Positions 1-64,000 of a stretch of 64,000 nucleotides of DNA are shown here, in pieces (within the stretch, counting starts at the first letter, position 1; every line of letters begins with the position of its first letter). The stretch is taken from NCBI RefSeq assembly GCF_034555965.1, contig NZ_JAYDCK010000003.1, positions 1,550,001-1,614,000 of the forward strand. The letters run 5' to 3'. The position numbers and the translations under genes were made by a program. Source of the stretch: Aquicoccus sp. G2-2 (GTDB lineage: Bacteria; Pseudomonadota; Alphaproteobacteria; Rhodobacterales; Rhodobacteraceae). The notes under the pieces were generated by a model. That model saw nothing but the letters and a program-made list of their open reading frames with translations, made no database searches and was not told where the DNA came from.

Positions 1-1
1 C

Positions 2-676
2 ATCATCGTCGCCGCCTCGATCGGCGGAATTGTCGAGATTGCACCGCTCTTCACCATTCACGAAACGGTGGAATTGCCCGATGACCTGCGGCCCAACACG
101 CCGCTCGAAATCGCCGGGCGCGAGATTTATATCCGTGAGGGTTGCTATGCCTGTCACAGCCAGATGGTGCGCTCCCTCGCCGATGAAATTGACCGCTATG
201 GCCCCTACTCGCTGGCCTCGGAAAGTGCTTATGATCACCCGATGCTCTGGGGGTCGAAACGGACCGGCCCGGATATTGCCCGCCTCGGCGGGAAATATTC
301 CGATGACTGGCATGTCAAGCACATGATCAACCCGCGCGATGTCGTGCCAGCCTCGATCATGCCGTCCTATCCATGGCTCACCCAGCCGCTTGATACGTCC
401 ATTCTCAAGGGCGAAATTGCCACGCTGGCCAAGCTCGGTGTGCCCTATGACGACGCGATGATCGAAAACGCCGTGGCCGATGCTCGGGCACAGGCCAACC
501 CCGATTCAGACGGGGCCGATGCCGTGCAGGAACGCTATGGCGAACATGTCGCCGTGCGCGCGTTTGATGGCAACCCGGCGGAGTTGACCGAGATGGATGC
601 GCTTGTCGCCTATCTGCAATCCCTCGGCACGCTGACCAACGCGCCCTACAAGGTTATGCAGGAGGCGGAAAAATGA
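2..676 (+). CDS. ccoO: cbb3-type cytochrome c oxidase subunit II (partial, 5' end outside window)
   Basis: Monohaem c-type subunit of the cbb3 haem-copper oxidase; it relays electrons towards the CcoN catalytic subunit in micro-oxic respiration and sits in the inner membrane with a periplasmic haem domain. The gene enters from the left edge: the frame is open from base 2 to the TGA at 674-676, so the N-terminal anchor and part of the domain are missing. The haem-binding motif CYACH is encoded at 143-157, followed by SQMVR as is usual in CcoO. The C-terminal region carries the conserved stretch EMDALVAYLQSLGT. Its stop overlaps the ccoQ start (ATGA), which indicates translational coupling. ccoN is expected just upstream of the window. 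Confidence 0.95.
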   Translation: MIVAASIGGIVEIAPLFTIHETVELPDDLRPNTPLEIAGREIYIREGCYACHSQMVRSLADEIDRYGPYSLASESAYDHPMLWGSKRTGPDIARLGGKYSDDWHVKHMINPRDVVPASIMPSYPWLTQPLDTSILKGEIATLAKLGVPYDDAMIENAVADARAQANPDSDGADAVQERYGEHVAVRAFDGNPAELTEMDALVAYLQSLGTLTNAPYKVMQEAEK

Positions 677-834
677 GTCACGAAACACTGGTCTTTCTTG
701 CCAAGACCTTTGCGCCGATCTGGATGATGGGATTTTTCGTGATCGTCGTGATCCGAACCTATAATCCCAAACGCCGCAGCGGCTATGACCATGCGGCCCG
801 ATCCATTCTGGCGGAGCACGAGCGCGATGAGTAA
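673..834 (+). CDS. ccoQ: cbb3-type cytochrome c oxidase subunit CcoQ
   Basis: Small membrane subunit (53 residues) of the cbb3 oxidase, thought to stabilise the complex; not catalytic. The protein starts MSHETLVFLAKTFAPIW, has a single hydrophobic segment at about residues 14-28, and ends in a basic then acidic tail containing RTYNPKRR, as is typical for CcoQ. It overlaps the ccoO stop by four bases and the ccoP start by eight bases, which fixes both start and identity within a ccoOQP operon. The assignment rests on size, topology and position because CcoQ sequences are weakly conserved. Confidence 0.9.
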   Translation: MSHETLVFLAKTFAPIWMMGFFVIVVIRTYNPKRRSGYDHAARSILAEHERDE

Positions 835-1750
835 AACCACCGACCCGCATAAACTGCCCGATGCCGACCCGCATACCGGCGAGTTGGAAATTGATCCGAT
901 CACTGGCTATGACACCACCGGCCATGTCTGGGGTCACATCAAGGAACTGAACACCCCGTTCCCGAAAATCGCCGTCTGGGCGCTGGTGCTGGCCTTCGCC
1001 TATTCGGTGGTCGCGTGGATATTGCTGCCCGCGTGGCCGCTGGGGCGCGATTATACCCGTGGCGTGCTTGGTCTCAGCCAAGGCGACATGGCGATGGAAC
1101 GGTTCGAGAAGATCGACGCCTCCCGTCAGGGCTGGAAGGGCCAGTTTGCCGCCGCCGAACCGGATTTCGCGGCGCTTGCCAACGACCCGGCTGTGCTGGC
1201 TCAAGCAATGTCCGCCGCCGCGCGGCTGTTCGATGACAACTGCGCCGCCTGCCACGGGGTTGGCGGGGTCGGCGGGCCGGGCTACCCGGTGCTTGACGAT
1301 GGTTATTGGCTTTGGGGCGGCGATCCGGCCACCATCGCTGAAACCGTGACACTCGGTATCAACGCGACCGAAAACGCGGATACCCGCTATTCCGAGATGC
1401 CGCCCTTTGACTGGATGGAAGCCCCGAACCGCAAGGCGCTGGCCAAGTATGTCGCGGCCCTGCCCTCCGGCAAGGCCGATGCCAACGGCCCGGCAGCACA
1501 GCTTTTCGCGGAAAACTGCGCAAGCTGTCACAACGATGGCGGAATCGGCGGGATGGATAACGGCGCGCCCTCGCTCACCGATCATTCGGTGATCTATGGG
1601 CAGGACGAAGCCACCATCATGCACACCCTGCGCCACGGGCGGCAGGGCGATATGCCGAGCTGGGCCTCGCGTCTGAATACCGAGGACATCAACATGCTCG
1701 CGCTTTATGTCTCGCGCTTGGCCAAAGAAGACGCGGAGCCAAGCCAATGA
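827..1750 (+). CDS. ccoP: cbb3-type cytochrome c oxidase subunit III (dihaem)
   Basis: Dihaem c subunit that takes electrons from soluble or membrane cytochromes and passes them to CcoO/CcoN. 307 residues. The N-terminal part has the family hallmark GELEIDPITGYDTTGHVWG-type segment, then a transmembrane helix near residues 45-65. Two haem c motifs are seen: CAACH at residues 139-143 and CASCH at 231-235, each in a cytochrome c domain. The ATG at 827 is preferred over an in-frame upstream start at 785 because the encoded MSKTTDPHK N-terminus fits the family and it overlaps ccoQ by eight bases. The stop overlaps the next start (ATGA). Confidence 0.96.
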   Translation: MSKTTDPHKLPDADPHTGELEIDPITGYDTTGHVWGHIKELNTPFPKIAVWALVLAFAYSVVAWILLPAWPLGRDYTRGVLGLSQGDMAMERFEKIDASRQGWKGQFAAAEPDFAALANDPAVLAQAMSAAARLFDDNCAACHGVGGVGGPGYPVLDDGYWLWGGDPATIAETVTLGINATENADTRYSEMPPFDWMEAPNRKALAKYVAALPSGKADANGPAAQLFAENCASCHNDGGIGGMDNGAPSLTDHSVIYGQDEATIMHTLRHGRQGDMPSWASRLNTEDINMLALYVSRLAKEDAEPSQ

Positions 1751-1908
1751 CCGCCGCAGCCCAGCGCAATCTCGCAATTGCCGGGGTGGCGGCAGGGGTG
1801 CTCGTATTCCTCGGCGCAAACGCGCATTTCATTCACGCGGCGTTCAGCTCGATGCCTGACTGTGCCGCGGTCGAAGGTGCCGCACGCGCCGCCAAACCTG
1901 CCTGCTGA
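1747..1908 (+). CDS. 53-residue single-pass membrane peptide in the cbb3 operon
   Basis: I do not recognise a named family. The peptide starts MTAAAQRNLAIAGVAAGVLV, has one hydrophobic segment at about residues 9-25, and has two cysteines in the C-terminal tail (residues 39 and 53, the last residue). The start overlaps the ccoP stop by four bases and the next gene follows after 11 bases with an AAGGAG ribosome site, so it is part of the oxidase operon. In many relatives ccoP is followed by ccoG/H/I; this peptide is too short to be CcoH. It may be an accessory or assembly peptide; that is inference from position only. Confidence 0.6.
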   Translation: MTAAAQRNLAIAGVAAGVLVFLGANAHFIHAAFSSMPDCAAVEGAARAAKPAC

Positions 1909-1919
1909 AGGAGCCCGCA

Positions 1920-2717
1920 ATGCTTGAACCGCTCCCTACACTGCGCGAACCACAGCGTCCGGTCTCGCCCTATGCGCGCCACCTTGAGCCGCGTGCGGCC
2001 CTTGGCTGGCTCGCCGCCGGTTGGCGCGATTTTCGCACCAACCCGTTGCCAAGCCTTGCCTACGGGGTTTTCGTGATCGTCGTCTCCTACGCGGTTCTCT
2101 GGGTGCTTTATGCCATCGGGCTGCTTTATCTCGCGCTCCCGGCGATTGCGGGCTTTCTGATCGTTGGCCCGTTTCTGGCGCTCGGCCTTTATGAGAAAAG
2201 CCGCCGCCTGCGTGACGATAAGCGCACCACGCTGGCGCAGATGATTCTCGTCCGGCCAACCTCCGGCGCGCAACTGGCCTACGCCGGGCTGATGCTCGGG
2301 TTGCTGGTGCTGTTCTGGATTCGCGTGGCTGACTTGCTCTATGCGCTGTTCTTCGGCCTTTCGCCGTATCCCGGCGCGCAAGATGCCCTGCTGAACGTGC
2401 TATCCACGCCGCAAGGTTGGGGGCTGATCATCGTCGGCTCCGCCGTGGGCGGGCTTTTTGCCGCTTTCGCCTTCGCGCTCAGCCTGTTTTCGGTGCCGCG
2501 CCTGATGGCCGAACGCAGCGATGCGCTGACCGCGCTTGGCGTCAGCTTTGCAATGACAACACAGAACCTCGCCCCCTGCCTTGCCTGGGGTGCCATCGTC
2601 GCCATCGGCATGGCGCTGTCTGCGGCCACGGGCCTGATCGCGCTCATCGTGGTATTTCCGGTGCTTGGCCACGGCACATGGCACGCCTGGCGCGCGATTG
2701 GCGGGGCGAAGCAATGA
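1920..2717 (+). CDS. DUF2189 family integral membrane protein
   Basis: 265-residue membrane protein of the DUF2189 type, no established biochemical role. A soluble N-terminal stretch of about 40 residues leads into roughly six hydrophobic segments (about 46-65, 70-90, 120-140, 165-190 and two near the C-terminus). The family-like signature is the WLAAGWRDF segment near residue 31 and the cytoplasmic LYEKSRRLRD loop. It has an AAGGAG ribosome site seven bases upstream of the ATG and its stop overlaps the ccoS start. Its place between ccoP and ccoS suggests a link to oxidase biogenesis, but nothing in the sequence proves this. Confidence 0.75.
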   Translation: MLEPLPTLREPQRPVSPYARHLEPRAALGWLAAGWRDFRTNPLPSLAYGVFVIVVSYAVLWVLYAIGLLYLALPAIAGFLIVGPFLALGLYEKSRRLRDDKRTTLAQMILVRPTSGAQLAYAGLMLGLLVLFWIRVADLLYALFFGLSPYPGAQDALLNVLSTPQGWGLIIVGSAVGGLFAAFAFALSLFSVPRLMAERSDALTALGVSFAMTTQNLAPCLAWGAIVAIGMALSAATGLIALIVVFPVLGHGTWHAWRAIGGAKQ

Positions 2718-2872
2718 GCTACCTCATCATTCTCATCCCGGTGTCGATCGGCATGGGGCTGGTTGGTCTGACCGCGTTCTTCTGGGCCATGCGGCACGAT
2801 CAGTTCGACGACCCGGAAGGCAACGCTTGGCGTGTCATCACGCCACAAGACCCACCCAAGAAGAAAGGATAA
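2714..2872 (+). CDS. ccoS: cbb3-type cytochrome oxidase assembly protein CcoS
   Basis: Small membrane protein (52 residues) needed for cofactor insertion into cbb3 oxidase. The sequence shows the family pattern: an N-terminal hydrophobic helix (MSYLIILIPVSIGMGL), then FFWAMRHDQFDDPEG, which is the CcoS hallmark, and a short lysine-rich tail. The ATG overlaps the stop of the DUF2189 gene, so it is translationally coupled. Only ccoS of the usual ccoGHIS accessory set is present here; ccoG, ccoH and ccoI are not between ccoP and ccoS and must lie elsewhere or upstream. Confidence 0.93.
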   Translation: MSYLIILIPVSIGMGLVGLTAFFWAMRHDQFDDPEGNAWRVITPQDPPKKKG

Positions 2873-2877
2873 CCCAC

Positions 2878-3105
2878 ATGACAACTTGGCTCCCCTCTCT
2901 GATCACAGAGACCCCGGAAGACGGCTACAATCTGGCCGTGAAGATGGCCCGCGTCGCCATCAAACTGACCCAGCCTGACGCCGATATGCGCGACAAGCTG
3001 CGCCCAGATTACGCCGAAAACGCGGATTCTCTGATCGCGGTCAGCCATATCGTCGCCACCCATTTCGCAACCGTGGCTGCCGCGAATGAGTACTGGCGCG
3101 GCTGA
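2878..3105 (+). CDS. hexameric tyrosine-coordinated haem protein (HTHP)
   Basis: 75-residue soluble protein closely resembling the hexameric tyrosine-coordinated haem protein described from Silicibacter pomeroyi, a ring-shaped protein with one haem per subunit and peroxidase/catalase activity. Seen here: the TWLPSLIT start, the QPDADMRDKLRP stretch, tyrosine at residue 45 (the haem-ligand position in the family) and the IVATHFATVAAANEYW end, with total length matching the family. It lies five bases after ccoS on the same strand, so it is probably co-transcribed with the cbb3 operon. Haem peroxidase activity next to a micro-oxic oxidase would fit peroxide removal; that link is inference. Confidence 0.88.
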   Translation: MTTWLPSLITETPEDGYNLAVKMARVAIKLTQPDADMRDKLRPDYAENADSLIAVSHIVATHFATVAAANEYWRG

Positions 3106-3218
3106 GGCGCAGGGCTGAGCCGCCCGGCAGGACTTAGGACAGGCACGGAGCATAGGGCCGCAGGCCCGCCGTGCCAGCACCAACCAAAACAAGCCCCGCC
3201 CGCAGAAGGAGCCCTCAA

Positions 3219-3683
3219 ATGGCCGAGCCCCCCAGCATTCACGCCTCCGAATGGCTCAACACCGAAACACCGCTCTCGCTTGCGGATTTCCGTGGCCGTG
3301 TGCTGGCGGTCGAGGTGTTTCAGATGCTCTGCCCCGGCTGCGTCAGCCACGGCTTGCCACAGGCCGGGCGCATCGCCAGCACCTTTGATGCGGGTCAGAT
3401 CGCGGTGATTGGCCTGCATTCGGTGTTTGAGCACCACGAGGCCATGCCACCCGTGGCCCTGCGCGCCTTCCTGCACGAATACCGCATTCGCTTCCCGGTG
3501 GCGGTGGACGAGGCCACGGATGGCCCGCTGCCGCGCACCATGGCCGAATGGCGCCTGCAAGGTACGCCGACGCTGGTGCTGTTTGATCGCCAAGGCCGGA
3601 TGCGCGCGCAACATTTCGGCACCGTCTCTGACCTCACCCTTGGTGCTGAGCTTGGCGCGCTGGTCGCGGAAAGCAACGAATGA
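3219..3683 (+). CDS. thioredoxin-fold / peroxiredoxin-like (TlpA/AhpC-type) protein
   Basis: 154-residue thioredoxin-fold protein. The active-site-like motif LCPGC lies at about residues 33-37 after a beta strand (VLAVEVFQM), and the cis-proline strand GTPTLVLFD follows near residue 110. This order matches TlpA/ResA or AhpC-TSA-like domains. No signal peptide or membrane anchor is apparent, so the protein is probably cytoplasmic. ATG 3219 is chosen over an upstream in-frame start at 3171 because of the GAAGGAG ribosome site nine bases before it. The stop overlaps the start of the MOSC gene (ATGA). Substrate unknown. Confidence 0.8.
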   Translation: MAEPPSIHASEWLNTETPLSLADFRGRVLAVEVFQMLCPGCVSHGLPQAGRIASTFDAGQIAVIGLHSVFEHHEAMPPVALRAFLHEYRIRFPVAVDEATDGPLPRTMAEWRLQGTPTLVLFDRQGRMRAQHFGTVSDLTLGAELGALVAESNE

Positions 3684-4366
3684 CCCGTTTCGAGGTCAGC
3701 GAAATCCGCGTTGGCCGCCCGGTTCCGTTCGGGCCACGGGGGCAACCCTCGGCCATCGAGAAAGCCATCGTGACAAACCCGATCATGGCAACCCCAACCC
3801 GGCTTGACGGGGATGAACAAGGTGATCCGAAACTGCATGGCGGGCCAAACAAGGTGGTTCACGCCTATGCAAGCGCGCATTACCCCGACTGGGCGCGCGA
3901 ATTTCCCGAATTGGCGGCGCGTTTCCGCCCCGGTGCGTTTGGTGAGAATTTCGTGGTCGAGGATGCGACCGAAGCCGACATCTGCCTTGGCGACCGCTGG
4001 AAAATCGGCGGCGCTCTGCTGGAAGTCAGCCAAGGGCGGCAACCCTGCTGGAAGCTCAACCTGCGCTTCGGACTGCGCGACATGGCGCTCAGGGTGCAGC
4101 GCTCTGGGCGCACCGGCTGGTATTTCCGGGTGATCGAGCCGGGCGAGGTCAGCGCAGGCACTGCCACGCTGAAAGCACGCCCCAACCCCGCTTGGCCGCT
4201 CGCGCGCGTCTCGCACCTGCTTTACCGCGACACGCTCGACCACGCAGCACTTGCAGACCTTCTGAACATACCGGGCCTGACCCCAAGCTGGCAGCGCCTT
4301 GTCGAGCGGCGACTTGCCTCCGGCAAGGTCGAGGATTGGCAACCGCGCATAGCAACGCCCGACTGA
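3680..4366 (+). CDS. MOSC domain protein (YiiM type)
   Basis: 228-residue MOSC-domain protein. The MOSC fold is found in molybdenum-cofactor sulfurases and in small reductases such as YiiM that reduce N-hydroxylated compounds. Seen: the HGGPNKVVHAYASAHYPDW segment and the RPGAFGENF segment, both diagnostic of YiiM-type proteins, and a conserved cysteine in GRQPCWKLN near residue 120, the expected cofactor-ligand region. A C-terminal three-helix 3-alpha-like stretch follows (LLNIPGLTPSWQRLVERRL). It overlaps the preceding thioredoxin-fold gene by four bases. Physiological substrate not predictable. Confidence 0.88.
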   Translation: MTRFEVSEIRVGRPVPFGPRGQPSAIEKAIVTNPIMATPTRLDGDEQGDPKLHGGPNKVVHAYASAHYPDWAREFPELAARFRPGAFGENFVVEDATEADICLGDRWKIGGALLEVSQGRQPCWKLNLRFGLRDMALRVQRSGRTGWYFRVIEPGEVSAGTATLKARPNPAWPLARVSHLLYRDTLDHAALADLLNIPGLTPSWQRLVERRLASGKVEDWQPRIATPD

Positions 4367-4389
4367 CTAAACAGTGTGCACAGCCCAAG

Positions 4390-4415
4390 GGAACTTCTGC
4401 GCAGGGTCATTCGTT
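4390..4415 (+). promoter_or_regulatory. EcfG/sigma-E-like promoter upstream of dps
   Basis: GGAAC at 4390-4394 and CGTT at 4412-4415 are separated by 17 bases, about 40 bases before the dps ATG. This is the GGAAC-N16/17-CGTT layout of the alphaproteobacterial EcfG general stress promoters, and dps is a classic stress gene. It is a pattern match only; whether this organism has PhyR/EcfG cannot be told from the window. Confidence 0.55.
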
Positions 4416-4456
4416 ACTGTCCCAGCGATTGAAGTAACCAATAAAGGAGAACTGTC

Positions 4457-4939
4457 ATGCCCGAACGTTTTGCCAGCGGCATCGCCGATAACACCGCCAA
4501 ACAAATGGTTGGCCTCTTGAACGATAATCTCGCGCCGGTGATTGATCTGACTTTGGCCGCGAAACAAGCCCACTGGAACATCAAGGGGCCGAATTTCATC
4601 GGTATTCATCTGCTGCTTGATGATGTCATCGGGCGTTTGCGCGAAATTTCTGACACCATCGCCGAACGCGCCGTGATTCTCGGCGGCATCCCCAAGGGAA
4701 CGGCTCAAACCGTCGCAGACGACACTGGCCTTGAGCCTTACCCGGCCGAAGAAACCGACATCAACGCTTGTGTCCGGGCCTTGACCGACCGTTACAAGGA
4801 GGTCGCGAAAATGCTGCGCTCGGCCATCGACAAAGCGGGCGAAGCCGGAGACGAAGACACCGCCGACATCTTCACCGAAGCAAGCCGCATCGTCGACAAG
4901 GACGCATGGTTCATCGGGGCCAACGTACCGGCGAAATAA
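4457..4939 (+). CDS. dps: Dps/ferritin-like DNA-protection and iron-storage protein
   Basis: 160-residue Dps: a dodecameric mini-ferritin that oxidises and stores iron with hydrogen peroxide and shields DNA in stress. The ferroxidase signature is plain: AAKQAHWNIKGPNF (histidine at about residue 37) followed by LLLDDVIGRLREISDTIAE, giving the His and Asp/Glu ligands of the inter-subunit site. Length and the four-helix pattern fit the family. The start has an AAAGGAG ribosome site. It stands alone on the plus strand, preceded by the stress-promoter-like element and followed by a strong hairpin, so it is probably monocistronic. Confidence 0.95.
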   Translation: MPERFASGIADNTAKQMVGLLNDNLAPVIDLTLAAKQAHWNIKGPNFIGIHLLLDDVIGRLREISDTIAERAVILGGIPKGTAQTVADDTGLEPYPAEETDINACVRALTDRYKEVAKMLRSAIDKAGEAGDEDTADIFTEASRIVDKDAWFIGANVPAK

Positions 4940-5038
4940 GGCCTATGCCGTCCCCCTAAACTCTTTACGCAACGAGAGCGGCGCATTACCTCGAGGTCGT
5001 CTTCTTCGCGCGTAAGCGGGGCGCGTTCGTGCCCCGGC

Positions 5039-5073
5039 GGCAGGGAAACCGTCTTACCCGCGGTTTCCCTGCC
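5039..5073. terminator. 13-bp perfect hairpin downstream of dps
   Basis: Arms GGCAGGGAAACCG (5039-5051) and CGGTTTCCCTGCC (5061-5073) pair perfectly over 13 bp with a nine-base loop. There is no T-tract after the stem, so it may be a factor-dependent terminator, an mRNA-stabilising 3' structure or a protein site rather than a standard intrinsic terminator. It lies 100 bases after dps and 122 bases before the reductase gene. The rest of 4940-5195 shows nothing else. Confidence 0.55.
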
Positions 5074-5195
5074 ACGAATTTCCCACCATCAGTCGCCCGG
5101 TGCGGCGCTGATCCACGTCTGCCCTCACAGCGCATATTTCCCCGCCTTTCGAGAGGTGCTAAGCTGGCGCGTCACAAGCGCGCAAGGACATCTCG

Positions 5196-7505
5196 ATGAA
5201 AGACACCCCCACCCCTCGCGATCCCATCACCAATAGCCATTGGGGCACTTATTGGGTCGAAACCGACGGCACGCGCCTGACCGGTCTGCGCAATTTCGAG
5301 GAAGACGCTGATCCCTCGCCCATCGGCCACGGCATCGTCAATATCCACAATGACGCCATGCGCATCGCCCGCCCCGCGATCCGGCGAAGCTGGCTTGAGG
5401 GTGGCCCCGGTACGCGCGGCGATCTGCGCGGCGCGGATGAGTTTGTCGAGGTCAGCTGGCCCGAGGCGACCCGCCTCATCGCCGCCGAGATGACACGCGT
5501 GCGCGCCACCTACGGCAACGAAGCAATTTTCGCAGGCTCCTACGGTTGGGCCAGCGCCGGGCGCTTTCATCACGCGCAAAGTCAGCTCAAGCGATTCCTC
5601 AACGGATTCGGCGGCTTCACCTATTCGGTCAACACCTACAGCTTTGCCGCCGCCGAAGTTGTTGTGCCGCATGTGCTGGGCGATTTTCGCCCCTACCTTG
5701 AACGCGCGACAAGTTGGGAGAGCATTGCGAAAGATTGCGAATTGTTCGTGGCGTTCGGTGGCGTGGCGCTGAAGAACGGCCAGATCAGTCAGGGTGGCAC
5801 CGGCGGGCATATCCAGAAGGCGGGCATGCTTGCCGCCCATGCCGCTGGCACCCGCTTCGTCAATATCTCGCCGATCCGCTCGGATATCATGGCCGAGGCC
5901 GGGGCCGACTGGCTTGCCCTCACCCCGTCAACCGACACCGCGCTGATGCTGGCGCTGTGCCATACGCTGTTGAGCGAAGACCTGCACGACACTGCTTTCC
6001 TTGCCCGCTACACCGTTGGGTTCGCGCGCTTTGCGGCCTATCTGACCGGCGAAAGCGATGGCACGGTCAAATCTGCCGATTGGGCCGCCCCCATCACTGG
6101 CCTGTCCGCCGACCAAATCCGCGCCCTTGCTCGCCGCATGGCCACCAGCCGCACGATGATCTCGATTTCCTATTCGCTCACCCGCCAAGACCACGGTGAA
6201 CAGCCTTGGCACGCCGTCATCACGCTGGCCGCCATGCTCGGCCAGATTGGCCAACCCGGCACCGGCTTTGGCTTTGGCTATTCGGCGATGAACTCCAACG
6301 GGCTGAACCGCCGCCTGCTGCCCTACCCGGCCTTCCCGCAGGGGCAGAATGCCGTCAACACACACATCCCCGTTGCCCGCATCACCGACATGCTGGAAAA
6401 GCCGGGCGGCACGGTAGACTATAACGGCCGCACCCTCACCTACCCCGATATCCACATGATCTGGTGGGCCGGTGGCAACCCGTTTCACCAACATCAGGAT
6501 CTCAACCGGCTGCGCCGCGCCTGGGCCAAGCCCGACACCATCATCGCGAATGAATGGTGCTGGAACGCCCATGCACGCCATGCCGATATCGTCCTGCCCT
6601 GCACCACCCCGCTTGAGCGCAGCGATATCGCGCTGTCATCCAAGGATCCGATCATCACGGTGATGGACCGCGCCCTGCCACCGCATCAAGAGGCGCTCGA
6701 CGATCACGAGATTTTCCGCCGCATTGCCGCCGATCTTGGCTTTGAGGAACAATTCACCGAAAACCACTCCCCCGAAGACTGGCAACGCTCGCTCTATGAT
6801 CGCGCCCGTCAGAACGCCTCGCGCGTCGATGTCGCATTGCCGACATGGGACGAATTTCAGGAGGCCGGCTGGCACCGCATCCCCGCCCCCGAGAAAGAGC
6901 GCATCCTGCTCGAAGCCTTCCGCAAAGACCCCGAGGCAAACCCGCTCAAAACCCCGTCGGGCAAGATCGAGATCTTCTCGGAAACCATCGCCAGCTTTGG
7001 CTATGACGATTGCCCCGGCTATCCGGCGTGGCTGGAACCGGCGGAATATCTCGGCAATGCCACGCCCGACGCGCCGCTGCACATGATTTCCAACCAGCCG
7101 AAAACCAAGCTGCACTCACAGCTCGATCACGGCTCAGTCAGCCGCGGCGACCGGATCAATGGCTATGAACCCGTGACCATGCACCCGGATGACGCCGCCG
7201 CACGTGGGCTTCACGCCGATCAGATCGTGCGCCTGCACAATGCGCGCGGCGCCTGCCTTGCTGGACTGCGGCTAAGCCAAGACATCCGCCCCGGCGTCAT
7301 CCAGATCGCCACCGGCGCGTGGTATGACCCCGACGGGGAAACCTGCCGCCATGGCAACCCCAACACGCTCACTCTCGACAAAGGCACCTCCCGGCTGGCG
7401 CAAGGGCCAATCGCGCATTCCTGCCTTGTAGAGGTCTCCGCCGCACCCAACGACGCGCCGCAGCGCCATACCCAGCCCGCCGCGCCCATCGCTGCGCCCG
7501 GCTGA
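5196..7505 (+). CDS. molybdopterin guanine dinucleotide S/N-oxide reductase (biotin sulfoxide reductase BisC-like)
   Basis: 769-residue enzyme of the DMSO-reductase family that reduces S- or N-oxides at a bis-MGD molybdenum centre. The N-terminus starts in the mature-type fold (ITNSHWGTYWVETDG) with no twin-arginine signal and no iron-sulfur cysteine motif, so a cytoplasmic BisC-like enzyme is more likely than a periplasmic TorA/DorA. Seen: AGSYGWASAGRFHHAQSQ near residue 110-128, whose serine is the expected Mo ligand region; the INGYEPVTMHPDDAAARG cofactor-binding C-terminal domain; and GNPFHQHQDLNRL. AAGGA lies upstream of the ATG. Substrate (methionine, biotin or DMSO/TMAO oxides) not decidable here. 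Confidence 0.88.
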   Translation: MKDTPTPRDPITNSHWGTYWVETDGTRLTGLRNFEEDADPSPIGHGIVNIHNDAMRIARPAIRRSWLEGGPGTRGDLRGADEFVEVSWPEATRLIAAEMTRVRATYGNEAIFAGSYGWASAGRFHHAQSQLKRFLNGFGGFTYSVNTYSFAAAEVVVPHVLGDFRPYLERATSWESIAKDCELFVAFGGVALKNGQISQGGTGGHIQKAGMLAAHAAGTRFVNISPIRSDIMAEAGADWLALTPSTDTALMLALCHTLLSEDLHDTAFLARYTVGFARFAAYLTGESDGTVKSADWAAPITGLSADQIRALARRMATSRTMISISYSLTRQDHGEQPWHAVITLAAMLGQIGQPGTGFGFGYSAMNSNGLNRRLLPYPAFPQGQNAVNTHIPVARITDMLEKPGGTVDYNGRTLTYPDIHMIWWAGGNPFHQHQDLNRLRRAWAKPDTIIANEWCWNAHARHADIVLPCTTPLERSDIALSSKDPIITVMDRALPPHQEALDDHEIFRRIAADLGFEEQFTENHSPEDWQRSLYDRARQNASRVDVALPTWDEFQEAGWHRIPAPEKERILLEAFRKDPEANPLKTPSGKIEIFSETIASFGYDDCPGYPAWLEPAEYLGNATPDAPLHMISNQPKTKLHSQLDHGSVSRGDRINGYEPVTMHPDDAAARGLHADQIVRLHNARGACLAGLRLSQDIRPGVIQIATGAWYDPDGETCRHGNPNTLTLDKGTSRLAQGPIAHSCLVEVSAAPNDAPQRHTQPAAPIAAPG

Positions 7506-7506
7506 G

Positions 7507-7534
7507 CCTTCATTTTGCCAAAAATATCCCGGGG
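7507..7534 (+). repeat. dispersed intergenic repeat, copy A
   Basis: CTTCATTTTGCC followed by an A-rich stretch and TATCCC. The same block recurs at 16727, 28871, 47291 and 55297, always just outside genes; this copy starts right after the stop of the reductase gene. Confidence 0.75.
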
Positions 7535-7536
7535 AA

Positions 7537-7563
7537 GCTGGCAAAACCCCCGGTTTTGTCAGC
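7537..7563. terminator. hairpin between convergent reductase and dctM genes
   Basis: GCTGGCAAAAC (7537-7547) pairs with GTTTTGTCAGC (7553-7563), 11 bp with one G-U pair. A second stem, GGGGGC/GCCCCC around AGC, lies at 7565-7579. The two genes converge here, so the structures can terminate transcription from either side. Confidence 0.6.
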
Positions 7564-7593
7564 TGGGGGCAGCGCCCCCTGCCCGCACCCGCC

Positions 7594-8993
7594 TCACGCC
7601 AGCGACGGCAACCAAAGCACGATCTGCGGAAACGCGATCAGCCCCGCGATGGTCAGCGCATCGGCCAGAAAGAATGGCGTGACGCCTTTGAACACGTCCT
7701 GCACCGTCAGATCATCGCGCACCCCGGCCACCACGAAGCAGTTGAGCCCGATCGGCGGCGTGATCAGGCAGAACTCCGCCATCTTCACCACCAGAATGCC
7801 AAACCAGATCGCGCACATGGTGCCGCTCATCCCGAACGCACTGTCGGCCGCACTCACCGCTTCGCCACCGTTGAGCGCCATCACCGCCGGATAGACCACG
7901 GGCAGCGTGAGCAGTAGCATCCCGATGGCGTCCATGAACATACCAAGCACGGCATAGCCCAGCAGGATACAGATCAAGATCACCATAGGCGAATATTCAA
8001 GCGCGGTGATCCAGTCGGAAAATGCCCCCGGCAGATCGGCAAACCCAAGGAAACGCACATAGATCAGCACGCCCCAGATGATCGTGAAAATCATCACCGT
8101 GAGCTTGGCAGTCTCCAAAAGCGCAAGCCGCAATTCGCGCCAGCGCATCCCGCGCCAAAGCGCCATCAGGAACACGATGAACGCCCCGATTGCGCCGCCC
8201 TCTGTCGGCGTCCCCCAGGCTTTTTCGCCAAACGGGTTGTAAACGAACAGGATGATGATCGCGATCACCGCAAAAATCGGCAGCGCCGGCGGCAGGAAGC
8301 AAACCGCTCGCGCCAGGTAAATCCGGTCACAGGCGGGCCGACATTCTTGAAAATCGTCGCGATACCGATGATCAGCGTGGCATAAACCACCGCCGAAAAG
8401 GCCCCCGGAATGAACCCGGCCAGCAGAAGCTTGCCCACATCCTGCTCAACGATGATGGCATAGATCACCAGAATGGCCGAAGGCGGGATCATGCTGGCCA
8501 GCGTGCCACCCGCCGCCACCACACCGGCAGCGAATTTCTTGTTATAGCCGATCGCCTGCATCTCGGGGATGGCGATGCGCGCGAACACCGCCGCTGTCGC
8601 CACGCTGGCACCGGACACGGCGGCAAACCCCGCCGTGGCGAAAATCGTCGACACGGCCAAACCACCCGGCAGCCACGCAAGCCAGCGTTTCGCCGCCTCG
8701 AACAATGCCCGCGTCAGCCCGGCGTAATAGGCAAGATAACCGATCAGGATAAACGTCGGGATCAGGCTCAGCGCGTTGCTGGCGACTTTCGAATGCGGCA
8801 CCTGTCCGGCGGTCTTGGTGGCCACGGTCAGCGCCCAGCCGAACGCGCCGGGATCAAAGTCCTTTTTCGCCCAGAAGATCAGCAACAACCCGACAAGCCC
8901 GGAAAGGGCGGCGGCAAAGGCCACGCGCATCCCCAACAGCACCAGAACGAGCATCCCGCCGGTGACCCACAATCCAATCGTGATGGAATCCAT
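7594..8993 (-). pseudogene. dctM: TRAP transporter large permease DctM (frameshift, probably a sequencing indel)
   Basis: Large membrane subunit of a TRAP transporter for organic acids, normally about 430-470 residues with 12 or so helices. The protein is split into two frames: residues 1 to about 230 at 8993-8300 and the rest at about 8298-7594. The first part ends in WRERFAS; the second frame, read upstream of its first start codon, encodes LPPALPIFAVIAIIILFVYN, which continues the family pattern directly. Restoring one C in the CC at 8295-8298 region (minus-strand TTCC to TTCCC) joins the two parts. Conserved TPTEGGAIGA and a final GLIAFPQIVLWLP are present, so nothing else is missing. Third gene of dctP-dctQ-dctM. 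Confidence 0.88.
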
Positions 8994-8999
8994 CTGCGC

Positions 9000-9629
9000 C
9001 TACTCCTGCGCTTCGAGGCTGTCTGCCTCGGCCGCAGCCTGTGCTGCCGCATCAACCACCAGCGGCACCGCCACAGGCGCCGTCAGCCCGTAAACCAACG
9101 CCCGCCCATAGCCAACCACCTGCACCAGCAACCGCACCGCCAGCACCGAGAACGCCACCGGCACCAACAGTTTCGATGGCCAAAGCGGCAGCGCAATGTC
9201 TGTTGAACTATCACGGCTCCAAAGCGGCGCGCCGATGTCGAACGAGCGCATGAAATGCGCCCAGCTTCCCCAGATCAGCAGCAGCATCAGCACGAAGATC
9301 AACAGAACGCTGATCAACTCAAAAAGCCACAATGCCCGCCCTTTGAGTTGCGACACCAGAATATCCATTCGGATATGTGTCCCGTCGCGCTGCACATAAG
9401 ACACCGCCAGAATGGCAATCAGCGGCATCAATTGTTCGATCCAGTCAACATAGCCGGAAAGCGGCGCGTTAAACAGCACCCGCCCCCCGACCGAGCGCAC
9501 CGCCAGCAGCATCAGCGAGAAAATCGCCAGCCCCGCCAGAAGCGCAAAGAAACGCTCCAGCTTCAGCAAACCGCGGTCGATCCGGCTCAGCAGAGAGCCG
9601 TCTTCCAATACAGGTGACGCTCCGGCCAT
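9000..9629 (-). CDS. dctQ: TRAP transporter small permease DctQ
   Basis: Small four-helix membrane subunit (209 residues) that works with DctM and the periplasmic DctP in a sodium-driven TRAP uptake system. Hydrophobic segments are seen at about residues 27-47, 67-82, 103-127 and 152-172; the loop carries YVQRDGTHIRMDI, matching the conserved DctQ motif around a His-Ile-Arg. ATG 9629 is preferred to the GTG one codon earlier because the GGGGAG ribosome site would be too close to the GTG. It lies six bases before dctM and 68 bases after dctP, with a hairpin between dctP and dctQ. Confidence 0.92.
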   Translation of the reverse strand: MAGASPVLEDGSLLSRIDRGLLKLERFFALLAGLAIFSLMLLAVRSVGGRVLFNAPLSGYVDWIEQLMPLIAILAVSYVQRDGTHIRMDILVSQLKGRALWLFELISVLLIFVLMLLLIWGSWAHFMRSFDIGAPLWSRDSSTDIALPLWPSKLLVPVAFSVLAVRLLVQVVGYGRALVYGLTAPVAVPLVVDAAAQAAAEADSLEAQE

Positions 9630-9662
9630 CACACTCCCCTGTCAGTGGTTCTGGAAAAGAAA

Positions 9663-9686
9663 CGGCCCTCCGCATCGGGAGGGCCG
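9663..9686 (-). terminator. attenuator/terminator hairpin between dctP and dctQ
   Basis: On the minus strand the arms CGGCCCTCC and GGAGGGCCG (9 bp, six-base loop) are followed by TTTCTTTT, the layout of a rho-independent terminator. Sitting between the binding-protein gene and the permease genes, it would make more dctP than dctQM transcript, which fits the excess of binding protein that such transporters need. Confidence 0.7.
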
Positions 9687-9697
9687 CTTGTGCCGGA

Positions 9698-10714
9698 TCA
9701 GTTACCCTCGCGGGTCTTGGCAAGCGTGTCTTCGACCACGTCATAAAGATGCTGCGCCGGAATGCCCTGCGCGCTCATCTCCGTGATCCACTTTTCACGG
9801 ATCGGGTCTGCCGCCATGGCGCGGAACTTGGCAAGCTCATCATCGGCAATCACCACTTTGGTGACATTCTTTTCCTTCAGGATCGCGTCCCACTTGTCCA
9901 AAAGTTTGCCGTAATTTTCGAGGTAATAGGCAATCGCCTCGTCAATTGATGAATCCAGCGCCGCGCGCTCCTTGTCGCTCAGCGCATCATAGGCGTCGAT
10001 ATTCACCACCACCGGGCAATTCACCGTGCCGGGGTTGAGGTTCGAGGTCCACCAATCGGCCTCATTGATCGTGCCGAAGGAAAGATGTGCGTGCTGCGCA
10101 AAGGCCACCGCATCGACAACCCCAGACTCCATCGCCTGATAGGCTTCGGGCGCAGGCACCGAAGTTGGCACCGCACCGATGGCGCGGAACGCCTCGCCGA
10201 TACCGCCGGTTGCGCGCACGCGCATCCCGTCCATCTTGGCCAGCGTGTCGCGTGGCTCGCCCTTGCCGACGATGTTATATTGCGGCATCGGACTCGTCAT
10301 GATGATCTTGGCGTTCCACTGTGCCATTTCCTTTGTCACCGCCGGGTCGGCATAGACCGCGTTGGAAACAGCCACTTCCTCCTTGAGATTGCTCACCCCC
10401 AGAAACGGCAGCTCCAGCACGGTGATCGCGCGGTTCTTGTCCCGGTGATACCCGGCGCAGAACTGCGCCATCTCGAAAGCGCCGATCGAAATTCCGTCAA
10501 GGTTTTCCTTGGGCTTGGACAGATCGCCATAATTTACCTTGATGGTAAATTCGCCATCCGTCTTTTGCGAAACCAATTCAGCCAGCTTCTCAACATGTTC
10601 GGTAAAGGCCCGCCGCTTGCCCCAGACAGAAGCATTCCATTCGGTCGCGGCGGCGGCGCTTGCAAAGCCGAGGCTCACAGCGGCGGCGATAGTCAGTTTT
10701 AGGTGTGGTTTCAT
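9698..10714 (-). CDS. dctP: TRAP transporter substrate-binding protein DctP
   Basis: Periplasmic binding protein (338 residues) of the TRAP system. A signal peptide is clear: basic MKPHLK, hydrophobic TIAAAVSLGFASAAA, predicted cleavage near ATEWNAS. The body has the DctP-type hinge and ligand region, including GMRVRATGGIGEAFRAIGA near residues 165-183 (the arginine that usually contacts a substrate carboxylate) and ESGVVDAVAFAQ. A GGGAGAAG ribosome site precedes the ATG. Substrate cannot be told; carboxylates are usual for this family. It is the first gene of dctPQM and lies 115 bases downstream of an SDR gene on the same strand. Confidence 0.93.
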   Translation of the reverse strand: MKPHLKLTIAAAVSLGFASAAAATEWNASVWGKRRAFTEHVEKLAELVSQKTDGEFTIKVNYGDLSKPKENLDGISIGAFEMAQFCAGYHRDKNRAITVLELPFLGVSNLKEEVAVSNAVYADPAVTKEMAQWNAKIIMTSPMPQYNIVGKGEPRDTLAKMDGMRVRATGGIGEAFRAIGAVPTSVPAPEAYQAMESGVVDAVAFAQHAHLSFGTINEADWWTSNLNPGTVNCPVVVNIDAYDALSDKERAALDSSIDEAIAYYLENYGKLLDKWDAILKEKNVTKVVIADDELAKFRAMAADPIREKWITEMSAQGIPAQHLYDVVEDTLAKTREGN

Positions 10715-10829
10715 TATTCTTCTCCCTGTTTCGGCCCTCTGCGGAGCCCGGTATGACGTCGAAAGGTATGCGCAGAACCGCGTCCTGCCAACCCTTCATT
10801 CGCCAAAACCGCGAACAAAAGCCCCCGAT

Positions 10830-11528
10830 TTACACGCCGCGCGTGACCCCACCATCAATGCGAATGTTCTGCCCGGTCACGTAAGCGCCATCGTCGCTGG
10901 CAAGATAAGACACCAAACCCGAAACCTCCTGAACCTTGCCATAGCGCCCCATCGGGATGCGCTCGATCCGGTCAGCTTTCTCCGGCAGGCTATCGATGAA
11001 GCCGGGCAAGACGTTGTTCATCCGCACGTTTTGCGGCGCATACTTGTCCGAAAACAGCTTGCTGAAACTGGCCAGCCCGGCGCGAAACACCCCGCTGGTG
11101 GGGAAAAGCGGGTCCGGCTCGAACGCCGCGAAGGTCGAGATATTGATGATCGCGCCACCGCCGCCCGCCGCCATGATCGGTGTCACCAGCCGGGTCGGGC
11201 GAATCACGTTCATCAGGTAAACTTCCATGCCCTTGTGCCAGTCGTCATCGTCGATCTCGATGATGTCACCCTTGGGGCCGTGCCCGGCGGAATTAACCAG
11301 AACATCAATCCGCCCCCAGCGCGCGTTGGCTTTCTCCACCAGTTGCGTCAGCGCCTCCGGGTCGAGGTTCGACCCGGTCACGCCGACCCCGCCAAGGCTC
11401 TCGCCCAGCGCCTCGCCCTTGCCCGAAGCCGACAGCACCGCCACTTCAAACCCGTCCTTGCGCAGGCGGCGCGCCGCATCCGCGCCCATCCCGCTGCCAC
11501 CTGCCGTGATCAATGCAACCTTGCTCAT
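10830..11528 (-). CDS. SDR-family protein with substituted catalytic residues
   Basis: 232-residue Rossmann-fold protein of the short-chain dehydrogenase family. The nucleotide-binding motif is GGSGMGADAAR near residues 10-20 and the LVNSAGHG strand matches NNAG. The usual catalytic Tyr-x-x-x-Lys is not present: where YxxxK should stand, before an AGLASFSK helix, the sequence is TSGVFRAGL, so the tyrosine appears replaced by serine and the lysine by arginine. The catalytic serine region (INISTFAAF) and the C-terminal cofactor loop are kept. It may be a non-reducing SDR or use different chemistry. Upstream of dctPQM on the same strand, so the two may share a substrate. Confidence 0.82.
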   Translation of the reverse strand: MSKVALITAGGSGMGADAARRLRKDGFEVAVLSASGKGEALGESLGGVGVTGSNLDPEALTQLVEKANARWGRIDVLVNSAGHGPKGDIIEIDDDDWHKGMEVYLMNVIRPTRLVTPIMAAGGGGAIINISTFAAFEPDPLFPTSGVFRAGLASFSKLFSDKYAPQNVRMNNVLPGFIDSLPEKADRIERIPMGRYGKVQEVSGLVSYLASDDGAYVTGQNIRIDGGVTRGV

Positions 11529-11709
11529 GTCGTGCTCCTTTCATCGCTATCGCTGCCATCCTGCCTTAGCGCGCGGTCAGTGTCGAACGCGAAAATCCTC
11601 GCCACGCGGCCCCCACAAGTGCTTCCCAAATGGCTTTCCACAACATATAGTCGCGCCAAAGGCGATAACGCGCACTGAGACGCGTGGCATAAAGGGGCAG
11701 ACACGGGCA

Positions 11710-12519
11710 ATGGCACATATCATCGTTGTCGGGAACGAAAAGGGCGGTGCGGGCAAATCGACCGTTTCGATGCATGTTGCCACCGCGCTGGCGCGGCTGG
11801 GGCATTCGATTTCCGCGCTCGATCTCGACCTGCGGCAGAAAACCTTTGGCCGCTATGTCGAAAACCGTGCGCGCTTCATGCAGAAATCCGGCCTCTCACT
11901 GCCCGGCCCGGATTATCACGACCTGCCCGAGATTGATAAAAGTCAGCTCAAACCGGGCGAAAACATCTACGATCACCGGCTTTCGGCGGCGGTTGCCACG
12001 CTTGACCCGGATAATGATTTCATCCTGATCGACTGCCCCGGCTCACATACCCGGCTCAGCCAGGTTGCCCATTCGCTTGCTGATACCCTGATCACCCCGC
12101 TTAACGACAGCTTCGTCGATTTCGATCTCTTGGCGCATATTGACCCGGACGGCGACAAGATCCTCGGCCCATCGGTCTATTCCGAAATGGTCTGGTCAGC
12201 GCGCCAGTTGCGCGCACAGGCCGGGCTTAGGCCGATCGACTGGGTGGTGCTCAGAAACCGCCTCGGCGCGCAGCGCATGGTCAACAAGGACAAGATGGAA
12301 AGCGCCGTTGCCCGGCTTGCCAAGCGCATCGGCTTTCGCGTGGCACCCGGCTTCAACGAGCGGGTCATCTTCCGCGAGTTGTTCCCGCGCGGGCTGACGC
12401 TGCTTGATCTGAAGGACATCGGCGTCAAACAGCTCAACATTTCCAACGTCGCCGCGCGTCAGGAGCTACGCGACTTGATGAATGCGCTGCGCCTGCCGGG
12501 TGTCAGCGTCGATTTCTGA
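11710..12519 (+). CDS. mipZ: MipZ division-plane positioning ATPase
   Basis: 269-residue ParA/MinD-type ATPase. In Caulobacter MipZ forms a gradient from the ParB-bound origins and blocks FtsZ assembly at the poles. The deviant Walker A motif GNEKGGAGKST is at residues 8-18, Walker B-like FILIDCPGSHTRLSQ near residue 110, and the C-terminal DWVVLRNRLGAQRMVNK segment with GFNERVIFRELFPRGLT is typical of MipZ rather than ParA/Soj. ATG 11710 begins the conserved MAHIIVVGNEKGG start; a frame open further upstream is ignored. Single gene, no partner next to it. Confidence 0.95.
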   Translation: MAHIIVVGNEKGGAGKSTVSMHVATALARLGHSISALDLDLRQKTFGRYVENRARFMQKSGLSLPGPDYHDLPEIDKSQLKPGENIYDHRLSAAVATLDPDNDFILIDCPGSHTRLSQVAHSLADTLITPLNDSFVDFDLLAHIDPDGDKILGPSVYSEMVWSARQLRAQAGLRPIDWVVLRNRLGAQRMVNKDKMESAVARLAKRIGFRVAPGFNERVIFRELFPRGLTLLDLKDIGVKQLNISNVAARQELRDLMNALRLPGVSVDF

Positions 12520-12567
12520 GCTGAAAGCCGCCCAACCAGCACCGCCCGGCGCACCCGGCCAACGCCG

Positions 12568-13464
12568 TCACGGATGCCGGTTGCCAACCCGAGCGCGCGG
12601 TGGCGTTCCCTTCACACGCCGTAGCGCCACCACATTCGACACCACCAGCGCCCCCACCACAAGCGCGCCGCCAAGCAACGCGTAACCGCCCGGCGCTTCG
12701 CCGATCACGGCCCACGCAATCAGCGGCGCCAGCACCGATTCGAGCAGGATCAGAAGCCCGACCTCCGCCGAAGTGATATAGCGCGGCCCCAGCGCCAGCC
12801 CGATTGCGCTTACCGTGATAAAGCTGCCATGCATGAACACCAGCGGCCATTTGCCCTCCGGCACCGCCAGCGGCGAAATCACCATCGCCAGCGCACAGGA
12901 CGCGGCCAGATAGCCCACCGCCACCGCTGGCACCATCGAAACATGCCGCACCTTGCGCGCCGCCGTCAGCCCCGCCGGAAACAGCATCGCCACGCAGAGC
13001 GCCACCAGATCGCCGCTCCAATGCGCCTGTTCGACCTCGCCCGAACCGATGGCGATGATGGCCAGCCCCACGGCCACCGTCACCATGGTCCAGATCATCC
13101 GCACCGAAATCGGCTCACCCAGAAATATCCGGCTATAGATACTGGCGAAAATCGGCATCACCGCGATGATCAGCACCACGTTCGCCACCGTGGTCAAGCT
13201 TACCGCCAGCACGAAAAGGATTCCGGCAACCCCGGCGGACAAGGTGAAGATCGCGCCGTAAATGCCTGTTTTTGCGACATCCTTGAACGGTTCAACACCC
13301 TGCGTCGCCAGCAACCACAGCAGGATCAACCCGCCCGAGAGTCCCCCGCGCCAGAACGACGTGACCAGCGGCTCTGCTCCGATCAGCCGAACGAAAAGCG
13401 AATCCGGCACCACGAACAACACCCCGATAAGGGTGATCCAAAGCCCTTTTGCCTGATCGTCCAC
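12568..13464 (-). CDS. EamA/DMT-family membrane transporter
   Basis: 298-residue protein of the drug/metabolite transporter (EamA) family with about ten hydrophobic helices arranged as two five-helix repeats. The second EamA repeat holds the usual LALGPRYITSAEVGLLILLE signature, and the C-terminus is short and basic. These carriers usually export small metabolites. The start is a GTG; no ATG is available before the conserved first helix. It lies 15 bases downstream of a MarR gene on the same strand and is probably co-transcribed with and controlled by it. Substrate unknown; an aromatic acid is possible given the divergent homogentisate operon. Confidence 0.88.
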   Translation of the reverse strand: MDDQAKGLWITLIGVLFVVPDSLFVRLIGAEPLVTSFWRGGLSGGLILLWLLATQGVEPFKDVAKTGIYGAIFTLSAGVAGILFVLAVSLTTVANVVLIIAVMPIFASIYSRIFLGEPISVRMIWTMVTVAVGLAIIAIGSGEVEQAHWSGDLVALCVAMLFPAGLTAARKVRHVSMVPAVAVGYLAASCALAMVISPLAVPEGKWPLVFMHGSFITVSAIGLALGPRYITSAEVGLLILLESVLAPLIAWAVIGEAPGGYALLGGALVVGALVVSNVVALRRVKGTPPRARVGNRHP

Positions 13465-13479
13465 CTTAGCGCCCCCGCG

Positions 13480-13929
13480 TCATTTATGGCCCTGCCCGCC
13501 CACGGCCAGCCGCCGCAGCATGTCGCGCAGAAGCGCCACCTCGTCCGGTTTGAACGCCGCCGTCAGGTCCGCGTCATAGCGGTGCGCGACAGCCTGCAAA
13601 TCGCGATACGCCCGCTGCCCCGGGCCGGTCAGCTCAAGATATTCCAGCCGCCGATCATCGCCGCCCCGTTCACGCGCAAGGAATCGCCTTGCCTCCAGCT
13701 TCGCCACCGCGCGCGAAATCTTGGTCTTGTGCATTTTTGAGCGCTGGCAAATCTCCTTGGCGGTTAATCGCCCATAGCGCCCGAGATGAAAAAGCACCCG
13801 CCATTCGGCCCGCAACATCCCGTAACGGGCCTTGTAAACCTGCTGAAACGACAGGCTCGCCTCTTCCGCCGCTTGGTTCAACAGATACGGCAGGAAGTTC
13901 TCTAGATCGAATTCATCTGATATACTCAT
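13480..13929 (-). CDS. MarR-family transcriptional regulator, divergent from hmgA
   Basis: 149-residue winged-helix regulator. Residues about 30-105 form the MarR domain: EWRVLFHLGRYGRLTAKEI, then the recognition helix KMHKTKISRAVAKLEARRF, then the wing RERGGDDRRLEYLELT with its conserved DxR. MarR proteins of this kind are usually repressors released by a small phenolic ligand. It is divergent from the homogentisate operon (72-base gap that contains an imperfect inverted repeat) and leads into an EamA transporter gene, so control of both by homogentisate or a related acid is likely but inferred. Confidence 0.92.
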   Translation of the reverse strand: MSISDEFDLENFLPYLLNQAAEEASLSFQQVYKARYGMLRAEWRVLFHLGRYGRLTAKEICQRSKMHKTKISRAVAKLEARRFLARERGGDDRRLEYLELTGPGQRAYRDLQAVAHRYDADLTAAFKPDEVALLRDMLRRLAVGGQGHK

Positions 13930-13946
13930 ACGTCAGTATTGCCCGT

Positions 13947-13973
13947 TGTTAGTTACAAATTCAACTGTTAACA
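13947..13973. promoter_or_regulatory. candidate MarR operator in the marR-hmgA intergenic region
   Basis: The AT-rich block with arms GTTAGTT and AACTGTTAAC forms an imperfect inverted repeat around ACAAATTC, in the 71-base gap between two divergent starts. Position suits a site that represses both promoters. It is a by-eye palindrome only. Confidence 0.4.
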
Positions 13974-14000
13974 GCGCAACGGAAGAACAGGAGACGCGCC

Positions 14001-15356
14001 ATGAACATCGAAACCAAAACCTCAAGGCTGGTGCAAGCCCCGTCTATTCCCGGCCCACACGAAGGTTATATGCCCGGCTTTGGCAATGATTTTGAAACCG
14101 AAGCCCTGCCCGGTGCCCTACCGCAAGGGATGAACAGCCCGCAGAAATGCAATTACGGCCTATATGGCGAACAGCTTTCCGGCACCGCCTTCACCGCGCA
14201 TCCGCCCGAGCGCACATGGACCTATCGCATCCGCCCGTCGGTCAAACATTCGCACCGCTATACGAAAATCGACCTGCCCTATTGGAAATCAGCCCCCCAT
14301 GTCGTTGATGATGTGACGTCACTTGGCCAATACCGCTGGGACCCGCTGCCCCATTCCGATGAAAGCCTGACCTGGCTGACCGGAATGCGCACGATGACGA
14401 CCGCCGGGGATGTCAACACGCAGGTCGGCATGGCAAGCCATATCTACCTCGTCACCGACTCGATGGTCGATCAGTATTTCTATTCCGCCGACAGCGAACT
14501 GCTGGTCGTGCCACAGGAAGGCCGCCTGCGATTCGCCACCGAGCTGGGCATCATTGATCTTGAGCCCAAGGAAATCGCCATCATCCCGCGCGGTCTGGTC
14601 TACCGTGTCGAAGTGCTCGAAGGCCCGGCGCGCGGATTCGTCTGCGAAAACTACGGCCAGAAATTCGAGATGCCCGGCCGCGGCCCAATCGGCGCCAACG
14701 CGCTCGCCAACCCGCGCGATTTCAAGGCCCCCGTCGCCGCATACGAGGACCGTGAAGTTGCCTCGACGCTGACAATCAAATGGTGCGGCCAGTTCCACGA
14801 GACGAAGATCGCCCAGTCACCGCTCGATGTGGTCGCTTGGCACGGCAATTACGCGCCCTATAAATACGACCTGCACGCCTATTGCCCGGTCGGGGCCATT
14901 CTGTTCGATCACCCCGATCCGTCGATTTTCACTGTGCTTTCCGCACCCTCCGGCGTGCCGGGCACCGCCAATATTGATTTCGTGCTGTTCCGTGATCGTT
15001 GGATGGTGGCCGAAAACACCTTCCGCCCGCCGTGGTATCACAAGAACATCATGTCCGAATTGATGGGCAACATTCATGGCCAGTATGACGCCAAGCCGCA
15101 AGGCTTCGTCCCCGGCGGGATGAGCCTGCACAACATGATGCTGCCGCACGGGCCGGACAAAACCGCGTTCGAAGGCGCATCAAACTCAAACCTCGGCCCG
15201 GAGAAGCTTGAAAATACCATGTCCTTCATGTTCGAGACCCGTTTCCCGCAGCACCTCACCCGCTTTGCCGGGCGCGAAGCGCCGTTGCAGGATGATTACA
15301 TCGACTGTTGGAGCGACATCGAGAAGAAATTCGACGGCACCCCCGGCAAGAAATGA
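14001..15356 (+). CDS. hmgA: homogentisate 1,2-dioxygenase
   Basis: 451-residue iron(II) dioxygenase that cleaves the homogentisate ring to maleylacetoacetate in tyrosine/phenylalanine and hydroxyphenylacetate breakdown. Seen: [18 protein letters not shown] at the N-terminus (family signature) and the iron ligands His347, Glu353 (in [16 protein letters not shown]) and His383 (in LPHGPD), which align with His335, Glu341 and His371 of the human enzyme at a constant offset of 12. Full length. AGGAG lies ten bases before the ATG. It is the first gene of the hmgA-fahA operon and is divergent from marR. Confidence 0.97.
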
Positions 15357-15437
15357 CGTGCGGGCGGGGCATCCCCGTCCTACACACCCCACGAAGGGCG
15401 GGGAGTTTCCCGCCATCCTGTGAATGAAAGACAAGCC

Positions 15438-16694
15438 ATGACATTGCAAAAATCCTGGGTAGCTTCGGCCAATTCCGCCAAGCACCCCTTCCCGCTCAAT
15501 AACCTACCCTACGGGGTGTTCTCGACCGAAGCACTCGACCCGCGCTGCGGCGTGGCGATCGGTGACATGATCTTCGATTGCCAGCGTGCCGAGGAAGCCG
15601 GCCTGATTTCGCTCACCGATGACGCGCTTTTCGACGTGCCCTTCTGGAATGAAGTGATGGAAGAAGGCCCCGAGCTTTGGGCCGCCCTGCGCGCCCGGCT
15701 TGGCCAAATTCTTGCCGACGGGTCGCCGGATAAAGCGCGCGCCGAACCGTTTCTCGTGCCGCAAAGTGAAGCCGAAATGCATCTGCCGTTTCTGGTTTCC
15801 GAATATACCGATTTCTATGCCTCCAAAAACCACGCCTCCAATGTCGGCACCATGTTTCGCGGCCCGGAAAACGCGCTGCCGCCGAACTGGCTGCACATGC
15901 CAATCGGCTATAACGGGCGCGCCTCCTCGGTGGTGGTCTCGGGCACCGATATCCGCCGCCCTTGGGGTCAGTTGAAATCCCCCGATCACGACATGCCTGC
16001 CTTCCTGCCGTGCCGCCGGTTCGATCTTGAACTGGAAATGGGTGCCATTGTCGGCCAACCTGCCGATGGCCCGGTCAGCGTGGACGAGGCGGACGCGATG
16101 ATTTTCGGCTATGTGCTGCTCAACGATTGGTCGGCGCGCGATATCCAGGCTTGGGAATATGTCCCGCTCGGGCCGTTTCAGGCCAAGGCCACCGCCACCT
16201 CGATCAGCCCGTGGATCGTCACCACCGCAGCACTTCAGCCGTTTCGCTGCGCCACGCCCGAACGCGAGGTCGAATTGCTGCCACATCTGCGCGACACCGG
16301 CCCGATGCTTTATGACATCGACCTGAGCATTACACTGGCCCCCGAGGGCAAGGCGGCATCCGAAATCTCGCGCACCAACTATAGCGAGATGTATTACTCC
16401 TCTGCTCAGCAGCTTGCCCACCACACCACCTCGGGCTGTCCGATGAATCCGGGCGACCTTCTCGGCTCGGGCACCATTTCGGGCAAGGAAAAGAACCAGC
16501 GCGGCGCGCTTCTGGAACTAAGCTGGGGCGGCAAGGAGCCACTTACCCTCGACACCGGAGAGACCCGCACTTTTCTGGAGGATGGCGACACGCTCACCCT
16601 CTCGGGCGCCGCTCACGGTGATGACTTCACCATCGGTTTCGGAACATGCACCGGCACCATCCTGCCTGCCCTGAAAGACCCCTACGCCCGCTAA
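15438..16694 (+). CDS. fahA: fumarylacetoacetase
   Basis: 418-residue hydrolase that splits fumarylacetoacetate into fumarate and acetoacetate, the last step of homogentisate degradation. Seen: the DFYASKNHASNVGTMFR segment (catalytic His region), RPWGQLKSPDH, the metal ligands in DLELEMGAIVG, NDWSARDIQAWEY and the GDLLGSGTISG loop. ATG 15438 is used; a GTG 18 bases earlier would add MNERQA. It follows hmgA by 81 bases; the spacer has two short GC hairpins but no clear terminator. No maleylacetoacetate isomerase gene is found in the window, so the isomerisation step must be encoded elsewhere. Confidence 0.96.
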   Translation: MTLQKSWVASANSAKHPFPLNNLPYGVFSTEALDPRCGVAIGDMIFDCQRAEEAGLISLTDDALFDVPFWNEVMEEGPELWAALRARLGQILADGSPDKARAEPFLVPQSEAEMHLPFLVSEYTDFYASKNHASNVGTMFRGPENALPPNWLHMPIGYNGRASSVVVSGTDIRRPWGQLKSPDHDMPAFLPCRRFDLELEMGAIVGQPADGPVSVDEADAMIFGYVLLNDWSARDIQAWEYVPLGPFQAKATATSISPWIVTTAALQPFRCATPEREVELLPHLRDTGPMLYDIDLSITLAPEGKAASEISRTNYSEMYYSSAQQLAHHTTSGCPMNPGDLLGSGTISGKEKNQRGALLELSWGGKEPLTLDTGETRTFLEDGDTLTLSGAAHGDDFTIGFGTCTGTILPALKDPYAR

Positions 16695-16705
16695 GCGCCC
16701 TCGCG

Positions 16706-16732
16706 ATGAAGCGGTGCACCCCACCGCTTCAT
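16706..16732 (+). terminator. terminator hairpin after fahA
   Basis: ATGAAGCGGTG and CACCGCTTCAT pair perfectly over 11 bp with the five-base loop CACCC, and the right arm runs into TTTTGCC. It begins 11 bases after the fahA stop. The right arm is also the start of dispersed repeat copy B. Confidence 0.7.
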
Positions 16733-16756
16733 TTTGCCCCAAATATCCCCGCCGGA
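16727..16756 (+). repeat. dispersed intergenic repeat, copy B
   Basis: CTTCATTTTGCC, a short A-rich stretch, ATATCCCC, then GCCGGAGGC. It overlaps the 3' arm of the fahA terminator and lies between fahA and the MBL-fold gene. Confidence 0.75.
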
Positions 16757-16800
16757 GGCTCCCACATGTGCCAAAGGCAACCAATACAAAGGAACACGAC

Positions 16801-17751
16801 ATGGCCAAGAAATTTGCCTCACAAGGCGACATGACCGAAAAGGAAATCTCGTTCACCGAAGTGGGCGATGGCCTCTGGGCCTTCACCGCGCAGGGCGATC
16901 CCAACTCCGGCGTCATCATCGGCGATGACAGCGTGATGATCGTCGAAGCGCAGGCCACCCCAAGGCTGGCCAACCAGGTGATCGAAAAGGTCCGCGAAGT
17001 CACCGACAAGCCGATCTCGCATCTGGTGCTGACCCATTACCACGCCGTGCGGGTGCTCGGTGCGTCGGCTTATGGTGCGTCGCAAGTGATCATGTCCGAC
17101 GCCGCCCGCGCACAGGTGGTTGAACGCGGACAAGAGGACTGGGACAGCGAATTCCAACGCTTCCCACGTTTGTTTGAAGGCCACGAATCAATTCCCGGCC
17201 TGACCTTCCCGACCACCACCTTTTCCGACGCGATGACCGTCTATCTTGGCAACCGCCGGGTTGATATCATGCATGTCGGTCGCGCCCATACGGCGGGCGA
17301 CGCGGTGATCCATGTGCCCGACCAGAACGTGATGTTCACCGGCGATATCGTCGAATACCACTCCGCCTGCTATTGCGGCGATGGCCATTTCTCCGATTGG
17401 GGCGATACGCTCGACAATATCAAATGGTTCGATGTCGATGCCATCGCGCCGGGCCGGGGCGATGCGCTTATCGGTCACGAGATGGTCAACGCGGCGATTG
17501 AAAACACCCGCGATTTCGTGGCCTCCACCTACCGCCCCGCCGCCCGCGTCGCCGCCAGCGGCGGCTCGCTCAAAGATGCATGGGACGCGGTGCGCGCCGA
17601 ATGTGATCCGAAATTCTCCGACTATGCGATTTATGAGCATTGCCTGCCGTTCAACGTCGCACGCGCCTATGACGAAGCGCGGGGCATCGACACACCGCGC
17701 ATCTGGACCGCCCAGCGCGACATCGAAATGTGGGAGGCCCTGCAAGGCTGA
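16801..17751 (+). CDS. MBL-fold protein with incomplete metal motif
   Basis: 316-residue metallo-beta-lactamase-fold protein. The hallmark HxHxDH is only half kept: LTHYHAVRVLG has the two histidines but valine and arginine where Asp and His should follow. The later ligands are present: His in GRAHTAGDAV, Asp in FTGDIVEY and the C-terminal GRGDALIGHE. So a one-metal site, or a non-hydrolytic role, is likely. Preferred start ATG 16801 after AAAGGAACACGAC. Its position between fahA and a flavin hydroxylase suggests hydrolysis of a thioester or lactone in the homogentisate pathway; the substrate is unknown. Confidence 0.85.
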   Translation: MAKKFASQGDMTEKEISFTEVGDGLWAFTAQGDPNSGVIIGDDSVMIVEAQATPRLANQVIEKVREVTDKPISHLVLTHYHAVRVLGASAYGASQVIMSDAARAQVVERGQEDWDSEFQRFPRLFEGHESIPGLTFPTTTFSDAMTVYLGNRRVDIMHVGRAHTAGDAVIHVPDQNVMFTGDIVEYHSACYCGDGHFSDWGDTLDNIKWFDVDAIAPGRGDALIGHEMVNAAIENTRDFVASTYRPAARVAASGGSLKDAWDAVRAECDPKFSDYAIYEHCLPFNVARAYDEARGIDTPRIWTAQRDIEMWEALQG

Positions 17752-17858
17752 GCGCCCGGCGCAATGATACGCCCGGCGTGACACAGATCAACGCCAAGAC
17801 GGCGCAGGCATGAGAGACTGACCACATGCCTGCGCCCACGCCCCCGGAGGAAACCGCC

Positions 17859-19472
17859 ATGACCAAGATTTTCGAAACCCCGCTTTACCCCTATGAACAC
17901 TCCCCCGATCAGGATGCGGCCAGCCCGGTGCGCCATCCGGTCGTGGTGGTGGGCGCAGGCCCGGTCGGGCTTTGTGCGGCGGTTGAGCTGGCGCAGAACG
18001 GCACGCCGGTGGTGGTGCTCGACGATAACGAAAAGGTCTCTTTCGGGTCGCGCGCCATCTGTTTCGCCAAACGGCCACTGGAAATCCTCGACCGTGTGGG
18101 TGCGGGCAAACGGATGCTTGATCTGGGCGTCGAATGGGAGGTCGGCAAAGTCTTTTTCGACGAACGGCAGGTATACGAGTTCAACCTTTTGCCGGAAAAG
18201 GGCCATCAATACCCCGCCTTCATCAACCTTCAGCAATACCATTTCGAAGCCCAGATGATCGCCCGCGCCCGCGAATTGCAGGCCGAAGGCGCGCCGATCG
18301 AAATTCGCGGCCGCAACAAGGTCGAAGCCATCGGCGCGCATGACGATCACGTGGCGCTCGAAATTGAAACGCCCGAAGGCTCCTACACGCTCGAAGCCGA
18401 TTGGCTGATCGCTTGTGATGGCGCCAATTCACCCAGCCGCCGGATGCTGGGCCTCGACTTCGTCGGGCGCGTATTCGAAGACAACTTCCTTATCGCCGAC
18501 GTGGTGATGGACGCCAAGTTCCCGACCGAACGCTGGTTCTGGTTCGACCCGCCCTTCAACCGCGGCCAATCGGCGCTTTTGCACAAGCAGCCCGATGGCG
18601 TCTGGCGGATTGATTTTCAGCTCGGTTGGGACATCGACCGCGAGAAAGAACTCGATCCCGCCAATATCGACAAACGCCTGCGCGCCATGCTGGGCAAGGA
18701 TGTGAATTACACGCTGGAATGGTCGTCTATCTACACCTTCCAATGTCGGCGGATGGAAGATTTCCGCCATGGCCGGGTGCTGTTCGCGGGCGATGCGGCG
18801 CATCAGGTCTCTCCGTTCGGGGCACGCGGGGCCAATTCCGGGGTACAGGATACCGACAACCTGATCTGGAAACTGCAACTGGTGATTGCCGGGCGCGCGC
18901 CCGAAAGCCTGCTCGACAGCTATAATTCCGAACGACTTCGAGGCGCGGACGAGAATATTACCAATTCCACCCGCTCGACCGATTTCATCACCCCGAAATC
19001 CGAAATGTCGCGGCTCCTGCGCGATGCGGTGCTTGATCTCTCGGAGCATTACGAATTCGCCCGCCCATTGGTCAATTCCGGGCGCCTCTCGGTGCCGTGC
19101 GTCTATGACGGCTCACCGCTGAACTCCGCCGATGCGCTGCCCGCCGGGCCGGCCCGCACCCGCCCCGGCGCGCCCTGCCCCGATGCGCCGCTCGGTGATG
19201 GCTTCCTGCTGCCCAAGCTCGGCGGCCATTTCACCCTGCTCACCATCGACGCCGACGCGCCGGATCAATTCGAAGAAAGCGGTCTGAAGGTCGAGCGGCT
19301 GGCGCTGTCGTCAAAAGACGACAAGACCCAAGCCTTGAAACAGCGGTATCTCGGAGACGCCAAATCAGCCGTTTACCTTATCCGCCCCGATCAACATGTC
19401 GCCGTCCGCCGGGACACATGGAACGAAGACCTTTTCCGCGCCGCCCTGCGCCGTGCGACAGGCAAGGAGTGA
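17859..19472 (+). CDS. FAD-dependent aromatic monooxygenase, MhaA-like (3-hydroxyphenylacetate 6-hydroxylase candidate)
   Basis: 537-residue class A flavoprotein hydroxylase. The three FAD/NAD(P)H motifs are plain: GAGPVG near residue 33 of the start strand VVVVGAGPVGLC, the DG motif IACDGANSPSRR, and the GD motif VLFAGDAAHQVSPFGARG. A thioredoxin-like C-terminal tail follows. In a homogentisate operon, and followed at once by a 67-residue protein, it matches the layout of MhaA/MhaB, the two-component hydroxylase that makes homogentisate from 3-hydroxyphenylacetate in Pseudomonas putida. Start at ATG 17859 after GGAGGAAACCGCC; an in-frame ATG at 17826 has no comparable ribosome site. The exact substrate is inference. 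Confidence 0.85.
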   Translation: MTKIFETPLYPYEHSPDQDAASPVRHPVVVVGAGPVGLCAAVELAQNGTPVVVLDDNEKVSFGSRAICFAKRPLEILDRVGAGKRMLDLGVEWEVGKVFFDERQVYEFNLLPEKGHQYPAFINLQQYHFEAQMIARARELQAEGAPIEIRGRNKVEAIGAHDDHVALEIETPEGSYTLEADWLIACDGANSPSRRMLGLDFVGRVFEDNFLIADVVMDAKFPTERWFWFDPPFNRGQSALLHKQPDGVWRIDFQLGWDIDREKELDPANIDKRLRAMLGKDVNYTLEWSSIYTFQCRRMEDFRHGRVLFAGDAAHQVSPFGARGANSGVQDTDNLIWKLQLVIAGRAPESLLDSYNSERLRGADENITNSTRSTDFITPKSEMSRLLRDAVLDLSEHYEFARPLVNSGRLSVPCVYDGSPLNSADALPAGPARTRPGAPCPDAPLGDGFLLPKLGGHFTLLTIDADAPDQFEESGLKVERLALSSKDDKTQALKQRYLGDAKSAVYLIRPDQHVAVRRDTWNEDLFRAALRRATGKE

Positions 19473-19477
19473 CCCCG

Positions 19478-19681
19478 ATGACTGACCTGAGCGCCCTGAC
19501 GCTGACCCCGAACATCCCCGATGCCGATGATTTCTATGCTGAACTTCTGGCCGCGCATGAAACGCTTGCCAAAGATGAAAGTGACGCATTCAACGCGCGG
19601 CTTATCCTCGTTCTGGCCAACCAGATCGGTGATCGCGCCGTGTTGTCCGCCGCGTTGGAGGCCGCCAAACTCAACGCGTAG
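19478..19681 (+). CDS. DUF2783 small protein, candidate MhaB-type coupling protein
   Basis: 67-residue soluble helical protein of the DUF2783 type. Seen: an acidic middle (DADDFYAELLAAHETL) and a C-terminal helix FNARLILVLANQIGDRAVL. It has an AAGGAG ribosome site and starts five bases after the flavin hydroxylase stop, so the two are translated together. By analogy with MhaB, a small coupling protein that tightens NADH use to hydroxylation, it is probably the hydroxylase partner. This is inferred from gene order and size rather than from a catalytic motif. Confidence 0.8.
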   Translation: MTDLSALTLTPNIPDADDFYAELLAAHETLAKDESDAFNARLILVLANQIGDRAVLSAALEAAKLNA

Positions 19682-19750
19682 GATGGGCATTCTGCTCACC
19701 TCTGGTGCGAAGGTCAGCCGGGGCGAACGGTTGGTTGCCGCCGCCGTGAC

Positions 19751-20110
19751 CGCCCCTGGGTGGGCGTAGCCTGCGCTATGATCGGCGCGGTTTATCGCCG
19801 TTACCCCGCAGAACGCGGGTACGGTGCTTGGCATCAGCCATGCGCCCACCCTTCGGGAGGGGCGGGCGCGGCGAGGGCTGGGCGCCCCCGCTGCCATGAT
19901 TTGAGCGGCACTCGCCACCGATGCTCTGAAGGCAGGACGTGCCGCCGCGCGCGCCCCTGGGTGGGCGTAGCCTGCGCTAGGATCGGCGCGGTTTATCACC
20001 GTTACCCCGCAGAACGCGAGTACGGTGCTTGGCATCAGCCATGCGCCCGCCCATTGGGAGGGGCGGGCGCGGCGGCGGCTGGGCGCCCCCGCTGCCGTGG
20101 ATTGGGCGGC
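19751..20110. repeat. 159-bp direct repeat (two copies, 201-bp spacing) in a 594-bp gene-free stretch
   Basis: Copy 1 is 19751-19909 and copy 2 is 19952-20110. By eye they have the same length with about 12 mismatches. Both start CGCCCCTGGGTGGGCGTAGC and hold the block GGTGCTTGGCATCAGCCATG. Codon-like structure is absent: a minus-strand frame stays open only because GC is high, and no start with a ribosome site fits. The rest of 19682-20275, between the DUF2783 gene and the antiporter gene, holds nothing else that I recognise. Confidence 0.7.
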
Positions 20111-20275
20111 GTTCCTTCCCAATGGCTCTGGGAACGCGGGCACTGACATGGCGCAGGTCAGTGCGCAGCCTCGCACTGCTGCCCACCTCTCCCCCGCCAC
20201 AACACTTGCCAGCCGCCGCGATCCGCGCTTCACTCGATCTAACCGGCGCATACCGCGTCCTCTGGATCAAGCTAG

Positions 20276-22126
20276 ATGACCGATTTCCTCCTTCTCGCCT
20301 TCGTCTTTCTCGTCGCGGGCGTGGTTGCCGTTCCCATCGCCTCTAGGCTCGGGCTTGGCTCGGTGCTGGGCTATCTGATTGCCGGGATCGTAATTTCACC
20401 ACTGCTTGCGCTGCTCAAAGTCGATATCGTTTCGCTTCAGCACTTTGCCGAATTCGGCGTGGTGATGATGTTGTTTCTGGTCGGGCTTGAGCTTGAACCA
20501 AAAAGGCTATGGGCAATGCGGATGCGCCTGCTGGGCCTTGGCGGCGGGCAGGTCGGGCTAACTGCGCTTGCCGTCATGGCCACAGCCATGGCGTTCGGGC
20601 AGCCATGGACGATCTCGCTTGCCATCGGGCTTGTCTTCGCGCTCTCCTCGACGGCCATCGTGCTGCAAACCCTCACCGAAAAAGGCCTACTCAAATCCGA
20701 TGGCGGCCAGTCGAGCTTTGCCGTCCTGCTCACTCAGGACATCGCCGTCATCCCGATGCTCGCCTTCATCCCGCTTCTGGCGCTGCCCGCGCTTGGCCAC
20801 GGCACCACCGCCGAACATGCGACAAGCGGCCTCAGTCTCGTCGACAACCTCAACGGCTGGCAGACCGCGCTTGTCACGCTGGGCGCGGTGGCCGCTGTCA
20901 TTGTCGGCGGCTCGTCACTTACCGCACCAATCTTCCGCTTCATCGCGGCGGCGCACCTGCGCGAGCTGTTCACCGCCGCGGCCTTGCTCATCGTGATCGG
21001 CATCGCCCTGTTGATGAGCCTTGTCGGTCTTTCCCCCGCGCTTGGCACATTCCTTGCCGGGGTGGTGCTGGCCAACTCCGCTTACCGGCACGAGCTGGAA
21101 AGCGATATTGACCCGTTCAAAGGCCTGCTGCTTGGCCTTTTCTTCATGACCGTGGGGGCCAGCATCAACTTTGCCCTGCTGGCCGAGAACCTGTGGCTGA
21201 TCATCGGCCTCACGCTCGGGTTGATGGCGCTAAAGGTGCTGGTCCTGCTGATTTTGGGCTATATCTTCAAACTGCGCGGCACCGATAAATGGCTGTTCGC
21301 GCTTGGCCTTGCCCAAGCCGGCGAGTTCGGCTTCGTCCTGCTGTCGTTCACCGTTGCCAACGGCGTGATTCCTGCCGATCTGGCCGACCGTCTTTTGCTT
21401 GTCGTGGCGCTTTCCATGTTGCTCACGCCCGGTTTGTTCATCCTTTACGACCGGGTCATCGCGCCACGCTATTCCGGCGCACCTGAACGGGAGGCCGATA
21501 CCATGCCCGAAAATGCCCGCATCATCATCGCCGGGGCGGGCCGTGTCGGCGGGCTGGTTGACCGGATCATGCGCTCGGCCGACATTGCCACCACGGTGAT
21601 TGATTTCAACTCGCATCATCTCGATGTGCTGCAAACCTTCGGGGTGAAGCATTACTACGGCGACGCCACCCGCCCCGACCTGCTCCACGCCGCCGGAATT
21701 GGTGAGGCGGCAATCCTCGTCATCGCCATCGACGAGCGCGAAAAAATCACCCAACTGGCGCAATACGTCCACACCAATTACCCATCCGTCCACGTCATCG
21801 CCCGCGCGCGCGACCGCGATCATGTCTATGATCTCTGGGCCGCTGGCTGCCGCGATATCATCCGCGAGACATATGATTGCACCCTGCGCATGGGCCGCTC
21901 CACCTTCGAGGCGCTGGGCATAGAACGCCCCATAGCCGAGCGCATGATCACCGCCTTCAATGAAACCGACCGGCGCGCCATGCTTGCCGTGGCCGATGTC
22001 TACAAGCCCGGCATCCCGCCGCATGAAAACGCGGAATACGTCACCCGCGTGCGTGAAATGCTGGAGCCATGGCAGACCGAGCTGCGCGAACGGATGGAAA
22101 AAATTCGTGCTGATGCCGACCAGTAA
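20276..22126 (+). CDS. monovalent cation:proton antiporter of the CPA2/Kef type with TrkA-N domain
   Basis: 616-residue membrane antiporter. Residues about 1-390 form roughly 12-13 hydrophobic helices of a Na+/H+ or K+/H+ exchanger domain (LVGLELEPKRLWAMR and SSTAIVLQTLTEKGLL with the following QDIAVIPML are Kef signatures). Residues about 415-530 form a TrkA-N/RCK domain (IIIAGAGRVGGLVDRIM, a GxGxxG nucleotide site), and a short C-terminal tail follows. KefB/KefC use this set-up for glutathione-gated K+ efflux in electrophile stress. No KefF/KefG partner is next to it. The start at 20276 has no good ribosome site but matches the family N-terminus MTDFLLLAFVFLVAGV. Confidence 0.92.
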   Translation: MTDFLLLAFVFLVAGVVAVPIASRLGLGSVLGYLIAGIVISPLLALLKVDIVSLQHFAEFGVVMMLFLVGLELEPKRLWAMRMRLLGLGGGQVGLTALAVMATAMAFGQPWTISLAIGLVFALSSTAIVLQTLTEKGLLKSDGGQSSFAVLLTQDIAVIPMLAFIPLLALPALGHGTTAEHATSGLSLVDNLNGWQTALVTLGAVAAVIVGGSSLTAPIFRFIAAAHLRELFTAAALLIVIGIALLMSLVGLSPALGTFLAGVVLANSAYRHELESDIDPFKGLLLGLFFMTVGASINFALLAENLWLIIGLTLGLMALKVLVLLILGYIFKLRGTDKWLFALGLAQAGEFGFVLLSFTVANGVIPADLADRLLLVVALSMLLTPGLFILYDRVIAPRYSGAPEREADTMPENARIIIAGAGRVGGLVDRIMRSADIATTVIDFNSHHLDVLQTFGVKHYYGDATRPDLLHAAGIGEAAILVIAIDEREKITQLAQYVHTNYPSVHVIARARDRDHVYDLWAAGCRDIIRETYDCTLRMGRSTFEALGIERPIAERMITAFNETDRRAMLAVADVYKPGIPPHENAEYVTRVREMLEPWQTELRERMEKIRADADQ

Positions 22127-22170
22127 GGCCATGCTGTAGTCAGGCTTGCAATTCGTTCGCATCCGCCATA

Positions 22171-22184
22171 ATTAACATGTTAAT
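22171..22184. promoter_or_regulatory. 14-bp perfect palindrome upstream of the decarboxylase gene
   Basis: ATTAACATGTTAAT is a perfect palindrome 17 bases before the start codon, in an AT-rich spot overlapping the expected promoter. It suits a dimeric regulator such as the GntR protein encoded at 24512. The half site TTAACAT also occurs in the promoter region of the P450 gene (about 25921-25929). Confidence 0.5.
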
Positions 22185-22200
22185 ATAAACTGGAGACATC

Positions 22201-23616
22201 ATGCGCTGGAGCGATTTCCCGAAATGGGGCAAATGGGCCGCCGACTGGGCGGCTGATTATCACGCAACCCTGCGCGACCGCCCGGTGCGCGCCCAAACCA
22301 AACCGGGCGAAATCGCCGCACAACTCCCCGCCTCTGCGCCCGAAGCACCGCACCCGATCGAAGACATCCTCGCCGATTTCGAACGCATCGTTGTGCCCGG
22401 CCTCACCCATTGGCAGCACCCGCGCTTCTTTGCCTATTTTCCGTCCAACGCCTCCCCCGCCGCAGTGCTGGCCGATAACCTGATCGCCGCCACCGCCACG
22501 CAATGTATGCTCTGGCAGACCTCGCCTGCTGCGACCGAGATGGAAACCCGGATGATGGATTGGCTGCGGCAGGCGCTTGGCCTGCCCGGAGACTTTCACG
22601 GCGTCATTCAGGACAGCGCGTCGTCGGCCACGCTCGCCGCCGTGCTGACCATGCGTGAACGCGCGCTCGACTGGCAGGGCAATGCCGCCGGTCTGCCGGG
22701 CCAAAAACAGATCCGCGTTTATGCGTCCGAGGAAGTTCACACCTCGATTGACCGCGCCATCTGGGTCGCCGGTATCGGAGAGGCCAACCTGATCCGCATT
22801 CCCACCCACGGCCCGCTGCGCGCGATGCAACCCGACGCCCTGCGCGCCGCGATCAAGGCCGACCTCGCCGCCGGGCACCTGCCTGCCGGTGTGATTGCCT
22901 GCACCGGCGGCACCGGCACCGGCGCGTGCGATGATATCGCCGCCTGCTGCGCCATCGCCGCCGAATACGGGCTTTATTCGCATGTCGATGCCGCTTGGGC
23001 AGGCTCCGCCATGATCGCCCCCGAATTTCGCAGCCTTTGGGCGGGGGTCGAGCAGGCCGACAGCGTTGTGCTCAACCCGCATAAATGGCTCGGCACGCAG
23101 TTCGACCTTTCGGCGCATTTCATCCGCGCCCCCGAAGACCTGACTCGCACGCTGGCAATTCAGCCGGAATATCTCAAGACCCACGGTGCCGACGGGATCA
23201 TCAATTATTCCGAATGGTCGGTGCCGCTTGGCCGCCGGTTTCGCGCGCTGAAGCTGTGGTTCTTGCTGCGCGCTTACGGGCTTGAGGCGCTGCGCGGGAT
23301 GATCCGCAACCATGTGACATGGGCGCAGGCACTCGCCGAACGCCTGCGCGCGCACCCCGATTTCGAGATCGTGACAGAGCCGGTCCTGTCACTTTTCACC
23401 TTCCGTTTCGCCCCCACTGGCGCGCAAGACTTTGATGCGCTCAACTTGGCGCTGATCAACGCCATCAACGACGATGGCCGTATCTACCTCACCCAGACCC
23501 GTACAGGTGGCGCGCTGGTGATCCGCTTTCAGGCGGGCCAGTTTGATGCCACCGAGGACGACATAAGCACCGCTTATGACGTCATCACCGAAATCGCCAC
23601 ACAAATTCAGGAGTAA
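22201..23616 (+). CDS. PLP-dependent aromatic-L-amino-acid decarboxylase family protein
   Basis: 471-residue group II decarboxylase (DDC/tyrosine-tryptophan decarboxylase family) that turns an aromatic amino acid into its amine. Seen: the family N-terminus with LTHWQHPRFFAYFPSNAS near residues 65-82, the TGGTGTGACDDI loop, the HVDAAWAGSAM segment (Asp that holds the PLP nitrogen) and the PLP lysine Lys295 in NPHKWLGTQFD. Full length. A TGGAGAC ribosome site precedes the ATG and the palindrome lies just upstream. The next gene, an HpcH-type aldolase, starts five bases after its stop. The preferred amino acid cannot be read from the sequence. Confidence 0.9.
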   Translation: MRWSDFPKWGKWAADWAADYHATLRDRPVRAQTKPGEIAAQLPASAPEAPHPIEDILADFERIVVPGLTHWQHPRFFAYFPSNASPAAVLADNLIAATATQCMLWQTSPAATEMETRMMDWLRQALGLPGDFHGVIQDSASSATLAAVLTMRERALDWQGNAAGLPGQKQIRVYASEEVHTSIDRAIWVAGIGEANLIRIPTHGPLRAMQPDALRAAIKADLAAGHLPAGVIACTGGTGTGACDDIAACCAIAAEYGLYSHVDAAWAGSAMIAPEFRSLWAGVEQADSVVLNPHKWLGTQFDLSAHFIRAPEDLTRTLAIQPEYLKTHGADGIINYSEWSVPLGRRFRALKLWFLLRAYGLEALRGMIRNHVTWAQALAERLRAHPDFEIVTEPVLSLFTFRFAPTGAQDFDALNLALINAINDDGRIYLTQTRTGGALVIRFQAGQFDATEDDISTAYDVITEIATQIQE

Positions 23617-23620
23617 GCCC

Positions 23621-24400
23621 ATGCCCGCCCCCATCAACCGTTTCAAGGCCGCGCTCAAAGCCGGTGAGATCCAAATCGGCTGCTGGGCCGGGTTTGCCAA
23701 TGCCTATGCCACCGAAGTGCTGGCCACCGCCGATTTCGACTGGCTGGTGATCGACGGCGAACACGCCCCCAACGATCTGCAAACCATCATGCAACAATTG
23801 CAGGTGCTCGAAGGGCGCCATTCCACCCCGGTCGTCCGCCTGCCAATTGGCAATGAATGGCTGATCAAACAGGCGCTCGATGCGGGGGCGCAAACCGTTC
23901 TGGTGCCAATGGTAGAAACCGGCGAACAGGCGGCACATCTCGCCCGCGCGATGCTCTATCCACCGCAAGGCATTCGCGGTTCCGGCGCGGCACTCGCACG
24001 TGCCTCGCAATTTTCGCTGATCCCGGATTACGTGCAAACCGCCAACGCGCAAACCTGTCTTCTGGTGCAGGTCGAAACCGCCAAGGGCATGAAGAACCTC
24101 GATGAAATCCTCGCCGTGCCCGGCGTCGACGGGGCGTTCATCGGCCCCGCCGATCTCGCTGCCGATATGGGCCATCCGGGTGAATCAAATCACGCTGACG
24201 TGCAAGCCGCCATCAAGGACGGCCTTGCCCGGATCAAAGCCGCTGGCAAAGCGCCGGGCATCCTCGCCACCGACGACACCACGGCGCAGCGCTATCACGG
24301 CTGGGGCGCGCAGTTCCTTGCCGTGGGGATCGACGTGGTGATGCTGGCCAAAACCGCCCGCGCCACAATGGGCGACTGGACCAAGCGACTGGGGCGCTAA
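23621..24400 (+). CDS. HpcH/HpaI-family class II aldolase
   Basis: 259-residue metal-dependent aldolase of the HpcH/HpaI family, which makes or splits 4-hydroxy-2-oxo acids (for example 4-hydroxy-2-oxoheptanedioate, giving pyruvate and succinate semialdehyde). Seen: DFDWLVIDGEHAPND with the catalytic His/Asp, the RLPIGNEWLIKQALDAGAQT loop, GVDGAFIGPADLAADMG with the metal-binding Asp, and the Glu in LLVQVETAKGM. ATG 23621 follows an AGGAG site. It is tightly coupled to the decarboxylase gene (five-base gap). The acceptor aldehyde is unknown; in aromatic catabolism this step often closes a meta-cleavage pathway. Confidence 0.92.
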   Translation: MPAPINRFKAALKAGEIQIGCWAGFANAYATEVLATADFDWLVIDGEHAPNDLQTIMQQLQVLEGRHSTPVVRLPIGNEWLIKQALDAGAQTVLVPMVETGEQAAHLARAMLYPPQGIRGSGAALARASQFSLIPDYVQTANAQTCLLVQVETAKGMKNLDEILAVPGVDGAFIGPADLAADMGHPGESNHADVQAAIKDGLARIKAAGKAPGILATDDTTAQRYHGWGAQFLAVGIDVVMLAKTARATMGDWTKRLGR

Positions 24401-24511
24401 ACGCCACCGGGCCGCGCCAACGGGTTGATCGCCCCCGCTGCCGTTGAATTGCGTACCGCATAAATATACAGCAAGCTTTACAAAACATCCAAAAACCGCC
24501 TAACTCGCCCT

Positions 24512-25162
24512 ATGGCAGGGCAAACGGATATCATTGTTGAAGCGGTCCTTTCAGGGATCGAAAGCGGCGCACTGGCCCCCGGTGACGTGATCGAGGAACA
24601 AACCCTCATCGCCGCACATGGCGTGTCGCGCACCCCGGTGCGCGAAGCAATGATCCAACTCGAAACCGCCGGGCTGATCATCCGCAACCCCCGCAAAGGC
24701 GCGACCGTGTTCCGCCCCACGCTGGAACAGTTCCTTGCTATTCTCGAAGTTCACGCCAAGCTCGAAGGCCAAGCCGCGGGGCTTGCCGCGCGGCGGCTCT
24801 CGAAAACCCACGCCACAGCACTCGAAGCGGCGGTGCAGGCCTGCGAACGCCACGCTGCCGAACAAGGCGATGCCGCACCCGATGCCTATTACCAGCTCAA
24901 CCTTGATTTTCACCGGGTCGTCGCCGAAGCGGCGGGCAATCCGTTCCTGCTTGAAATGATCAAGACCAACGCGCGCAAGCTGATGGCCTATTACCGTGCG
25001 CGCTATCATTATGCCGGGGTGATCGCCACCTCGGCGCGTGACCACCGCGCGATTGCCACGCTGATCAATGCGCGCGATTCAAGCGCCGCCGAAGCCTTGA
25101 TGGAACAGCATGTGAGTTTCGATCACGTCACCGCGCTTGACCTGCTTGCCGCCCTTGGTTGA
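24512..25162 (+). CDS. GntR-family regulator with FCD domain
   Basis: 216-residue transcription factor. The N-terminal winged-helix GntR domain is at about residues 5-70 (recognition region VSRTPVREAMIQLETAGLI); the C-terminal helical FCD/FadR-type ligand domain runs from about 75 to 210, with the metal/ligand residues in YYQLNLDFHRVVAEAAGN and a downstream His in SARDHRAI. It lies after the decarboxylase-aldolase pair on the same strand, 111 bases downstream, and just before the divergent GATase/P450 pair, so it probably controls one or both units. Candidate sites are the palindrome at 22171 and the AT-rich P450 upstream region. Confidence 0.9.
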   Translation: MAGQTDIIVEAVLSGIESGALAPGDVIEEQTLIAAHGVSRTPVREAMIQLETAGLIIRNPRKGATVFRPTLEQFLAILEVHAKLEGQAAGLAARRLSKTHATALEAAVQACERHAAEQGDAAPDAYYQLNLDFHRVVAEAAGNPFLLEMIKTNARKLMAYYRARYHYAGVIATSARDHRAIATLINARDSSAAEALMEQHVSFDHVTALDLLAALG

Positions 25163-25176
25163 ACTGCTCCTAAAGA

Positions 25177-25878
25177 TTAACTTCGAACGTCATGAGCATG
25201 CTTTGCCTCGATAAACTCTGCAACCGCCTCGGCCCAAGCCGCAATATCCGGCGCATCGGTCAGTGAGGCGCGCGCCTGCGCAGAAATCTCCGGGCCAAGC
25301 TCTCCTTCCAACTCATCAATCAGCGCCGCAACAAACTCCGGCGCCATTTCCGGGTGATACTGCGTGGTCAGCACATGATCCCCGATCACGAACCCTGCCA
25401 CCGCGCAGCCCGGCCCCTCAGCCACCACCTCCGCCCCTTCGGGAAGCCGCGTCACCTGCTCCGAATGGCTGGCATAGACCTGCCATTTGCGCCCGTCCCT
25501 CAGCGTCGCCTCGACTTGGCCAAACACCCAACCGCCGGGGTTTCTCTCCACCTTGCCGCCCAGCGCCTTCGCCACCACCTGATGCCCAAAACACGCCCCG
25601 AACACCGGCACCTCGGCGGCCACCAACTCGCGGATCAACCTTTCGAGCCGCGCCACCCATTCAGCCCCGGAATTGACCGACGCCGGTGAGCCGGTAATCA
25701 ATACCCCGTCTATTCCATCAAGGCTCAAGGGAAAGTCACCGTCTTTCACCGAATAAACGACAAACTCCCAATCCGGGCGAACCTGCCGAATCATCTCGGG
25801 AAATTTCTCGCCATCTTTCGGCCAGGCTTGCGCAAATTCGCTCTCGTCTGTGTTGGTCACCAGCACGGCAATACGCAT
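25177..25878 (-). CDS. class I glutamine amidotransferase-like hydrolase
   Basis: 233-residue class I GATase. The triad is present: Cys96 in FGACFGHQ, and His175 and Glu177 in YHPEM. Lone class I GATases of this type hydrolyse gamma-glutamyl amides (compare TdnT/AtdA2 in aniline oxidation and PuuD in putrescine use) or act as GMP-synthase-like amidases. It is divergent from the P450 gene with an 83-base AT-rich gap and opposite the GntR gene end. Together with the GS-like ligase at 27245 it would complete a gamma-glutamylation and deglutamylation pair. Substrate unknown; the pairing is an inference from position. Confidence 0.88.
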   Translation of the reverse strand: MRIAVLVTNTDESEFAQAWPKDGEKFPEMIRQVRPDWEFVVYSVKDGDFPLSLDGIDGVLITGSPASVNSGAEWVARLERLIRELVAAEVPVFGACFGHQVVAKALGGKVERNPGGWVFGQVEATLRDGRKWQVYASHSEQVTRLPEGAEVVAEGPGCAVAGFVIGDHVLTTQYHPEMAPEFVAALIDELEGELGPEISAQARASLTDAPDIAAWAEAVAEFIEAKHAHDVRS

Positions 25879-25961
25879 CGCTCAGAATCCTTTTGCATAC
25901 TTAGGCCATTTTACAATATACTTAACATTACAACAACCCGATTCCTTTTGCGGAGGCGCTG

Positions 25962-27221
25962 ATGACTATCTGGACACCCACCGATGATGGGCACGCCGAT
26001 CTCTCGTCGCACGATACCTTCGCCAAAGGCGCGCCGCACAACACATTTGCCCGCCTGCGCCGCGAAGACCCGGTGCATTGGACCGCCTACCCGCAAGGGC
26101 AGGATTTCTGGTCAATCACCCGCAGCAACGACATCGCCGCGATGAACCGCAACACGGCCGTTTTCTCCTCCGCGCGCGGCATCCGCATGGAAGATCAATC
26201 CTATGAGGAATACCTCGCCCGCGCCACGTTTCAGGAAACCGACCCGCCCGAACATATGCAGACCCGCATCAAGCTCGCCAAGGCGTTCTCCAAGCAGGTC
26301 ATCGCCCAGTTTGAGAGCGAAATTCGCAGCATTTGCAACGGCATCTTCGATCAAGCGCTGGAGCAGGACAGCTTTGACGCGACCCATGCGCTTGCCCGCC
26401 CACTGCCGATGCGAATGCTCGGCCGTATCCTCGGCGTGCCCGATGAAGACCTGCCATGGCTGGTGGAAAAGGGCGATGCGCTGATCGCCAATACCGACCC
26501 GGATTTCACCGATCATGTGCTCGACCAGATGACGACGGACGAATATCGCATGATGCCGTTCAACTCCCCCGCCGGGGCCGAATTATTCGTCTATGCCAAA
26601 AGCCTGATGGCCCGCAAAGAGGCCGCCGGCGACACCTCCGGCGTGCTGTCACTGGTGTGTCAGCCGTCCAAGGACGGCTCCACCATGACAGAGCAGGAGT
26701 TTCGCAATGTTTTCTGTCTCTTGGTCGCCGCGGGCAATGACACCACCCGCTATTCCATCGCCGCAGGCATTCAGGCGCTGTGCCATCAACCGGAATTGCT
26801 GGCGCAGATGCAGGCTGGCGGCGCACTGTGGGACACTGCATCGGATGAAATCATCCGCTGGGCCACGCCCGCGCTTTATTTCCGCCGCACCGCGACGCAG
26901 GATTTCGACATCCACGGCAAAACCATCCGCGAGGGCGACAAAGTGCTGTTCTGGTGGGCCTCGGCCAACCGCGACGAAGAGGTGTTTGATGAGCCGTTCC
27001 GCGTCAATCTGCTGCGCACACCCAACCGCCACATGAGCTTCGGGCAAGGCGGCCCGCATGTCTGTCTCGGCATGTGGCTGGCGCGGCTCGAAGTGCGGGT
27101 GTTTTTCGAAGAACTGGTCAAACGGCTCAAATCCATAGAAGCTGATGGAGACCATGAATTTCTCCGCTCCAACTTCGTGGGCGGGCTGAAGAAACTACCC
27201 GTGCGCATCAAACGCGCATGA
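25962..27221 (+). CDS. cytochrome P450
   Basis: 419-residue bacterial class I P450 that hydroxylates or oxidises a small organic substrate with electrons from a ferredoxin. Seen in order: the I-helix AAGNDTTRYS with the acid-alcohol pair and the Thr that guides oxygen, the K-helix EIIRW (ExxR), and the haem loop FGQGGPHVCLGMWLAR with the haem thiolate Cys368. The A'-to-E region contains FQETDPPEHMQTRIKLAKAF. No signal peptide, soluble. GGAG lies seven bases upstream of the ATG. The GS-like gene starts 24 bases after its stop and a [2Fe-2S] ferredoxin follows, probably its electron donor; no ferredoxin reductase gene is in the window. Confidence 0.96.
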   Translation: MTIWTPTDDGHADLSSHDTFAKGAPHNTFARLRREDPVHWTAYPQGQDFWSITRSNDIAAMNRNTAVFSSARGIRMEDQSYEEYLARATFQETDPPEHMQTRIKLAKAFSKQVIAQFESEIRSICNGIFDQALEQDSFDATHALARPLPMRMLGRILGVPDEDLPWLVEKGDALIANTDPDFTDHVLDQMTTDEYRMMPFNSPAGAELFVYAKSLMARKEAAGDTSGVLSLVCQPSKDGSTMTEQEFRNVFCLLVAAGNDTTRYSIAAGIQALCHQPELLAQMQAGGALWDTASDEIIRWATPALYFRRTATQDFDIHGKTIREGDKVLFWWASANRDEEVFDEPFRVNLLRTPNRHMSFGQGGPHVCLGMWLARLEVRVFFEELVKRLKSIEADGDHEFLRSNFVGGLKKLPVRIKRA

Positions 27222-27244
27222 AGACCGACAACAGGGAGCCATAA

Positions 27245-28533
27245 ATGCAAGACCGTCTGCGCGCGATATTCTGCGATCATCTTTCAATCATTCGCGGAAA
27301 ATACCTCCCCCCTCAAAAATCGCCGATGGAGAGACCCGCTTTTGCCGCTCCACCTTCGGTGTGCATTACGACCGTGACCTGCTCGACGCACCCGGCGCGA
27401 TGATGATGCAGGGCCTGCCCGATATGGAGCTGCGTTGGAAACACGACGAGATTCGCGAAAGCTGGGACGCGGGCACGAAAATTGTCATCGGTGATCTTTA
27501 TGACGATGCGGGCGCGCCGCTGCCGCTCTGTCCGCGCGGCGCACTGAAACGTGCCGTCGCCGATTGGGGCAAGCACGGGCTATCGCCCAAAATCGGGATC
27601 GAGCTGGAATGCTTCGCGCTGCAACCCGATGATCAAGGCCGCATCGTGCCCTATGATGCGCCCGGCGGCGTGGTTTACGGCACCGGCCCGTTCACCGATC
27701 CGCTGCGCTTCAACGATGCGATCTGGGAAATGGCCGACCGGCTCGGCTTTCGCCTCGACATGATCACAGCCGAATTCGACAGCCCGCAATATGAATACAC
27801 CCTGACCTTCGATGATGCCGTCCAAGCAGTTGATGACATTGTTCTTTTCCGCCTCATGGCCCGCGAAATCGCGCTTGAGCACGGAATTATCCTGTCGTTC
27901 ATGCCCAAACCCATTGCCGAGGCAGGCGGCTCTGGCATGCACATCAATTTCTCCTTCGCCTATAGTGCCGGCGGCAACGCGCTCTCCTCTGGCGAAAAGG
28001 GTGGGCCAGAGCATATGAATGCGCTGGCAAAAGGCTGCCTTGCCGGGTTGATGCAGCACCACAAGGGGCTGGCCGGGCTGATCGCACCGACCGCCAATTC
28101 CTATCAACGGCTTCAACCCGGCTCGCTCTCCGGCTTTTGGAAGAACTGGGGCGGCGATCATCGCAATGTCACCACCCGAATTTCCTCCGAAGGCGGCCCA
28201 AAGGCGCGGCTCGAACATCGCATGGCCGATGCCTCCTCTAACCCCTACACCGCCGTTGCCGCCGTACTGCAAGCCGCGCGCCTCGGGGTCGAAAACGGCT
28301 ATGACCTCCCGGCGATGGAAACCGGCGACGGGTTTGACAAAACCGATGCAAAGGAAAGCACCGCCGCCACGCTGAAAGAGGCCACCGCCGATCTCAGGGC
28401 CGATACCGCGCTCACCGAAGCAGTCGGGCAGCTTCTATGCGACAATCATATCTTCATGAAAGAAAAAGAAGTGAAGAAAACCAAAGACCTGGAAGGCGAT
28501 GCTCTGCGCGATTTCTATGTCTATTTCGTCTAA
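27245..28533 (+). pseudogene. glutamine-synthetase-like gamma-glutamyl amide ligase (frameshift at a C6 run, probably a sequencing indel)
   Basis: GS-family ligase, about 429 residues when joined, that would use ATP to couple the gamma-carboxyl of glutamate to an amine (PuuA/IpuC/TdnQ-type). The N-terminus MQDRLRAIFCDHLSIIRGKY begins at ATG 27245 after GGGAG. It is in a different frame from the rest: at the run of six Cs (27307-27312) one base seems lost. With seven Cs the text reads YLPPSKIADGETRFCRSTF in one frame. Downstream all GS active-site parts are intact: GIELECF, the ITAEFDSPQYEYT acids, GSGMHIN, and RLEHRMADASSNPY. Second gene of the P450 operon; the ferredoxin follows. Confidence 0.85.
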
Positions 28534-28554
28534 CCCCAAAATTCGAGGCAAAAC

Positions 28555-28869
28555 ATGAAGGTCACATGGCAACTCCCTGATGGAAAAGAAATTTCCGCTG
28601 ATGTCGAAAACGGTATGAACATGATGCAGGCGGCGCTGGCCCATAATGTTCCCGGCATTATCGGTGAATGCGGCGGCACGCTTTCATGTGCCACCTGCCA
28701 TGTCTACGTGGCAGATGCATGGACCGAAAAAACCGGCGGCACGGATGATTTCGAAGATGCCATGCTCGACGTCGCCGAAGCGGAGCGCCGCGATACCTCG
28801 CGCCTGTCATGTCAGATCGAAGCCAGCGATGCGCTCGACGGCCTCGTTCTCATCGTTCCCGAAGCCTGA
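28555..28869 (+). CDS. [2Fe-2S] ferredoxin, adrenodoxin/putidaredoxin type
   Basis: 104-residue vertebrate-type ferredoxin that feeds electrons to P450s. The four cluster cysteines are seen: Cys39, Cys45 and Cys48 in the GECGGTLSCATCHVYV loop and Cys86 near RLSCQI. The acidic helix DDFEDAMLDVAEAERRD before the last cysteine matches the partner-binding helix of putidaredoxin. It lies 21 bases after the GS-like gene and its start is preceded by a weak ribosome site. Together with the P450 two genes upstream it forms a likely class I electron chain lacking only the reductase. Confidence 0.95.
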   Translation: MKVTWQLPDGKEISADVENGMNMMQAALAHNVPGIIGECGGTLSCATCHVYVADAWTEKTGGTDDFEDAMLDVAEAERRDTSRLSCQIEASDALDGLVLIVPEA

Positions 28870-28870
28870 G

Positions 28871-28897
28871 CCTTCATTTTGCCCGAAATATCCCGGG
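28871..28897 (+). repeat. dispersed intergenic repeat, copy C, with following hairpin
   Basis: CCTTCATTTTGCCC, then a short A-rich stretch and TATCCCGGGG; it begins one base after the ferredoxin stop. A hairpin follows with arms CGAGGGG (28903-28909) and CCCCTCG (28914-28920) around CTGG. This block probably ends the P450 operon transcript. Confidence 0.75.
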
Positions 28898-29013
28898 GTG
28901 CGCGAGGGGCTGGCCCCTCGCTCCCGCACCTGCCACCCGCGCCTTTCCCCTTTCCAAAAATCGCCTTTTCGTTTAGGTTTCCTGAAAACAACATTCGGAA
29001 AAGCTGAACAGGC

Positions 29014-30252
29014 ATGAATATTCAAAAACAGCCAACCACCCCCGCTCCCAACGTCTATGACGCAGAACCGATCCCCGACGCCGCCCGCGCCGAGATCGAG
29101 CGTCTGCTAAGCTCAGGTGATCTTTTTCGTTACACCGCACCCGAAAACGCGCCGGTTTCGCTGCTGGAGCAGGAATTCGCCCGGATGATGGGCGCGAAAT
29201 ACGCCCTTGCTGTTTCATCTTGCTCCGCCGCGCTGTTTCTCTCTCTGAAGGCGCTCAACCTGCCCAAAGACGCCCGCGTCTTGATCCCCGGCTTCACCTT
29301 CGCCGCCGTACCCTCGGCGGTGATTCATGCCGATTGCGTGCCGGTGCTCTGCGAAGTGGCCGAAAATTACCGCATCGCGGTTGAGGATTTCGAATCCAGA
29401 CTGAGCGACAACATTTCCGCCGTCATTATCTCGCATATGCGCGGCCACACCTCCGATATGGACGCGATCATGGCGCTGTGCGATGCGCGCGGCATTCCAG
29501 TGATCGAAGACGCGGCGCACTCGCTTGGCACTGAATGGCATGGCCGCAAGATCGGCACCATCGGGCGGGCGGGTTGTTTCTCGTTCCAATCCTACAAGCT
29601 GGTCAATTCCGGCGAAGGCGGCATCCTGATCACCGATGACGCCGATCTTGTCGCGCGCGCGGTCATCATGTCCGGCGCTTATGAGCAGAACTGGCGCAAG
29701 CATATGGAACCGGGCGACAATTCCGCCGCCTTGGAGCAGGCCTTTGCGCGCTGGCAGAACCTGCTGCCGCTTTACAATCTGCGCCTGTCCAATCTTGCCG
29801 CTGCCGTGATCCGCCCGCAATTGCCCGAAGTGGCGCGCCGCGTGCGCGACGGGCGGCGCAATCACGACCACGTCGCCGCCCGGCTCAATGCTTCGCCGTG
29901 GCTTGACGTGCCGCCGCCGCTCGATCCCGAAACCCGCGCGCCGGATTCCATTCAGTTCAACCTTGTCGGGCTGGATGACGCGCAAACCCGCGCCTTCACC
30001 CGCGCCGCCGCCGCGCGCGGCGTCAAGGTGCAGGTGTTCGGCCTGTCAGAAAACAATGCCCGCGCCTTCTGGAACTGGCGCTTTCTGCCCGGTGCAGCGC
30101 CCGAGCTGCCCCGCACCCGCGCCATGCTGATGCGGGCCGTTGACGCCCGCCTACCCGCGCGCCTGACGCTTGAAGAGTGTGCTTGGCTGGCCGATGCGCT
30201 TTGCCGCGCGGTGCAGGACGTGATGGAAAACCCGCAAGCCGCCTCTGCCTGA
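29014..30252 (+). CDS. DegT/DnrJ/EryC1-type PLP aminotransferase
   Basis: 412-residue aminotransferase of the DegT/StrS family, which usually moves an amino group onto a keto sugar or acts as a sensor-like homologue. Seen: the start of the PLP domain (YTAPENAPVSLLEQEFARMM), GFTFAAVPSAVIHADCVPVL, the PLP-binding EDAAHSLG (Asp), and the Schiff-base Lys195 in FSFQSYKLVNSGEGG. Full length. No obvious sugar-biosynthesis genes lie nearby, so a role in amine or amino-acid chemistry next to the P450 cluster is possible. It is separated from the ferredoxin by 144 bases and a repeat, so it may be its own unit. Confidence 0.9.
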   Translation: MNIQKQPTTPAPNVYDAEPIPDAARAEIERLLSSGDLFRYTAPENAPVSLLEQEFARMMGAKYALAVSSCSAALFLSLKALNLPKDARVLIPGFTFAAVPSAVIHADCVPVLCEVAENYRIAVEDFESRLSDNISAVIISHMRGHTSDMDAIMALCDARGIPVIEDAAHSLGTEWHGRKIGTIGRAGCFSFQSYKLVNSGEGGILITDDADLVARAVIMSGAYEQNWRKHMEPGDNSAALEQAFARWQNLLPLYNLRLSNLAAAVIRPQLPEVARRVRDGRRNHDHVAARLNASPWLDVPPPLDPETRAPDSIQFNLVGLDDAQTRAFTRAAAARGVKVQVFGLSENNARAFWNWRFLPGAAPELPRTRAMLMRAVDARLPARLTLEECAWLADALCRAVQDVMENPQAASA

Positions 30253-30257
30253 ACACC

Positions 30258-30274
30258 ACGCGCGCGGCGCGCGT
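30258..30274. terminator. GC palindrome between convergent aminotransferase and ABC exporter genes
   Basis: ACGCGCGC and GCGCGCGT are perfect 8-bp arms around one G. No T-tract. Its place in a 34-base gap between two gene ends suggests a bidirectional stop signal, but it could be chance in GC-rich DNA. Confidence 0.4.
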
Positions 30275-30286
30275 TCAGGGCGCCTC

Positions 30287-32107
30287 TCAGGCCGCCTCTT
30301 CCCGCTCCGCTGCCTGGCGTGCCCACAGGCTCGCATAACGCGCGCCATGCGCCAGAAGTTCACCGTGGGTGCCGGTCTCCACGATCTCGCCCGCTTCGAG
30401 CACGATAATCCGGTCAGCATCGGCAATCGTGCTTAGCCGATGGGCGATGGTAATCACCGTGCGCCCCTGCCCGGCACGTTTCAGCGCGTCCTGAATCTCC
30501 TGCTCGGTCTCGGTATCAAGCGCGCTTGTCGCCTCGTCCAACAGCAGGATCGGCGGGTTTTTCAACAATGTGCGCGCAATCCCCACCCGCTGCTTTTCTC
30601 CGCCCGAAAGCTTCAGCCCGCGCTCGCCAACTTGCGTGTCATAGCCTTCCGGCAACTGCATGATGAACTCGTGAATCTGCGCCGCTTTCGCTGCACCGAT
30701 CACCTCTTCCTCACTGGCCCCATCACGGCCATAGGCGATGTTATAGCGCACCGTGTCGTTGAACAGCACCGTATCCTGCGGCACCACGCCGATTGAATCA
30801 TGCAGGCTCTGCTGCGTCACGTCGCGCACATCCTGCCCGTCGATCGTCACCGCCCCGCCCGATACGTCATAGAACCGGAACAACAACCGCCCGATGGTCG
30901 ATTTGCCCGATCCCGACGGCCCGACAATGGCAATGCTGCGCCCTGCGGGCACCTCAAGGCTGACACCAAGCAGGATTGGCCGTTCCGTGCTATACCCAAA
31001 GCGCACATCCTCGAAGCGCACCGTGCCGCCGCGCACGGCAATCGGCTTTGCCCCCGGCTTGTCGGCCACATCCGTGGGCTGTTCCAGCAGGTCGAACATC
31101 TCGCCCATATCGACAAGCGACTGGCGAATCTCGCGGTAAACCGTGCCAAGGAAGTTGAGCGGCATGGTGATCTGAATCATGTAGGCGTTCACCATCACGA
31201 AATCGCCCACCGTCAATTGCCCCGCCTGCACGCCCTGGGCCGCCATCACCATCACCACGGCCAGCCCGCCGGTAATCAGAAACGATTGCCCGAAATTCAG
31301 AAACGCCAGCGAATACGCGGTCTTGAGCGCCGCTTCGGCATACCGCTTCATCGCCCCGTCATAGCGCCGCGCCTCGCGTTCCTCGGCACCGAAATACTTT
31401 ACCGTCTCGAAATTCAGCATCGAATCGACGGCCTTCTGGTTGGCGTCGGTGTCCTGATCGTTCATCTCGCGGCGCAGCTTCACGCGCCATTCCGTTACCG
31501 CGAAGGTGAACCAGACGTAAATCGCGATGGTGACGACGACGACCGCCAGATACCAGACATCAAACAGCCAGAAGAAGATAACCGCGATCATCAGAAGTTC
31601 CAGAATCAAAGGCGCGATACTGAACAGCATGAACCGCAGCAGGAACTCGACCCCTTTCACCCCGCGCTCGATAATCCGGCTCAACCCGCCGGTCTTGCGG
31701 GTGATGTGATAGCGCATCGAAAGCGCATGAATATGCTCGAATGTCTCAAGCGCCAGCGCCCTGAGCGCGCGCTGCCCGACAGCGGCGAAAAACGCGTCCC
31801 TGAGTTGTTGGAACCCGTTCGTCATCAGCCGCGCCATGCTATAGGCCAGCGTCAAGCCGACCGCGCCCAGCATCAGCTGGCTCGCCCCGTCCTTGGCCAG
31901 CGCATCAACCGCCGCCTTGTAAATCATCGGCGTGAACACCGCGATCACCTTTGACGCCACCAGCGCCATCAGCGCCAAAGCCACGCGCTGTTTCACCCAT
32001 GATGGCTTGTCCGGCCATAGATAGGGTGCAACCCGCCGGAGCGTACGCACACCAGAGCGGCGCTCTTCAATCTTGGCATCATTCTCCGGGGCACGCGCGG
32101 CGCACAT
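30287..32107 (-). CDS. ABC exporter of the Atm1/HMT type (fused membrane and ATPase domains)
   Basis: 606-residue half-transporter. Membrane domain with six hydrophobic helices at about residues 35-320, then the ATPase domain with Walker A GPSGSGKST, signature LSGGEKQRVGIA, Walker B ILLLDEATSALD and the H-loop IAHRLS. The N-terminal part and the segment WRVKLRREMND plus the EREARRYDGAMKRYAEAA helix match the Atm1 group, which exports glutathione-linked compounds and supports iron-sulfur or metal homeostasis. ATG 32107 is preferred to TTG 32113 because of the AAGGA site. No periplasmic partner genes next to it; it works as a homodimer. Confidence 0.92.
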   Translation of the reverse strand: MCAARAPENDAKIEERRSGVRTLRRVAPYLWPDKPSWVKQRVALALMALVASKVIAVFTPMIYKAAVDALAKDGASQLMLGAVGLTLAYSMARLMTNGFQQLRDAFFAAVGQRALRALALETFEHIHALSMRYHITRKTGGLSRIIERGVKGVEFLLRFMLFSIAPLILELLMIAVIFFWLFDVWYLAVVVVTIAIYVWFTFAVTEWRVKLRREMNDQDTDANQKAVDSMLNFETVKYFGAEEREARRYDGAMKRYAEAALKTAYSLAFLNFGQSFLITGGLAVVMVMAAQGVQAGQLTVGDFVMVNAYMIQITMPLNFLGTVYREIRQSLVDMGEMFDLLEQPTDVADKPGAKPIAVRGGTVRFEDVRFGYSTERPILLGVSLEVPAGRSIAIVGPSGSGKSTIGRLLFRFYDVSGGAVTIDGQDVRDVTQQSLHDSIGVVPQDTVLFNDTVRYNIAYGRDGASEEEVIGAAKAAQIHEFIMQLPEGYDTQVGERGLKLSGGEKQRVGIARTLLKNPPILLLDEATSALDTETEQEIQDALKRAGQGRTVITIAHRLSTIADADRIIVLEAGEIVETGTHGELLAHGARYASLWARQAAEREEAA

Positions 32108-32182
32108 CGGCAATCCTTTCGGGGTTAAAGCGAACCCAACAGATAGGGGGCTTTCGGATGGATTGCCAGAGCCGCCGCGCCG

Positions 32183-32214
32183 TCACTTTCTCGGGCCATC
32201 ACTTTCTCGGGCCG
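32183..32214. repeat. 16-bp tandem duplication at the end of the LysM gene
   Basis: TCACTTTCTCGGGCC(A/G) is present twice in tandem (32183-32198 and 32199-32214), and the TCACTT of a third, partial copy begins at 32215 in the LysM stop codon. Downstream of that gene; a short slippage event is the simplest cause. Confidence 0.5.
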
Positions 32215-33612
32215 TCACTTGCGGGGAATATCAAACACCTGTCCGGGGTAGATCAGATCAGGGTCGCGAATCCTGTCACGGTTGGCCTCGAAAAGCCGCA
32301 CGTAAAGAATGCCTTCGCCGTAATTCTCCCGCGCCAGCGCCCACAGCGTATTGCCCGGCTGCACGGTAACGGCGGTGACCTGCCCTGCCTTGGCCACCAC
32401 ATGCGCCGCCTCGCGCTTGAACGGTGTCTCCATCCGGCTGGTGACCTTGCCCGCCGCGTCAACCTCATCGACCCTGAGCGTATAAACCCCGCTATCGACA
32501 TCCGGCAGCCCGGTGCGCCAATTGCCATCCGGCGCGATCCGCGAGGTCGTCACCGGCTTGTTATCCAGATAAACCCGCACAAAGCCTTTGCCCTTTGCCC
32601 GCCCGGTCAATTGCACCTCACCGCTGTCGGAATAGGTGATTGTATCAAGCGCCACATCGCTCATCGCCTGCGGGTGCGCGCCGCCCGGTTGCACAACCCG
32701 AACGCCGTCCTTGCCCGCCATCAGCACCGCCGGTGTCTTGGCCTGCGCCACCACTGCATCTGCGCTGGCCACGGCGTCTGTCTGGGGCACCTCTTGCGCA
32801 CCGCCCGCCTGCGCCGGTTGCGTGGCTTCAGGTGCCGCCGCTGGCTCGGATGTGGCCCTCGGCGTTTGCACGGCGACGGCATCATTGCCCGCCTCGCCCG
32901 CCACCGCAGGCGCAGCCTCCGGCACAGCCATCGCGATCTCTGCGCCGACACCCTCCCCGGCACCTACCACCGGTGCTATGATCGCATCATCCTTTGAATA
33001 AAGCGCCGTGCCGTTTGTGCCCTCAACCCTCAGCCGCACCATACGGGGTGCCTTGGATGCAGGCACCGTTACGATCTGCGCAAAGCTGCCATCACTCCCG
33101 GCTTTAGCCCGGCCAATTTCATGTGCATCAAGTTCGATCACCACATCCGCACCCGGACTGGCCTGCCCCGCTATGGTCGTGGTGCCATCCGGCGCCACCC
33201 TGAGCAGATCAAAGCTCGGTGCAACGGCCGCTTCTGCCGCTGGCGCAGGCGTAGTCTCAGTCGTGATCTCGGGCGTGATCTCGGGCGTGATCTCGGGCGT
33301 CGCTTCCGCCGCTGGCGCAGTTTGCGTTGCGGGCTGCGGCACAGGCTCCGGCTCGGCTTCCGGCGTGTTCGGCTGAACTTGCGCCGTTGTCGCCTCATCT
33401 GGCGCAGCTACCGTCGCATCGGCCTGCTGTGCGCTGCCCTGTCCGGGCTCTGCCACCGCACCTTCCGATGCCTGCACAACAGGCGATGCCACCTTCGTCG
33501 CCTGCCACGGCAACCAATCGCCATACCATGCCACACCCCCGACAATCGCCACCCCGATCACCGCTGCAAACCCGGCGCCCTGCGCCTTTGTCAATCCGGC
33601 CTCTTTGCTCAT
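32215..33612 (-). CDS. LysM domain protein with alanine/proline-rich linker
   Basis: 465-residue envelope-type protein. A short N-terminal stretch and one hydrophobic helix (residues about 12-32) anchor it in the membrane. A long Ala/Pro/Glu-rich linker follows, including the tandem TPEI repeats (about residues 105-116), then Ig-like or CNA-like modules (TTIAGQASPGADVVIELDAH; the related GEVQLTGRAKGKGFVRVYLD), and at the end a LysM domain (VQPGNTLWALARENYGEG to IYPGQVFDIP) that binds peptidoglycan. So it is likely a periplasmic cell-wall-binding protein. Similar proteins are common in Rhodobacterales and are not characterised. Confidence 0.88.
   Translation of the reverse strand: MSKEAGLTKAQGAGFAAVIGVAIVGGVAWYGDWLPWQATKVASPVVQASEGAVAEPGQGSAQQADATVAAPDEATTAQVQPNTPEAEPEPVPQPATQTAPAAEATPEITPEITPEITTETTPAPAAEAAVAPSFDLLRVAPDGTTTIAGQASPGADVVIELDAHEIGRAKAGSDGSFAQIVTVPASKAPRMVRLRVEGTNGTALYSKDDAIIAPVVGAGEGVGAEIAMAVPEAAPAVAGEAGNDAVAVQTPRATSEPAAAPEATQPAQAGGAQEVPQTDAVASADAVVAQAKTPAVLMAGKDGVRVVQPGGAHPQAMSDVALDTITYSDSGEVQLTGRAKGKGFVRVYLDNKPVTTSRIAPDGNWRTGLPDVDSGVYTLRVDEVDAAGKVTSRMETPFKREAAHVVAKAGQVTAVTVQPGNTLWALARENYGEGILYVRLFEANRDRIRDPDLIYPGQVFDIPRK
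33263..33298. repeat. 3 x 12-bp in-frame tandem repeat in the LysM gene
   Basis: GTGATCTCGGGC occurs three times back to back and codes for the TPEI repeats of the LysM protein on the minus strand. The copies are identical, which points to recent slippage expansion; copy number may vary between strains. Confidence 0.75.
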
Positions 33613-33717
33613 TCTCGCCCATCCCCAAAAGGCCCGCCGCCCAGTTACGGTTGAGCCTGTTTAACAACAAGGATAACACGGGTCAAAACAACTGCGCTCA
33701 CCAAGAATGGAGCCTCC

Positions 33718-34281
33718 ATGACTGCCTCCAAAGCCACACACTCGATTTGCGTCTATTGCGGTGCCCGCACGGGCGCGCGGCCGGAATACGAAGCCGCCGC
33801 AACCGCCTTTGGCACCGCACTCGCCAATGAAGGCTGGCGACTCACCTACGGTGCGGGCGATATCGGCCTGATGGGGGCGGTCGCGCGTGCAGCACAGGCG
33901 GCAGGCGGTGACACCTTTGGCGTCATCCCGACTCACCTGCTTGACCGTGAACAAGGCAAGCGCGATCTTACCCGCTTCGTCATTACCCAAACCATGCATG
34001 AGCGCAAAAAGGTAATGTTCATGAATTCCGATGCCATCGTGGTCCTGCCCGGTGGCGCCGGGTCACTGGATGAGTTTTTCGAAGTGCTGACATGGGCGCA
34101 ACTCGGGCTGCATAGCAAACCGATCGTGCTGCTGAATACCGAAGGCTATTGGGAACCGCTCATCGGTTTGATCGACCACGCCATCGCGCAGGGCTTTGCC
34201 GATGCCTCCCTGCGCGCATTGTTCCAAAGAGCGGCCACCCCGGCAGAGGCCATCACCACCCTGCGCGCAGCCTTCGCCTGA
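33718..34281 (+). CDS. LOG-family protein (TIGR00730, cytokinin-riboside monophosphate phosphoribohydrolase type)
   Basis: 187-residue Rossmann-like protein. LOG proteins cleave the N-glycosidic bond of nucleoside monophosphates. Seen: ICVYCGARTGARPEYEAAA at the N-terminus, the nucleotide-binding YGAGDIGLMGAVARAA loop, MHERKKVMFMNSDAIVVLPG and the hallmark PGGAGSLDEFFE (PGGxGTxxE-type). Full length. Single gene; it ends 45 bases before a strong bidirectional terminator shared with sodB. Whether the natural substrate is AMP or a modified nucleotide is not visible. Confidence 0.93.
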   Translation: MTASKATHSICVYCGARTGARPEYEAAATAFGTALANEGWRLTYGAGDIGLMGAVARAAQAAGGDTFGVIPTHLLDREQGKRDLTRFVITQTMHERKKVMFMNSDAIVVLPGGAGSLDEFFEVLTWAQLGLHSKPIVLLNTEGYWEPLIGLIDHAIAQGFADASLRALFQRAATPAEAITTLRAAFA

Positions 34282-34326
34282 CGCGCACAAAGCGCGCCCT
34301 CCTGCCCTGAGCCCCTGCAAGACGAA

Positions 34327-34358
34327 AAACGGCCACCCCCGCAAAGAGGTGGCCGTTT
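34327..34358. terminator. bidirectional terminator between LOG gene and sodB
   Basis: AAACGGCCACC (34327-34337) pairs with GGTGGCCGTTT (34348-34358) over 11 bp with a ten-base loop. On the minus strand the stem is followed by TTTTTC, so it is a good rho-independent terminator for sodB; on the plus strand three Ts end the stem. Confidence 0.8.
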
Positions 34359-34382
34359 CGGCAAATCATTGCATCCGCCGCG

Positions 34383-34985
34383 TTACTTCATCCGGCTGGC
34401 CACGTTTTCCCAGTTCACCAGATTATCAAGGAAGTTGGTCAGATAAGCAGGCCGCTTGTTGCGGAAATCAATGTAATAGGAATGCTCCCACACATCGCAG
34501 CCCAATAGTGCCGTCTGATCAAAACAAAGCGGGTTCACACCGTTTTCCGTGCCGGTCACGGCAAGCGACCCATCGCTGTTCTGCACCAGCCAGCACCAGC
34601 CTGAGCCAAACTGCCCACCGCCAGCCGCGCTGAATTTCGCCTTGAACTCATCGACCGAGCCAAACGCCTCGTTCAGCGCCTTTTCCAACTCGCCCGGCAT
34701 AGCACTCTTGCCCGGTCCCATCATCTCCCAGAACTGGGTATGGTTCCAATGCTGCGAAGCGTTGTTAAAAATCCCGCTCTGCGCCACGGCGCCCTTGGAA
34801 TAGGTGCCCTTGATGATCTCTTCAACCGACTTGTTTTCCCACTCGGTCCCGGCAATCGCCTTGTTGCCATTGGTGACATAGGCGTTGTGATGCAGGTCGT
34901 GGTGATACTCCAGCGTCTCCTTCGACATACCGGCCTCTGCCAGCGCATCATGGGCATATGGAAGATCAGGAAGTTCAAAAGCCAT
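34383..34985 (-). CDS. sodB: Fe/Mn superoxide dismutase (iron type)
   Basis: 200-residue cytoplasmic superoxide dismutase converting superoxide to hydrogen peroxide and oxygen. Seen: MAFELPDLPYAHDAL start, His ligand in LEYHHDLHHNAYV, His in QHWNHTQFW, and the C-terminal Asp/His pair in DVWEHSYYIDFRN. Residue GGGQFGSGWCWL with Gln in the AGGGQFGSGW motif and the FNNASQHWNH pattern favour the iron form. The ATG at 34985 begins the family N-terminus; a longer frame from 35027 adds an unlikely basic leader. A bidirectional terminator lies just after it. The gap to soxG (34986-35208) holds its promoter but no gene. Confidence 0.95.
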   Translation of the reverse strand: MAFELPDLPYAHDALAEAGMSKETLEYHHDLHHNAYVTNGNKAIAGTEWENKSVEEIIKGTYSKGAVAQSGIFNNASQHWNHTQFWEMMGPGKSAMPGELEKALNEAFGSVDEFKAKFSAAGGGQFGSGWCWLVQNSDGSLAVTGTENGVNPLCFDQTALLGCDVWEHSYYIDFRNKRPAYLTNFLDNLVNWENVASRMK

Positions 34986-35208
34986 GGGTCGGCCCCCTTC
35001 GATATTTGCGTTAAACCTATTCTTCAAATGGGCCTTTCATTGGTGCAACGTCAAGGGGGCGCGCCGGTATTTCGCTGGCCCGCGCCAAAATGCGCCACCG
35101 CAGAGTTGGAAAACCGCCCGCTGGTCCCGCACAAGAGGTTGCGCAGGCCAAAATCACCCCCGGCCCGCCACACCGCCTGATTTTTCGCCGAAAAATCGGC
35201 CCCGCCGC

Positions 35209-35778
35209 TCAGGCATAAAGCCCGACTTCGCCACCCTCACCGGCTGCGTTGCACAGCAAATCAAACGCATAGCGCGCGACCGAGCGGAACACGACCACAC
35301 GGAACGTCTCTTCGCCCGTCATCCACACCGCCGCAGGCACCTGCGCCATGCGGCTGCGCCGGATCATTCCGGGGGTGAAGGCTTGCGCCGCAAAATCCAC
35401 CGGCATCAGCTTGCCCAGCACTTCGCGCGCATATGGCCCGCTCACATCAAACACCGCGCGCGCGTCCGACACGTTGACGGCCATGAAATGCGTGCCCTTG
35501 AGCGCCGCCTCCAACCCTGTCACCAAAGCATCCGCCGCCTCATGCGGGCAAAGAAGCAACAACTCATCCGGCGACATCCACGCCGCCCCATGATCGCCCT
35601 TCACCACAATCTCGCGCTGGCCCGGCACGGCCACGCCGCTCACCGCCTTCACCGCCTTTTTCAGCGCGCTGCCGCCCAGATCGCCGCGCAGCGTCACCAT
35701 GCCGCAAAGTCCGGCCTCTTTCACATCTGCAATCACGCCGCCCACAGCGCCCGGCAATGCACTCATCCGCTCAGACAT
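35209..35778 (-). CDS. soxG: sarcosine oxidase gamma subunit
   Basis: 189-residue gamma subunit of heterotetrameric sarcosine oxidase, which turns N-methylglycine into glycine and passes the methyl carbon to tetrahydrofolate. The family is a GcvT-like fold: SDARAVFDVSGPYAREVLGK with the VDVSGP-type signature and the MAQVPAAVWMTGEETFRVVV segment. ATG 35778 follows GGAGAAGCAGA and overlaps the soxA stop by eight bases, so translation is coupled. Last gene of soxB-D-A-G. A longer in-frame start at 35910 lies inside soxA and is rejected. Confidence 0.9.
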   Translation of the reverse strand: MSERMSALPGAVGGVIADVKEAGLCGMVTLRGDLGGSALKKAVKAVSGVAVPGQREIVVKGDHGAAWMSPDELLLLCPHEAADALVTGLEAALKGTHFMAVNVSDARAVFDVSGPYAREVLGKLMPVDFAAQAFTPGMIRRSRMAQVPAAVWMTGEETFRVVVFRSVARYAFDLLCNAAGEGGEVGLYA

Positions 35779-38700
35779 TCTGCTTCTCCCCCTCGCGGTC
35801 AAAGAACACCGGATCGACGATCTTCGCCTTGAACACCGTGCCATCGACGCCCGGAAATTCCAGCACCTCGCCCATTCGCTCCGGCCCGTGCAGAACCAAT
35901 CCCATGGCAATCCCCCGGTTCAGCGTCGGACTCCAATAGGTCGAGGTCACACGCCCCTGCATGTTGCGCTGGCCATTGGCGTTGTCACCCGCCGCCACGG
36001 CATAGGCGCCATCGGGCAGCACCTCGCCGCTCAGCGTCTCAAGCCCCACCAACTGCCAGCGGTCCGGGTCGGTCATATAGCTGCGCGCCTGTGCGCGTTT
36101 GCCAAGATAGTCCTCTTTCTTCTTCGAGATGGCCCAGTGCAGGCCAAGATCCTGCGGAATCACCGTGCCGTCAGTCTCGTCCCCGATCATGATGAAGCCC
36201 TTCTCGGCGCGCATCACATGCAGCGCCTCGGTGCCATAAGGCGTGATGCCAAATTCCGCCCCCGCCTCCAAGAGCTTGTCCCAAAGCGCGCGCCCCGCAC
36301 TGGCTGGCACCGCAATCTCAAAGCTCAACTCGCCCGAGAACGAAATCCGATAAATCCGCGTCTCGACCCCCGCCAGCGTCACATTGGCCCACGCCATGAA
36401 CGGCAGCGCCTCGGCGCTGAGGTCGTCATCCGAAAGCTTTTGCAGCACCGCGCGCGCCTTCGGGCCAACCACGCCAATCTGCGCCCATTGCTCGGTCACG
36501 TTTGCCACATGAACTTGCCAGTCCCACCATTCAGTTTGCAGCCATTCCTCCATATGGGCATGGATACGCTCCGCCCCGCCGGTGGTGGTGTGGCAAAGGA
36601 AGCTTTGCTCATCAAGCCGCGCCACCACGCCATCGTCGGTTAGAAAGCCGTTTTCCGTGCACATCAGCCCGTAACGGCAGCGCCCCGGCTTCAGCGTGCT
36701 CATCATGTTGGTATAAAGCATGTCAAGAAACCGCCCCGCATCCGGCCCGCTCACGATCAGCTTGCCCAGCGTAGAGGCATCAAGCAGCCCAAGACTGCCG
36801 CGCGTCGCATTGATCTCGCGGTTCACGGCCTCGCGGTGGCTTTCACCGGCCTGAGGATAGCAATAAGGCCGCCGCCAATGGCCGACCGGCTCCCAATGCG
36901 CGCCTTGCGCCTCGTGCCACTCGTGCATCGGGGTGCGCCTGAGCGGCTGGAAAATCTCTGCGCGCGCCTCGCCCGCAATCGCGCCCATCGAAATCGGCGT
37001 ATAGGGCGGGCGGAAGGTCGTGGTGCCGACCTGCGGAATATCCGCGCCCAGCGCACCGGCCAGCGTCGCCAGCCCGTTGATGTTGCTCAGCTTGCCCTGA
37101 TCCGTCGCCATCCCCAGCGTGGTATAGCGTTTGGTATGTTCGACGCTCTCATATCCCTCACGCGCCGCAAGCTGCACATCTGCCACTTTCACGTCGTTCT
37201 GATAATCAAGCCACGCCTTCGCCCGCAACTCCGCCCCCGCGCCCTCCGGCATCATCCAGACCGGCACCATCGCCGCCTCATCACGCGCCGCGGCCTTGGG
37301 GGCCGCGCCCGGCTTCGTCTTGTGGCCGGTCTCACGCGCAGCCCGCGCCCCCGCGTCATGCGCATTGCTCAAACCCTCGGCCAAACCGAGCGCGCCATCC
37401 GCGGCCCCCGCGGCAATCACAAAGCCTTCCCCCACGTCATTCAAAGGTGGCTTATCCCCATCCGGGCGGAAATACGCCTCTGCCGTGTCCCAGATCAGCT
37501 TGCCACCGCAATGCGACCACAGATGCACCACCGGGGACCACCCCCGCCATCGCCACCACGTCACAGGCGATGTCTTCAAGCACAGCGCCCTCACCAACCT
37601 GCGCACAGATCGCAACGCCGCTCACCCTCTTGCCGCCGTTTACCTTGGCAATCGCCTTGCCCGGTTCCACCCGGATACCAAGCCCGCGCGCCTCGTCCGC
37701 CAATGCTCCGCCGCCCTCGGCGCGCGCATCAACCACTATCGGCACCGCAAGACCGGCGTTTTTCACTGCAATTGCAGTGCGATAGCCGTCGTCGTTATTG
37801 GTCGCCACGACCACCAGATCCCCGGGCGATACGCCATAATCGACGATATAGTCGCGCACAGCACTGGCCAGCATCACACCCGGAATATCGTTCCCGGCAA
37901 AGCTCAGCGGGCGCTCGATGGCGCCTGTCGCCGTCACCACCCGCCCGGCACGGATGCGCCACAGCCGGTGGCGCGGCCCTGCGGCCCCCGGCGCATGATC
38001 GCTCAGCCGCTCATAGCCAAGCAGATAACCGTGGTCATAAACGCCCGCGCCCATCATCCGGGTGCGCCGCGTCACATTGGCCATCGCGTCAAGTTCAGCG
38101 CCAATTGCGTCCACAAACTTGTCCACAGGGGTGCCGTCCACGTCGCCACCATCAACCGGCGCGCGCCCGCCCCAATGTGCGGTCTGCTCCATCAAGAGCA
38201 CCGATGCCCCCGCCAACCCGGCCGCCTTCGCCGCCACCAACCCGGCCACACCGCCGCCAATCACCACCACATCGAAGAACGCATAGAAATGTTCATAGCG
38301 GTCTGCATCGCGGTCCTTCGGCACCCGGCCCAGCCCGGCGGAATGGCGCACGATCGGCTCATAAAGATGCTTCCACGCGAAACGCGGGAACATGAAGGTC
38401 TTGTAATAGAACCCCGCCGGGAAGAACCGCGCCAAGCGGTTGTTGATCGCCCCCACATCGAAGTTAAGGCTCGGCCAGTGGTTCTGGCTGGCGGCTTCAA
38501 GGCCGGGGAAAATCTCTGTCGTCGTGGCGCGCTGGTTTGGCTCAAACCGCGTCCCCCGGCCAAGCCCGACAAGCGCGTTCGGCTCTTCCGCGCCGCTTGC
38601 CACCACGCCGCGCGGGCGGTGATACTTGAAACTGCGCCCCATCAGCATCTGGTCATTGGCCAGCAACGCCGCGGCCAGCGTGTCGCCTTCAAACCCCGCC

Positions 38701-38780
38701 ATGCGCTTGCCGTTGAAGCTGAATTCAATCTTTTGCGACCGGTCAATCCGCCGCCCGCCCTGCGCCAAACGCGTGCTCAT
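35771..38780 (-). pseudogene. soxA: sarcosine oxidase alpha subunit (frameshift at a G5 run, probably a sequencing indel)
   Basis: Large subunit, about 1003 residues when joined, holding the NAD/FAD site and a folate-binding C-terminal GcvT-like domain. It is split: 38780 to about 37541 encodes MSTRLAQGGRRIDRSQKIEF to DVVAMAG, and the frame switch at the five Gs (plus-strand C-run 37541-37545) is followed by WSPVVHLWSHCGGKLIWD in another frame, running to 35771. The family reads MAGGWSPVVHL here, so two Gs are missing or one is added. Seen: GGGVAGLVAAKAAG NAD/FAD site, RGVVASGAEEPNALV, and the C-terminal DLGLHWAISKKKEDYLGK with GLMCTENGFLTDDGV. The 39-base-coupled soxG follows. Confidence 0.9.
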
Positions 38781-39132
38781 GCGCACATCCTTTCGTTGCT
38801 CTTGCCGGGGCGCAAAGCGGCCCGGCATGCGCCCGCCCGCCCCATGGCGGGCGCATTCTGCGCCCACCCGGGCTGGCGCATACCTGCGTCGGGCAGGTCC
38901 AATACGCTCATGAAAATCCGCTTCCCGCGCCAAGCAGCGCCCGCGCCCGAACAGCACCGCAGGTGCCGGACGCGCGCAGGCCCGTCCCGGCGGGTCGGCG
39001 CTTTGGTGACGTGCGCCCGCAGATCACGCGGCGTGCGGATTTGACAGAGATAAACTGCGCCGTTCAAACCGTGTTGCGCCGCCCCACGGGCCTGCGCACG
39101 CCCGGCGCCACGCCGCTGCGCCACGCCTACGC
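38781..39132. repeat. 352-bp repeat-containing spacer between soxD and soxA
   Basis: soxD and soxA are normally close; here a GC-rich, gene-free spacer separates them. The block TACGCTCATGAAAAT occurs at both ends (about 38904-38918 and about 39128-39142), the second covering the soxD stop, which suggests a duplication of the soxD tail. Internal inverted repeats such as ATGGCGGGCGCATTCTGCGCCC are present. I see no ribosome site or conserved frame. Confidence 0.5.
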
Positions 39133-39462
39133 TCATGAAAATTCCCTCCAGCGCCAACCGGGGCGCTTGGCACTGATCTTGTCCCTGATCTCCTGCGGCG
39201 GTTCGGTGGTCTGCGCGCTATAGCTGCCGAACACCTCAAGCGTCGCCGTGCAGCGCGCCACATGAAACCACTTGCCGCAACCGTTGACATGCCGCCACCG
39301 CTCAAGATGTACGCCCTTGGGGTTTTCCCGGCCAAACAGATAGCCCTCAAACTCCGCATCGCCCGAGCCGGGGCCGAAACGCTTGAGATGCGCCTCCCCG
39401 CCGCCGTGAAATTCAGTCTCTTCCGCGCGCACCCCACAGCAGGGGCAGTCCAGTATCAGCAT
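39133..39462 (-). CDS. soxD: sarcosine oxidase delta subunit
   Basis: 109-residue small subunit of sarcosine oxidase that binds zinc. The Cys ligands are seen in LDCPCCGVRAEETEF at the N-terminus (CPxCG) and further down in NGCGKWFHVARCT. The length and the end sequence (ISAKRPGWRWREFS) fit the SoxD family. The soxB gene does not precede it directly: two small membrane-protein genes and a soxD fragment lie in between. AGGGAC before the ATG is a weak ribosome site. Confidence 0.93.
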   Translation of the reverse strand: MLILDCPCCGVRAEETEFHGGGEAHLKRFGPGSGDAEFEGYLFGRENPKGVHLERWRHVNGCGKWFHVARCTATLEVFGSYSAQTTEPPQEIRDKISAKRPGWRWREFS

Positions 39463-39561
39463 GGGGTCCCTCGAAACGCAAAAACGGCAGGCACCGCGCG
39501 GTGCCCACCGTTGATTTCTCTGGCGCTCCGGCCTGCGCCGGGAGCAATTCCAATAACAGTA

Positions 39562-39879
39562 TCAGTTGTTGTCGGCAGGTGCCGGGGCAGTGTCGGCAGG
39601 TGCCGGAGCCGTGTCAGCAGGCGCCGGTGCCGAATCGGCAGGTGCCGAGTCGCTGGCGGCTGGTGCCTCGATGCTGATATTGGTGTCGCCGTCATTCGCC
39701 GCGCCGTCACCGGACATGCCGAAATCCCCGCCGGTGAAAATCCACGCGAGAACAAGGATGGCAACGACAACGCCGCCAAGGATAAAGGCGAGGCTAGCGT
39801 TGCTTCCGGACCTGACGTCATTTCTTTCAACCCGGTCGCGCACGACGGTGTTGCTGTGATCGCTGTTGTGATCGGCCAT
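39562..39879 (-). CDS. small membrane protein with Ala/Pro-rich tail inserted in the sox operon
   Basis: I do not recognise a family. 105 residues: hydrophilic N-terminus (MADHNSDHSNTVVRDRVERN), one transmembrane helix at about residues 30-50 (ASLAFILGGVVVAILVLAWI), then a low-complexity tail with tandem PAPADTA units. A GGAGG ribosome site lies seven bases before the ATG. It sits between soxB and soxD on the same strand. The small gene at 40212 has the same layout (short N-terminus, one helix, Ala/Pro tail), so the two are probably related. Role unknown; envelope anchoring is possible. Confidence 0.65.
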   Translation of the reverse strand: MADHNSDHSNTVVRDRVERNDVRSGSNASLAFILGGVVVAILVLAWIFTGGDFGMSGDGAANDGDTNISIEAPAASDSAPADSAPAPADTAPAPADTAPAPADNN

Positions 39880-40001
39880 GATAAGCCCTCCGTTTTGTGA
39901 AGCTTCCCTCCACAAACGCGTGCCCATCGGCTTGGGTTCCGATCTGGTGCCAAAAGCGGCGGATTCCCGCAAAGCGTGGCCCAAATACGCGCCTTTTCAG
40001 C

Positions 40002-40088
40002 TAAAGCCGTCAATGTGCCACCCCCGCCGCCGTGACATGCGGTCTGTTCCACGCGCGCCCCGCAATATGGGCCATCAAGGACTAGCAT
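40002..40088 (-). pseudogene. truncated soxD-like fragment (N-terminal remnant)
   Basis: The first 29 codons after ATG 40088 read MLVLDGPYCGARVEQTACHG, aligning with the soxD start MLILDCPCCGVRAEETEFHG; the GHGGGG-type turn follows. After that the similarity stops, and one zinc cysteine has become glycine. No full reading frame remains, so it looks like a decayed partial duplicate of soxD left between the two inserted small genes. Confidence 0.5.
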
Positions 40089-40211
40089 GGCATGGCTTTC
40101 CGTTGATTACGCACGCGCGCAGCGCCGGGCCCTGCCCCAACGCACGTGAAACGAGCAGGCACCTTGCGGCCCCCGCTCGTAAGAGTGGTGGTGAATAGCG
40201 TTTCTTGGCGC

Positions 40212-40448
40212 TCAGTCCGCCGCAGGTTGCGCCGGGGCGCTGCTGTCCACAGCGGGCGCTGTGCTTGTCGGCTGTTCGGGCACCGCACCGGCCTCACCGG
40301 AGCCGTTCGTTGCCGTGCCGCCGCCCATGAAGCCAAACAGCACCAAGACGGCAAGTACAATTGCCACGACAACCAAAAGCCCCAGCGATCCCCGTCGGGG
40401 CGAAGTTCCGTGTTTGGCCGCGTTGGTTTCGTAATCGAAATTTGCCAT
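40212..40448 (-). CDS. second small membrane protein with Ala/Pro-rich tail in the sox operon
   Basis: 78 residues: short basic N-terminus MANFDYETNAAKHGTSPRRG, one transmembrane helix (SLGLLVVVAIVLAVLVLFGF), and a tail rich in Ala, Ser, Thr and Pro (PTSTAPAVDSSAPAQPAAD). GGAGG upstream of ATG 40448 supports translation. Its layout matches the 105-residue protein at 39562. It lies between soxB and the soxD fragment, so the order in transcription is soxB, this gene, fragment, 105-residue gene, soxD. The stretch 40449-40626 up to soxB holds nothing recognisable. Confidence 0.6.
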   Translation of the reverse strand: MANFDYETNAAKHGTSPRRGSLGLLVVVAIVLAVLVLFGFMGGGTATNGSGEAGAVPEQPTSTAPAVDSSAPAQPAAD

Positions 40449-40626
40449 GGTCCATCCTCCTTTCGAGAATGCACCCATGGTTCCCTACCCGGCACAGCCT
40501 GACCAGATTGAGCGGAAATCCCCGGTGAATCTGCGCGAAAACCCGCGTTTTTCTGCACCTGCATTCGGCCAGCCCCCGCCGATTGCACGGCTTTGCCCGC
40601 CCGATCAAACGTCAACGCCCAGCCCA

Positions 40627-41871
40627 TCAATGCGCCACCCCCGCCGCCACGCTTTCGTCGATGAAGCGCCCCTCGCGGAACCGGTCCAGCCCGAATGCCG
40701 CCGTCAGCGGGGAATGCCCGGTCGCCATCAGCTCTGCCATGCCCCAGCCCGAACCGGGGATCGACTTGAACCCGCCTGTGCCCCAGCCACAGTTGATGAA
40801 ACAACTCTCAAGCGGGGTTTTCGACAGGATTGGCGAACGATCCCCCGTCATATCGACGATCCCGCCCCATTGCCGCAGCATCTTCAGGCGCGAGATCATC
40901 GGGAACGTCTCGACCAGCGCGCGTACGGTTTCCTCGATATGATGGAAAGAGCCCCGCTGGGTGTAGTTGTTATACCCATCCGCGCCACCGCCTATCACCA
41001 TCTCGCCCTTGTCCGACTGGCTCATATAGCCATGCACGGTGTTGGCCATCACCACGATGTCCATGCAAGGCTTGATCGGCTCGCTGACCAGCGCCTGCAG
41101 CGCCACGCTCTCGATCGGCAGACGGAAACCCGCCATTTCGGCCAGCACGCCGGAATGCCCCGCCACCACAATGCCAAGCTTGCCGCAATCAATCGCGCCC
41201 TTGGTGGTGTCCACACCCACGACCTTGCCGCCCTCTCGGCGCACGCCGGTCACTTCGCATTGCTGAAGGATGTCCATCCCCATGTCGGAACACGCCCGCG
41301 CATAGCCCCACGCCACCGCGTCATGGCGCGCGGTGCCGCCGCGTGCCTGCCACAAGCCGCCCAGCACCGGATAACGCGGCCCGCCAGTCTCGATGATCGG
41401 GACCAGCTCCTTCACCCGCTGGGGGCCGACAAACTCCGTCTCCACCCCTTGCAACGCATTGGCGTGGGCGGTGCGGGTATAGCCGCGCACCTCCGCCTCC
41501 GTCTGCGCCAGCATCAACACGCCGCGCGGGCTGAACATCACGTTATAGTTCAGATCCTGGCTCAACCCCTCGTAAAGCGAACGCGCCTTCTCATAAATCG
41601 CCGCCGACGGGTCTTGCAGGTAATTCGAGCGGATGATCGTGGTGTTGCGCCCGGTATTGCCACCGCCAAGCCAGCCTTTTTCAATGATGGCTACATTGGT
41701 GATGCCAAAGTTGCGCCCAAGGTAATACGCCGTGGCCAATCCATGCCCACCTGCACCCACGATCACCACGTCGTAACGCGGCTTCGGTTCAGGCGAACGC
41801 CATGCGCGTTCCCATCCCTGATGATAACGCGCCGCTTCACGCGCCACGGCAAAGGCTGAATAGCGTCTCAT
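40627..41871 (-). CDS. soxB: sarcosine oxidase beta subunit
   Basis: 414-residue FAD/FMN subunit that oxidises sarcosine. Seen: the dinucleotide site VVIVGAGGHGLATAYYL with an acidic strand end (AIIEKGWLGGGNTGRN, the covalent flavin region with its HisNT-type context), the substrate-domain segment RQWGGIVDMTGDRSPIL and the C-terminal GWGTGGFKSIPGSGWGMAELM. Full length. It is the first gene of the sox operon; the divergent ccmI gene lies 194 bases upstream. Downstream the operon continues with two small inserted genes before soxD. Confidence 0.96.
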   Translation of the reverse strand: MRRYSAFAVAREAARYHQGWERAWRSPEPKPRYDVVIVGAGGHGLATAYYLGRNFGITNVAIIEKGWLGGGNTGRNTTIIRSNYLQDPSAAIYEKARSLYEGLSQDLNYNVMFSPRGVLMLAQTEAEVRGYTRTAHANALQGVETEFVGPQRVKELVPIIETGGPRYPVLGGLWQARGGTARHDAVAWGYARACSDMGMDILQQCEVTGVRREGGKVVGVDTTKGAIDCGKLGIVVAGHSGVLAEMAGFRLPIESVALQALVSEPIKPCMDIVVMANTVHGYMSQSDKGEMVIGGGADGYNNYTQRGSFHHIEETVRALVETFPMISRLKMLRQWGGIVDMTGDRSPILSKTPLESCFINCGWGTGGFKSIPGSGWGMAELMATGHSPLTAAFGLDRFREGRFIDESVAAGVAH

Positions 41872-42065
41872 CAGGCCCGATTCTCCTCAGCAAAGGTTTG
41901 CGCATATCAATGCCGCGCCACCGCATTATCCCCGCGCCCCGTTCCGCCGCAATCCCTTCCGAATGCGACATCTGAACACCCCGCCGGGATTTGCCCTTTC
42001 TTCCTCGCCTCCGCAGCATTACATGAGGCCGGACCGCATGGAAGAACCGGGGGCACCTTCAACCG

Positions 42066-43605
42066 ATGATTTTCTGGATCACAGCCGCTCTGCTCACCCT
42101 CGCCATCGCCGCGATTTTCGCGGTGACGCTCATTCGCAGCCGTGGGACAGGCGAACACCCGGCGGCCTATGATCTGCGGGTTTACCGCGATCAGTTGAAA
42201 GGCGTTGACCGCGACCTTGCTCGCGGCGTCATCACCTCTGAGACGGCCGAGCGCCTGCGCGCCGAGATTGGCCGCCGCGTGCTGGCCGCCGATACCCAGT
42301 TGCGGCAAGCCGCCTCCGGTGCGCCGCAACCGCGCGGGGCAACGCTGGCGCTGGCCGGGATCGTCGCCGTGGTGCTGATCGGCGGCAGCTTCGCGCTCTA
42401 CGCCGAACTGGGCGATCCGGGCGCGCGTGATGAGCCGATCCGCGCCCGCATCGCCGCCGCCGATGCCGCGCATGACAACCGCCCCAGCCAGGCCGAGGCC
42501 GAAGCCAAGCTCCCCCAGCCCGGCGCAAACGCCCGCGCCGGACCACGCCAAGCTGCTGGAGAAACTGCGCACAACCGTGGCCACGCGCCCCGATGATCTT
42601 CAGGGCCATCTGCTGCTGGCGCGCAACGAAGCGGCAATCGGCAATTACAAGGCCGCCTATACCGCGCAGCGCCAGGTTATCGCGCTCAAGGGGGCCAAGG
42701 CCAACGCCGCCGATTATACCATGCTGGCCGAATTGCTGATGGCCGCCTCCGAAGGCTATATCTCGCCTGAAGCCGAAGCGGCGCTGAACAAGGCGCTTGA
42801 GCTTGCGCCCGGCTATGGCCCGGCGCGCTATTATACCGGCCTCATGCTGATCCAGAACGACCGCCCCGACCTTGCCTTCCGGTTCTGGCGGCAATTGCTG
42901 GAAAAAGGCCCGGCAGACGCGCCATGGATGGGCCCGATCCGCGCCAATATTGCAGAACTCGCCGCGCGCGCGGGTGTCCGCTACACCCCGCCCGAAGCGC
43001 CCGCGCCCACCGCGCCAACCGCCGGGCCAAGCGCCGCCGATATCGCCGCCGCCGCGAACATGAGCCCGCAAGAGCGCGCCAAATTCGTGCAAGGCATGGT
43101 CAGCCGCCTCAATGCCCGGCTTGCCAGCGAAGGCGGCACGCCGCAGGAATGGGCACAGCTTATCGGCGCGCTCGGCATGTTGGGTAACACTGATCGCGCC
43201 GCCGCCATCTGGGCGGAAGCACAACAGAAATTCGCCGACAAACCCGGCGCAATTGCCATCATCCAGCGCGGTGCCATACGCGCCGGTCTGGCCAAGGCAG
43301 AACCCGGCGCGGCCCCGCTCGCCGGCCCCTCGCAAGAGGACATCGCCAGTGCCGCGACGATGGCCCCGCAGGACCGTCAGGCGATGATCCGCTCGATGGT
43401 TTCGGGTCTGGCCGAGCGGCTGGCGCAGGATGGCGGCAGTGCCGATGAATGGGCGCGCCTGATCACCTCTCAAGCCGCGCTTGGCAACGCCAAAGCCGCG
43501 CAAAAGGCCTATGACGATGGCCGCGCCGCCCTCAAGGGCGACACCGACGCGCTTGCCAAACTCGACGCCGCCGCCATCAAAGCCGGGATTCACGATGATC
43601 CATGA
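42066..43605 (+). pseudogene. ccmI: cytochrome c biogenesis protein CcmI/CycH (frameshift at a C5 run, probably a sequencing indel)
   Basis: Membrane protein of about 510 residues that presents apocytochrome c for haem attachment. The N-terminus has two helices (IFWITAALLTLAIAAIFAV and TLALAGIVAVVLIGGSFAL) around a basic loop; the C-terminal part has TPR-like repeats (LEKLRTTVATRPDDLQGHLL, NKALELAPGYGPARYYTGL) and a repeated acidic/Ala module. Frames switch at the C5 run 42512-42516: upstream QAEAEAKLP and downstream SPAQTPAPDHAKLLEKL join if the run had four Cs. The last codons overlap ruvX. Cbb3 and other c-type cytochromes at the left end of the window would depend on it. Confidence 0.87.
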
Positions 43606-44059
43606 GGACACGGCCGATTTCGCCGCCGCCCTGCCCGCCACCGGCGCTCTGATGGGGCTTGATCTGGGCACCAAGACGATCGGCGTGGCGGTCTCTGACG
43701 GACTGCGCAGCGTCGCCACCCCGCTTGAAACGGTCAAGCGGCGCAAATTCGGCCTCGACGCCGCCCGCCTGCTTGAAATCACCGCCCACCGCGCGCTTGT
43801 CGGCTTCGTGCTTGGCTTGCCGCGCAACATGGACGGCAGTGAGGGCCCGCGCTGTCAATCGACCCGCGCTTTCGCGCGCAACCTCACCCGGCTCACCGAT
43901 CTGCCGCTCACCTATTGGGACGAACGCCTCTCCACCGTCGCCGCCGAACGCGCCCTGCTAGAGGCGGATACGTCACGCAAACGTCGCGCCGAGGTGATCG
44001 ACCACGTCGCCGCCTCCTATATCCTGCAAGGGCTGCTCGACCGTTTGAGGCACCTATGA
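43595..44059 (+). CDS. ruvX: Holliday-junction resolvase-like RuvX (YqgF)
   Basis: 154-residue RNase H-fold protein involved in rRNA processing or recombination. Seen: GLDLGTKTIGVAVSDGL with the first catalytic Asp, GLPRNMDGSEGPRCQ, and YWDERLSTVAAERALLEA with the second acid. The ATG 43595 overlaps the ccmI stop; the next gene overlaps its own stop by four bases, so the three form one unit. Longer in-frame starts upstream lie inside ccmI and are ignored. Full length for the family. Confidence 0.94.
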   Translation: MIHEDTADFAAALPATGALMGLDLGTKTIGVAVSDGLRSVATPLETVKRRKFGLDAARLLEITAHRALVGFVLGLPRNMDGSEGPRCQSTRAFARNLTRLTDLPLTYWDERLSTVAAERALLEADTSRKRRAEVIDHVAASYILQGLLDRLRHL

Positions 44060-44403
44060 GCGATGACATCTGGAAACGCCCCGAGATTCAAAGCCCCTGC
44101 GTGAAAATCTGCGTCACGCACCCCGAATCCGGCCTCTGCATCGGCTGCCTGCGTAGCCGCGATGAAATCGCCCGCTGGTCCGGCATGACTGCGCAAGAGC
44201 GCGCCGAGATCATGGCCGAGCTGCCCGCCCGCGCACCGCGCCTGCGCAAACGCCGGGGGGACGCGCCGCAAGGCTGGGCAAACCACAGGATTGACGCCGC
44301 AGCGCCCGGTTGCACCTGCGCATGGTGGCCAGAAGCCCGCCCTTGCCGTCACCGCGCGCTCAACCACGCCTCCACACCGCCCGGCATTTCGGGGCGGAAA
44401 TAG
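44056..44403 (+). CDS. DUF1289 protein (C-terminus probably misread by a frameshift)
   Basis: 115 residues as written. The conserved part is residues about 13-60: SPCVKICVTHPESGLCIGC, then LRSRDEIARWSGMTAQERAEIMAEL, the DUF1289 motif with four Cys that may bind metal. After RKRR the sequence becomes atypical and overlaps the convergent oxygenase gene. The run of six Gs at 44255-44260 is the likely cause: with seven Gs the frame reads RRGGRAARLGKPQD and stops at 44292-44294, giving about 79 residues, as in family members. Overlaps ruvX by four bases. Confidence 0.85.
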   Translation: MSDDIWKRPEIQSPCVKICVTHPESGLCIGCLRSRDEIARWSGMTAQERAEIMAELPARAPRLRKRRGDAPQGWANHRIDAAAPGCTCAWWPEARPCRHRALNHASTPPGISGRK

Positions 44404-45127
44404 GCCACCATCCGGCCGTCGCCGGTCGCTGCCCCGCTCCACGGCGCGACCCCATGCAACGCCAGCCGGTGCAGCACATACGCCTCCCCCGGCCCCGCCA
44501 CCAACTCGACCCGGCGGCAAGTCTCAAACACCTCGCGCCGCGCCACCTTGTAGGCCCGCGTTACATCGACCGTACCCCAATTGCGCGCCGCCACGCCCTC
44601 CAACGCCGCACAAAGCCGCGCCCGGATGATTTCGTGACTGCCTTGCCAAACCACCATCGGGCTTGCCCCGCGCCCGGCGCGTTAAGCGGAATTCCCAAAA
44701 TCCAGCCATGCGGCTCATCAATCCGCCGTACCCGCTCGGCCCCCTCTGCGCGCACCCCGTCCACATGCGCCGCATCGCGCTTTTCGCGGTATCCAAACGC
44801 CGCCGCCCCCTCGCCCTCTCGTGGGCGGGGGTAACCCGGCCAAACGGTGGAAACCTGCGCCCGGTGCAGCGGTAACGCCCCAAACAGGCTTTGCGCAAAT
44901 TCTACCGCCGCGCCCGCCAGCGCCACGCCGCCAATCGCGCCCTCTGCGGTGTTGGGCAACGCATCAACCCCGACGAACCAAGTGCCCTCACAAGTCAGCC
45001 AGCGCGCGCGCAAATCCGCATCAGCCATCGCTGCGCGCGCCGGACCAATCGCCGCCGCCACCCAGTTTGCAAGCGCCGGATCGGCTCCGAACCGGGCATA
45101 GCCCCGCTCGAAAAACCGCTCTACCAC
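44349..45127 (-). pseudogene. putative non-haem iron oxygenase (2OG-Fe(II)-like, frameshift at a G4 run)
   Basis: About 259 residues when joined. N-terminal part from GTG 45127 (VERFFERGYARFGADPALA) to LNAPGAG; the frame switches at the G4 run (plus-strand C4 at 44666-44669) and continues as SPMVVWQGSHEIIRARLCA to the stop at 44349. Adding one G joins them. A candidate iron triad is HVD in DAAHVDGV and a later His in VLHRLALHG near an Arg/Trp strand, as in phytanoyl-CoA dioxygenase-like proteins. The start overlaps the TauE stop by seven bases. Substrate unknown; the family call is tentative. Confidence 0.6.
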
Positions 45128-45939
45128 CCCAGCGCCTTGCGCAGCATGTTGAGCGCCACCAGCGCGAGGAAGAAAGCGAAGACTCGTTTCAGCGGCTTGG
45201 GGTCCATCGCATGCGCCAGCCGCACGCCCAAAGGTGCCGTCATCAGCGTCATCGCAATCACGATGGCAAAGGCAGGCAGGTTCACCGCCCCCACGGTCCA
45301 TGGCGGCGCGCCCTCGACCGTCAGGAACAAAAACCCGATCACCGATGGCACCGCGATGGTCATGCCAAACCCCGCAGCGGTCGAAACCGCCCGGTGAATC
45401 GGCGTGCCGTAAAGGCTCATCAAAGGCACGCCAAAGCTGCCCCCGCCAATCCCCATCAGCACCGACATGAAACCCAGAACCGGCGACATCACCGCGCGCG
45501 TCAGTCCTTGCGGCATCGCTTCGCCCAGCCGCCAATGCGCCCGGCCAAATCCAAGGTAGAACGCCACCATCACGCCCAGCACCCCAAACACGCCCTGCAA
45601 CGTGGTCGAGCGCAACTGCGCCGCCACCAGCATCCCCAAGACCGCCCCCACCGCGATCCCCGGCGCCCAGCCCCGCAAGATGCTCCAATCGACCGAGCCT
45701 TTGCGGTTATGCGCCAGAACCGAACGCGCCGAGGTCACGATAATCGTCGCCAGCGACGTGGCAAGGCAGACCTGCATCAGATGCGGCCCGCCATAGCCCA
45801 GCGTGGCAAAGGCATAGAAAAACGCCGGCACAAGGATAATCCCGCCACCCACGCCCAAAAGCCCGGCCAAAACCCCGGCAAAGCCGCCAATTACGATCAG
45901 CACCACCGCCATGGCGATCAGCATGGATGTCTCCGGCAT
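45121..45939 (-). CDS. TauE/SafE-type sulfite or organosulfonate exporter
   Basis: 272-residue membrane protein with about eight helices in two halves. Seen: GFAGVLAGLLGVGGGIILVP near residues 20-39 (the TauE signature), repeated as VLMGIGGGSFGVPLMSLYGT in the second half, and the LATSLATIIVTSARSV segment. These proteins export sulfite or related anions in sulfonate catabolism. ATG 45939 fits the GGGGGA ribosome site better than GTG 45969. It is upstream of the oxygenase on the same strand and overlaps its start, so they are one unit. No taurine genes are visible next to it. Confidence 0.92.
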   Translation of the reverse strand: MPETSMLIAMAVVLIVIGGFAGVLAGLLGVGGGIILVPAFFYAFATLGYGGPHLMQVCLATSLATIIVTSARSVLAHNRKGSVDWSILRGWAPGIAVGAVLGMLVAAQLRSTTLQGVFGVLGVMVAFYLGFGRAHWRLGEAMPQGLTRAVMSPVLGFMSVLMGIGGGSFGVPLMSLYGTPIHRAVSTAAGFGMTIAVPSVIGFLFLTVEGAPPWTVGAVNLPAFAIVIAMTLMTAPLGVRLAHAMDPKPLKRVFAFFLALVALNMLRKALGW

Positions 45940-45999
45940 ATATTGGTCCCCCCATTTCCACCCCGGCACGCTGGCACCGGCCCCGCGCGCTGTAAAGCC

Positions 46000-47268
46000 T
46001 CAATGCCGCTTGCGGATGTTGCGCACCACCAACCACACGATTGCCACCACCACCGGCGTCGCCACGGCGCTCACCATCGTTTTCTCGAAATGCGCCGTCT
46101 TGGCCAGCGGATAAAGCGCGTAGCTCACCAGATTAACCGCGTAATATGAAATCGCCACCACCGACAGCCCCTCGACCGTGCGTTGCAACCGTAACTGCAA
46201 ATCCGCCCGCCGGTCCATGCTCTCCAACAGCGCCTGATTTTGCGCGCTGCGTTCCACGTCAACGCGGGTGCGCAGGAATTCCCCGGCACGCGCCGCCCGG
46301 GTTTGCGTTGTTTCCAGCCGTGCACGCGTCGCCGCCACCGTGCGCAGCGCTGGCACAAAGCGCCGCAGCATGAACTCAGCAAAGCTCTGTCGTCCGATGA
46401 AGCGCGTCTCGCCGGGCACCGCCACACGCTCCTGCACCAACTGGCCATAGGCCGCCGTGGCGCTGAACCGAAACGCGGTTCGCGCCGCCAGTTCCTCCAA
46501 CCCCGCCGAGACGCCCAGCAACCCGTCCAGCGTCTCTTCTGCCGGTTGACCGTCCTTCTCCATCTCACCCACCAACGCGCCGAGCTGCGCCTCGATCCGT
46601 GCCAATTCAGGCGAAATCGCCCGCGCACGGGCAAGCCCCAGCAAGGCAAGCGCCTTGTAGGCCTCGATCTCACAAAGCCGCTGCACGATCCGCCCAACCC
46701 GCCGCTGGCCCACGCCCGCTTGCGTAAAAACCGCAAAGCGCAGATGCCCAGCCGGATCAATCCGAAAATCCCCCGCCATTACCGCCGCATCCTCAAGCAC
46801 CCGGCTCGCGGCAAGGCTCTCGGGCACGAACCAGTCCGACAGCGCCGCCACCATCGCCCTGTCCGCGCCCATCTCCTCGACCCGGATCAGCGCCGACGTC
46901 AACCGTTTCCCCGGTGCCTGTTTCAGCCAATCATCCGGAAACACCTCGAAATCTGCCGGATCAAACGGCCTTGGCGAAAGCCCGCTGCAAAACGCTGTAT
47001 AGGTGACAATCTCGGTATGGCTTTCCCATTTCAGCCAATGCCGCCCGATCTGGCCGAAGTAATGTGTCGCCCCCGGTTTCGGGCGCGGTGCGTCAAACCG
47101 GTCAAGCAGCGCACAAAGATGCGCCATATCCGCCGCCCGGTCGCGCCCCGCCGCATCGCCCTCTCGCTTCAGCGCAAGAAAAACAGCCGTGGACGGCACC
47201 GCGACCGCCATGAACGGGCGCGCATGCATTTCATTGGCCAGCTCATATCTAAGCGGATGATCCTGCAT
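46000..47268 (-). CDS. DUF3422 membrane-linked protein
   Basis: 422-residue protein of the DUF3422 family, function not established. The N-terminal domain starts HPLRYELANEMHARPFMAVAVP and contains THYFGQIGRHWLKWESHTE; the C-terminal part has the acid/arginine-rich coiled-coil segment SMDRRADLQLRLQRTVEGLS and then two hydrophobic helices (SVVAISYYAVNLVSYALY and AVATPVVVAIVWLVV) with a basic end. So a cytoplasmic domain tethered to the inner membrane. Sixty bases upstream of the TauE start on the same strand; repeat copy D lies just before its start. Confidence 0.85.
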   Translation of the reverse strand: MQDHPLRYELANEMHARPFMAVAVPSTAVFLALKREGDAAGRDRAADMAHLCALLDRFDAPRPKPGATHYFGQIGRHWLKWESHTEIVTYTAFCSGLSPRPFDPADFEVFPDDWLKQAPGKRLTSALIRVEEMGADRAMVAALSDWFVPESLAASRVLEDAAVMAGDFRIDPAGHLRFAVFTQAGVGQRRVGRIVQRLCEIEAYKALALLGLARARAISPELARIEAQLGALVGEMEKDGQPAEETLDGLLGVSAGLEELAARTAFRFSATAAYGQLVQERVAVPGETRFIGRQSFAEFMLRRFVPALRTVAATRARLETTQTRAARAGEFLRTRVDVERSAQNQALLESMDRRADLQLRLQRTVEGLSVVAISYYAVNLVSYALYPLAKTAHFEKTMVSAVATPVVVAIVWLVVRNIRKRH

Positions 47269-47290
47269 CGTCCCTCACCATCGCCCGTCG

Positions 47291-47324
47291 CTTCATTTTG
47301 CCTAAAATATCCTCGCCGAAGGCT
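47291..47324 (+). repeat. dispersed intergenic repeat, copy D
   Basis: CTTCATTTTGCC, short A-rich stretch, ATATCC, then TCGCCGAAGGC. It lies between the enoyl-CoA hydratase end and the DUF3422 start, in the reverse sense to both genes; copies A, B, C and E read in the sense of the gene they follow. Confidence 0.7.
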
Positions 47325-47367
47325 CCCGCAACCTGCCAAAAGCGCGCGGCCCGCAAATAACCCCTGC

Positions 47368-48126
47368 TCAGCCATAATCCGGCGCGCGCTTTTGCGCCAT
47401 CGCCGCCACGCTCTCGGCGAATTCTTTTGACTGAAGCTGTGCTGCGAAGTGCTTTGCCTCGCGCGCCATGACCGCTTCCACTTCGCCACGCCCCGCCCGG
47501 ATCAGAGCTTTCGAGAGCTTCATTGCGTTGGGCGCAGATGCCGCTACGGCGCGCGCGATCACCTGCACCTCGCCCAGCAACTCGGCATCTTTAAACACCC
47601 GTGCCACCAACCCGGCCTGCTGCGCCTCCTGCGCGCTCAACGCCCGGCCCGCCAACAGCATGTCATTGGCTACGGCCATCCCCACCACCTGCGGCAGCAA
47701 CAACGACGAGCCCGCCTCCGGCACCACGCCAAGCTTGACAAACGGCACGCTCAGCACCGCGCTTTCAGCCGCGTAAACCAGATCGCAATGCAACAGCATG
47801 GTCAGCCCGACACCAATCGCAGGCCCGTTCACCGCCGCGATCACCGGCTTCGGGCAATCTCGGATCGCGTTCAAAAACCGCCAGACCGGCGGCACTTCGG
47901 CCTCCCGGTCGCCCTTGGCGAAATCGTGCAGGTCATTGCCAGCGGTGAACATCTCCCCCGCCCCGGTGATCACCAGCGCGCGCTCTTCGTCATTCGCGGC
48001 ATATGCCTCCAACGCATCGGCGAGCGCACCATACATCGCCTGCGTCAGCGCGTTCTTCTTCTCCACCCGGTCAATCGTCAGCGTGACAACACGCCCATCG
48101 CGGGCAACCCTGATGTTTTCGCTCAT
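47368..48126 (-). CDS. enoyl-CoA hydratase/isomerase family protein
   Basis: 252-residue crotonase-fold enzyme that hydrates an enoyl-CoA or isomerises one. Seen: the oxyanion-hole motif near GEMFTAGNDLHDF, the NGPAIGVGLTMLLHCDLVYA segment, FVKLGVVPEAGSSLLLP and the acidic catalytic region LSAQEAQQAGLV; the second catalytic Glu of true hydratases is represented by VPEAGSS. ATG 48126 (MSENIRVARDGRVVTLTID) is chosen over an in-frame start 33 bases earlier. It may act in fatty-acid or aromatic CoA breakdown; the specificity is not visible. Confidence 0.9.
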   Translation of the reverse strand: MSENIRVARDGRVVTLTIDRVEKKNALTQAMYGALADALEAYAANDEERALVITGAGEMFTAGNDLHDFAKGDREAEVPPVWRFLNAIRDCPKPVIAAVNGPAIGVGLTMLLHCDLVYAAESAVLSVPFVKLGVVPEAGSSLLLPQVVGMAVANDMLLAGRALSAQEAQQAGLVARVFKDAELLGEVQVIARAVAASAPNAMKLSKALIRAGRGEVEAVMAREAKHFAAQLQSKEFAESVAAMAQKRAPDYG

Positions 48127-48296
48127 CTCATGGTCCTTTTCCATTCCGGGCCGCCGCAAGCTGTCGCAGCGCCAACCACCCCTCTGGCACGGGCGTCAGC
48201 CCGGGCCGCGCCCGCACCTTTGCGCAATAATCCCATGTTGCAAAACCGCAAGTCCGCCCCGGCCCAAAGGTTAACCCCAAGCCCCCTCAACAACCC

Positions 48297-48318
48297 GAGG
48301 CGCCCCTGAAGGCGCCTC
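48297..48318 (-). terminator. hairpin downstream of pntB
   Basis: GAGGCGCC (48297-48304) and GGCGCCTC (48311-48318) pair over 8 bp with a six-base loop, 32-53 bases past the pntB stop on the minus strand. The T-tract after it is weak, so a factor-dependent end or mRNA 3' structure is possible. Confidence 0.5.
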
Positions 48319-48349
48319 AGCTTCCTGTCTCGCATTCCTGCCGCACCGC

Positions 48350-49783
48350 TCACGCGATCAGCGTCAGAAGCTTGTTAAGACTGTCCTTGGCATCGCCATA
48401 GAACATCCGCGTATTTTCCTTGTAAAACAGCGGATTCTCGATCCCGGAATACCCGGTGCCCTGCCCGCGTTTGCTGACAAACACCTGCTTGGCCTTCCAG
48501 CATTCCAGCACCGGCATCCCGGCGATGGGCGAGTTGGGGTCTTCCTGTGCGGCCGGGTTCACGATGTCGTTGGAGCCAATCACGATGGCCACATCCGTAT
48601 CGGGGAAATCGGCGTTGATCTCGTCCATCTCCATCACGATGTCATAAGGCACCTTGGCCTCGGCCAAGAGCACGTTCATATGCCCCGGCAAACGCCCGGC
48701 CACCGGGTGAATGGCAAACCGCACCTCCTTGCCGCGCGCGCGCAGCCGCTTGGTCAACTCGCTCACCGATTGCTGCGCCTGCGCCACCGCCATGCCATAG
48801 CCCGGAATGATGATGATGCTGTCGGCCTCTTCCAGTGCCGCGGCCACCCCGTCGGCCTCGATCGCCACCATTTCGCCCTCGACCTCCATCGCCGGGCCGC
48901 TGGCACCACCGAACCCGCCAAGGATCACGCTGAGGAACGCGCGGTTCATCGCCTTGCACATGATATAGCTCAGGATCGCCCCCGAAGAGCCAACCAGCGC
49001 ACCCGTCACGATCAACAGATCATTGCCCAGCGTGAAACCAATCGCCGCCGCCGCCCAGCCGGAATAGCTGTTGAGCATGGAAATCACCACCGGCATGTCC
49101 GCCCCACCGATCCCGGTGATCAGATGCCAGCCAATGAACAGCGCAAGTAGCGTCATCAACATCAGCGTCCAGATGCCCGCGCCGTTGAAATAGGCAATCA
49201 GCAACAGAAGCGAGATAGCCGCCGCCCCGGCGTTCAGCATATGCCCGCCGGGCAGCTTTTTCGCCTTGCTGTCGATCTTGCCCGCGAGCTTGCCAAACGC
49301 CACGATGGAGCCGGTAAAGGTAATCGCGCCGATGAACACACCAAGGAAAACCTCAACCTTGAGGATCGCCTGTTCAACCCCGTCCTTATGCGCCAACACG
49401 CTGGCAAACCCACTCAAGGACTCGCGCTGATCGGCACTCAGGCTCAGCACATGGCCCAACTCGATCTCGGCGTTGAACCCGATCAGGATGGCGGCCAGTC
49501 CAACGAAACTGTGCAGCGCCGCAATCAGCTGCGGCATTTCCGTCATCTCGACCCTGAGCGCCACCATCCGGCCCAGATAGGCGCCGATGGCCACCATCAA
49601 GATCACCACGATATAAGCCCCGATACCGGGGCCGAAGAAGGTGGCAAAAACGGCCAGAGCCATCCCGGCAATGCCATACCACACAGCGCGCTTGGCGCTT
49701 TCCTGCCCGCTCAAGCCCCCAAGGCTAAGAATGAAGAGAACAGTCGCCGCGATATAGGCGGCAGATACGATTCCGATACTCAT
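48350..49783 (-). CDS. pntB: NAD(P) transhydrogenase beta subunit
   Basis: 477-residue subunit of the proton-translocating transhydrogenase that makes NADPH from NADH using the proton gradient. The N-terminal part has about nine helices; the C-terminal domain III (residues about 300-477) binds NADP(H), with [36 protein letters not shown] and [16 protein letters not shown]. All three are family hallmarks. Starts 17 bases after the pntA stop, so they are one transcript. It supplies NADPH for the redox enzymes around, including P450 and reductive steps. Confidence 0.96.
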
Positions 49784-49800
49784 CTATCCGGTCCCCTTCT

Positions 49801-51381
49801 TCAGGATTTCTGGAACATCGCCAACATCCGCCGGGTGACCATGAAGCCCCCGACAATGTTGATCGACGCAATCAGGATCGAAATGGCGGCCAGAAACATC
49901 ACCAGCCAACTGCCCGATCCCACCTGTAACAGCGCGCCAAGGATCACGATGCCCGAGATGGCATTGGTGACCGACATCAACGGCGTGTGCAGGCTGTGAC
50001 TGACATTCCAGATAACCTGGAAGCCGACGAAACAGGCCAGCGCGAACACGATGAAATGGCTCATGAAGCTCGCCGGCGCATAAGCCCCGATCACCAGCAT
50101 CACCAACGCACCGACCACCAGCAGGGTGACCTGCTGCTTGCTCGCCGTGCGAAACGCCGCCGCTTCGGCGGCCAGTTTTTCCTCGCGGGTCAATTCGCGG
50201 GTCTTTTCCTTCGGTTTGGCGGCAATCGCCTGCACCTTGGGCGGTGGCGGCGGGAAGGTGATCTCGCCCTCATGTGTCACCGTGGCACCACGGATCACGT
50301 CATCTTCCATGTCGTGATTGATCTGACCGTCTTTCTCCGGCGTCAAATCGGTCATCATGTGGCGGATATTGGTCGCATAAAGCGTGCTCGCCTGTGCCGC
50401 CATCCGGCTCGGGAAGTCGGTATAGCCAATGATGGTGACACCATTCTCGGTCACCACCTTTTCGTCCATCACCGTGCCTTCGGCGTTGCCGCCCTTTTCG
50501 GCAGCCAGATCGACGATGACAGAGCCCGGCTTCATCGCCGCCACCATGTCCTTCAGCCACAGCTTGGGCGCTTCGCGGTTCGGGATAAGCGCGGTGGTGA
50601 TGACAATATCCATCTCCGGCGCCAGTTCGCGGAACTTGGCCAACTGCGCCTCGCGGAACTCAGGGGAAGACACGCTGGCATAGCCGCCGGTCGCCGCCCC
50701 GTCCTGCTGGGCTTCCTCGAAATCGAGATAGACAAACTCCGCGCCCATCGATTCCACCTGTTCAGCCACCTCGGGGCGCACATCGAACGCGTATGTCACC
50801 GCGCCAAGGCTCGTCGCCGTGCCGATCGCAGCCAACCCGGCCACGCCCGCACCCACCACCAGCACCTTGGCGGGCGGCACCTTGCCTGCGGCGGTGATCT
50901 GCCCGGTGAAGAAACGCCCGAAATTGTTGCCCGCCTCGATCACCGCGCGGTAGCCCGCGATATTGGCCATCGAAGAAAGCGCATCCATCTTCTGCGCCCG
51001 GCTGATGCGTGGCACCATCTCCATCGCAATCACGTTCGCGCCCTTGGCCTTCGCCGTCGCCATGCCGTCTTCGTTGGCCGCCGGGTTGAAGAACGAAATC
51101 AGCGTCTTGCCCTTGGTCAGCCGCTTCATTTCCTCAGCCGTCGGAATGCGCACCTTGGCGATGATCTCGGCATCTTTCCAAAGCGCGTTGGCAGTGCGCT
51201 TCACCGTCACGCCCACCGCCTTGTAGGCCGCATCGGAAAACCCCGCCGCTACCCCCGCGCCGGTTTCGATCAGGCATTCATAGCCCAGCTTTTGCAATTG
51301 CACCGCCGAGTCCGGGGTCATGGCAACGCGTGCCTCCCCCTCGATCACTTCCTTTGGCGTTCCGATCTTCACGTCAGGCAT
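49801..51381 (-). CDS. pntA: NAD(P) transhydrogenase alpha subunit (single-chain form)
   Basis: 526-residue alpha subunit. Domain I (residues about 1-380) resembles alanine dehydrogenase and binds NAD(H): [38 protein letters not shown] (the GxGxxG fold) and [16 protein letters not shown] hinge rich in proline follows ([14 protein letters not shown]), then four membrane helices ([17 protein letters not shown] to [10 protein letters not shown]) at 440-526. This is the fused E. coli-type organisation, not the split PntAA/PntAB form of some relatives. AAGGGG ribosome site before the ATG. First gene of pntA-pntB. Confidence 0.96.
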
Positions 51382-51497
51382 CCCCTTTTCATATGGTCGG
51401 GCCGGGCCGGTCGCGGCCTGCCCTCCTGTTGGCGTGTCTGGTTCAAGTAATTGTCAAATTCGCAGCTTCCTTTCGATTGCCTTTGCAGCGCGGTTTG

Positions 51498-51953
51498 TCA
51501 AACCCATCGCCGCGTTTTTTGGCAATATCGGGCAAAATCGGCACGGAATTTGCGTCCAAGCCGGTGTTCTTCGGGCACGATGAAATGCCGCGTGACCCAC
51601 CAGACAAAAACCGGGATCAGGGCCAAACTCAAAACCGCGCCCCAATAAAGAATCGCCCCGCTCAGCACCAGCGCATCGCCCAGATAGATCGGGTTGCGCG
51701 TGCGCGCGAATATCCCGGTCTGCACCAATGCGCTGGCCTCGCGATGTGGTATGACCGTGGTGCGCTGACGCGCCATTTCAAACACGGCAAGCCCCATCAG
51801 CAACACCCCGCCCGCCACCAGCAACCCGCCCAGCACTTTTGCAGCCATGCCACCGCCAAAGCTCAACCCCAGCGACAGACAGTGCCCCTGCGCCCAGGCC
51901 AGCCCGAGAAAACCCAAGAGCCAGACCGGCGGAAGATCAATCCATTTCATCAT
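51498..51953 (-). CDS. isoprenylcysteine-methyltransferase-like integral membrane protein
   Basis: 151-residue membrane protein of the ICMT/phospholipid-methyltransferase superfamily. Four hydrophobic segments (about residues 8-25, 32-55, 80-95 and 100-120) and the C-terminal signature RTRNPIYLGDALVLSG and RHFIVPEEHRLGRKF (RNPIY and PEE-LG are the family motifs). Such proteins methylate carboxyl or amino groups, but many bacterial members have no known substrate. The ATG at 51953 has a GGAG ribosome site six bases upstream; the next ATG is three bases later. Monocistronic, divergent from the SDR at 52104 with a 150-base gap. Confidence 0.85.
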   Translation of the reverse strand: MMKWIDLPPVWLLGFLGLAWAQGHCLSLGLSFGGGMAAKVLGGLLVAGGVLLMGLAVFEMARQRTTVIPHREASALVQTGIFARTRNPIYLGDALVLSGAILYWGAVLSLALIPVFVWWVTRHFIVPEEHRLGRKFRADFARYCQKTRRWV

Positions 51954-52103
51954 CTCGCGCTCCGCCGCTTTTCTTGGCCGTTCACCATGCCACCCCTCCG
52001 GCCATCTGACGGAACGGCACGGGTTGCGCCTGCCGCGCGGGGCTGTAACCTCATCGCAACCAACGATCCCGCACTCCACCCGCACTCCAAAGGAAACCAT
52101 CCC

Positions 52104-52856
52104 ATGACGTTAAACGGCAAACACGCCCTTGTCACCGGCGGCGGCACCGGCATCGGCCTCGCCATCGCCCGTGCGCTCGCCAATGAAGGCGCAGAAGTCA
52201 CCATTACCGGACGCCGTCTTGCCGTCCTCGAAGAGGTGGCAGAGGCCGGAATGCACCCGATGGCCATGGATGTCTCGGACGAGGCACAGGTCGCCTCCGT
52301 CACCGCCGAAGCGGTGGCCGCGCGTGGCCCGGTGCAGATTTGCGTGGCCAACGCAGGCATCGCCGAGGGCCGCAAGATGCACAAGACCGACAGCGCGCTT
52401 TGGCGGCGCATCATGGCGATCAATCTTGATGGCTGTTTCTATACCATCCGCGAATCGTTCAACTCGATGCAGGAAACCGATTGGGGCCGGGTCATCGCGA
52501 TCTCCTCAATCGCCGGTCTGCGCGGTGCCCCCGGTGCGGGGGCTTATGCCGCCTCCAAACACGGCGTTGTCGGCATGATCCGCAGCTTCGCCGAAGATCA
52601 CCTTGGCGCGCCTTATACCTTCAACTCGATCTGCCCCGGCTATGTCGACACCCCGATTGTCAGCCGCAACACCGACAGCATCGCCGAACGCGCCGGGGTT
52701 TCCACCGATGAGGCCCGCGCAATGATGGTGCAGATGAACCGCCACAAACGCCTGATCGCCCCCGAGGAAATCGCCGCCGCCGCGCTCTGGCTCTGTGGCC
52801 CGCATTCGCAAAGCACCAACGGCACCGAAGTGCGCATCGCCGGTGGGCAGATCTAG
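52104..52856 (+). CDS. short-chain dehydrogenase/reductase, 3-hydroxybutyrate-dehydrogenase-like
   Basis: 250-residue classical SDR using NAD(P)H. Seen: cofactor motif TGGGTGIGLAIARAL near residues 11-25, the N(A)G strand CVANAGIAEGRKM, the catalytic Ser-Tyr-Lys set in ISSIAGL and AGAYAASKHGVVGMI (Tyr-x-x-x-Lys), and the C-terminal loop CPGYVDTPIV. A 3-hydroxybutyrate dehydrogenase fit (length and the PGYVDTP loop) is plausible but other small alcohols are not excluded. AGGAAACC lies upstream of the ATG. Single gene between the ICMT-like gene and the kynurenine genes. Confidence 0.88.
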   Translation: MTLNGKHALVTGGGTGIGLAIARALANEGAEVTITGRRLAVLEEVAEAGMHPMAMDVSDEAQVASVTAEAVAARGPVQICVANAGIAEGRKMHKTDSALWRRIMAINLDGCFYTIRESFNSMQETDWGRVIAISSIAGLRGAPGAGAYAASKHGVVGMIRSFAEDHLGAPYTFNSICPGYVDTPIVSRNTDSIAERAGVSTDEARAMMVQMNRHKRLIAPEEIAAAALWLCGPHSQSTNGTEVRIAGGQI

Positions 52857-53064
52857 GACGCGCGGCCCCCGCCCGAACAACGCCCGCCCGAATAGCGCGC
52901 AAAGCGCGCCGGGCAGGCGCCCGCCCGGCTCCCGTTGCTCTGGGCGCCCACCCTGGCAGACCCAGCAACGCCGCCCCATTCCCACCCTCAGTTATCACTG
53001 GACAGCCTCCCTCGAACCACCTAAATATATTTCAAGCCTAAAATATCCACTCACACCCGAGGCC

Positions 53065-54261
53065 ATGATGACCGATTTCGCCCAAACCAAAGCCCTCTTC
53101 CACTTGCCCGAAGGCGTGCTTTACCTCGATGGCAACTCGCTCGGCCCCCTGCCCAAGGCCGCGCCTGCGAAAATGCAAAGCGTCATGCAGGCCGAATGGG
53201 GTGAGATGCTGATCACCGGCTGGAACCGTGCTGGCTGGATGGCCCAACCCGCCTCGCTGGGCGACCGCATCGCCAAACTCATCGGCGCAGAGCCGGGCCA
53301 TGTGGTGCTGGGCGACACGCTTAGCATCAAGGTCTATCAAGCACTCGCCTCCGCACTCGAACTCAATCCGACCCGCAAGGTCGTGCTCTCCGACAGCGGC
53401 AATTTCCCGACCGATCTCTACATGGCCGAAGGATTGCTGAAATCGCTGAACCAAGGCCATGAGCTGCGCGTCGTCGCCCCCGAAGATGTCGCCGCCAACA
53501 TCACCGAAGAGGTCGCGGCGCTGATGATTACCGAGGTGGACTACCGCACCGGCCGCCTGCACGATATGGCAGCACTCACCGCACTTGCGCATGAAAAAGG
53601 CGCGCTGGCGCTCTGGGATCTGGCCCATTCCGCCGGGGCTTTGCCGGTCGATCTTGCCGGTGCAGGCGCCGATTTCGCCACCGGCTGCACCTATAAATAC
53701 CTCAACGGCGGCCCCGGATCGCCCGCCTTCATCTATGTCGCCCCGCGCCACGCGGACCGGGCCCGCCCGGCCCTGTCCGGCTGGCTCGGCCATGACGCGC
53801 CGTTCGCGTTCGAGCAAAGCTACCGCCCCGGCCCCGGAATCGAGCGGATGCGCGTCGGCACCCCGCCGGTGCTGGCGATGGCCGCGCTTGAAACCGCGCT
53901 CGACATCTGGGATCTCACCACCATGACAGAGGTGCGCGCCCGCTCTATCGAGCTGTCGCAGCTTTTCATCAAGGAGGTCGAAGCCCGCTGCCCCGAGCTT
54001 GAGCTTGCCTCCCCGCGCGACCCGGCACAGCGCGGCAGTCAGGTCTCGTTCCGCTTCAAGGAAGGCTACGCCGCCATGCAGGCGCTGATCGCGCGCGGCG
54101 TGATCGGTGATTTCCGCGCGCCTGACATCATGCGCTTCGGCTTCACCCCGCTCTATCTCGATGCAACCGACGTCACCGCCGCCGCCGCCATTCTTGACGA
54201 CGTGATGCAAAACGCCCTCTGGGACGCGCCGGAATACAAAATCCGCGACCGTGTGACCTGA
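53065..54261 (+). CDS. kynU: kynureninase
   Basis: 398-residue PLP enzyme that splits kynurenine into anthranilate and alanine in tryptophan breakdown. Seen: [19 protein letters not shown] at the N-terminus, [18 protein letters not shown], the substrate-binding [16 protein letters not shown], the PLP lysine in [17 protein letters not shown], and the [14 protein letters not shown]sp. An alternative ATG three bases later exists. The upstream 208 bases (52857-53064) have GC inverted repeats (GCGCGC/GCGCGC around AAA at 52895-52909) and then AT-rich DNA, but no gene. The kynA gene follows 151 bases downstream. Confidence 0.95.
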
Positions 54262-54412
54262 TCCAATGCGCGGCTCGCTCCCCCACTCTGCCGTCCCGCC
54301 GCATGGCTCGCCCTCTGGCGCCGCCTCGGCCCCTGCTCGCGGCTGGCGCGCACAGCCCTCTCCTGAACCTTATCGGCGGACCCATCCGCCAGCCACATTC
54401 AGGAGAAACCAG

Positions 54413-55252
54413 ATGACCAACCAACCCTATGATCCCGCCTCCGAAGGCGCACAAATGCAATTCGATGGCCGGATGAGCTATACCGATTACCTGCATCTCG
54501 ACCCGATCATCACCGCGCAACACCCGCTGTCGGACGCGCATGATGAAATGCTGTTCATCATTCAGCACCAAACGACCGAGCTATGGATGCGCCTCGCCCT
54601 GCACGAACTCTCTGCCGCGCGCACCGCGTTGCAGCAAGACCGCTTCCGCCCCGCCTTCAAGATGCTTGCGCGGCTGGCCCGCATCTTTGAACAACTCAAC
54701 TCCGCTTGGGACGTGCTGCGCACCATGACACCCTCGGAATACACCAGCTTCCGCGATGCTCTGGGGCAAAGCTCCGGCCTGCAAAGCTGGCAATACCGCC
54801 GCATCGAATTCCTGCTTGGCAACCGCAACACCGCCATGCTGCGCCCACACGCACACCGCCCCGACCTGCTGGCCGAACTCGAAGCCGATCTGGCACAGCC
54901 ATCGCTCTACGATGCCGCCCTCGCGGCCCTCGCGCGCGCCGGGCTCGACGTGCCCAAGTCCGTGCTTGAGCGCGACACCAGCGCGCCCTACACCGCCAAC
55001 GCGGGCGTGATGGCCGCCTGGGCCGTGATCTACCGCGCCCCCGAAACCCATTGGGAACTCTATGAGCTTGCCGAAAAGCTCGTCGATCTGGAAGATTACT
55101 TCCGCCGCTGGCGTTTCAACCACCTCACCACGGTCGAGCGCATCATCGGCCTCAAACGCGGCACCGGCGGCACCGGCGGCACGTCCTATCTCAGGCGGAT
55201 GCTCGACGTGGTGCTGTTCCCCGAGCTTTGGGAAGTCCGCACCGAACTCTAA
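54413..55252 (+). CDS. kynA: tryptophan 2,3-dioxygenase
   Basis: 279-residue haem dioxygenase that opens the tryptophan pyrrole ring to N-formylkynurenine, the first step of the kynurenine route. Seen: [19 protein letters not shown], the haem and substrate region [20 protein letters not shown], the [21 protein letters not shown] segment, and the C-terminal [20 protein letters not shown] with the proximal His and the [14 protein letters not shown] substrate loop. AGGAGAAACC precedes the ATG. With kynU upstream this gives steps 1 and 3; no formamidase gene (kynB) is found in the window. A terminator follows. Confidence 0.96.
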
Positions 55253-55260
55253 GCCAATCG

Positions 55261-55288
55261 CGCCCCGCCTCAGGCCAAAGGCGGGGCG
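55261..55288 (+). terminator. terminator hairpin after kynA
   Basis: CGCCCCGCCT and AGGCGGGGCG pair over 10 bp with the loop CAGGCCAA, starting eight bases after the kynA stop, followed by CGCTAAATCCTTCATTTT. The T-rich repeat copy E is the 3' flank of the stem. Confidence 0.7.
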
Positions 55289-55296
55289 CGCTAAAT

Positions 55297-55330
55297 CCTT
55301 CATTTTGCTATAAATATCCCCGCCGGAGGC
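55297..55330 (+). repeat. dispersed intergenic repeat, copy E
   Basis: CCTTCATTTTGC, A-rich stretch, ATATCCCC, then GCCGGAGGC, following the kynA terminator. Agrees with copies B and D in the GCCGGAGGC (GCCGAAGGC in D) part as well. Confidence 0.75.
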
Positions 55331-55547
55331 CCCCGCTTTGGTGCCCGCACCGGCGTCGACCAAACCGGGCAAAATCGTGTCAAATTGCATTCTTGCCCCG
55401 AAATCCGCCTTATTCGGGCACGAAAATTCCCCGAACACCCCGTAAATCCGCCGCACCCCCCGTATCCATTTTGGAAACAATGGCACGTAAACGGCCCAAT
55501 CGGCTCAAGAACCGGACCGGCCCTTTTCGAGGATGCGGAGCAGAACA

Positions 55548-58016
55548 ATGGCAACGATGGAATCCGGGCTGGGTGGCCCGGCCGGTTACGGCGAAGGTGT
55601 CTTCACCAGTACCGGCAAAGACGTCGGCAACAACGATGATGGCTCCATCGCCGTCGATATCACGTCCGTTTTCGGCGGTGGCGGGATCGACTATTTCGGC
55701 AATTCCTATTCTGAAATCTACATCAACACCAATGGCAACATTTCCTTTGGCGCGGCCAACACCGGCTGGAACCCCAACCTCGACGGCACCGCCACTCCGG
55801 TAATCGCGCCGTTCTGGGCCGATGTGGACCTCAACAAAGGTGGTGAGATTTACTGGGATCTCGACCCCAGCAACGGCACTGTCACCATCACCTGGGATGA
55901 CGTTGCGCGTTATTCCGGCTCCGGGGCCAACTCGTTCCAACTGGTGCTTACCTCCACTGGCGATGGCGGGTTTGACGCCAACTTCATCTATGAAGACATC
56001 CAGTGGACCAGCAGCACCGGCGGTCAGGCCGATACCGGCTTCACCGATGGCGGCTCCAACGACACTTTCTTCGAAGGCTCGGGCAACGGCACCGCGCTGG
56101 CTGATTACGAGAACAACGATTTCGACAATGGCGATCCGAATGGTGCCTATTCCGTCGATTTCTCGTCCGGCACGCCATTTTACGGCGATGAAACCGTCGA
56201 CGGCAGCGCTGGCGCCGACACGATCGACTGGGACTATACCGATGCCCAAGGCGATGCGATCGACGATGGCCACGGCTCTGGCGCGGACGGCATGGGCGAC
56301 AGCATCGTCGCCGGTGGCGGCAACGATACCGTCTATGGCGGTTCCGGCGATGACACGATTGAAGGCCAAGGCGGCAACGATCTGATCTTTGGCGATTATG
56401 GCGGTGCCGATACCGGCACCCTGCCCGAAGAACACCTGAGCTGGAGCGGCGAAGGCGGTGACGGCACCAACATCGCGTCGGGCTTTACCCAGACCACCGG
56501 AGAGATGGATGTTACCGTCTCCTTCACCGATCCGGGCAACAACAACGCCACCTTCAACGTCGAATCTGGCGACGATACCTATACCGCGCCGGGCGAGGAT
56601 TTCTCGACCAACTCCTCGGCCTATATCTACGGCAACGGCGATGCGGCCACTGGTGTGATCGACATCGACTTCGCCGCAGCATCCGGCAGCAGCGCCGAGG
56701 ACGAGGTCGAAAACGTCTCGTTTCGCATCAACGATCTTGACGGCGCGTCGGGCAACCACACCGATATCGTCACCGTCAATGCCTATGATGCCGACAACAA
56801 CCCGGTCACCGTCACCATCACGCCGGGTGCTTACGATACCGTTTCCGGCAATACCGTCAGCGGCGGCACCAACAATGCCGGTCAGGACGATGCGAACGCC
56901 TCCACCCTGTTTGAAATCGCAGGCCCGGTGCAGCGCATCGAAATCCTCTATTCCAACGGTCAGGCAGGCACCCATGCGGTCTATCTGTCGGATGTGCATT
57001 TCGATCCCGTCATCGCCGATCCGGGCGACGATTCGATCGACGGCGGCAGCGGCGCTGACACGCTCTTCGGAGAGGCGGGCGACGACACGCTTCTCGGCGG
57101 GCTCGGCGCAGACAGCATGTCCGGCGGCGCCGGCAACGATGAAATCGAAGTGGCACAAGGCGACACCGCCATCGGCGGCGCGGGCGAAGACACATTCACC
57201 ATCACCGATCTGGGCGAAGCGGGCAGTGCGGCCATCTCGATCGACGGCGGCACCACAGCAGAGCCGGGCGGCGACACGCTCGATCTCAACGGGCTGGCCG
57301 ACCGCACCACACTCAGCTATGCGCCCTCGGCAGGTGACGGCGATGCCTATGACGGCACCGTTACCCTGCTCGATGGCTCGGTCGTCACCTTCTCCAATAT
57401 CGAACATATCATCTGCTTCACCCCCGGCACGATGATCGCCACGCCTGAAGGAGAGCGCGCGGTGGAAACCCTGCGCCCCGGCGACATGGTGCTGACCCGT
57501 GATGACGGCCCGCAGCCGCTCGGCTGGACCGGGCAAAGCCGCGTGCCCGGCACCGAAGACCACGCCCCCATCCGCCTGTCACCGGCACTGACCGGCGGGC
57601 GCAGCGCGCTCACCGTTTCGCCACAGCACCGGATGCTGGTCGAAGACTGGCGCGCCGAACTTCTGTTCGGCGATGCGGAAGTGTTCATCCCGGCGGTGCA
57701 TATGCTGGGCTTTGACGGGGCCGAACCCGCGCCTGCGCCGCGCGTTACCTATATTCACCTGATGTTCGATTGCCATCAGATCGTCACCGCCAATGGTGCG
57801 CCCTGCGAAAGCTTTCATCTGGCCGATGAAAGTCTCAAGGCGTTGCATCCGCTGGCGCGCGAAGAGTTGTTCGCCGCCTACCCGGCGCTGCGCGCCAATA
57901 TGGCCGGCCACGGCCCGACCGCACGGCGCTGTCTCAAGGCGTTTGAAAGTCAGGCGCTGCTGGCGCGCATGCATAAGCCTGCACAAAGCGCCAACGCAGC
58001 CGCGCGCGCCGCCTGA
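55548..58016 (+). CDS. secreted NIDO / RTX / Hint-domain protein
   Basis: 822 residues, acidic, no signal peptide, which suits type I secretion. In order: a NIDO-like domain (about residues 41-150: GGGGIDYFGNSYSEIYINTN, then APFWADVDL); glycine-rich calcium-binding RTX blocks at 250-289 (GGGNDTVYGGSGDDTIEGQ) and 494-554 (GGSGADTLFGEAGDDTLLGG); and from Cys623 a Hint domain (CFTPGTMIATPEGERAVE, VSPQHRMLVED, DCHQIVTANG) of the Hint_2 type common in roseobacters. The Hint start Cys and the histidines suggest an autoprocessing fold, but cleavage is not proven. ATG 55548 follows a GGAGCAG site. Secretion genes are not in the window. Confidence 0.87.
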   Translation: MATMESGLGGPAGYGEGVFTSTGKDVGNNDDGSIAVDITSVFGGGGIDYFGNSYSEIYINTNGNISFGAANTGWNPNLDGTATPVIAPFWADVDLNKGGEIYWDLDPSNGTVTITWDDVARYSGSGANSFQLVLTSTGDGGFDANFIYEDIQWTSSTGGQADTGFTDGGSNDTFFEGSGNGTALADYENNDFDNGDPNGAYSVDFSSGTPFYGDETVDGSAGADTIDWDYTDAQGDAIDDGHGSGADGMGDSIVAGGGNDTVYGGSGDDTIEGQGGNDLIFGDYGGADTGTLPEEHLSWSGEGGDGTNIASGFTQTTGEMDVTVSFTDPGNNNATFNVESGDDTYTAPGEDFSTNSSAYIYGNGDAATGVIDIDFAAASGSSAEDEVENVSFRINDLDGASGNHTDIVTVNAYDADNNPVTVTITPGAYDTVSGNTVSGGTNNAGQDDANASTLFEIAGPVQRIEILYSNGQAGTHAVYLSDVHFDPVIADPGDDSIDGGSGADTLFGEAGDDTLLGGLGADSMSGGAGNDEIEVAQGDTAIGGAGEDTFTITDLGEAGSAAISIDGGTTAEPGGDTLDLNGLADRTTLSYAPSAGDGDAYDGTVTLLDGSVVTFSNIEHIICFTPGTMIATPEGERAVETLRPGDMVLTRDDGPQPLGWTGQSRVPGTEDHAPIRLSPALTGGRSALTVSPQHRMLVEDWRAELLFGDAEVFIPAVHMLGFDGAEPAPAPRVTYIHLMFDCHQIVTANGAPCESFHLADESLKALHPLAREELFAAYPALRANMAGHGPTARRCLKAFESQALLARMHKPAQSANAAARAA

Positions 58017-58060
58017 GCGCACAAGCCGGGGGTGCGCTACTGCCCGTTAAATTCTTGAAA

Positions 58061-58840
58061 TCACGCCGATTTCAGCACCGGCATCGCCCGCCTGTGCAGC
58101 GCCCATTCGCGGCAAGCCGCGCCAAACGCCTCGAAAAGCGGGCGCGACACCGGATCATTGGCGGCGTTGTATTCGGGGTGCCACTGCACCGATAGCGTGA
58201 AGCCCGGCGCATCCTTGATATAGATCGCCTCCGGCGTGCCATCGGGGGCCCAGCCCTCAATCACCACCCGCTCACCAGCATGATCCAGCCCCTGCCCGTG
58301 CAGCGAATTGGTCATCACCTCGCGCGCGCCCAAAACCCGCTCGAAAACACCGCCCTCGGGAAAGGTAATGCAATGGCGCAGGGCGAATTTCTCTTCCAGA
58401 GTGCCATCGGGCGGCATCCGGTGATTGTCGCGCCCCGGCAGATCACGGATTTCCGGGTGCAATGTTGATCCCATTGCCACCGCCACTTCCTGAAAGCCGC
58501 GGCAAATCCCGAAGAACGGCTGCCCGGTCTCCACGCATTTACGCACCAATGGCAGGGTAATCGCATCGCGGCCCCGGTCGAAATCGCCATGTGCGGGTGT
58601 CGGCTCCGCGCCATACTCCGCCGGATGCACATTGGGCCGCCCGCCGGTCAACAAAAACCCGTCACAAGTCTCAAGCAATTCCTCCACGCTCACCAATTTC
58701 GGGTCGGACGGGATCAGCAGCGGCAGACAATCAGAGACATGCGCCACCGCGTCCGAATTCATCGCACCGCCCGCGTGGACCTCATAGGTGTCGTTGATCA
58801 TGTGCTGATTGCCGATAATTCCGACGACAGGACGACTCAT
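58061..58840 (-). CDS. class I glutamine amidotransferase-like hydrolase (PuuD/peptidase C26 type)
   Basis: 259-residue gamma-glutamyl hydrolase-like protein. The catalytic set is Cys113 in FGICRGFQE, His221 and Glu223 in WHPEYNA. The early segment GFLLTGGRPNVHPAEYG is the PuuD hallmark. PuuD hydrolyses gamma-glutamyl-GABA in putrescine use. It is separate from the first GATase at 25177 (different motif set, C26 group). ATG 58840 begins MSRPVVGIIGN and is preferred to a longer in-frame start. It lies downstream of glcB on the same strand, 183 bases away, after three degenerate CGCTCAG repeats (58966-59003). Confidence 0.9.
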   Translation of the reverse strand: MSRPVVGIIGNQHMINDTYEVHAGGAMNSDAVAHVSDCLPLLIPSDPKLVSVEELLETCDGFLLTGGRPNVHPAEYGAEPTPAHGDFDRGRDAITLPLVRKCVETGQPFFGICRGFQEVAVAMGSTLHPEIRDLPGRDNHRMPPDGTLEEKFALRHCITFPEGGVFERVLGAREVMTNSLHGQGLDHAGERVVIEGWAPDGTPEAIYIKDAPGFTLSVQWHPEYNAANDPVSRPLFEAFGAACREWALHRRAMPVLKSA

Positions 58841-59023
58841 ACTTGCCTCATAAACTTGCTGTAAGAGCACAAATAATACGACTTGCCGATGAATCAAACC
58901 TCAAAGCGTGCAGACCCTGCGCGCGCAACTGCACAGGGCGCATCACGACCACGAGGGCACGTCCGCCGCTCAGACCCGCCGCTCAGGCCCGATGCTCAGG
59001 CCCAAAGCCCCCTTCCCGGTCGT

Positions 59024-61150
59024 TCAGGCTTGCGCCTTGCGCTCCAGCCGCCGCCGGTGCAGCACCGGCTCGGTATAGCCCGAGGGCTGCACGCGCCCCT
59101 TGAACACCAGATCACAAGCCGCCTGAAATGCGACCCCCTCGAAATGCGGCGCCATCGGGCGATAGGCCGGATCACCCGCGTTTTGCGCGTCCACCACTTC
59201 GGCCATCCGCTTCATGGCACTCAGCACGGCCTGCCCGCCCACCAACCCGTGATGCAGCCAGTTCGCCAGTGCCTGACTGGAAATCCTGCAGGTCGCGCGG
59301 TCTTCCATCAATCCCACATCGTTGATGTCGGGCACCTTGGAACAACCAACCCCCTGATCAACCCAGCGCACCACATAGCCAAGGATTCCCTGCGCGTTGT
59401 TCTCCACCTCGCGCATGATCTCATCTTCCGAAAGGTTGCGCCCGCGCAAAAGCGGCAGCGTCAGCAGATCGCCAAGCTTGCCGCGCGCCCCGCCCGCCGC
59501 AATCTCCGCCTGCCGCGCCAGCACATCGACACGGTGGTAATGCGTCGCGTGCAGCGTCGCCGCCGTCGGGCTTGGCACCCATGCGCAATTGGCCCCGGCC
59601 TCTGGCTGGGCGATTTTTTCGCGCAGCATGTCGGCCATCAGGTCGGGCATCGCCCACATGCCCTTGCCGATCTGCGCCCGCCCGCGCAAGCCACAGGCCA
59701 GCCCAATATCGACATTGCGATCCTCATAAGCACCAATCCACGGCTGATTCTTCATCTCGCCCTTGGGCAGCATCGGCCCGGCTTCCATGCTGGTGTGAAT
59801 CTCGTCGCCAGTCCGGTCAAGGAACCCGGTGTTGATGAACGCCACCCGATGCTTCGCCGCGCGGATACATTCCTTCAGGTTGGCACTGGTGCGCCGCTCC
59901 TCATCCATGATGCCAAGCTTCACGCTATAGCGTTTCAGCCCCAGCATCTCTTCCACCCGGCTGAAAATCTCATCGGCAAACGCCACTTCCTGCGGCCCGT
60001 GCATCTTCGGTTTGACCACATAAACCGAGCCATACTTTGAATTGCGCCCGTCATCATGCATTGCAATCATCACCGTGATCGCCGCATCCATCAGCCCTTC
60101 GGGAATCTCGTTGCCGTCGCGGTCCAATATCGCCGGGTTGCTCATCAGGTGGCCGACATTGCGCACCAGCATCAATGAGCGCCCCTTATGCGTCGCCGCA
60201 CTGCCATCGGGCGCGGTATAATGCAGATCGTCGCGCAGCACCCGCTCAAAGCTTTTGCCGCCCTTCTCTACCGTCTCGGAAAGGTCACCCTTCATCAGGC
60301 CAAGCCAGTTGCCATAAGCCTGCACCTTGTCCTCGGCATCAACGCACGCCACCGAATCCTCGCAATCCATGATGGTCGACATGGCGCTTTCCAGAACAAT
60401 ATCCGAAATACCCGCACTGCCCGTCTGCCCGACCGGCGTTTGCGCGTCGATTTTGATGCGGATCATAAGCCCATGGTTGGTCAGAAGAATATCCGTGGCC
60501 GCACCATCCTTGCCCGCGCGCCATCCGGCAAACTGCGCCGGGTCCGCCAAGGCCGGGACGAGCGCGCCCTGCTCAACGCTCAAACCATCAATCTGCGCCC
60601 ACGCCCCGGCGGCCAGCGGCGCCGCCTTGTCAAGAAAATCGCGCCCCCATGCAATCACCCGCGCCCCGCGCGCTGCGTCATACCCCTTGCCGGTTGGCAA
60701 ATCGCCCAGCGCATCGGTGCCGTATAGCGCATCATAAAGCGAGCCCCAGCGCGCATTCGCCGCGTTGAGCGCGAACCGCGCATTGGTGATCGGCACCACC
60801 AGTTGCGGCCCCGGCACAAGTGCTATTTCCGGGTCCACGCCTTCGGTCTCGATCTCGAAATCCGGCCCCTCCGGCACCAGATACCCGATCTCCTCAAGGA
60901 AGGCGCGATACGCCGCCGCGTCAATATCCTGCCCGCGCCGGGTGCTGTGCCACGCGTCAATCTGGCTCTGCAACTCCGCGCGCGTCTCAAGCAAGGCGCG
61001 GTTTTTCGGTGCCAGATCATGCACCACCCCGGAAAACCCTTGCCAGAACTGCTCCGCGCTCACCCCGGTTCCCGGCAATGCGCGTGCCTCGATGAACTCT
61101 GCCATGGCCGCATCAACCTGCAATCCGTGCCGTTCCATGCGTGCGCTCAT
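59024..61150 (-). CDS. glcB: malate synthase G
   Basis: 708-residue glyoxylate-cycle enzyme that condenses glyoxylate with acetyl-CoA to malate, used for growth on two-carbon compounds, glycolate or acetyl-CoA from aromatics and fatty acids. Seen: the [13 protein letters not shown] segment, [18 protein letters not shown] (active-site Asp/Glu region), [51 protein letters not shown] and the C-terminal cysteine region [16 protein letters not shown]. Full length. A TGGTAA-N7-TTACCA operator lies 65 bases upstream. In the window no isocitrate lyase is present. Confidence 0.96.
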
Positions 61151-61214
61151 CGTAATTTCTCCTTGGCTGTTTCCAGCAGACGCTACTCCGAAAGTTTCCG
61201 ATCGGCAACAAAAG

Positions 61215-61233
61215 TGGTAAGGTTATTTTACCA
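61215..61233. promoter_or_regulatory. inverted repeat upstream of glcB
   Basis: TGGTAA (61215-61220) and TTACCA (61228-61233) are perfect arms with seven bases between, 64 bases before the glcB start on the minus strand. TGGTnnnnACCA is the usual half-site layout of GntR/FadR-type regulators such as PdhR/LldR/GlcC. The remaining 61151-61413 between glcB and pepN is AT-rich promoter sequence with no gene. Confidence 0.55.
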
Positions 61234-61413
61234 ATGATGCGCAAGTATCTTCAATATTTTCAAGTTAATCAAACCCATCTTCCGGTAATTCAGAATCCAG
61301 CGAAACACTCGCCCAGCGGTGCCCACACGCCATTGCGCCACGCCCTCGCTTCCCGCCTTGCAGCCCTCCCACGCCCCGCCTAGTCTGCCGCCAAATCAGC
61401 CGCGGAGACCCCG

Positions 61414-63963
61414 ATGAACGATGCATCCCCCCAAACCATCCACCTCAAGGATTACACCCCCTTCGGCTATATCGTCGAAAACGTCTCGCTCACCTTCCGG
61501 CTGCACCCCACCGCCACCCGCGTGCTTAGCCACATCCGCTTTGCGCCCAACCCGGCAGCAAATAATCGCCGGTTCTTCCTGCACGGCAGGGACCTGACAC
61601 CCGTTTCGGTAAAAATCGACGGGCAGGAAATCACCCCGCGCATCGTCGAGGGCGGTATCGAATGCGACGCACCTGATGCCCCCTTCACGTTTGAAGCAGA
61701 AGTTGAAATCTCCCCCGCCACCAACACCGCGCTCGAAGGACTTTACATGTCCAACGGCATGTATTGCACCCAATGCGAGGCGCAGGGCTTTCGCAAGATC
61801 ACCTGGTATCCCGACCGCCCCGATGTGATGGCGACTTTTCAGGTCCGCATCGAAGGCACTGAACCTGTGCTCTTGTCCAACGGCAACCCCGGCGCGCGCG
61901 GCGATGGTTTTGCCGAATGGAACGACCCGTGGCCCAAGCCTGCCTATCTCTTCGCTCTGGTGGCGGGCGATCTCATCAATCATCCCGGACAGTTCACCAC
62001 CCGCTCGGGCAAGCCGGTTGAGCTCAACATCTGGGTCCGCCCCGGCGACGAAAACAAGTGCGCCTTCGGCATGGAGGCGCTCAAGAAGTCGATGAAATGG
62101 GATGAAGACACCTATGGGCGTGAATATGATCTCGATATCTTCAACATCGTCGCGGTCGATGATTTCAACATGGGTGCCATGGAAAACAAGGGGTTGAACG
62201 TGTTCAACTCGTCTTGTGTGCTGGCCTCTCCCGACACCTCCACCGATGCCAATTTTGAACGCATCGAGGCGATTATCGCGCATGAATATTTCCACAACTG
62301 GACCGGCAACCGCATCACCTGCCGCGATTGGTTTCAGCTCTGCCTCAAGGAAGGGCTGACCGTGTTCCGCGACAGCCAGTTCACCGCCGATATGCGCTCC
62401 GCCCCGGTCAAGCGGATTTCCGATGTTGTCGCCCTGCGCGCCCGCCAGTTCCGCGAAGATAACGGCCCGCTGGCCCACCCGGTGCGCCCCGAAAGCTTTG
62501 TCGAGATCAACAATTTCTACACCGCCACCGTTTACGAAAAAGGCGCGGAGGTGATCCGCATGTTGAAAACCCTTGTCGGGGACGCGGATTATTACAAGGC
62601 GCTCGACCTCTATTTCGCCCGTCACGACGGGCAGGCCTGCACCATCGAAGACTGGCTCAAGGTATTCGAAGACGCCACCGGGCGCGACCTCAAGCGGTTC
62701 AAACGCTGGTATTCCGACGCCGGAACGCCGCGCGTCAAGGTAATGGAGAAGTTCAAGGGCGGCACCTATACCCTTACTTTCAAACAGAAAACATCACCCA
62801 CGCCGGGTCAGCCGCAAAAGCCGCCCCGCGTCATCCCGATTGCCGTCGGCCTGCTCAACCCGAACGGGGATGAGGTTGTCGCAACCACCGTGCTTGAAAT
62901 GACCGAGAACCAACAAAGTTTCCGGTTCGAAAACCTCTCGGCCCAACCGATCCCGTCAATCCTGCGCGATTTCTCCGCCCCGGTGATCCTTGAGCACGAC
63001 ACCGACACCGCGACCAAAGCTTTCCTGCTGGCCCACGATACCGACCCGTTCAATCGCTGGCAGGCGGGCCGCGATCTCGCACTTGAGACCCTGCTGGCGA
63101 TGCTCCAAAGCGGCACCGCCCCCGGCACCGACTACCTCGATGCGCTGCACGCGCTCCTGCGCGACGATGCGCAAGACCCCGCTTTCCGCGCCCTCGCGCT
63201 TGGCCTGCCCTCGCAGGATGAGCTGGCGCAAGCCGTCTTTGACGCGGGCGAAACCCCCGACCCACAGGCAATCTATGACGCGCTTGAGACGCTGAAGACC
63301 GCCCGCGCAAAGGCGTTTCAGACCACCGCAGAGCGGCTTTATGCCCAGTATCAGGTGACAGAGCCTTACACGCCCGATGCCGCCCAATCCGCCGCCCGCA
63401 GCCTCGCCAACGCAGCGCTTTCAATGCTTAACCGCCTCGATGGTGGCGCGCTGGCGCAAAAGCAGTTCGATACCGCCGACAACATGACCCAGAAATTCGC
63501 CGCCCTCACCGCGCTGATCGCGGCTGGCAAAGGGGAGGCCGCCGCCGCCCACTTCTATGACGAGTGGCAGCATGACCGGTTGGTGATCGACAAATGGTTC
63601 ACCGCGCAAATCGTCTTTGCCCCACCACAAGATACCGTCACCATTACCGAAAAACTCACTCAGCACCCTGATTTTACAATCAAAAACCCAAACCGTTTCC
63701 GCGCCACGCTGGGCGCGCTGGCAATGTCGGGCGCGGGTTTTCATCACCCCTCCGGCGCAGGCTATACGCTGCTGGCCGACAATCTGATTGCGCTCGACCC
63801 GCTCAACCCGCTGACCACGGCACGCATGTGTACCTCGTTTGAGACATGGCGGCGCTATGACAGCAATCGTCAGGCGCTGATCAAAGCACAGCTAGAGCGC
63901 ATCCTCACCACCCCCAACCTGTCGCGTGACACAACCGAAATGATCACCCGTATCCTCGGCTGA
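61414..63963 (+). CDS. pepN: aminopeptidase N
   Basis: 849-residue zinc exopeptidase (M1 family) that removes N-terminal residues from peptides in the cytoplasm. Seen: the substrate motif GAMENKGLNVFN, the zinc site HEYFHNWTGNR at residues 290-300 with the third ligand Glu313 in CLKEGLTVFRDSQF, and the tyrosine in FYTATVYEKGAEVIRML. The long C-terminal helical domain ends MITRILG. Full length. It is divergent from glcB (263-base gap) and ends 37 bases before the window edge. Confidence 0.95.
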   Translation: MNDASPQTIHLKDYTPFGYIVENVSLTFRLHPTATRVLSHIRFAPNPAANNRRFFLHGRDLTPVSVKIDGQEITPRIVEGGIECDAPDAPFTFEAEVEISPATNTALEGLYMSNGMYCTQCEAQGFRKITWYPDRPDVMATFQVRIEGTEPVLLSNGNPGARGDGFAEWNDPWPKPAYLFALVAGDLINHPGQFTTRSGKPVELNIWVRPGDENKCAFGMEALKKSMKWDEDTYGREYDLDIFNIVAVDDFNMGAMENKGLNVFNSSCVLASPDTSTDANFERIEAIIAHEYFHNWTGNRITCRDWFQLCLKEGLTVFRDSQFTADMRSAPVKRISDVVALRARQFREDNGPLAHPVRPESFVEINNFYTATVYEKGAEVIRMLKTLVGDADYYKALDLYFARHDGQACTIEDWLKVFEDATGRDLKRFKRWYSDAGTPRVKVMEKFKGGTYTLTFKQKTSPTPGQPQKPPRVIPIAVGLLNPNGDEVVATTVLEMTENQQSFRFENLSAQPIPSILRDFSAPVILEHDTDTATKAFLLAHDTDPFNRWQAGRDLALETLLAMLQSGTAPGTDYLDALHALLRDDAQDPAFRALALGLPSQDELAQAVFDAGETPDPQAIYDALETLKTARAKAFQTTAERLYAQYQVTEPYTPDAAQSAARSLANAALSMLNRLDGGALAQKQFDTADNMTQKFAALTALIAAGKGEAAAAHFYDEWQHDRLVIDKWFTAQIVFAPPQDTVTITEKLTQHPDFTIKNPNRFRATLGALAMSGAGFHHPSGAGYTLLADNLIALDPLNPLTTARMCTSFETWRRYDSNRQALIKAQLERILTTPNLSRDTTEMITRILG

Positions 63964-64000
63964 CCGCGCGCTGCGATCTACGCCTGAAAAACGACCCGGA

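Follow-up and report, generated by a model that had tools for sequence, protein, structure and literature searches.

A conserved cytochrome P450, glutamine synthetase-like ligase and GATase gene set of Rhodobacterales and its possible role in a tyramine route to homoprotocatechuate

The closest described systems include the Ipu pathway for isopropylamine in Paenarthrobacter aurescens TC1. According to the accessible part of the report (ISME J 2019, PMC6776027), this comprises (i) a gamma-glutamylamide synthetase, (ii) a multicomponent P450, which oxidises the gamma-glutamyl amide, and (iii) a glutamine amidotransferase, which then releases the product. The original prediction for the locus studied here had regarded a P450 acting with a ligase/amidase pair as undescribed, a claim that the Ipu pathway overturns. 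As in our locus, a glutamine synthetase (GS)-like gamma-glutamylamide synthetase, a P450 with a ferredoxin and a GATase are encoded in one cluster. The Ipu substrate is aliphatic, however, the P450s are 28% identical, the ligases belong to different clades, and the GATases are not clearly related (E 0.002). Neither an aromatic decarboxylase nor hpa genes were present in the 11.4 kb of the TC1 Ipu region examined.

The aniline (AtdA1/TdnQ ligase) and 1-naphthylamine (NpaA1) systems likewise glutamylate an aromatic amine before ring oxygenation and employ a GAT-like hydrolase, as described in the accessible part of PMC11335346. Their oxygenase is a Rieske dioxygenase, whereas here it is a P450; moreover, their aryl amine nitrogen leaves with ring oxidation, and the GAT hydrolyses the substrate conjugate. 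The Puu putrescine pathway (PuuA, PuuB, PuuC, PuuD and PuuE) shares the logic of ligase, oxidation, PuuC-like aldehyde dehydrogenase, aminotransferase and amidase, but its oxidation is performed by the flavin oxidase PuuB, PuuA falls in another ligase clade, and PuuD resembles the GATase of our locus over no more than a short GATase stretch (E 3e-5). A GS-like gene also lies near mycobacterial CYP151 (morpholine, piperidine), for which a literature search gave no confirmation. The 4-hydroxyphenylacetate/homoprotocatechuate (Hpa) pathway is represented in the Aquicoccus genome by HpaD and HpaE, but entry is predicted from tyramine via the P450. Mammalian CYP2D enzymes (CYP2D6/CYP2D4) produce dopamine from tyramine by 3-hydroxylation (PMC8097730, accessible part). 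It is the reaction that likens them to the present P450; they are membrane P450s that act on the free amine in a biosynthetic side route.

The locus and its GS-like ligase

The window analysed is a stretch of 64,000 nucleotides from Aquicoccus sp. G2-2. The GATase, P450, GS-like and ferredoxin genes were all located where they had been predicted, within the following set of features:

22201..23616, + strand: aromatic L-amino acid decarboxylase (PF00282, 314 bits), predicted amine source
23576..24400, + strand: HpaI-like 4-hydroxy-2-oxoheptanedioate aldolase (TIGR02311, 342.5 bits, below the cut-off of 368.8)
24512..25162, + strand: GntR/FCD regulator (PF00392 and PF07729), candidate regulator of the gene set
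25177..25878, - strand: class I GATase, predicted gamma-glutamyl-amide hydrolase
25879..25961: divergent intergenic region of 83 bp with AT-rich elements kept in relatives
25962..27221, + strand: cytochrome P450 of 419 aa (PF00067, 72 bits), predicted monooxygenase acting on the glutamylated amine
27245..28533, + strand: predicted GS-like amine ligase (PF00120, 241 bits; frames, active-site residues and tree are described below)
28555..28869, + strand: [2Fe-2S] ferredoxin of 104 aa (PF00111, 37 bits), predicted electron donor of the P450

The P450 contains the haem ligand Cys368, AGNDTT at 257 and EIIR at 296, while the ferredoxin, detected in 45 of the 80 loci compared, has the cluster ligands Cys39-X5-Cys45-X2-Cys48 and Cys86. 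Both Cys368 and the intact GATase triad (Cys96, His175, Glu177) agree with the original prediction. The triad is invariant in 21 aligned relatives; the closest solved fold to the GATase is that of a gamma-glutamyl hydrolase, and its fold resembles gamma-glutamyl peptidase more than it does glutaminase subunits. The aldolase is predicted to catalyse the last step of homoprotocatechuate degradation. Among the listed neighbours at 17.8-30.3 kb of the window, which include the P450, ferredoxin, ligase and GATase genes, there was no reductase gene, and a Pfam scan of the nine genes of this segment detected no Rieske domain, the oxygenase there being the P450. The GntR/FCD regulator adjoins the gene set in 60/80 loci. 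The window carries variants of two elements of the divergent region, CATATTTA and GTATATTA, found in 46 and 35, respectively, of 75 such regions.

The GS-like protein had been credited with all active-site parts of a glutamine synthetase. This holds for the metal, phosphate and glutamate residues (E129, E131, E212, E220, H269, R321, R339, R344, R359 and E357 are kept), but not for the ammonium site, where D50, S53, Y179 and E327 (E. coli numbering) are replaced by C, G, V and L in relatives. These replacements occur in 10/10 clade members aligned, wherever the residue aligned; the D50 column is missing from the window's main ORF in this alignment. The same pattern, a replaced ammonium site with the other residues kept, is common to PuuA and IpuC. 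With the GlnA profile TIGR00653 the protein scores 161 bits, below the cut-off of 429, and in a tree built without AtdA1, TdnQ and NpaA1 it falls in a separate clade of 10 rows (100/100 support), outside those of IpuC and PuuA. We predict from these features that it is an amine ligase, glutamylating an amine with ATP. A fold model (pLDDT 77.6), whose best matches are ordinary glutamine synthetases, was dropped as a test of ligase type, since this comparison fails to separate the types.

Distribution of the gene set and its linkage to hpa genes

The P450 and the GS-like subfamily match the identical 39 of the 244 genomes of the order, and the set is therefore conserved beyond chance. The original prediction of ligase, oxygenase and amidase genes acting together on a glutamylated amine had been staked on a ligase distinct from GlnA and on a neighbourhood conserved in relatives; both were found, and the prediction is supported.

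The link to the decarboxylase, previously drawn from adjacency, was strengthened: this gene occurs in 38/39 P450 genomes versus 74/205 others (Fisher 6e-14), and in a distant family it directly precedes P450-GS-ferredoxin. Its best solved relatives are DOPA decarboxylase (E 2e-114) and tyrosine decarboxylase. HpaD is present in 35/39 P450 genomes versus 35/205 others (Fisher 1.7e-18; both tests take genomes as independent), the 70 genomes being those above the family cut-off, with G025, G026 and G088 (matches below it) left out. Counted by genus, 26/26 P450 genera include an HpaD genome versus 14/75. The four P450 genomes lacking HpaD, which count against a tyramine route, are three of genus g12 and G160; the last has a LigB-type gene.

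The 80 named loci compared are the best of 95, and protein matches were taken from the best 120 of 2137, of 7075 and of 5382. The genes hpaFED-DDC-hpaG-hpaI adjoin GATase/P450/GS in three loci (L096, L110, L112), and hpa genes adjoin the set in four more (L075, L115, L188, L190). L191 has tct-P450-GS-GATase-IclR-aminotransferase-hpaFEDGHI on a single strand. Loci L220-L222, whose nearest named P450s are from Dongiaceae (among the best 120 of 5382 matches), show the arrangement MarR/HpaE-like/LigB/FAA-hydrolase/ADC/DDC/P450/GS/ferredoxin/reductase, the reductase gene following in L220 and L222. The GATase is absent from these three loci and from L115, which, like the incomplete presence of the ferredoxin (45/80 loci), weighs against the proposed tyramine route. 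An aminotransferase, nearest to an omega-transaminase, is linked in 46/80 loci.

In the Aquicoccus genome, hpaFEDGH (L158) is situated at C3:1763k. HpaD (407.7 bits; cut-off 321.4) and HpaE (789.4; 638.35) exceed their NCBIfam cut-offs, and no HpaI match was found within this 19-kb hpa stretch. An aminotransferase/tct/ALDH module (L242) is also present. The genome has no PF11794 match at E <= 1e-10 for HpaB, the 4-hydroxyphenylacetate 3-hydroxylase. The expected complementarity of HpaB and P450 was rejected: HpaB occurs in 2/39 P450 genomes and 11/205 others (13/244 in total; Fisher p = 1), and because it is rare everywhere, its absence alone is no pointer to the P450. In the hpa regions of 20 P450-negative and 20 P450-positive genomes no substitute hydroxylase stood out; a decarboxylase was present in 4 and 10 of them, respectively.

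Proposed route and competing explanations

We hold it to be an even call, on sequence evidence, that the gene set caps tyramine with glutamate, hydroxylates the capped ring and frees dopamine for the homoprotocatechuate pathway. The decarboxylase, judged by its enzyme class, would convert L-tyrosine to tyramine, which the GS-like ligase, having lost the ammonium site, would gamma-glutamylate at the expense of ATP. The P450 and ferredoxin may then carry out 3-hydroxylation to gamma-glutamyldopamine, and the GATase, in keeping with its fold, would hydrolyse this to dopamine and glutamate. The linked class III aminotransferase and an aldehyde dehydrogenase would yield 3,4-dihydroxyphenylacetate, which HpaD, E, F, G, H and I would cleave and convert to central metabolites by the established pathway. 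The glutamyl cap would block transamination before ring hydroxylation, as well as cyclisation of the amine onto a quinone. The proposed chemistry has precedents in the Ipu P450, which attacks a gamma-glutamyl amide, and in mammalian CYP2D, which makes dopamine from tyramine.

More tentatively, and with somewhat less than even confidence, we propose that in roseobacters and other alphaproteobacteria dopamine is a catabolic intermediate, and that a soluble P450 acting solely on gamma-glutamyltyramine replaces the flavin hydroxylase HpaBC, opening the path tyrosine - tyramine - dopamine - homoprotocatechuate. Titles and abstract openings listed in a search of open-access literature contained no P450/ligase/amidase tyramine route or link of it to homoprotocatechuate, and this entry of tyrosine would be undescribed. 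If correct, homoprotocatechuate degradation would have three entries, the other two being HpaBC and ready-made catechols, and the gene set, which many marine bacteria conserve, would tell how those lacking HpaB could use tyrosine or tyramine. Catecholamines could then be synthesised with a natural, soluble P450 while held on an amino-acid handle that can be removed, and a function would be assigned to GS-like proteins of a clade that carries the annotation glutamine synthetase in model organisms, e.g. Ruegeria pomeroyi (L041).

The same machinery may instead serve another aromatic ethylamine (2-phenylethylamine, octopamine, dopamine, or 3-methoxytyramine with the P450 as O-demethylase), the P450 performing a different oxidation; we consider this unlikely, yet worth serious attention. 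Two observations against the tyramine route speak for it: phenylacetate genes (PaaA) adjoin the set instead of hpa in 16/80 loci, and HpaD with a decarboxylase but without the P450 occurs in 29 genomes, suggesting P450-free use of DOPA or dopamine. Aromatic decarboxylases are also often promiscuous. Against this, HpaD adjoins a decarboxylase elsewhere in the genome in G103 and G128, both P450 genomes of genus g56, and phenylacetate neighbours therefore need not be the outlet.

Also at odds with the tyramine route, 31 of the 62 loci with good coverage lack any decarboxylase, hpa or paa marker in the fetched flanks (53/62 have such markers or an aminotransferase/TctC module), and TctABC genes, whose transporters usually carry carboxylates rather than amines, are common beside the set. 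Together with UPF0261 and AT3b/APH genes, the latter give no pointer to aromatics, and they favour, as does the Ipu precedent with the same logic and gene types, hydroxylation of the alkyl chain of a gamma-glutamylated aliphatic amine, the aromatic genes lying nearby by chance. The low likeness of P450s and GATases, the different ligase clades, and the association with the decarboxylase and HpaD, seen within the order and also in further families, make this improbable.

Oxidative N-dealkylation, in which the P450 would hydroxylate the carbon beside the amide nitrogen to give an aryl acetaldehyde and glutamine, with the GATase as glutaminase, would account for hpa and paa outlets alike and needs no transaminase. 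It is quite improbable, leaving the linked aminotransferase idle and catechol hydroxylation ahead of HpaD unexplained, and fitting poorly with the peptidase-like GATase. Ordinary nitrogen assimilation by a GlnA paralogue beside an unrelated P450, to which the PF00120 domain, the intact metal and phosphate residues and the fold matches (of a model that does not separate ligase types) would point, is scarcely credible given the replaced ammonium site, the low GlnA score and the perfect co-occurrence with the P450.

Glutamyl-guarded P450 oxidation may be a general strategy for amines, as suggested by another, more distantly related P450/GS/GATase/transaminase set (L227); we give this the same less than even confidence as dopamine as a catabolic intermediate.

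Reading frame of the GS-like gene

The GS-like gene occupies two frames. The first ATG/GTG/TTG of its main frame (27361-28533, 390 aa) stands 139 bases past the P450 stop, at 27361. In a genome search this frame covers just residues 19-429 of a relative with 429 aa; nearly all relatives (best 120 of 2137) have 429-430 aa. A GS-type N-terminus of about 20 codons starts in a different frame at ATG 27245, 23 bases past the P450 stop. The gap of about 20 bases described originally after the P450 corresponds to this ATG, not to the start of the main frame. Neither the frame break nor the homoprotocatechuate link had been noticed in the original prediction. Assembly indels are a likelier cause of the break than real decay, because other genes of the Aquicoccus sp. 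G2-2 genome, i.e. a second GS homologue, HpaH and an aminotransferase, also have split frames.

Conservation and organization of the gene set

The gene set is located within positions 1550001-1614000 of contig C3 of the Aquicoccus sp. G2-2 genome (3.8 Mb), and comprises (window coordinates):

25177-25878, minus strand: class I GATase, divergent from the P450 run
25962-27221, plus strand: P450
27245-28533, plus strand: GS-like gene
28555-28869, plus strand: [2Fe-2S] ferredoxin

Sequence inspection confirmed all of the residues named in the original prediction for the encoded proteins.

When an intact relative of the GS-like protein was used as the query, the scan yielded 80 named loci, the best of 95. 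Their hosts are mostly Rhodobacteraceae and Roseobacteraceae, including Ruegeria, Phaeobacter, Leisingera, Tritonibacter, Shimia, Lentibacter and Aquicoccus, with a few Rhizobiales MAGs. These best 80 loci all contain the P450 and GS-like genes, 75 the GATase, 60 GntR and 45 the ferredoxin. Four of the five loci lacking the GATase are short contigs (3-6 kb); in the fifth, L115, it is absent across 21 kb. A GATase was also sought, and not found, near the set in loci L220-L222. Among 244 genomes sampled from the order, the P450 (E <= 1e-100) and the GS-like protein (E <= 1e-90) matched the identical 39 genomes. In a class-wide sample, the P450 (E <= 1e-70) was detected in 8 of 337 genomes, seven of which belong to four other families. 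The set is real and conserved, a variant among gamma-glutamylamide pathways.

The divergent promoter regions (window 25879-25961 and 74 relatives) carry the conserved AT-rich elements CATATTTA (46/75) and GTATATTA (35/75), a candidate GntR operator.

The GS-like ligase and frame breaks

We aligned 23 proteins, including GlnA and PuuA of E. coli, IpuC of P. aurescens TC1 and five further GS homologues of the same genome. The GS-like subfamily retains its metal ligands as well as the arginines for phosphate and glutamate, while the ammonium-site residues D50, S53, Y179 and E327 (E. coli GlnA numbering) are replaced by C, G, V and L (the most divergent member has one A and one M instead); PuuA and IpuC have likewise lost all four. 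In a maximum-likelihood tree of sequences other than AtdA1, TdnQ and NpaA1, the subfamily forms a separate clade (100/100) outside GlnA, PuuA and IpuC. Since the ammonium site is replaced and the clade lies apart from GlnA, the subfamily is predicted to comprise amine ligases, not glutamine synthetases, a prediction that does not extend to the identity of the amine.

In this assembly, the GS-type start (ATG at 27245) is out of frame with the main reading frame, which ends at 28533. Four genes of this genome are broken:

window 27245-27361: GS-like gene of the set
C3:811556-812544: second GS homologue
L158:8087-8877: HpaH
L242:7418-8733: aminotransferase

The occurrence of split frames in the latter three as well speaks for assembly indels. 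Gene decay in this strain may be the cause instead, because three of the four genes are part of the proposed pathway.

Association with aromatic amine and homoprotocatechuate genes

We propose that the set hydroxylates glutamyl-guarded tyramine, yielding dopamine, which would enter homoprotocatechuate (hpa) cleavage. The analysis shows gene content, residues, folds, co-occurrence and linkage; every substrate, and the position at which oxidation takes place, is inferred. Published work describes the same logic for isopropylamine, with a P450 (PMC6776027; the Ipu genes themselves were also inspected), and for aniline and naphthylamine, with Rieske dioxygenases in place of the P450 (PMC11335346); mammalian P450 is described as 3-hydroxylating tyramine (PMC8097730). 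The combination of a glutamyl guard with P450 tyramine 3-hydroxylation was not found in the open-access literature searched.

The decarboxylase beside the set is closest to DOPA and tyrosine decarboxylases. In the order sample it occurs in 38 of the 39 P450 genomes versus 74 of 205 others, and HpaD exceeds its cut-off in 35/39 versus 35/205 (by genus, 26/26 versus 14/75); 29 genomes have both without the P450. HpaB (4-hydroxyphenylacetate 3-hydroxylase) is rare throughout this sample, and none was found in the Aquicoccus genome. The remaining parts lie there at two separate positions: hpaFEDGH at C3:1763k, and, at C3:2145k, APH, aminotransferases, an aldehyde dehydrogenase, TctA, TctC and IclR.

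In relatives, physical linkage recurs with varying gene order. The set is preceded by hpaF-E-D-DDC-G-...-I (L096, L110, L112; DDC, aromatic L-amino acid decarboxylase) or hpaF-E-LigB-D-G-H-I-GntR (L075), and in such runs HpaE, HpaD, HpaH and LigB-type HpaD exceed their cut-offs. L188 and L190 contain hpa genes, GntR, GATase, P450 and GS; L191 carries tctC-tctA-P450-GS-GATase-IclR-aminotransferase-hpaFEDGHI on a single strand, and L223 aminotransferase-DDC-tct-GATase-P450-GS. The arrangement of L220 and L222 is MarR-ALDH-LigB-FAA hydrolase-ADC-DDC-P450-GS-ferredoxin-reductase; the best matches of their ALDH and LigB proteins are HpaE and HpaD_Fe, with scores below the cut-offs, and the nearest named P450s, among the matches listed, are from Dongia and Hypericibacter. 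The acetoacetate-decarboxylase family gene (PF06314) inside this run (L220:11560-12357; L222:6441-7235) has MppR as its best NCBIfam match, also below cut-off.

Among the best 80 of 95 loci, a class III aminotransferase, closest to omega-transaminase, is near the set in 46, IclR in 45, TctA in 48 and UPF0261 in 39. The UPF0261 protein (e.g. L115:15168-16406) is repeatedly accompanied by TctABC and a PuuC-like aldehyde dehydrogenase, both in the vicinity of the set and beside hpa clusters that lack it.

Other neighbourhoods and related genes

Several results speak against the proposal: besides the GATase not found near the set in L220-L222, the 29 genomes with HpaD and decarboxylase but no P450, and the rarity of HpaB, the flanks examined for 31 of 62 well-covered loci contain none of the decarboxylase, hpa and paa markers, and 9 of the 62 also have neither the aminotransferase nor TctC. 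Phenylacetate neighbours (PaaA), likewise a result against it, occur in 16 of the best 80 of 95 loci, with paaABCDE (phenylacetate epoxidase) upstream of the GntR gene in L041, L057, L061 and others. A sulfatase (PF00884) separates paa or other genes from GntR in 13/80 loci (e.g. L050, L057, L068), and could release a sulfated phenol or amine.

One genome carries a second, distant set (L227; G463:C10:69000-88000), composed of GntR, GS-like (28%), FNR/Fer2 reductase, P450 (35-37%) and GATase (30%) genes, with an AptA-type aminotransferase above its cut-off, a PuuC-like aldehyde dehydrogenase and then a transporter. It suggests that the P450/ligase/amidase design serves other amines.

Upstream of the set, window 14001-19472 encodes a homogentisate 1,2-dioxygenase (PF20510/PF04209) and an FAD monooxygenase (NF006002), possibly a 3-hydroxyphenylacetate hydroxylase, which is followed in relatives by a small DUF2783 gene.
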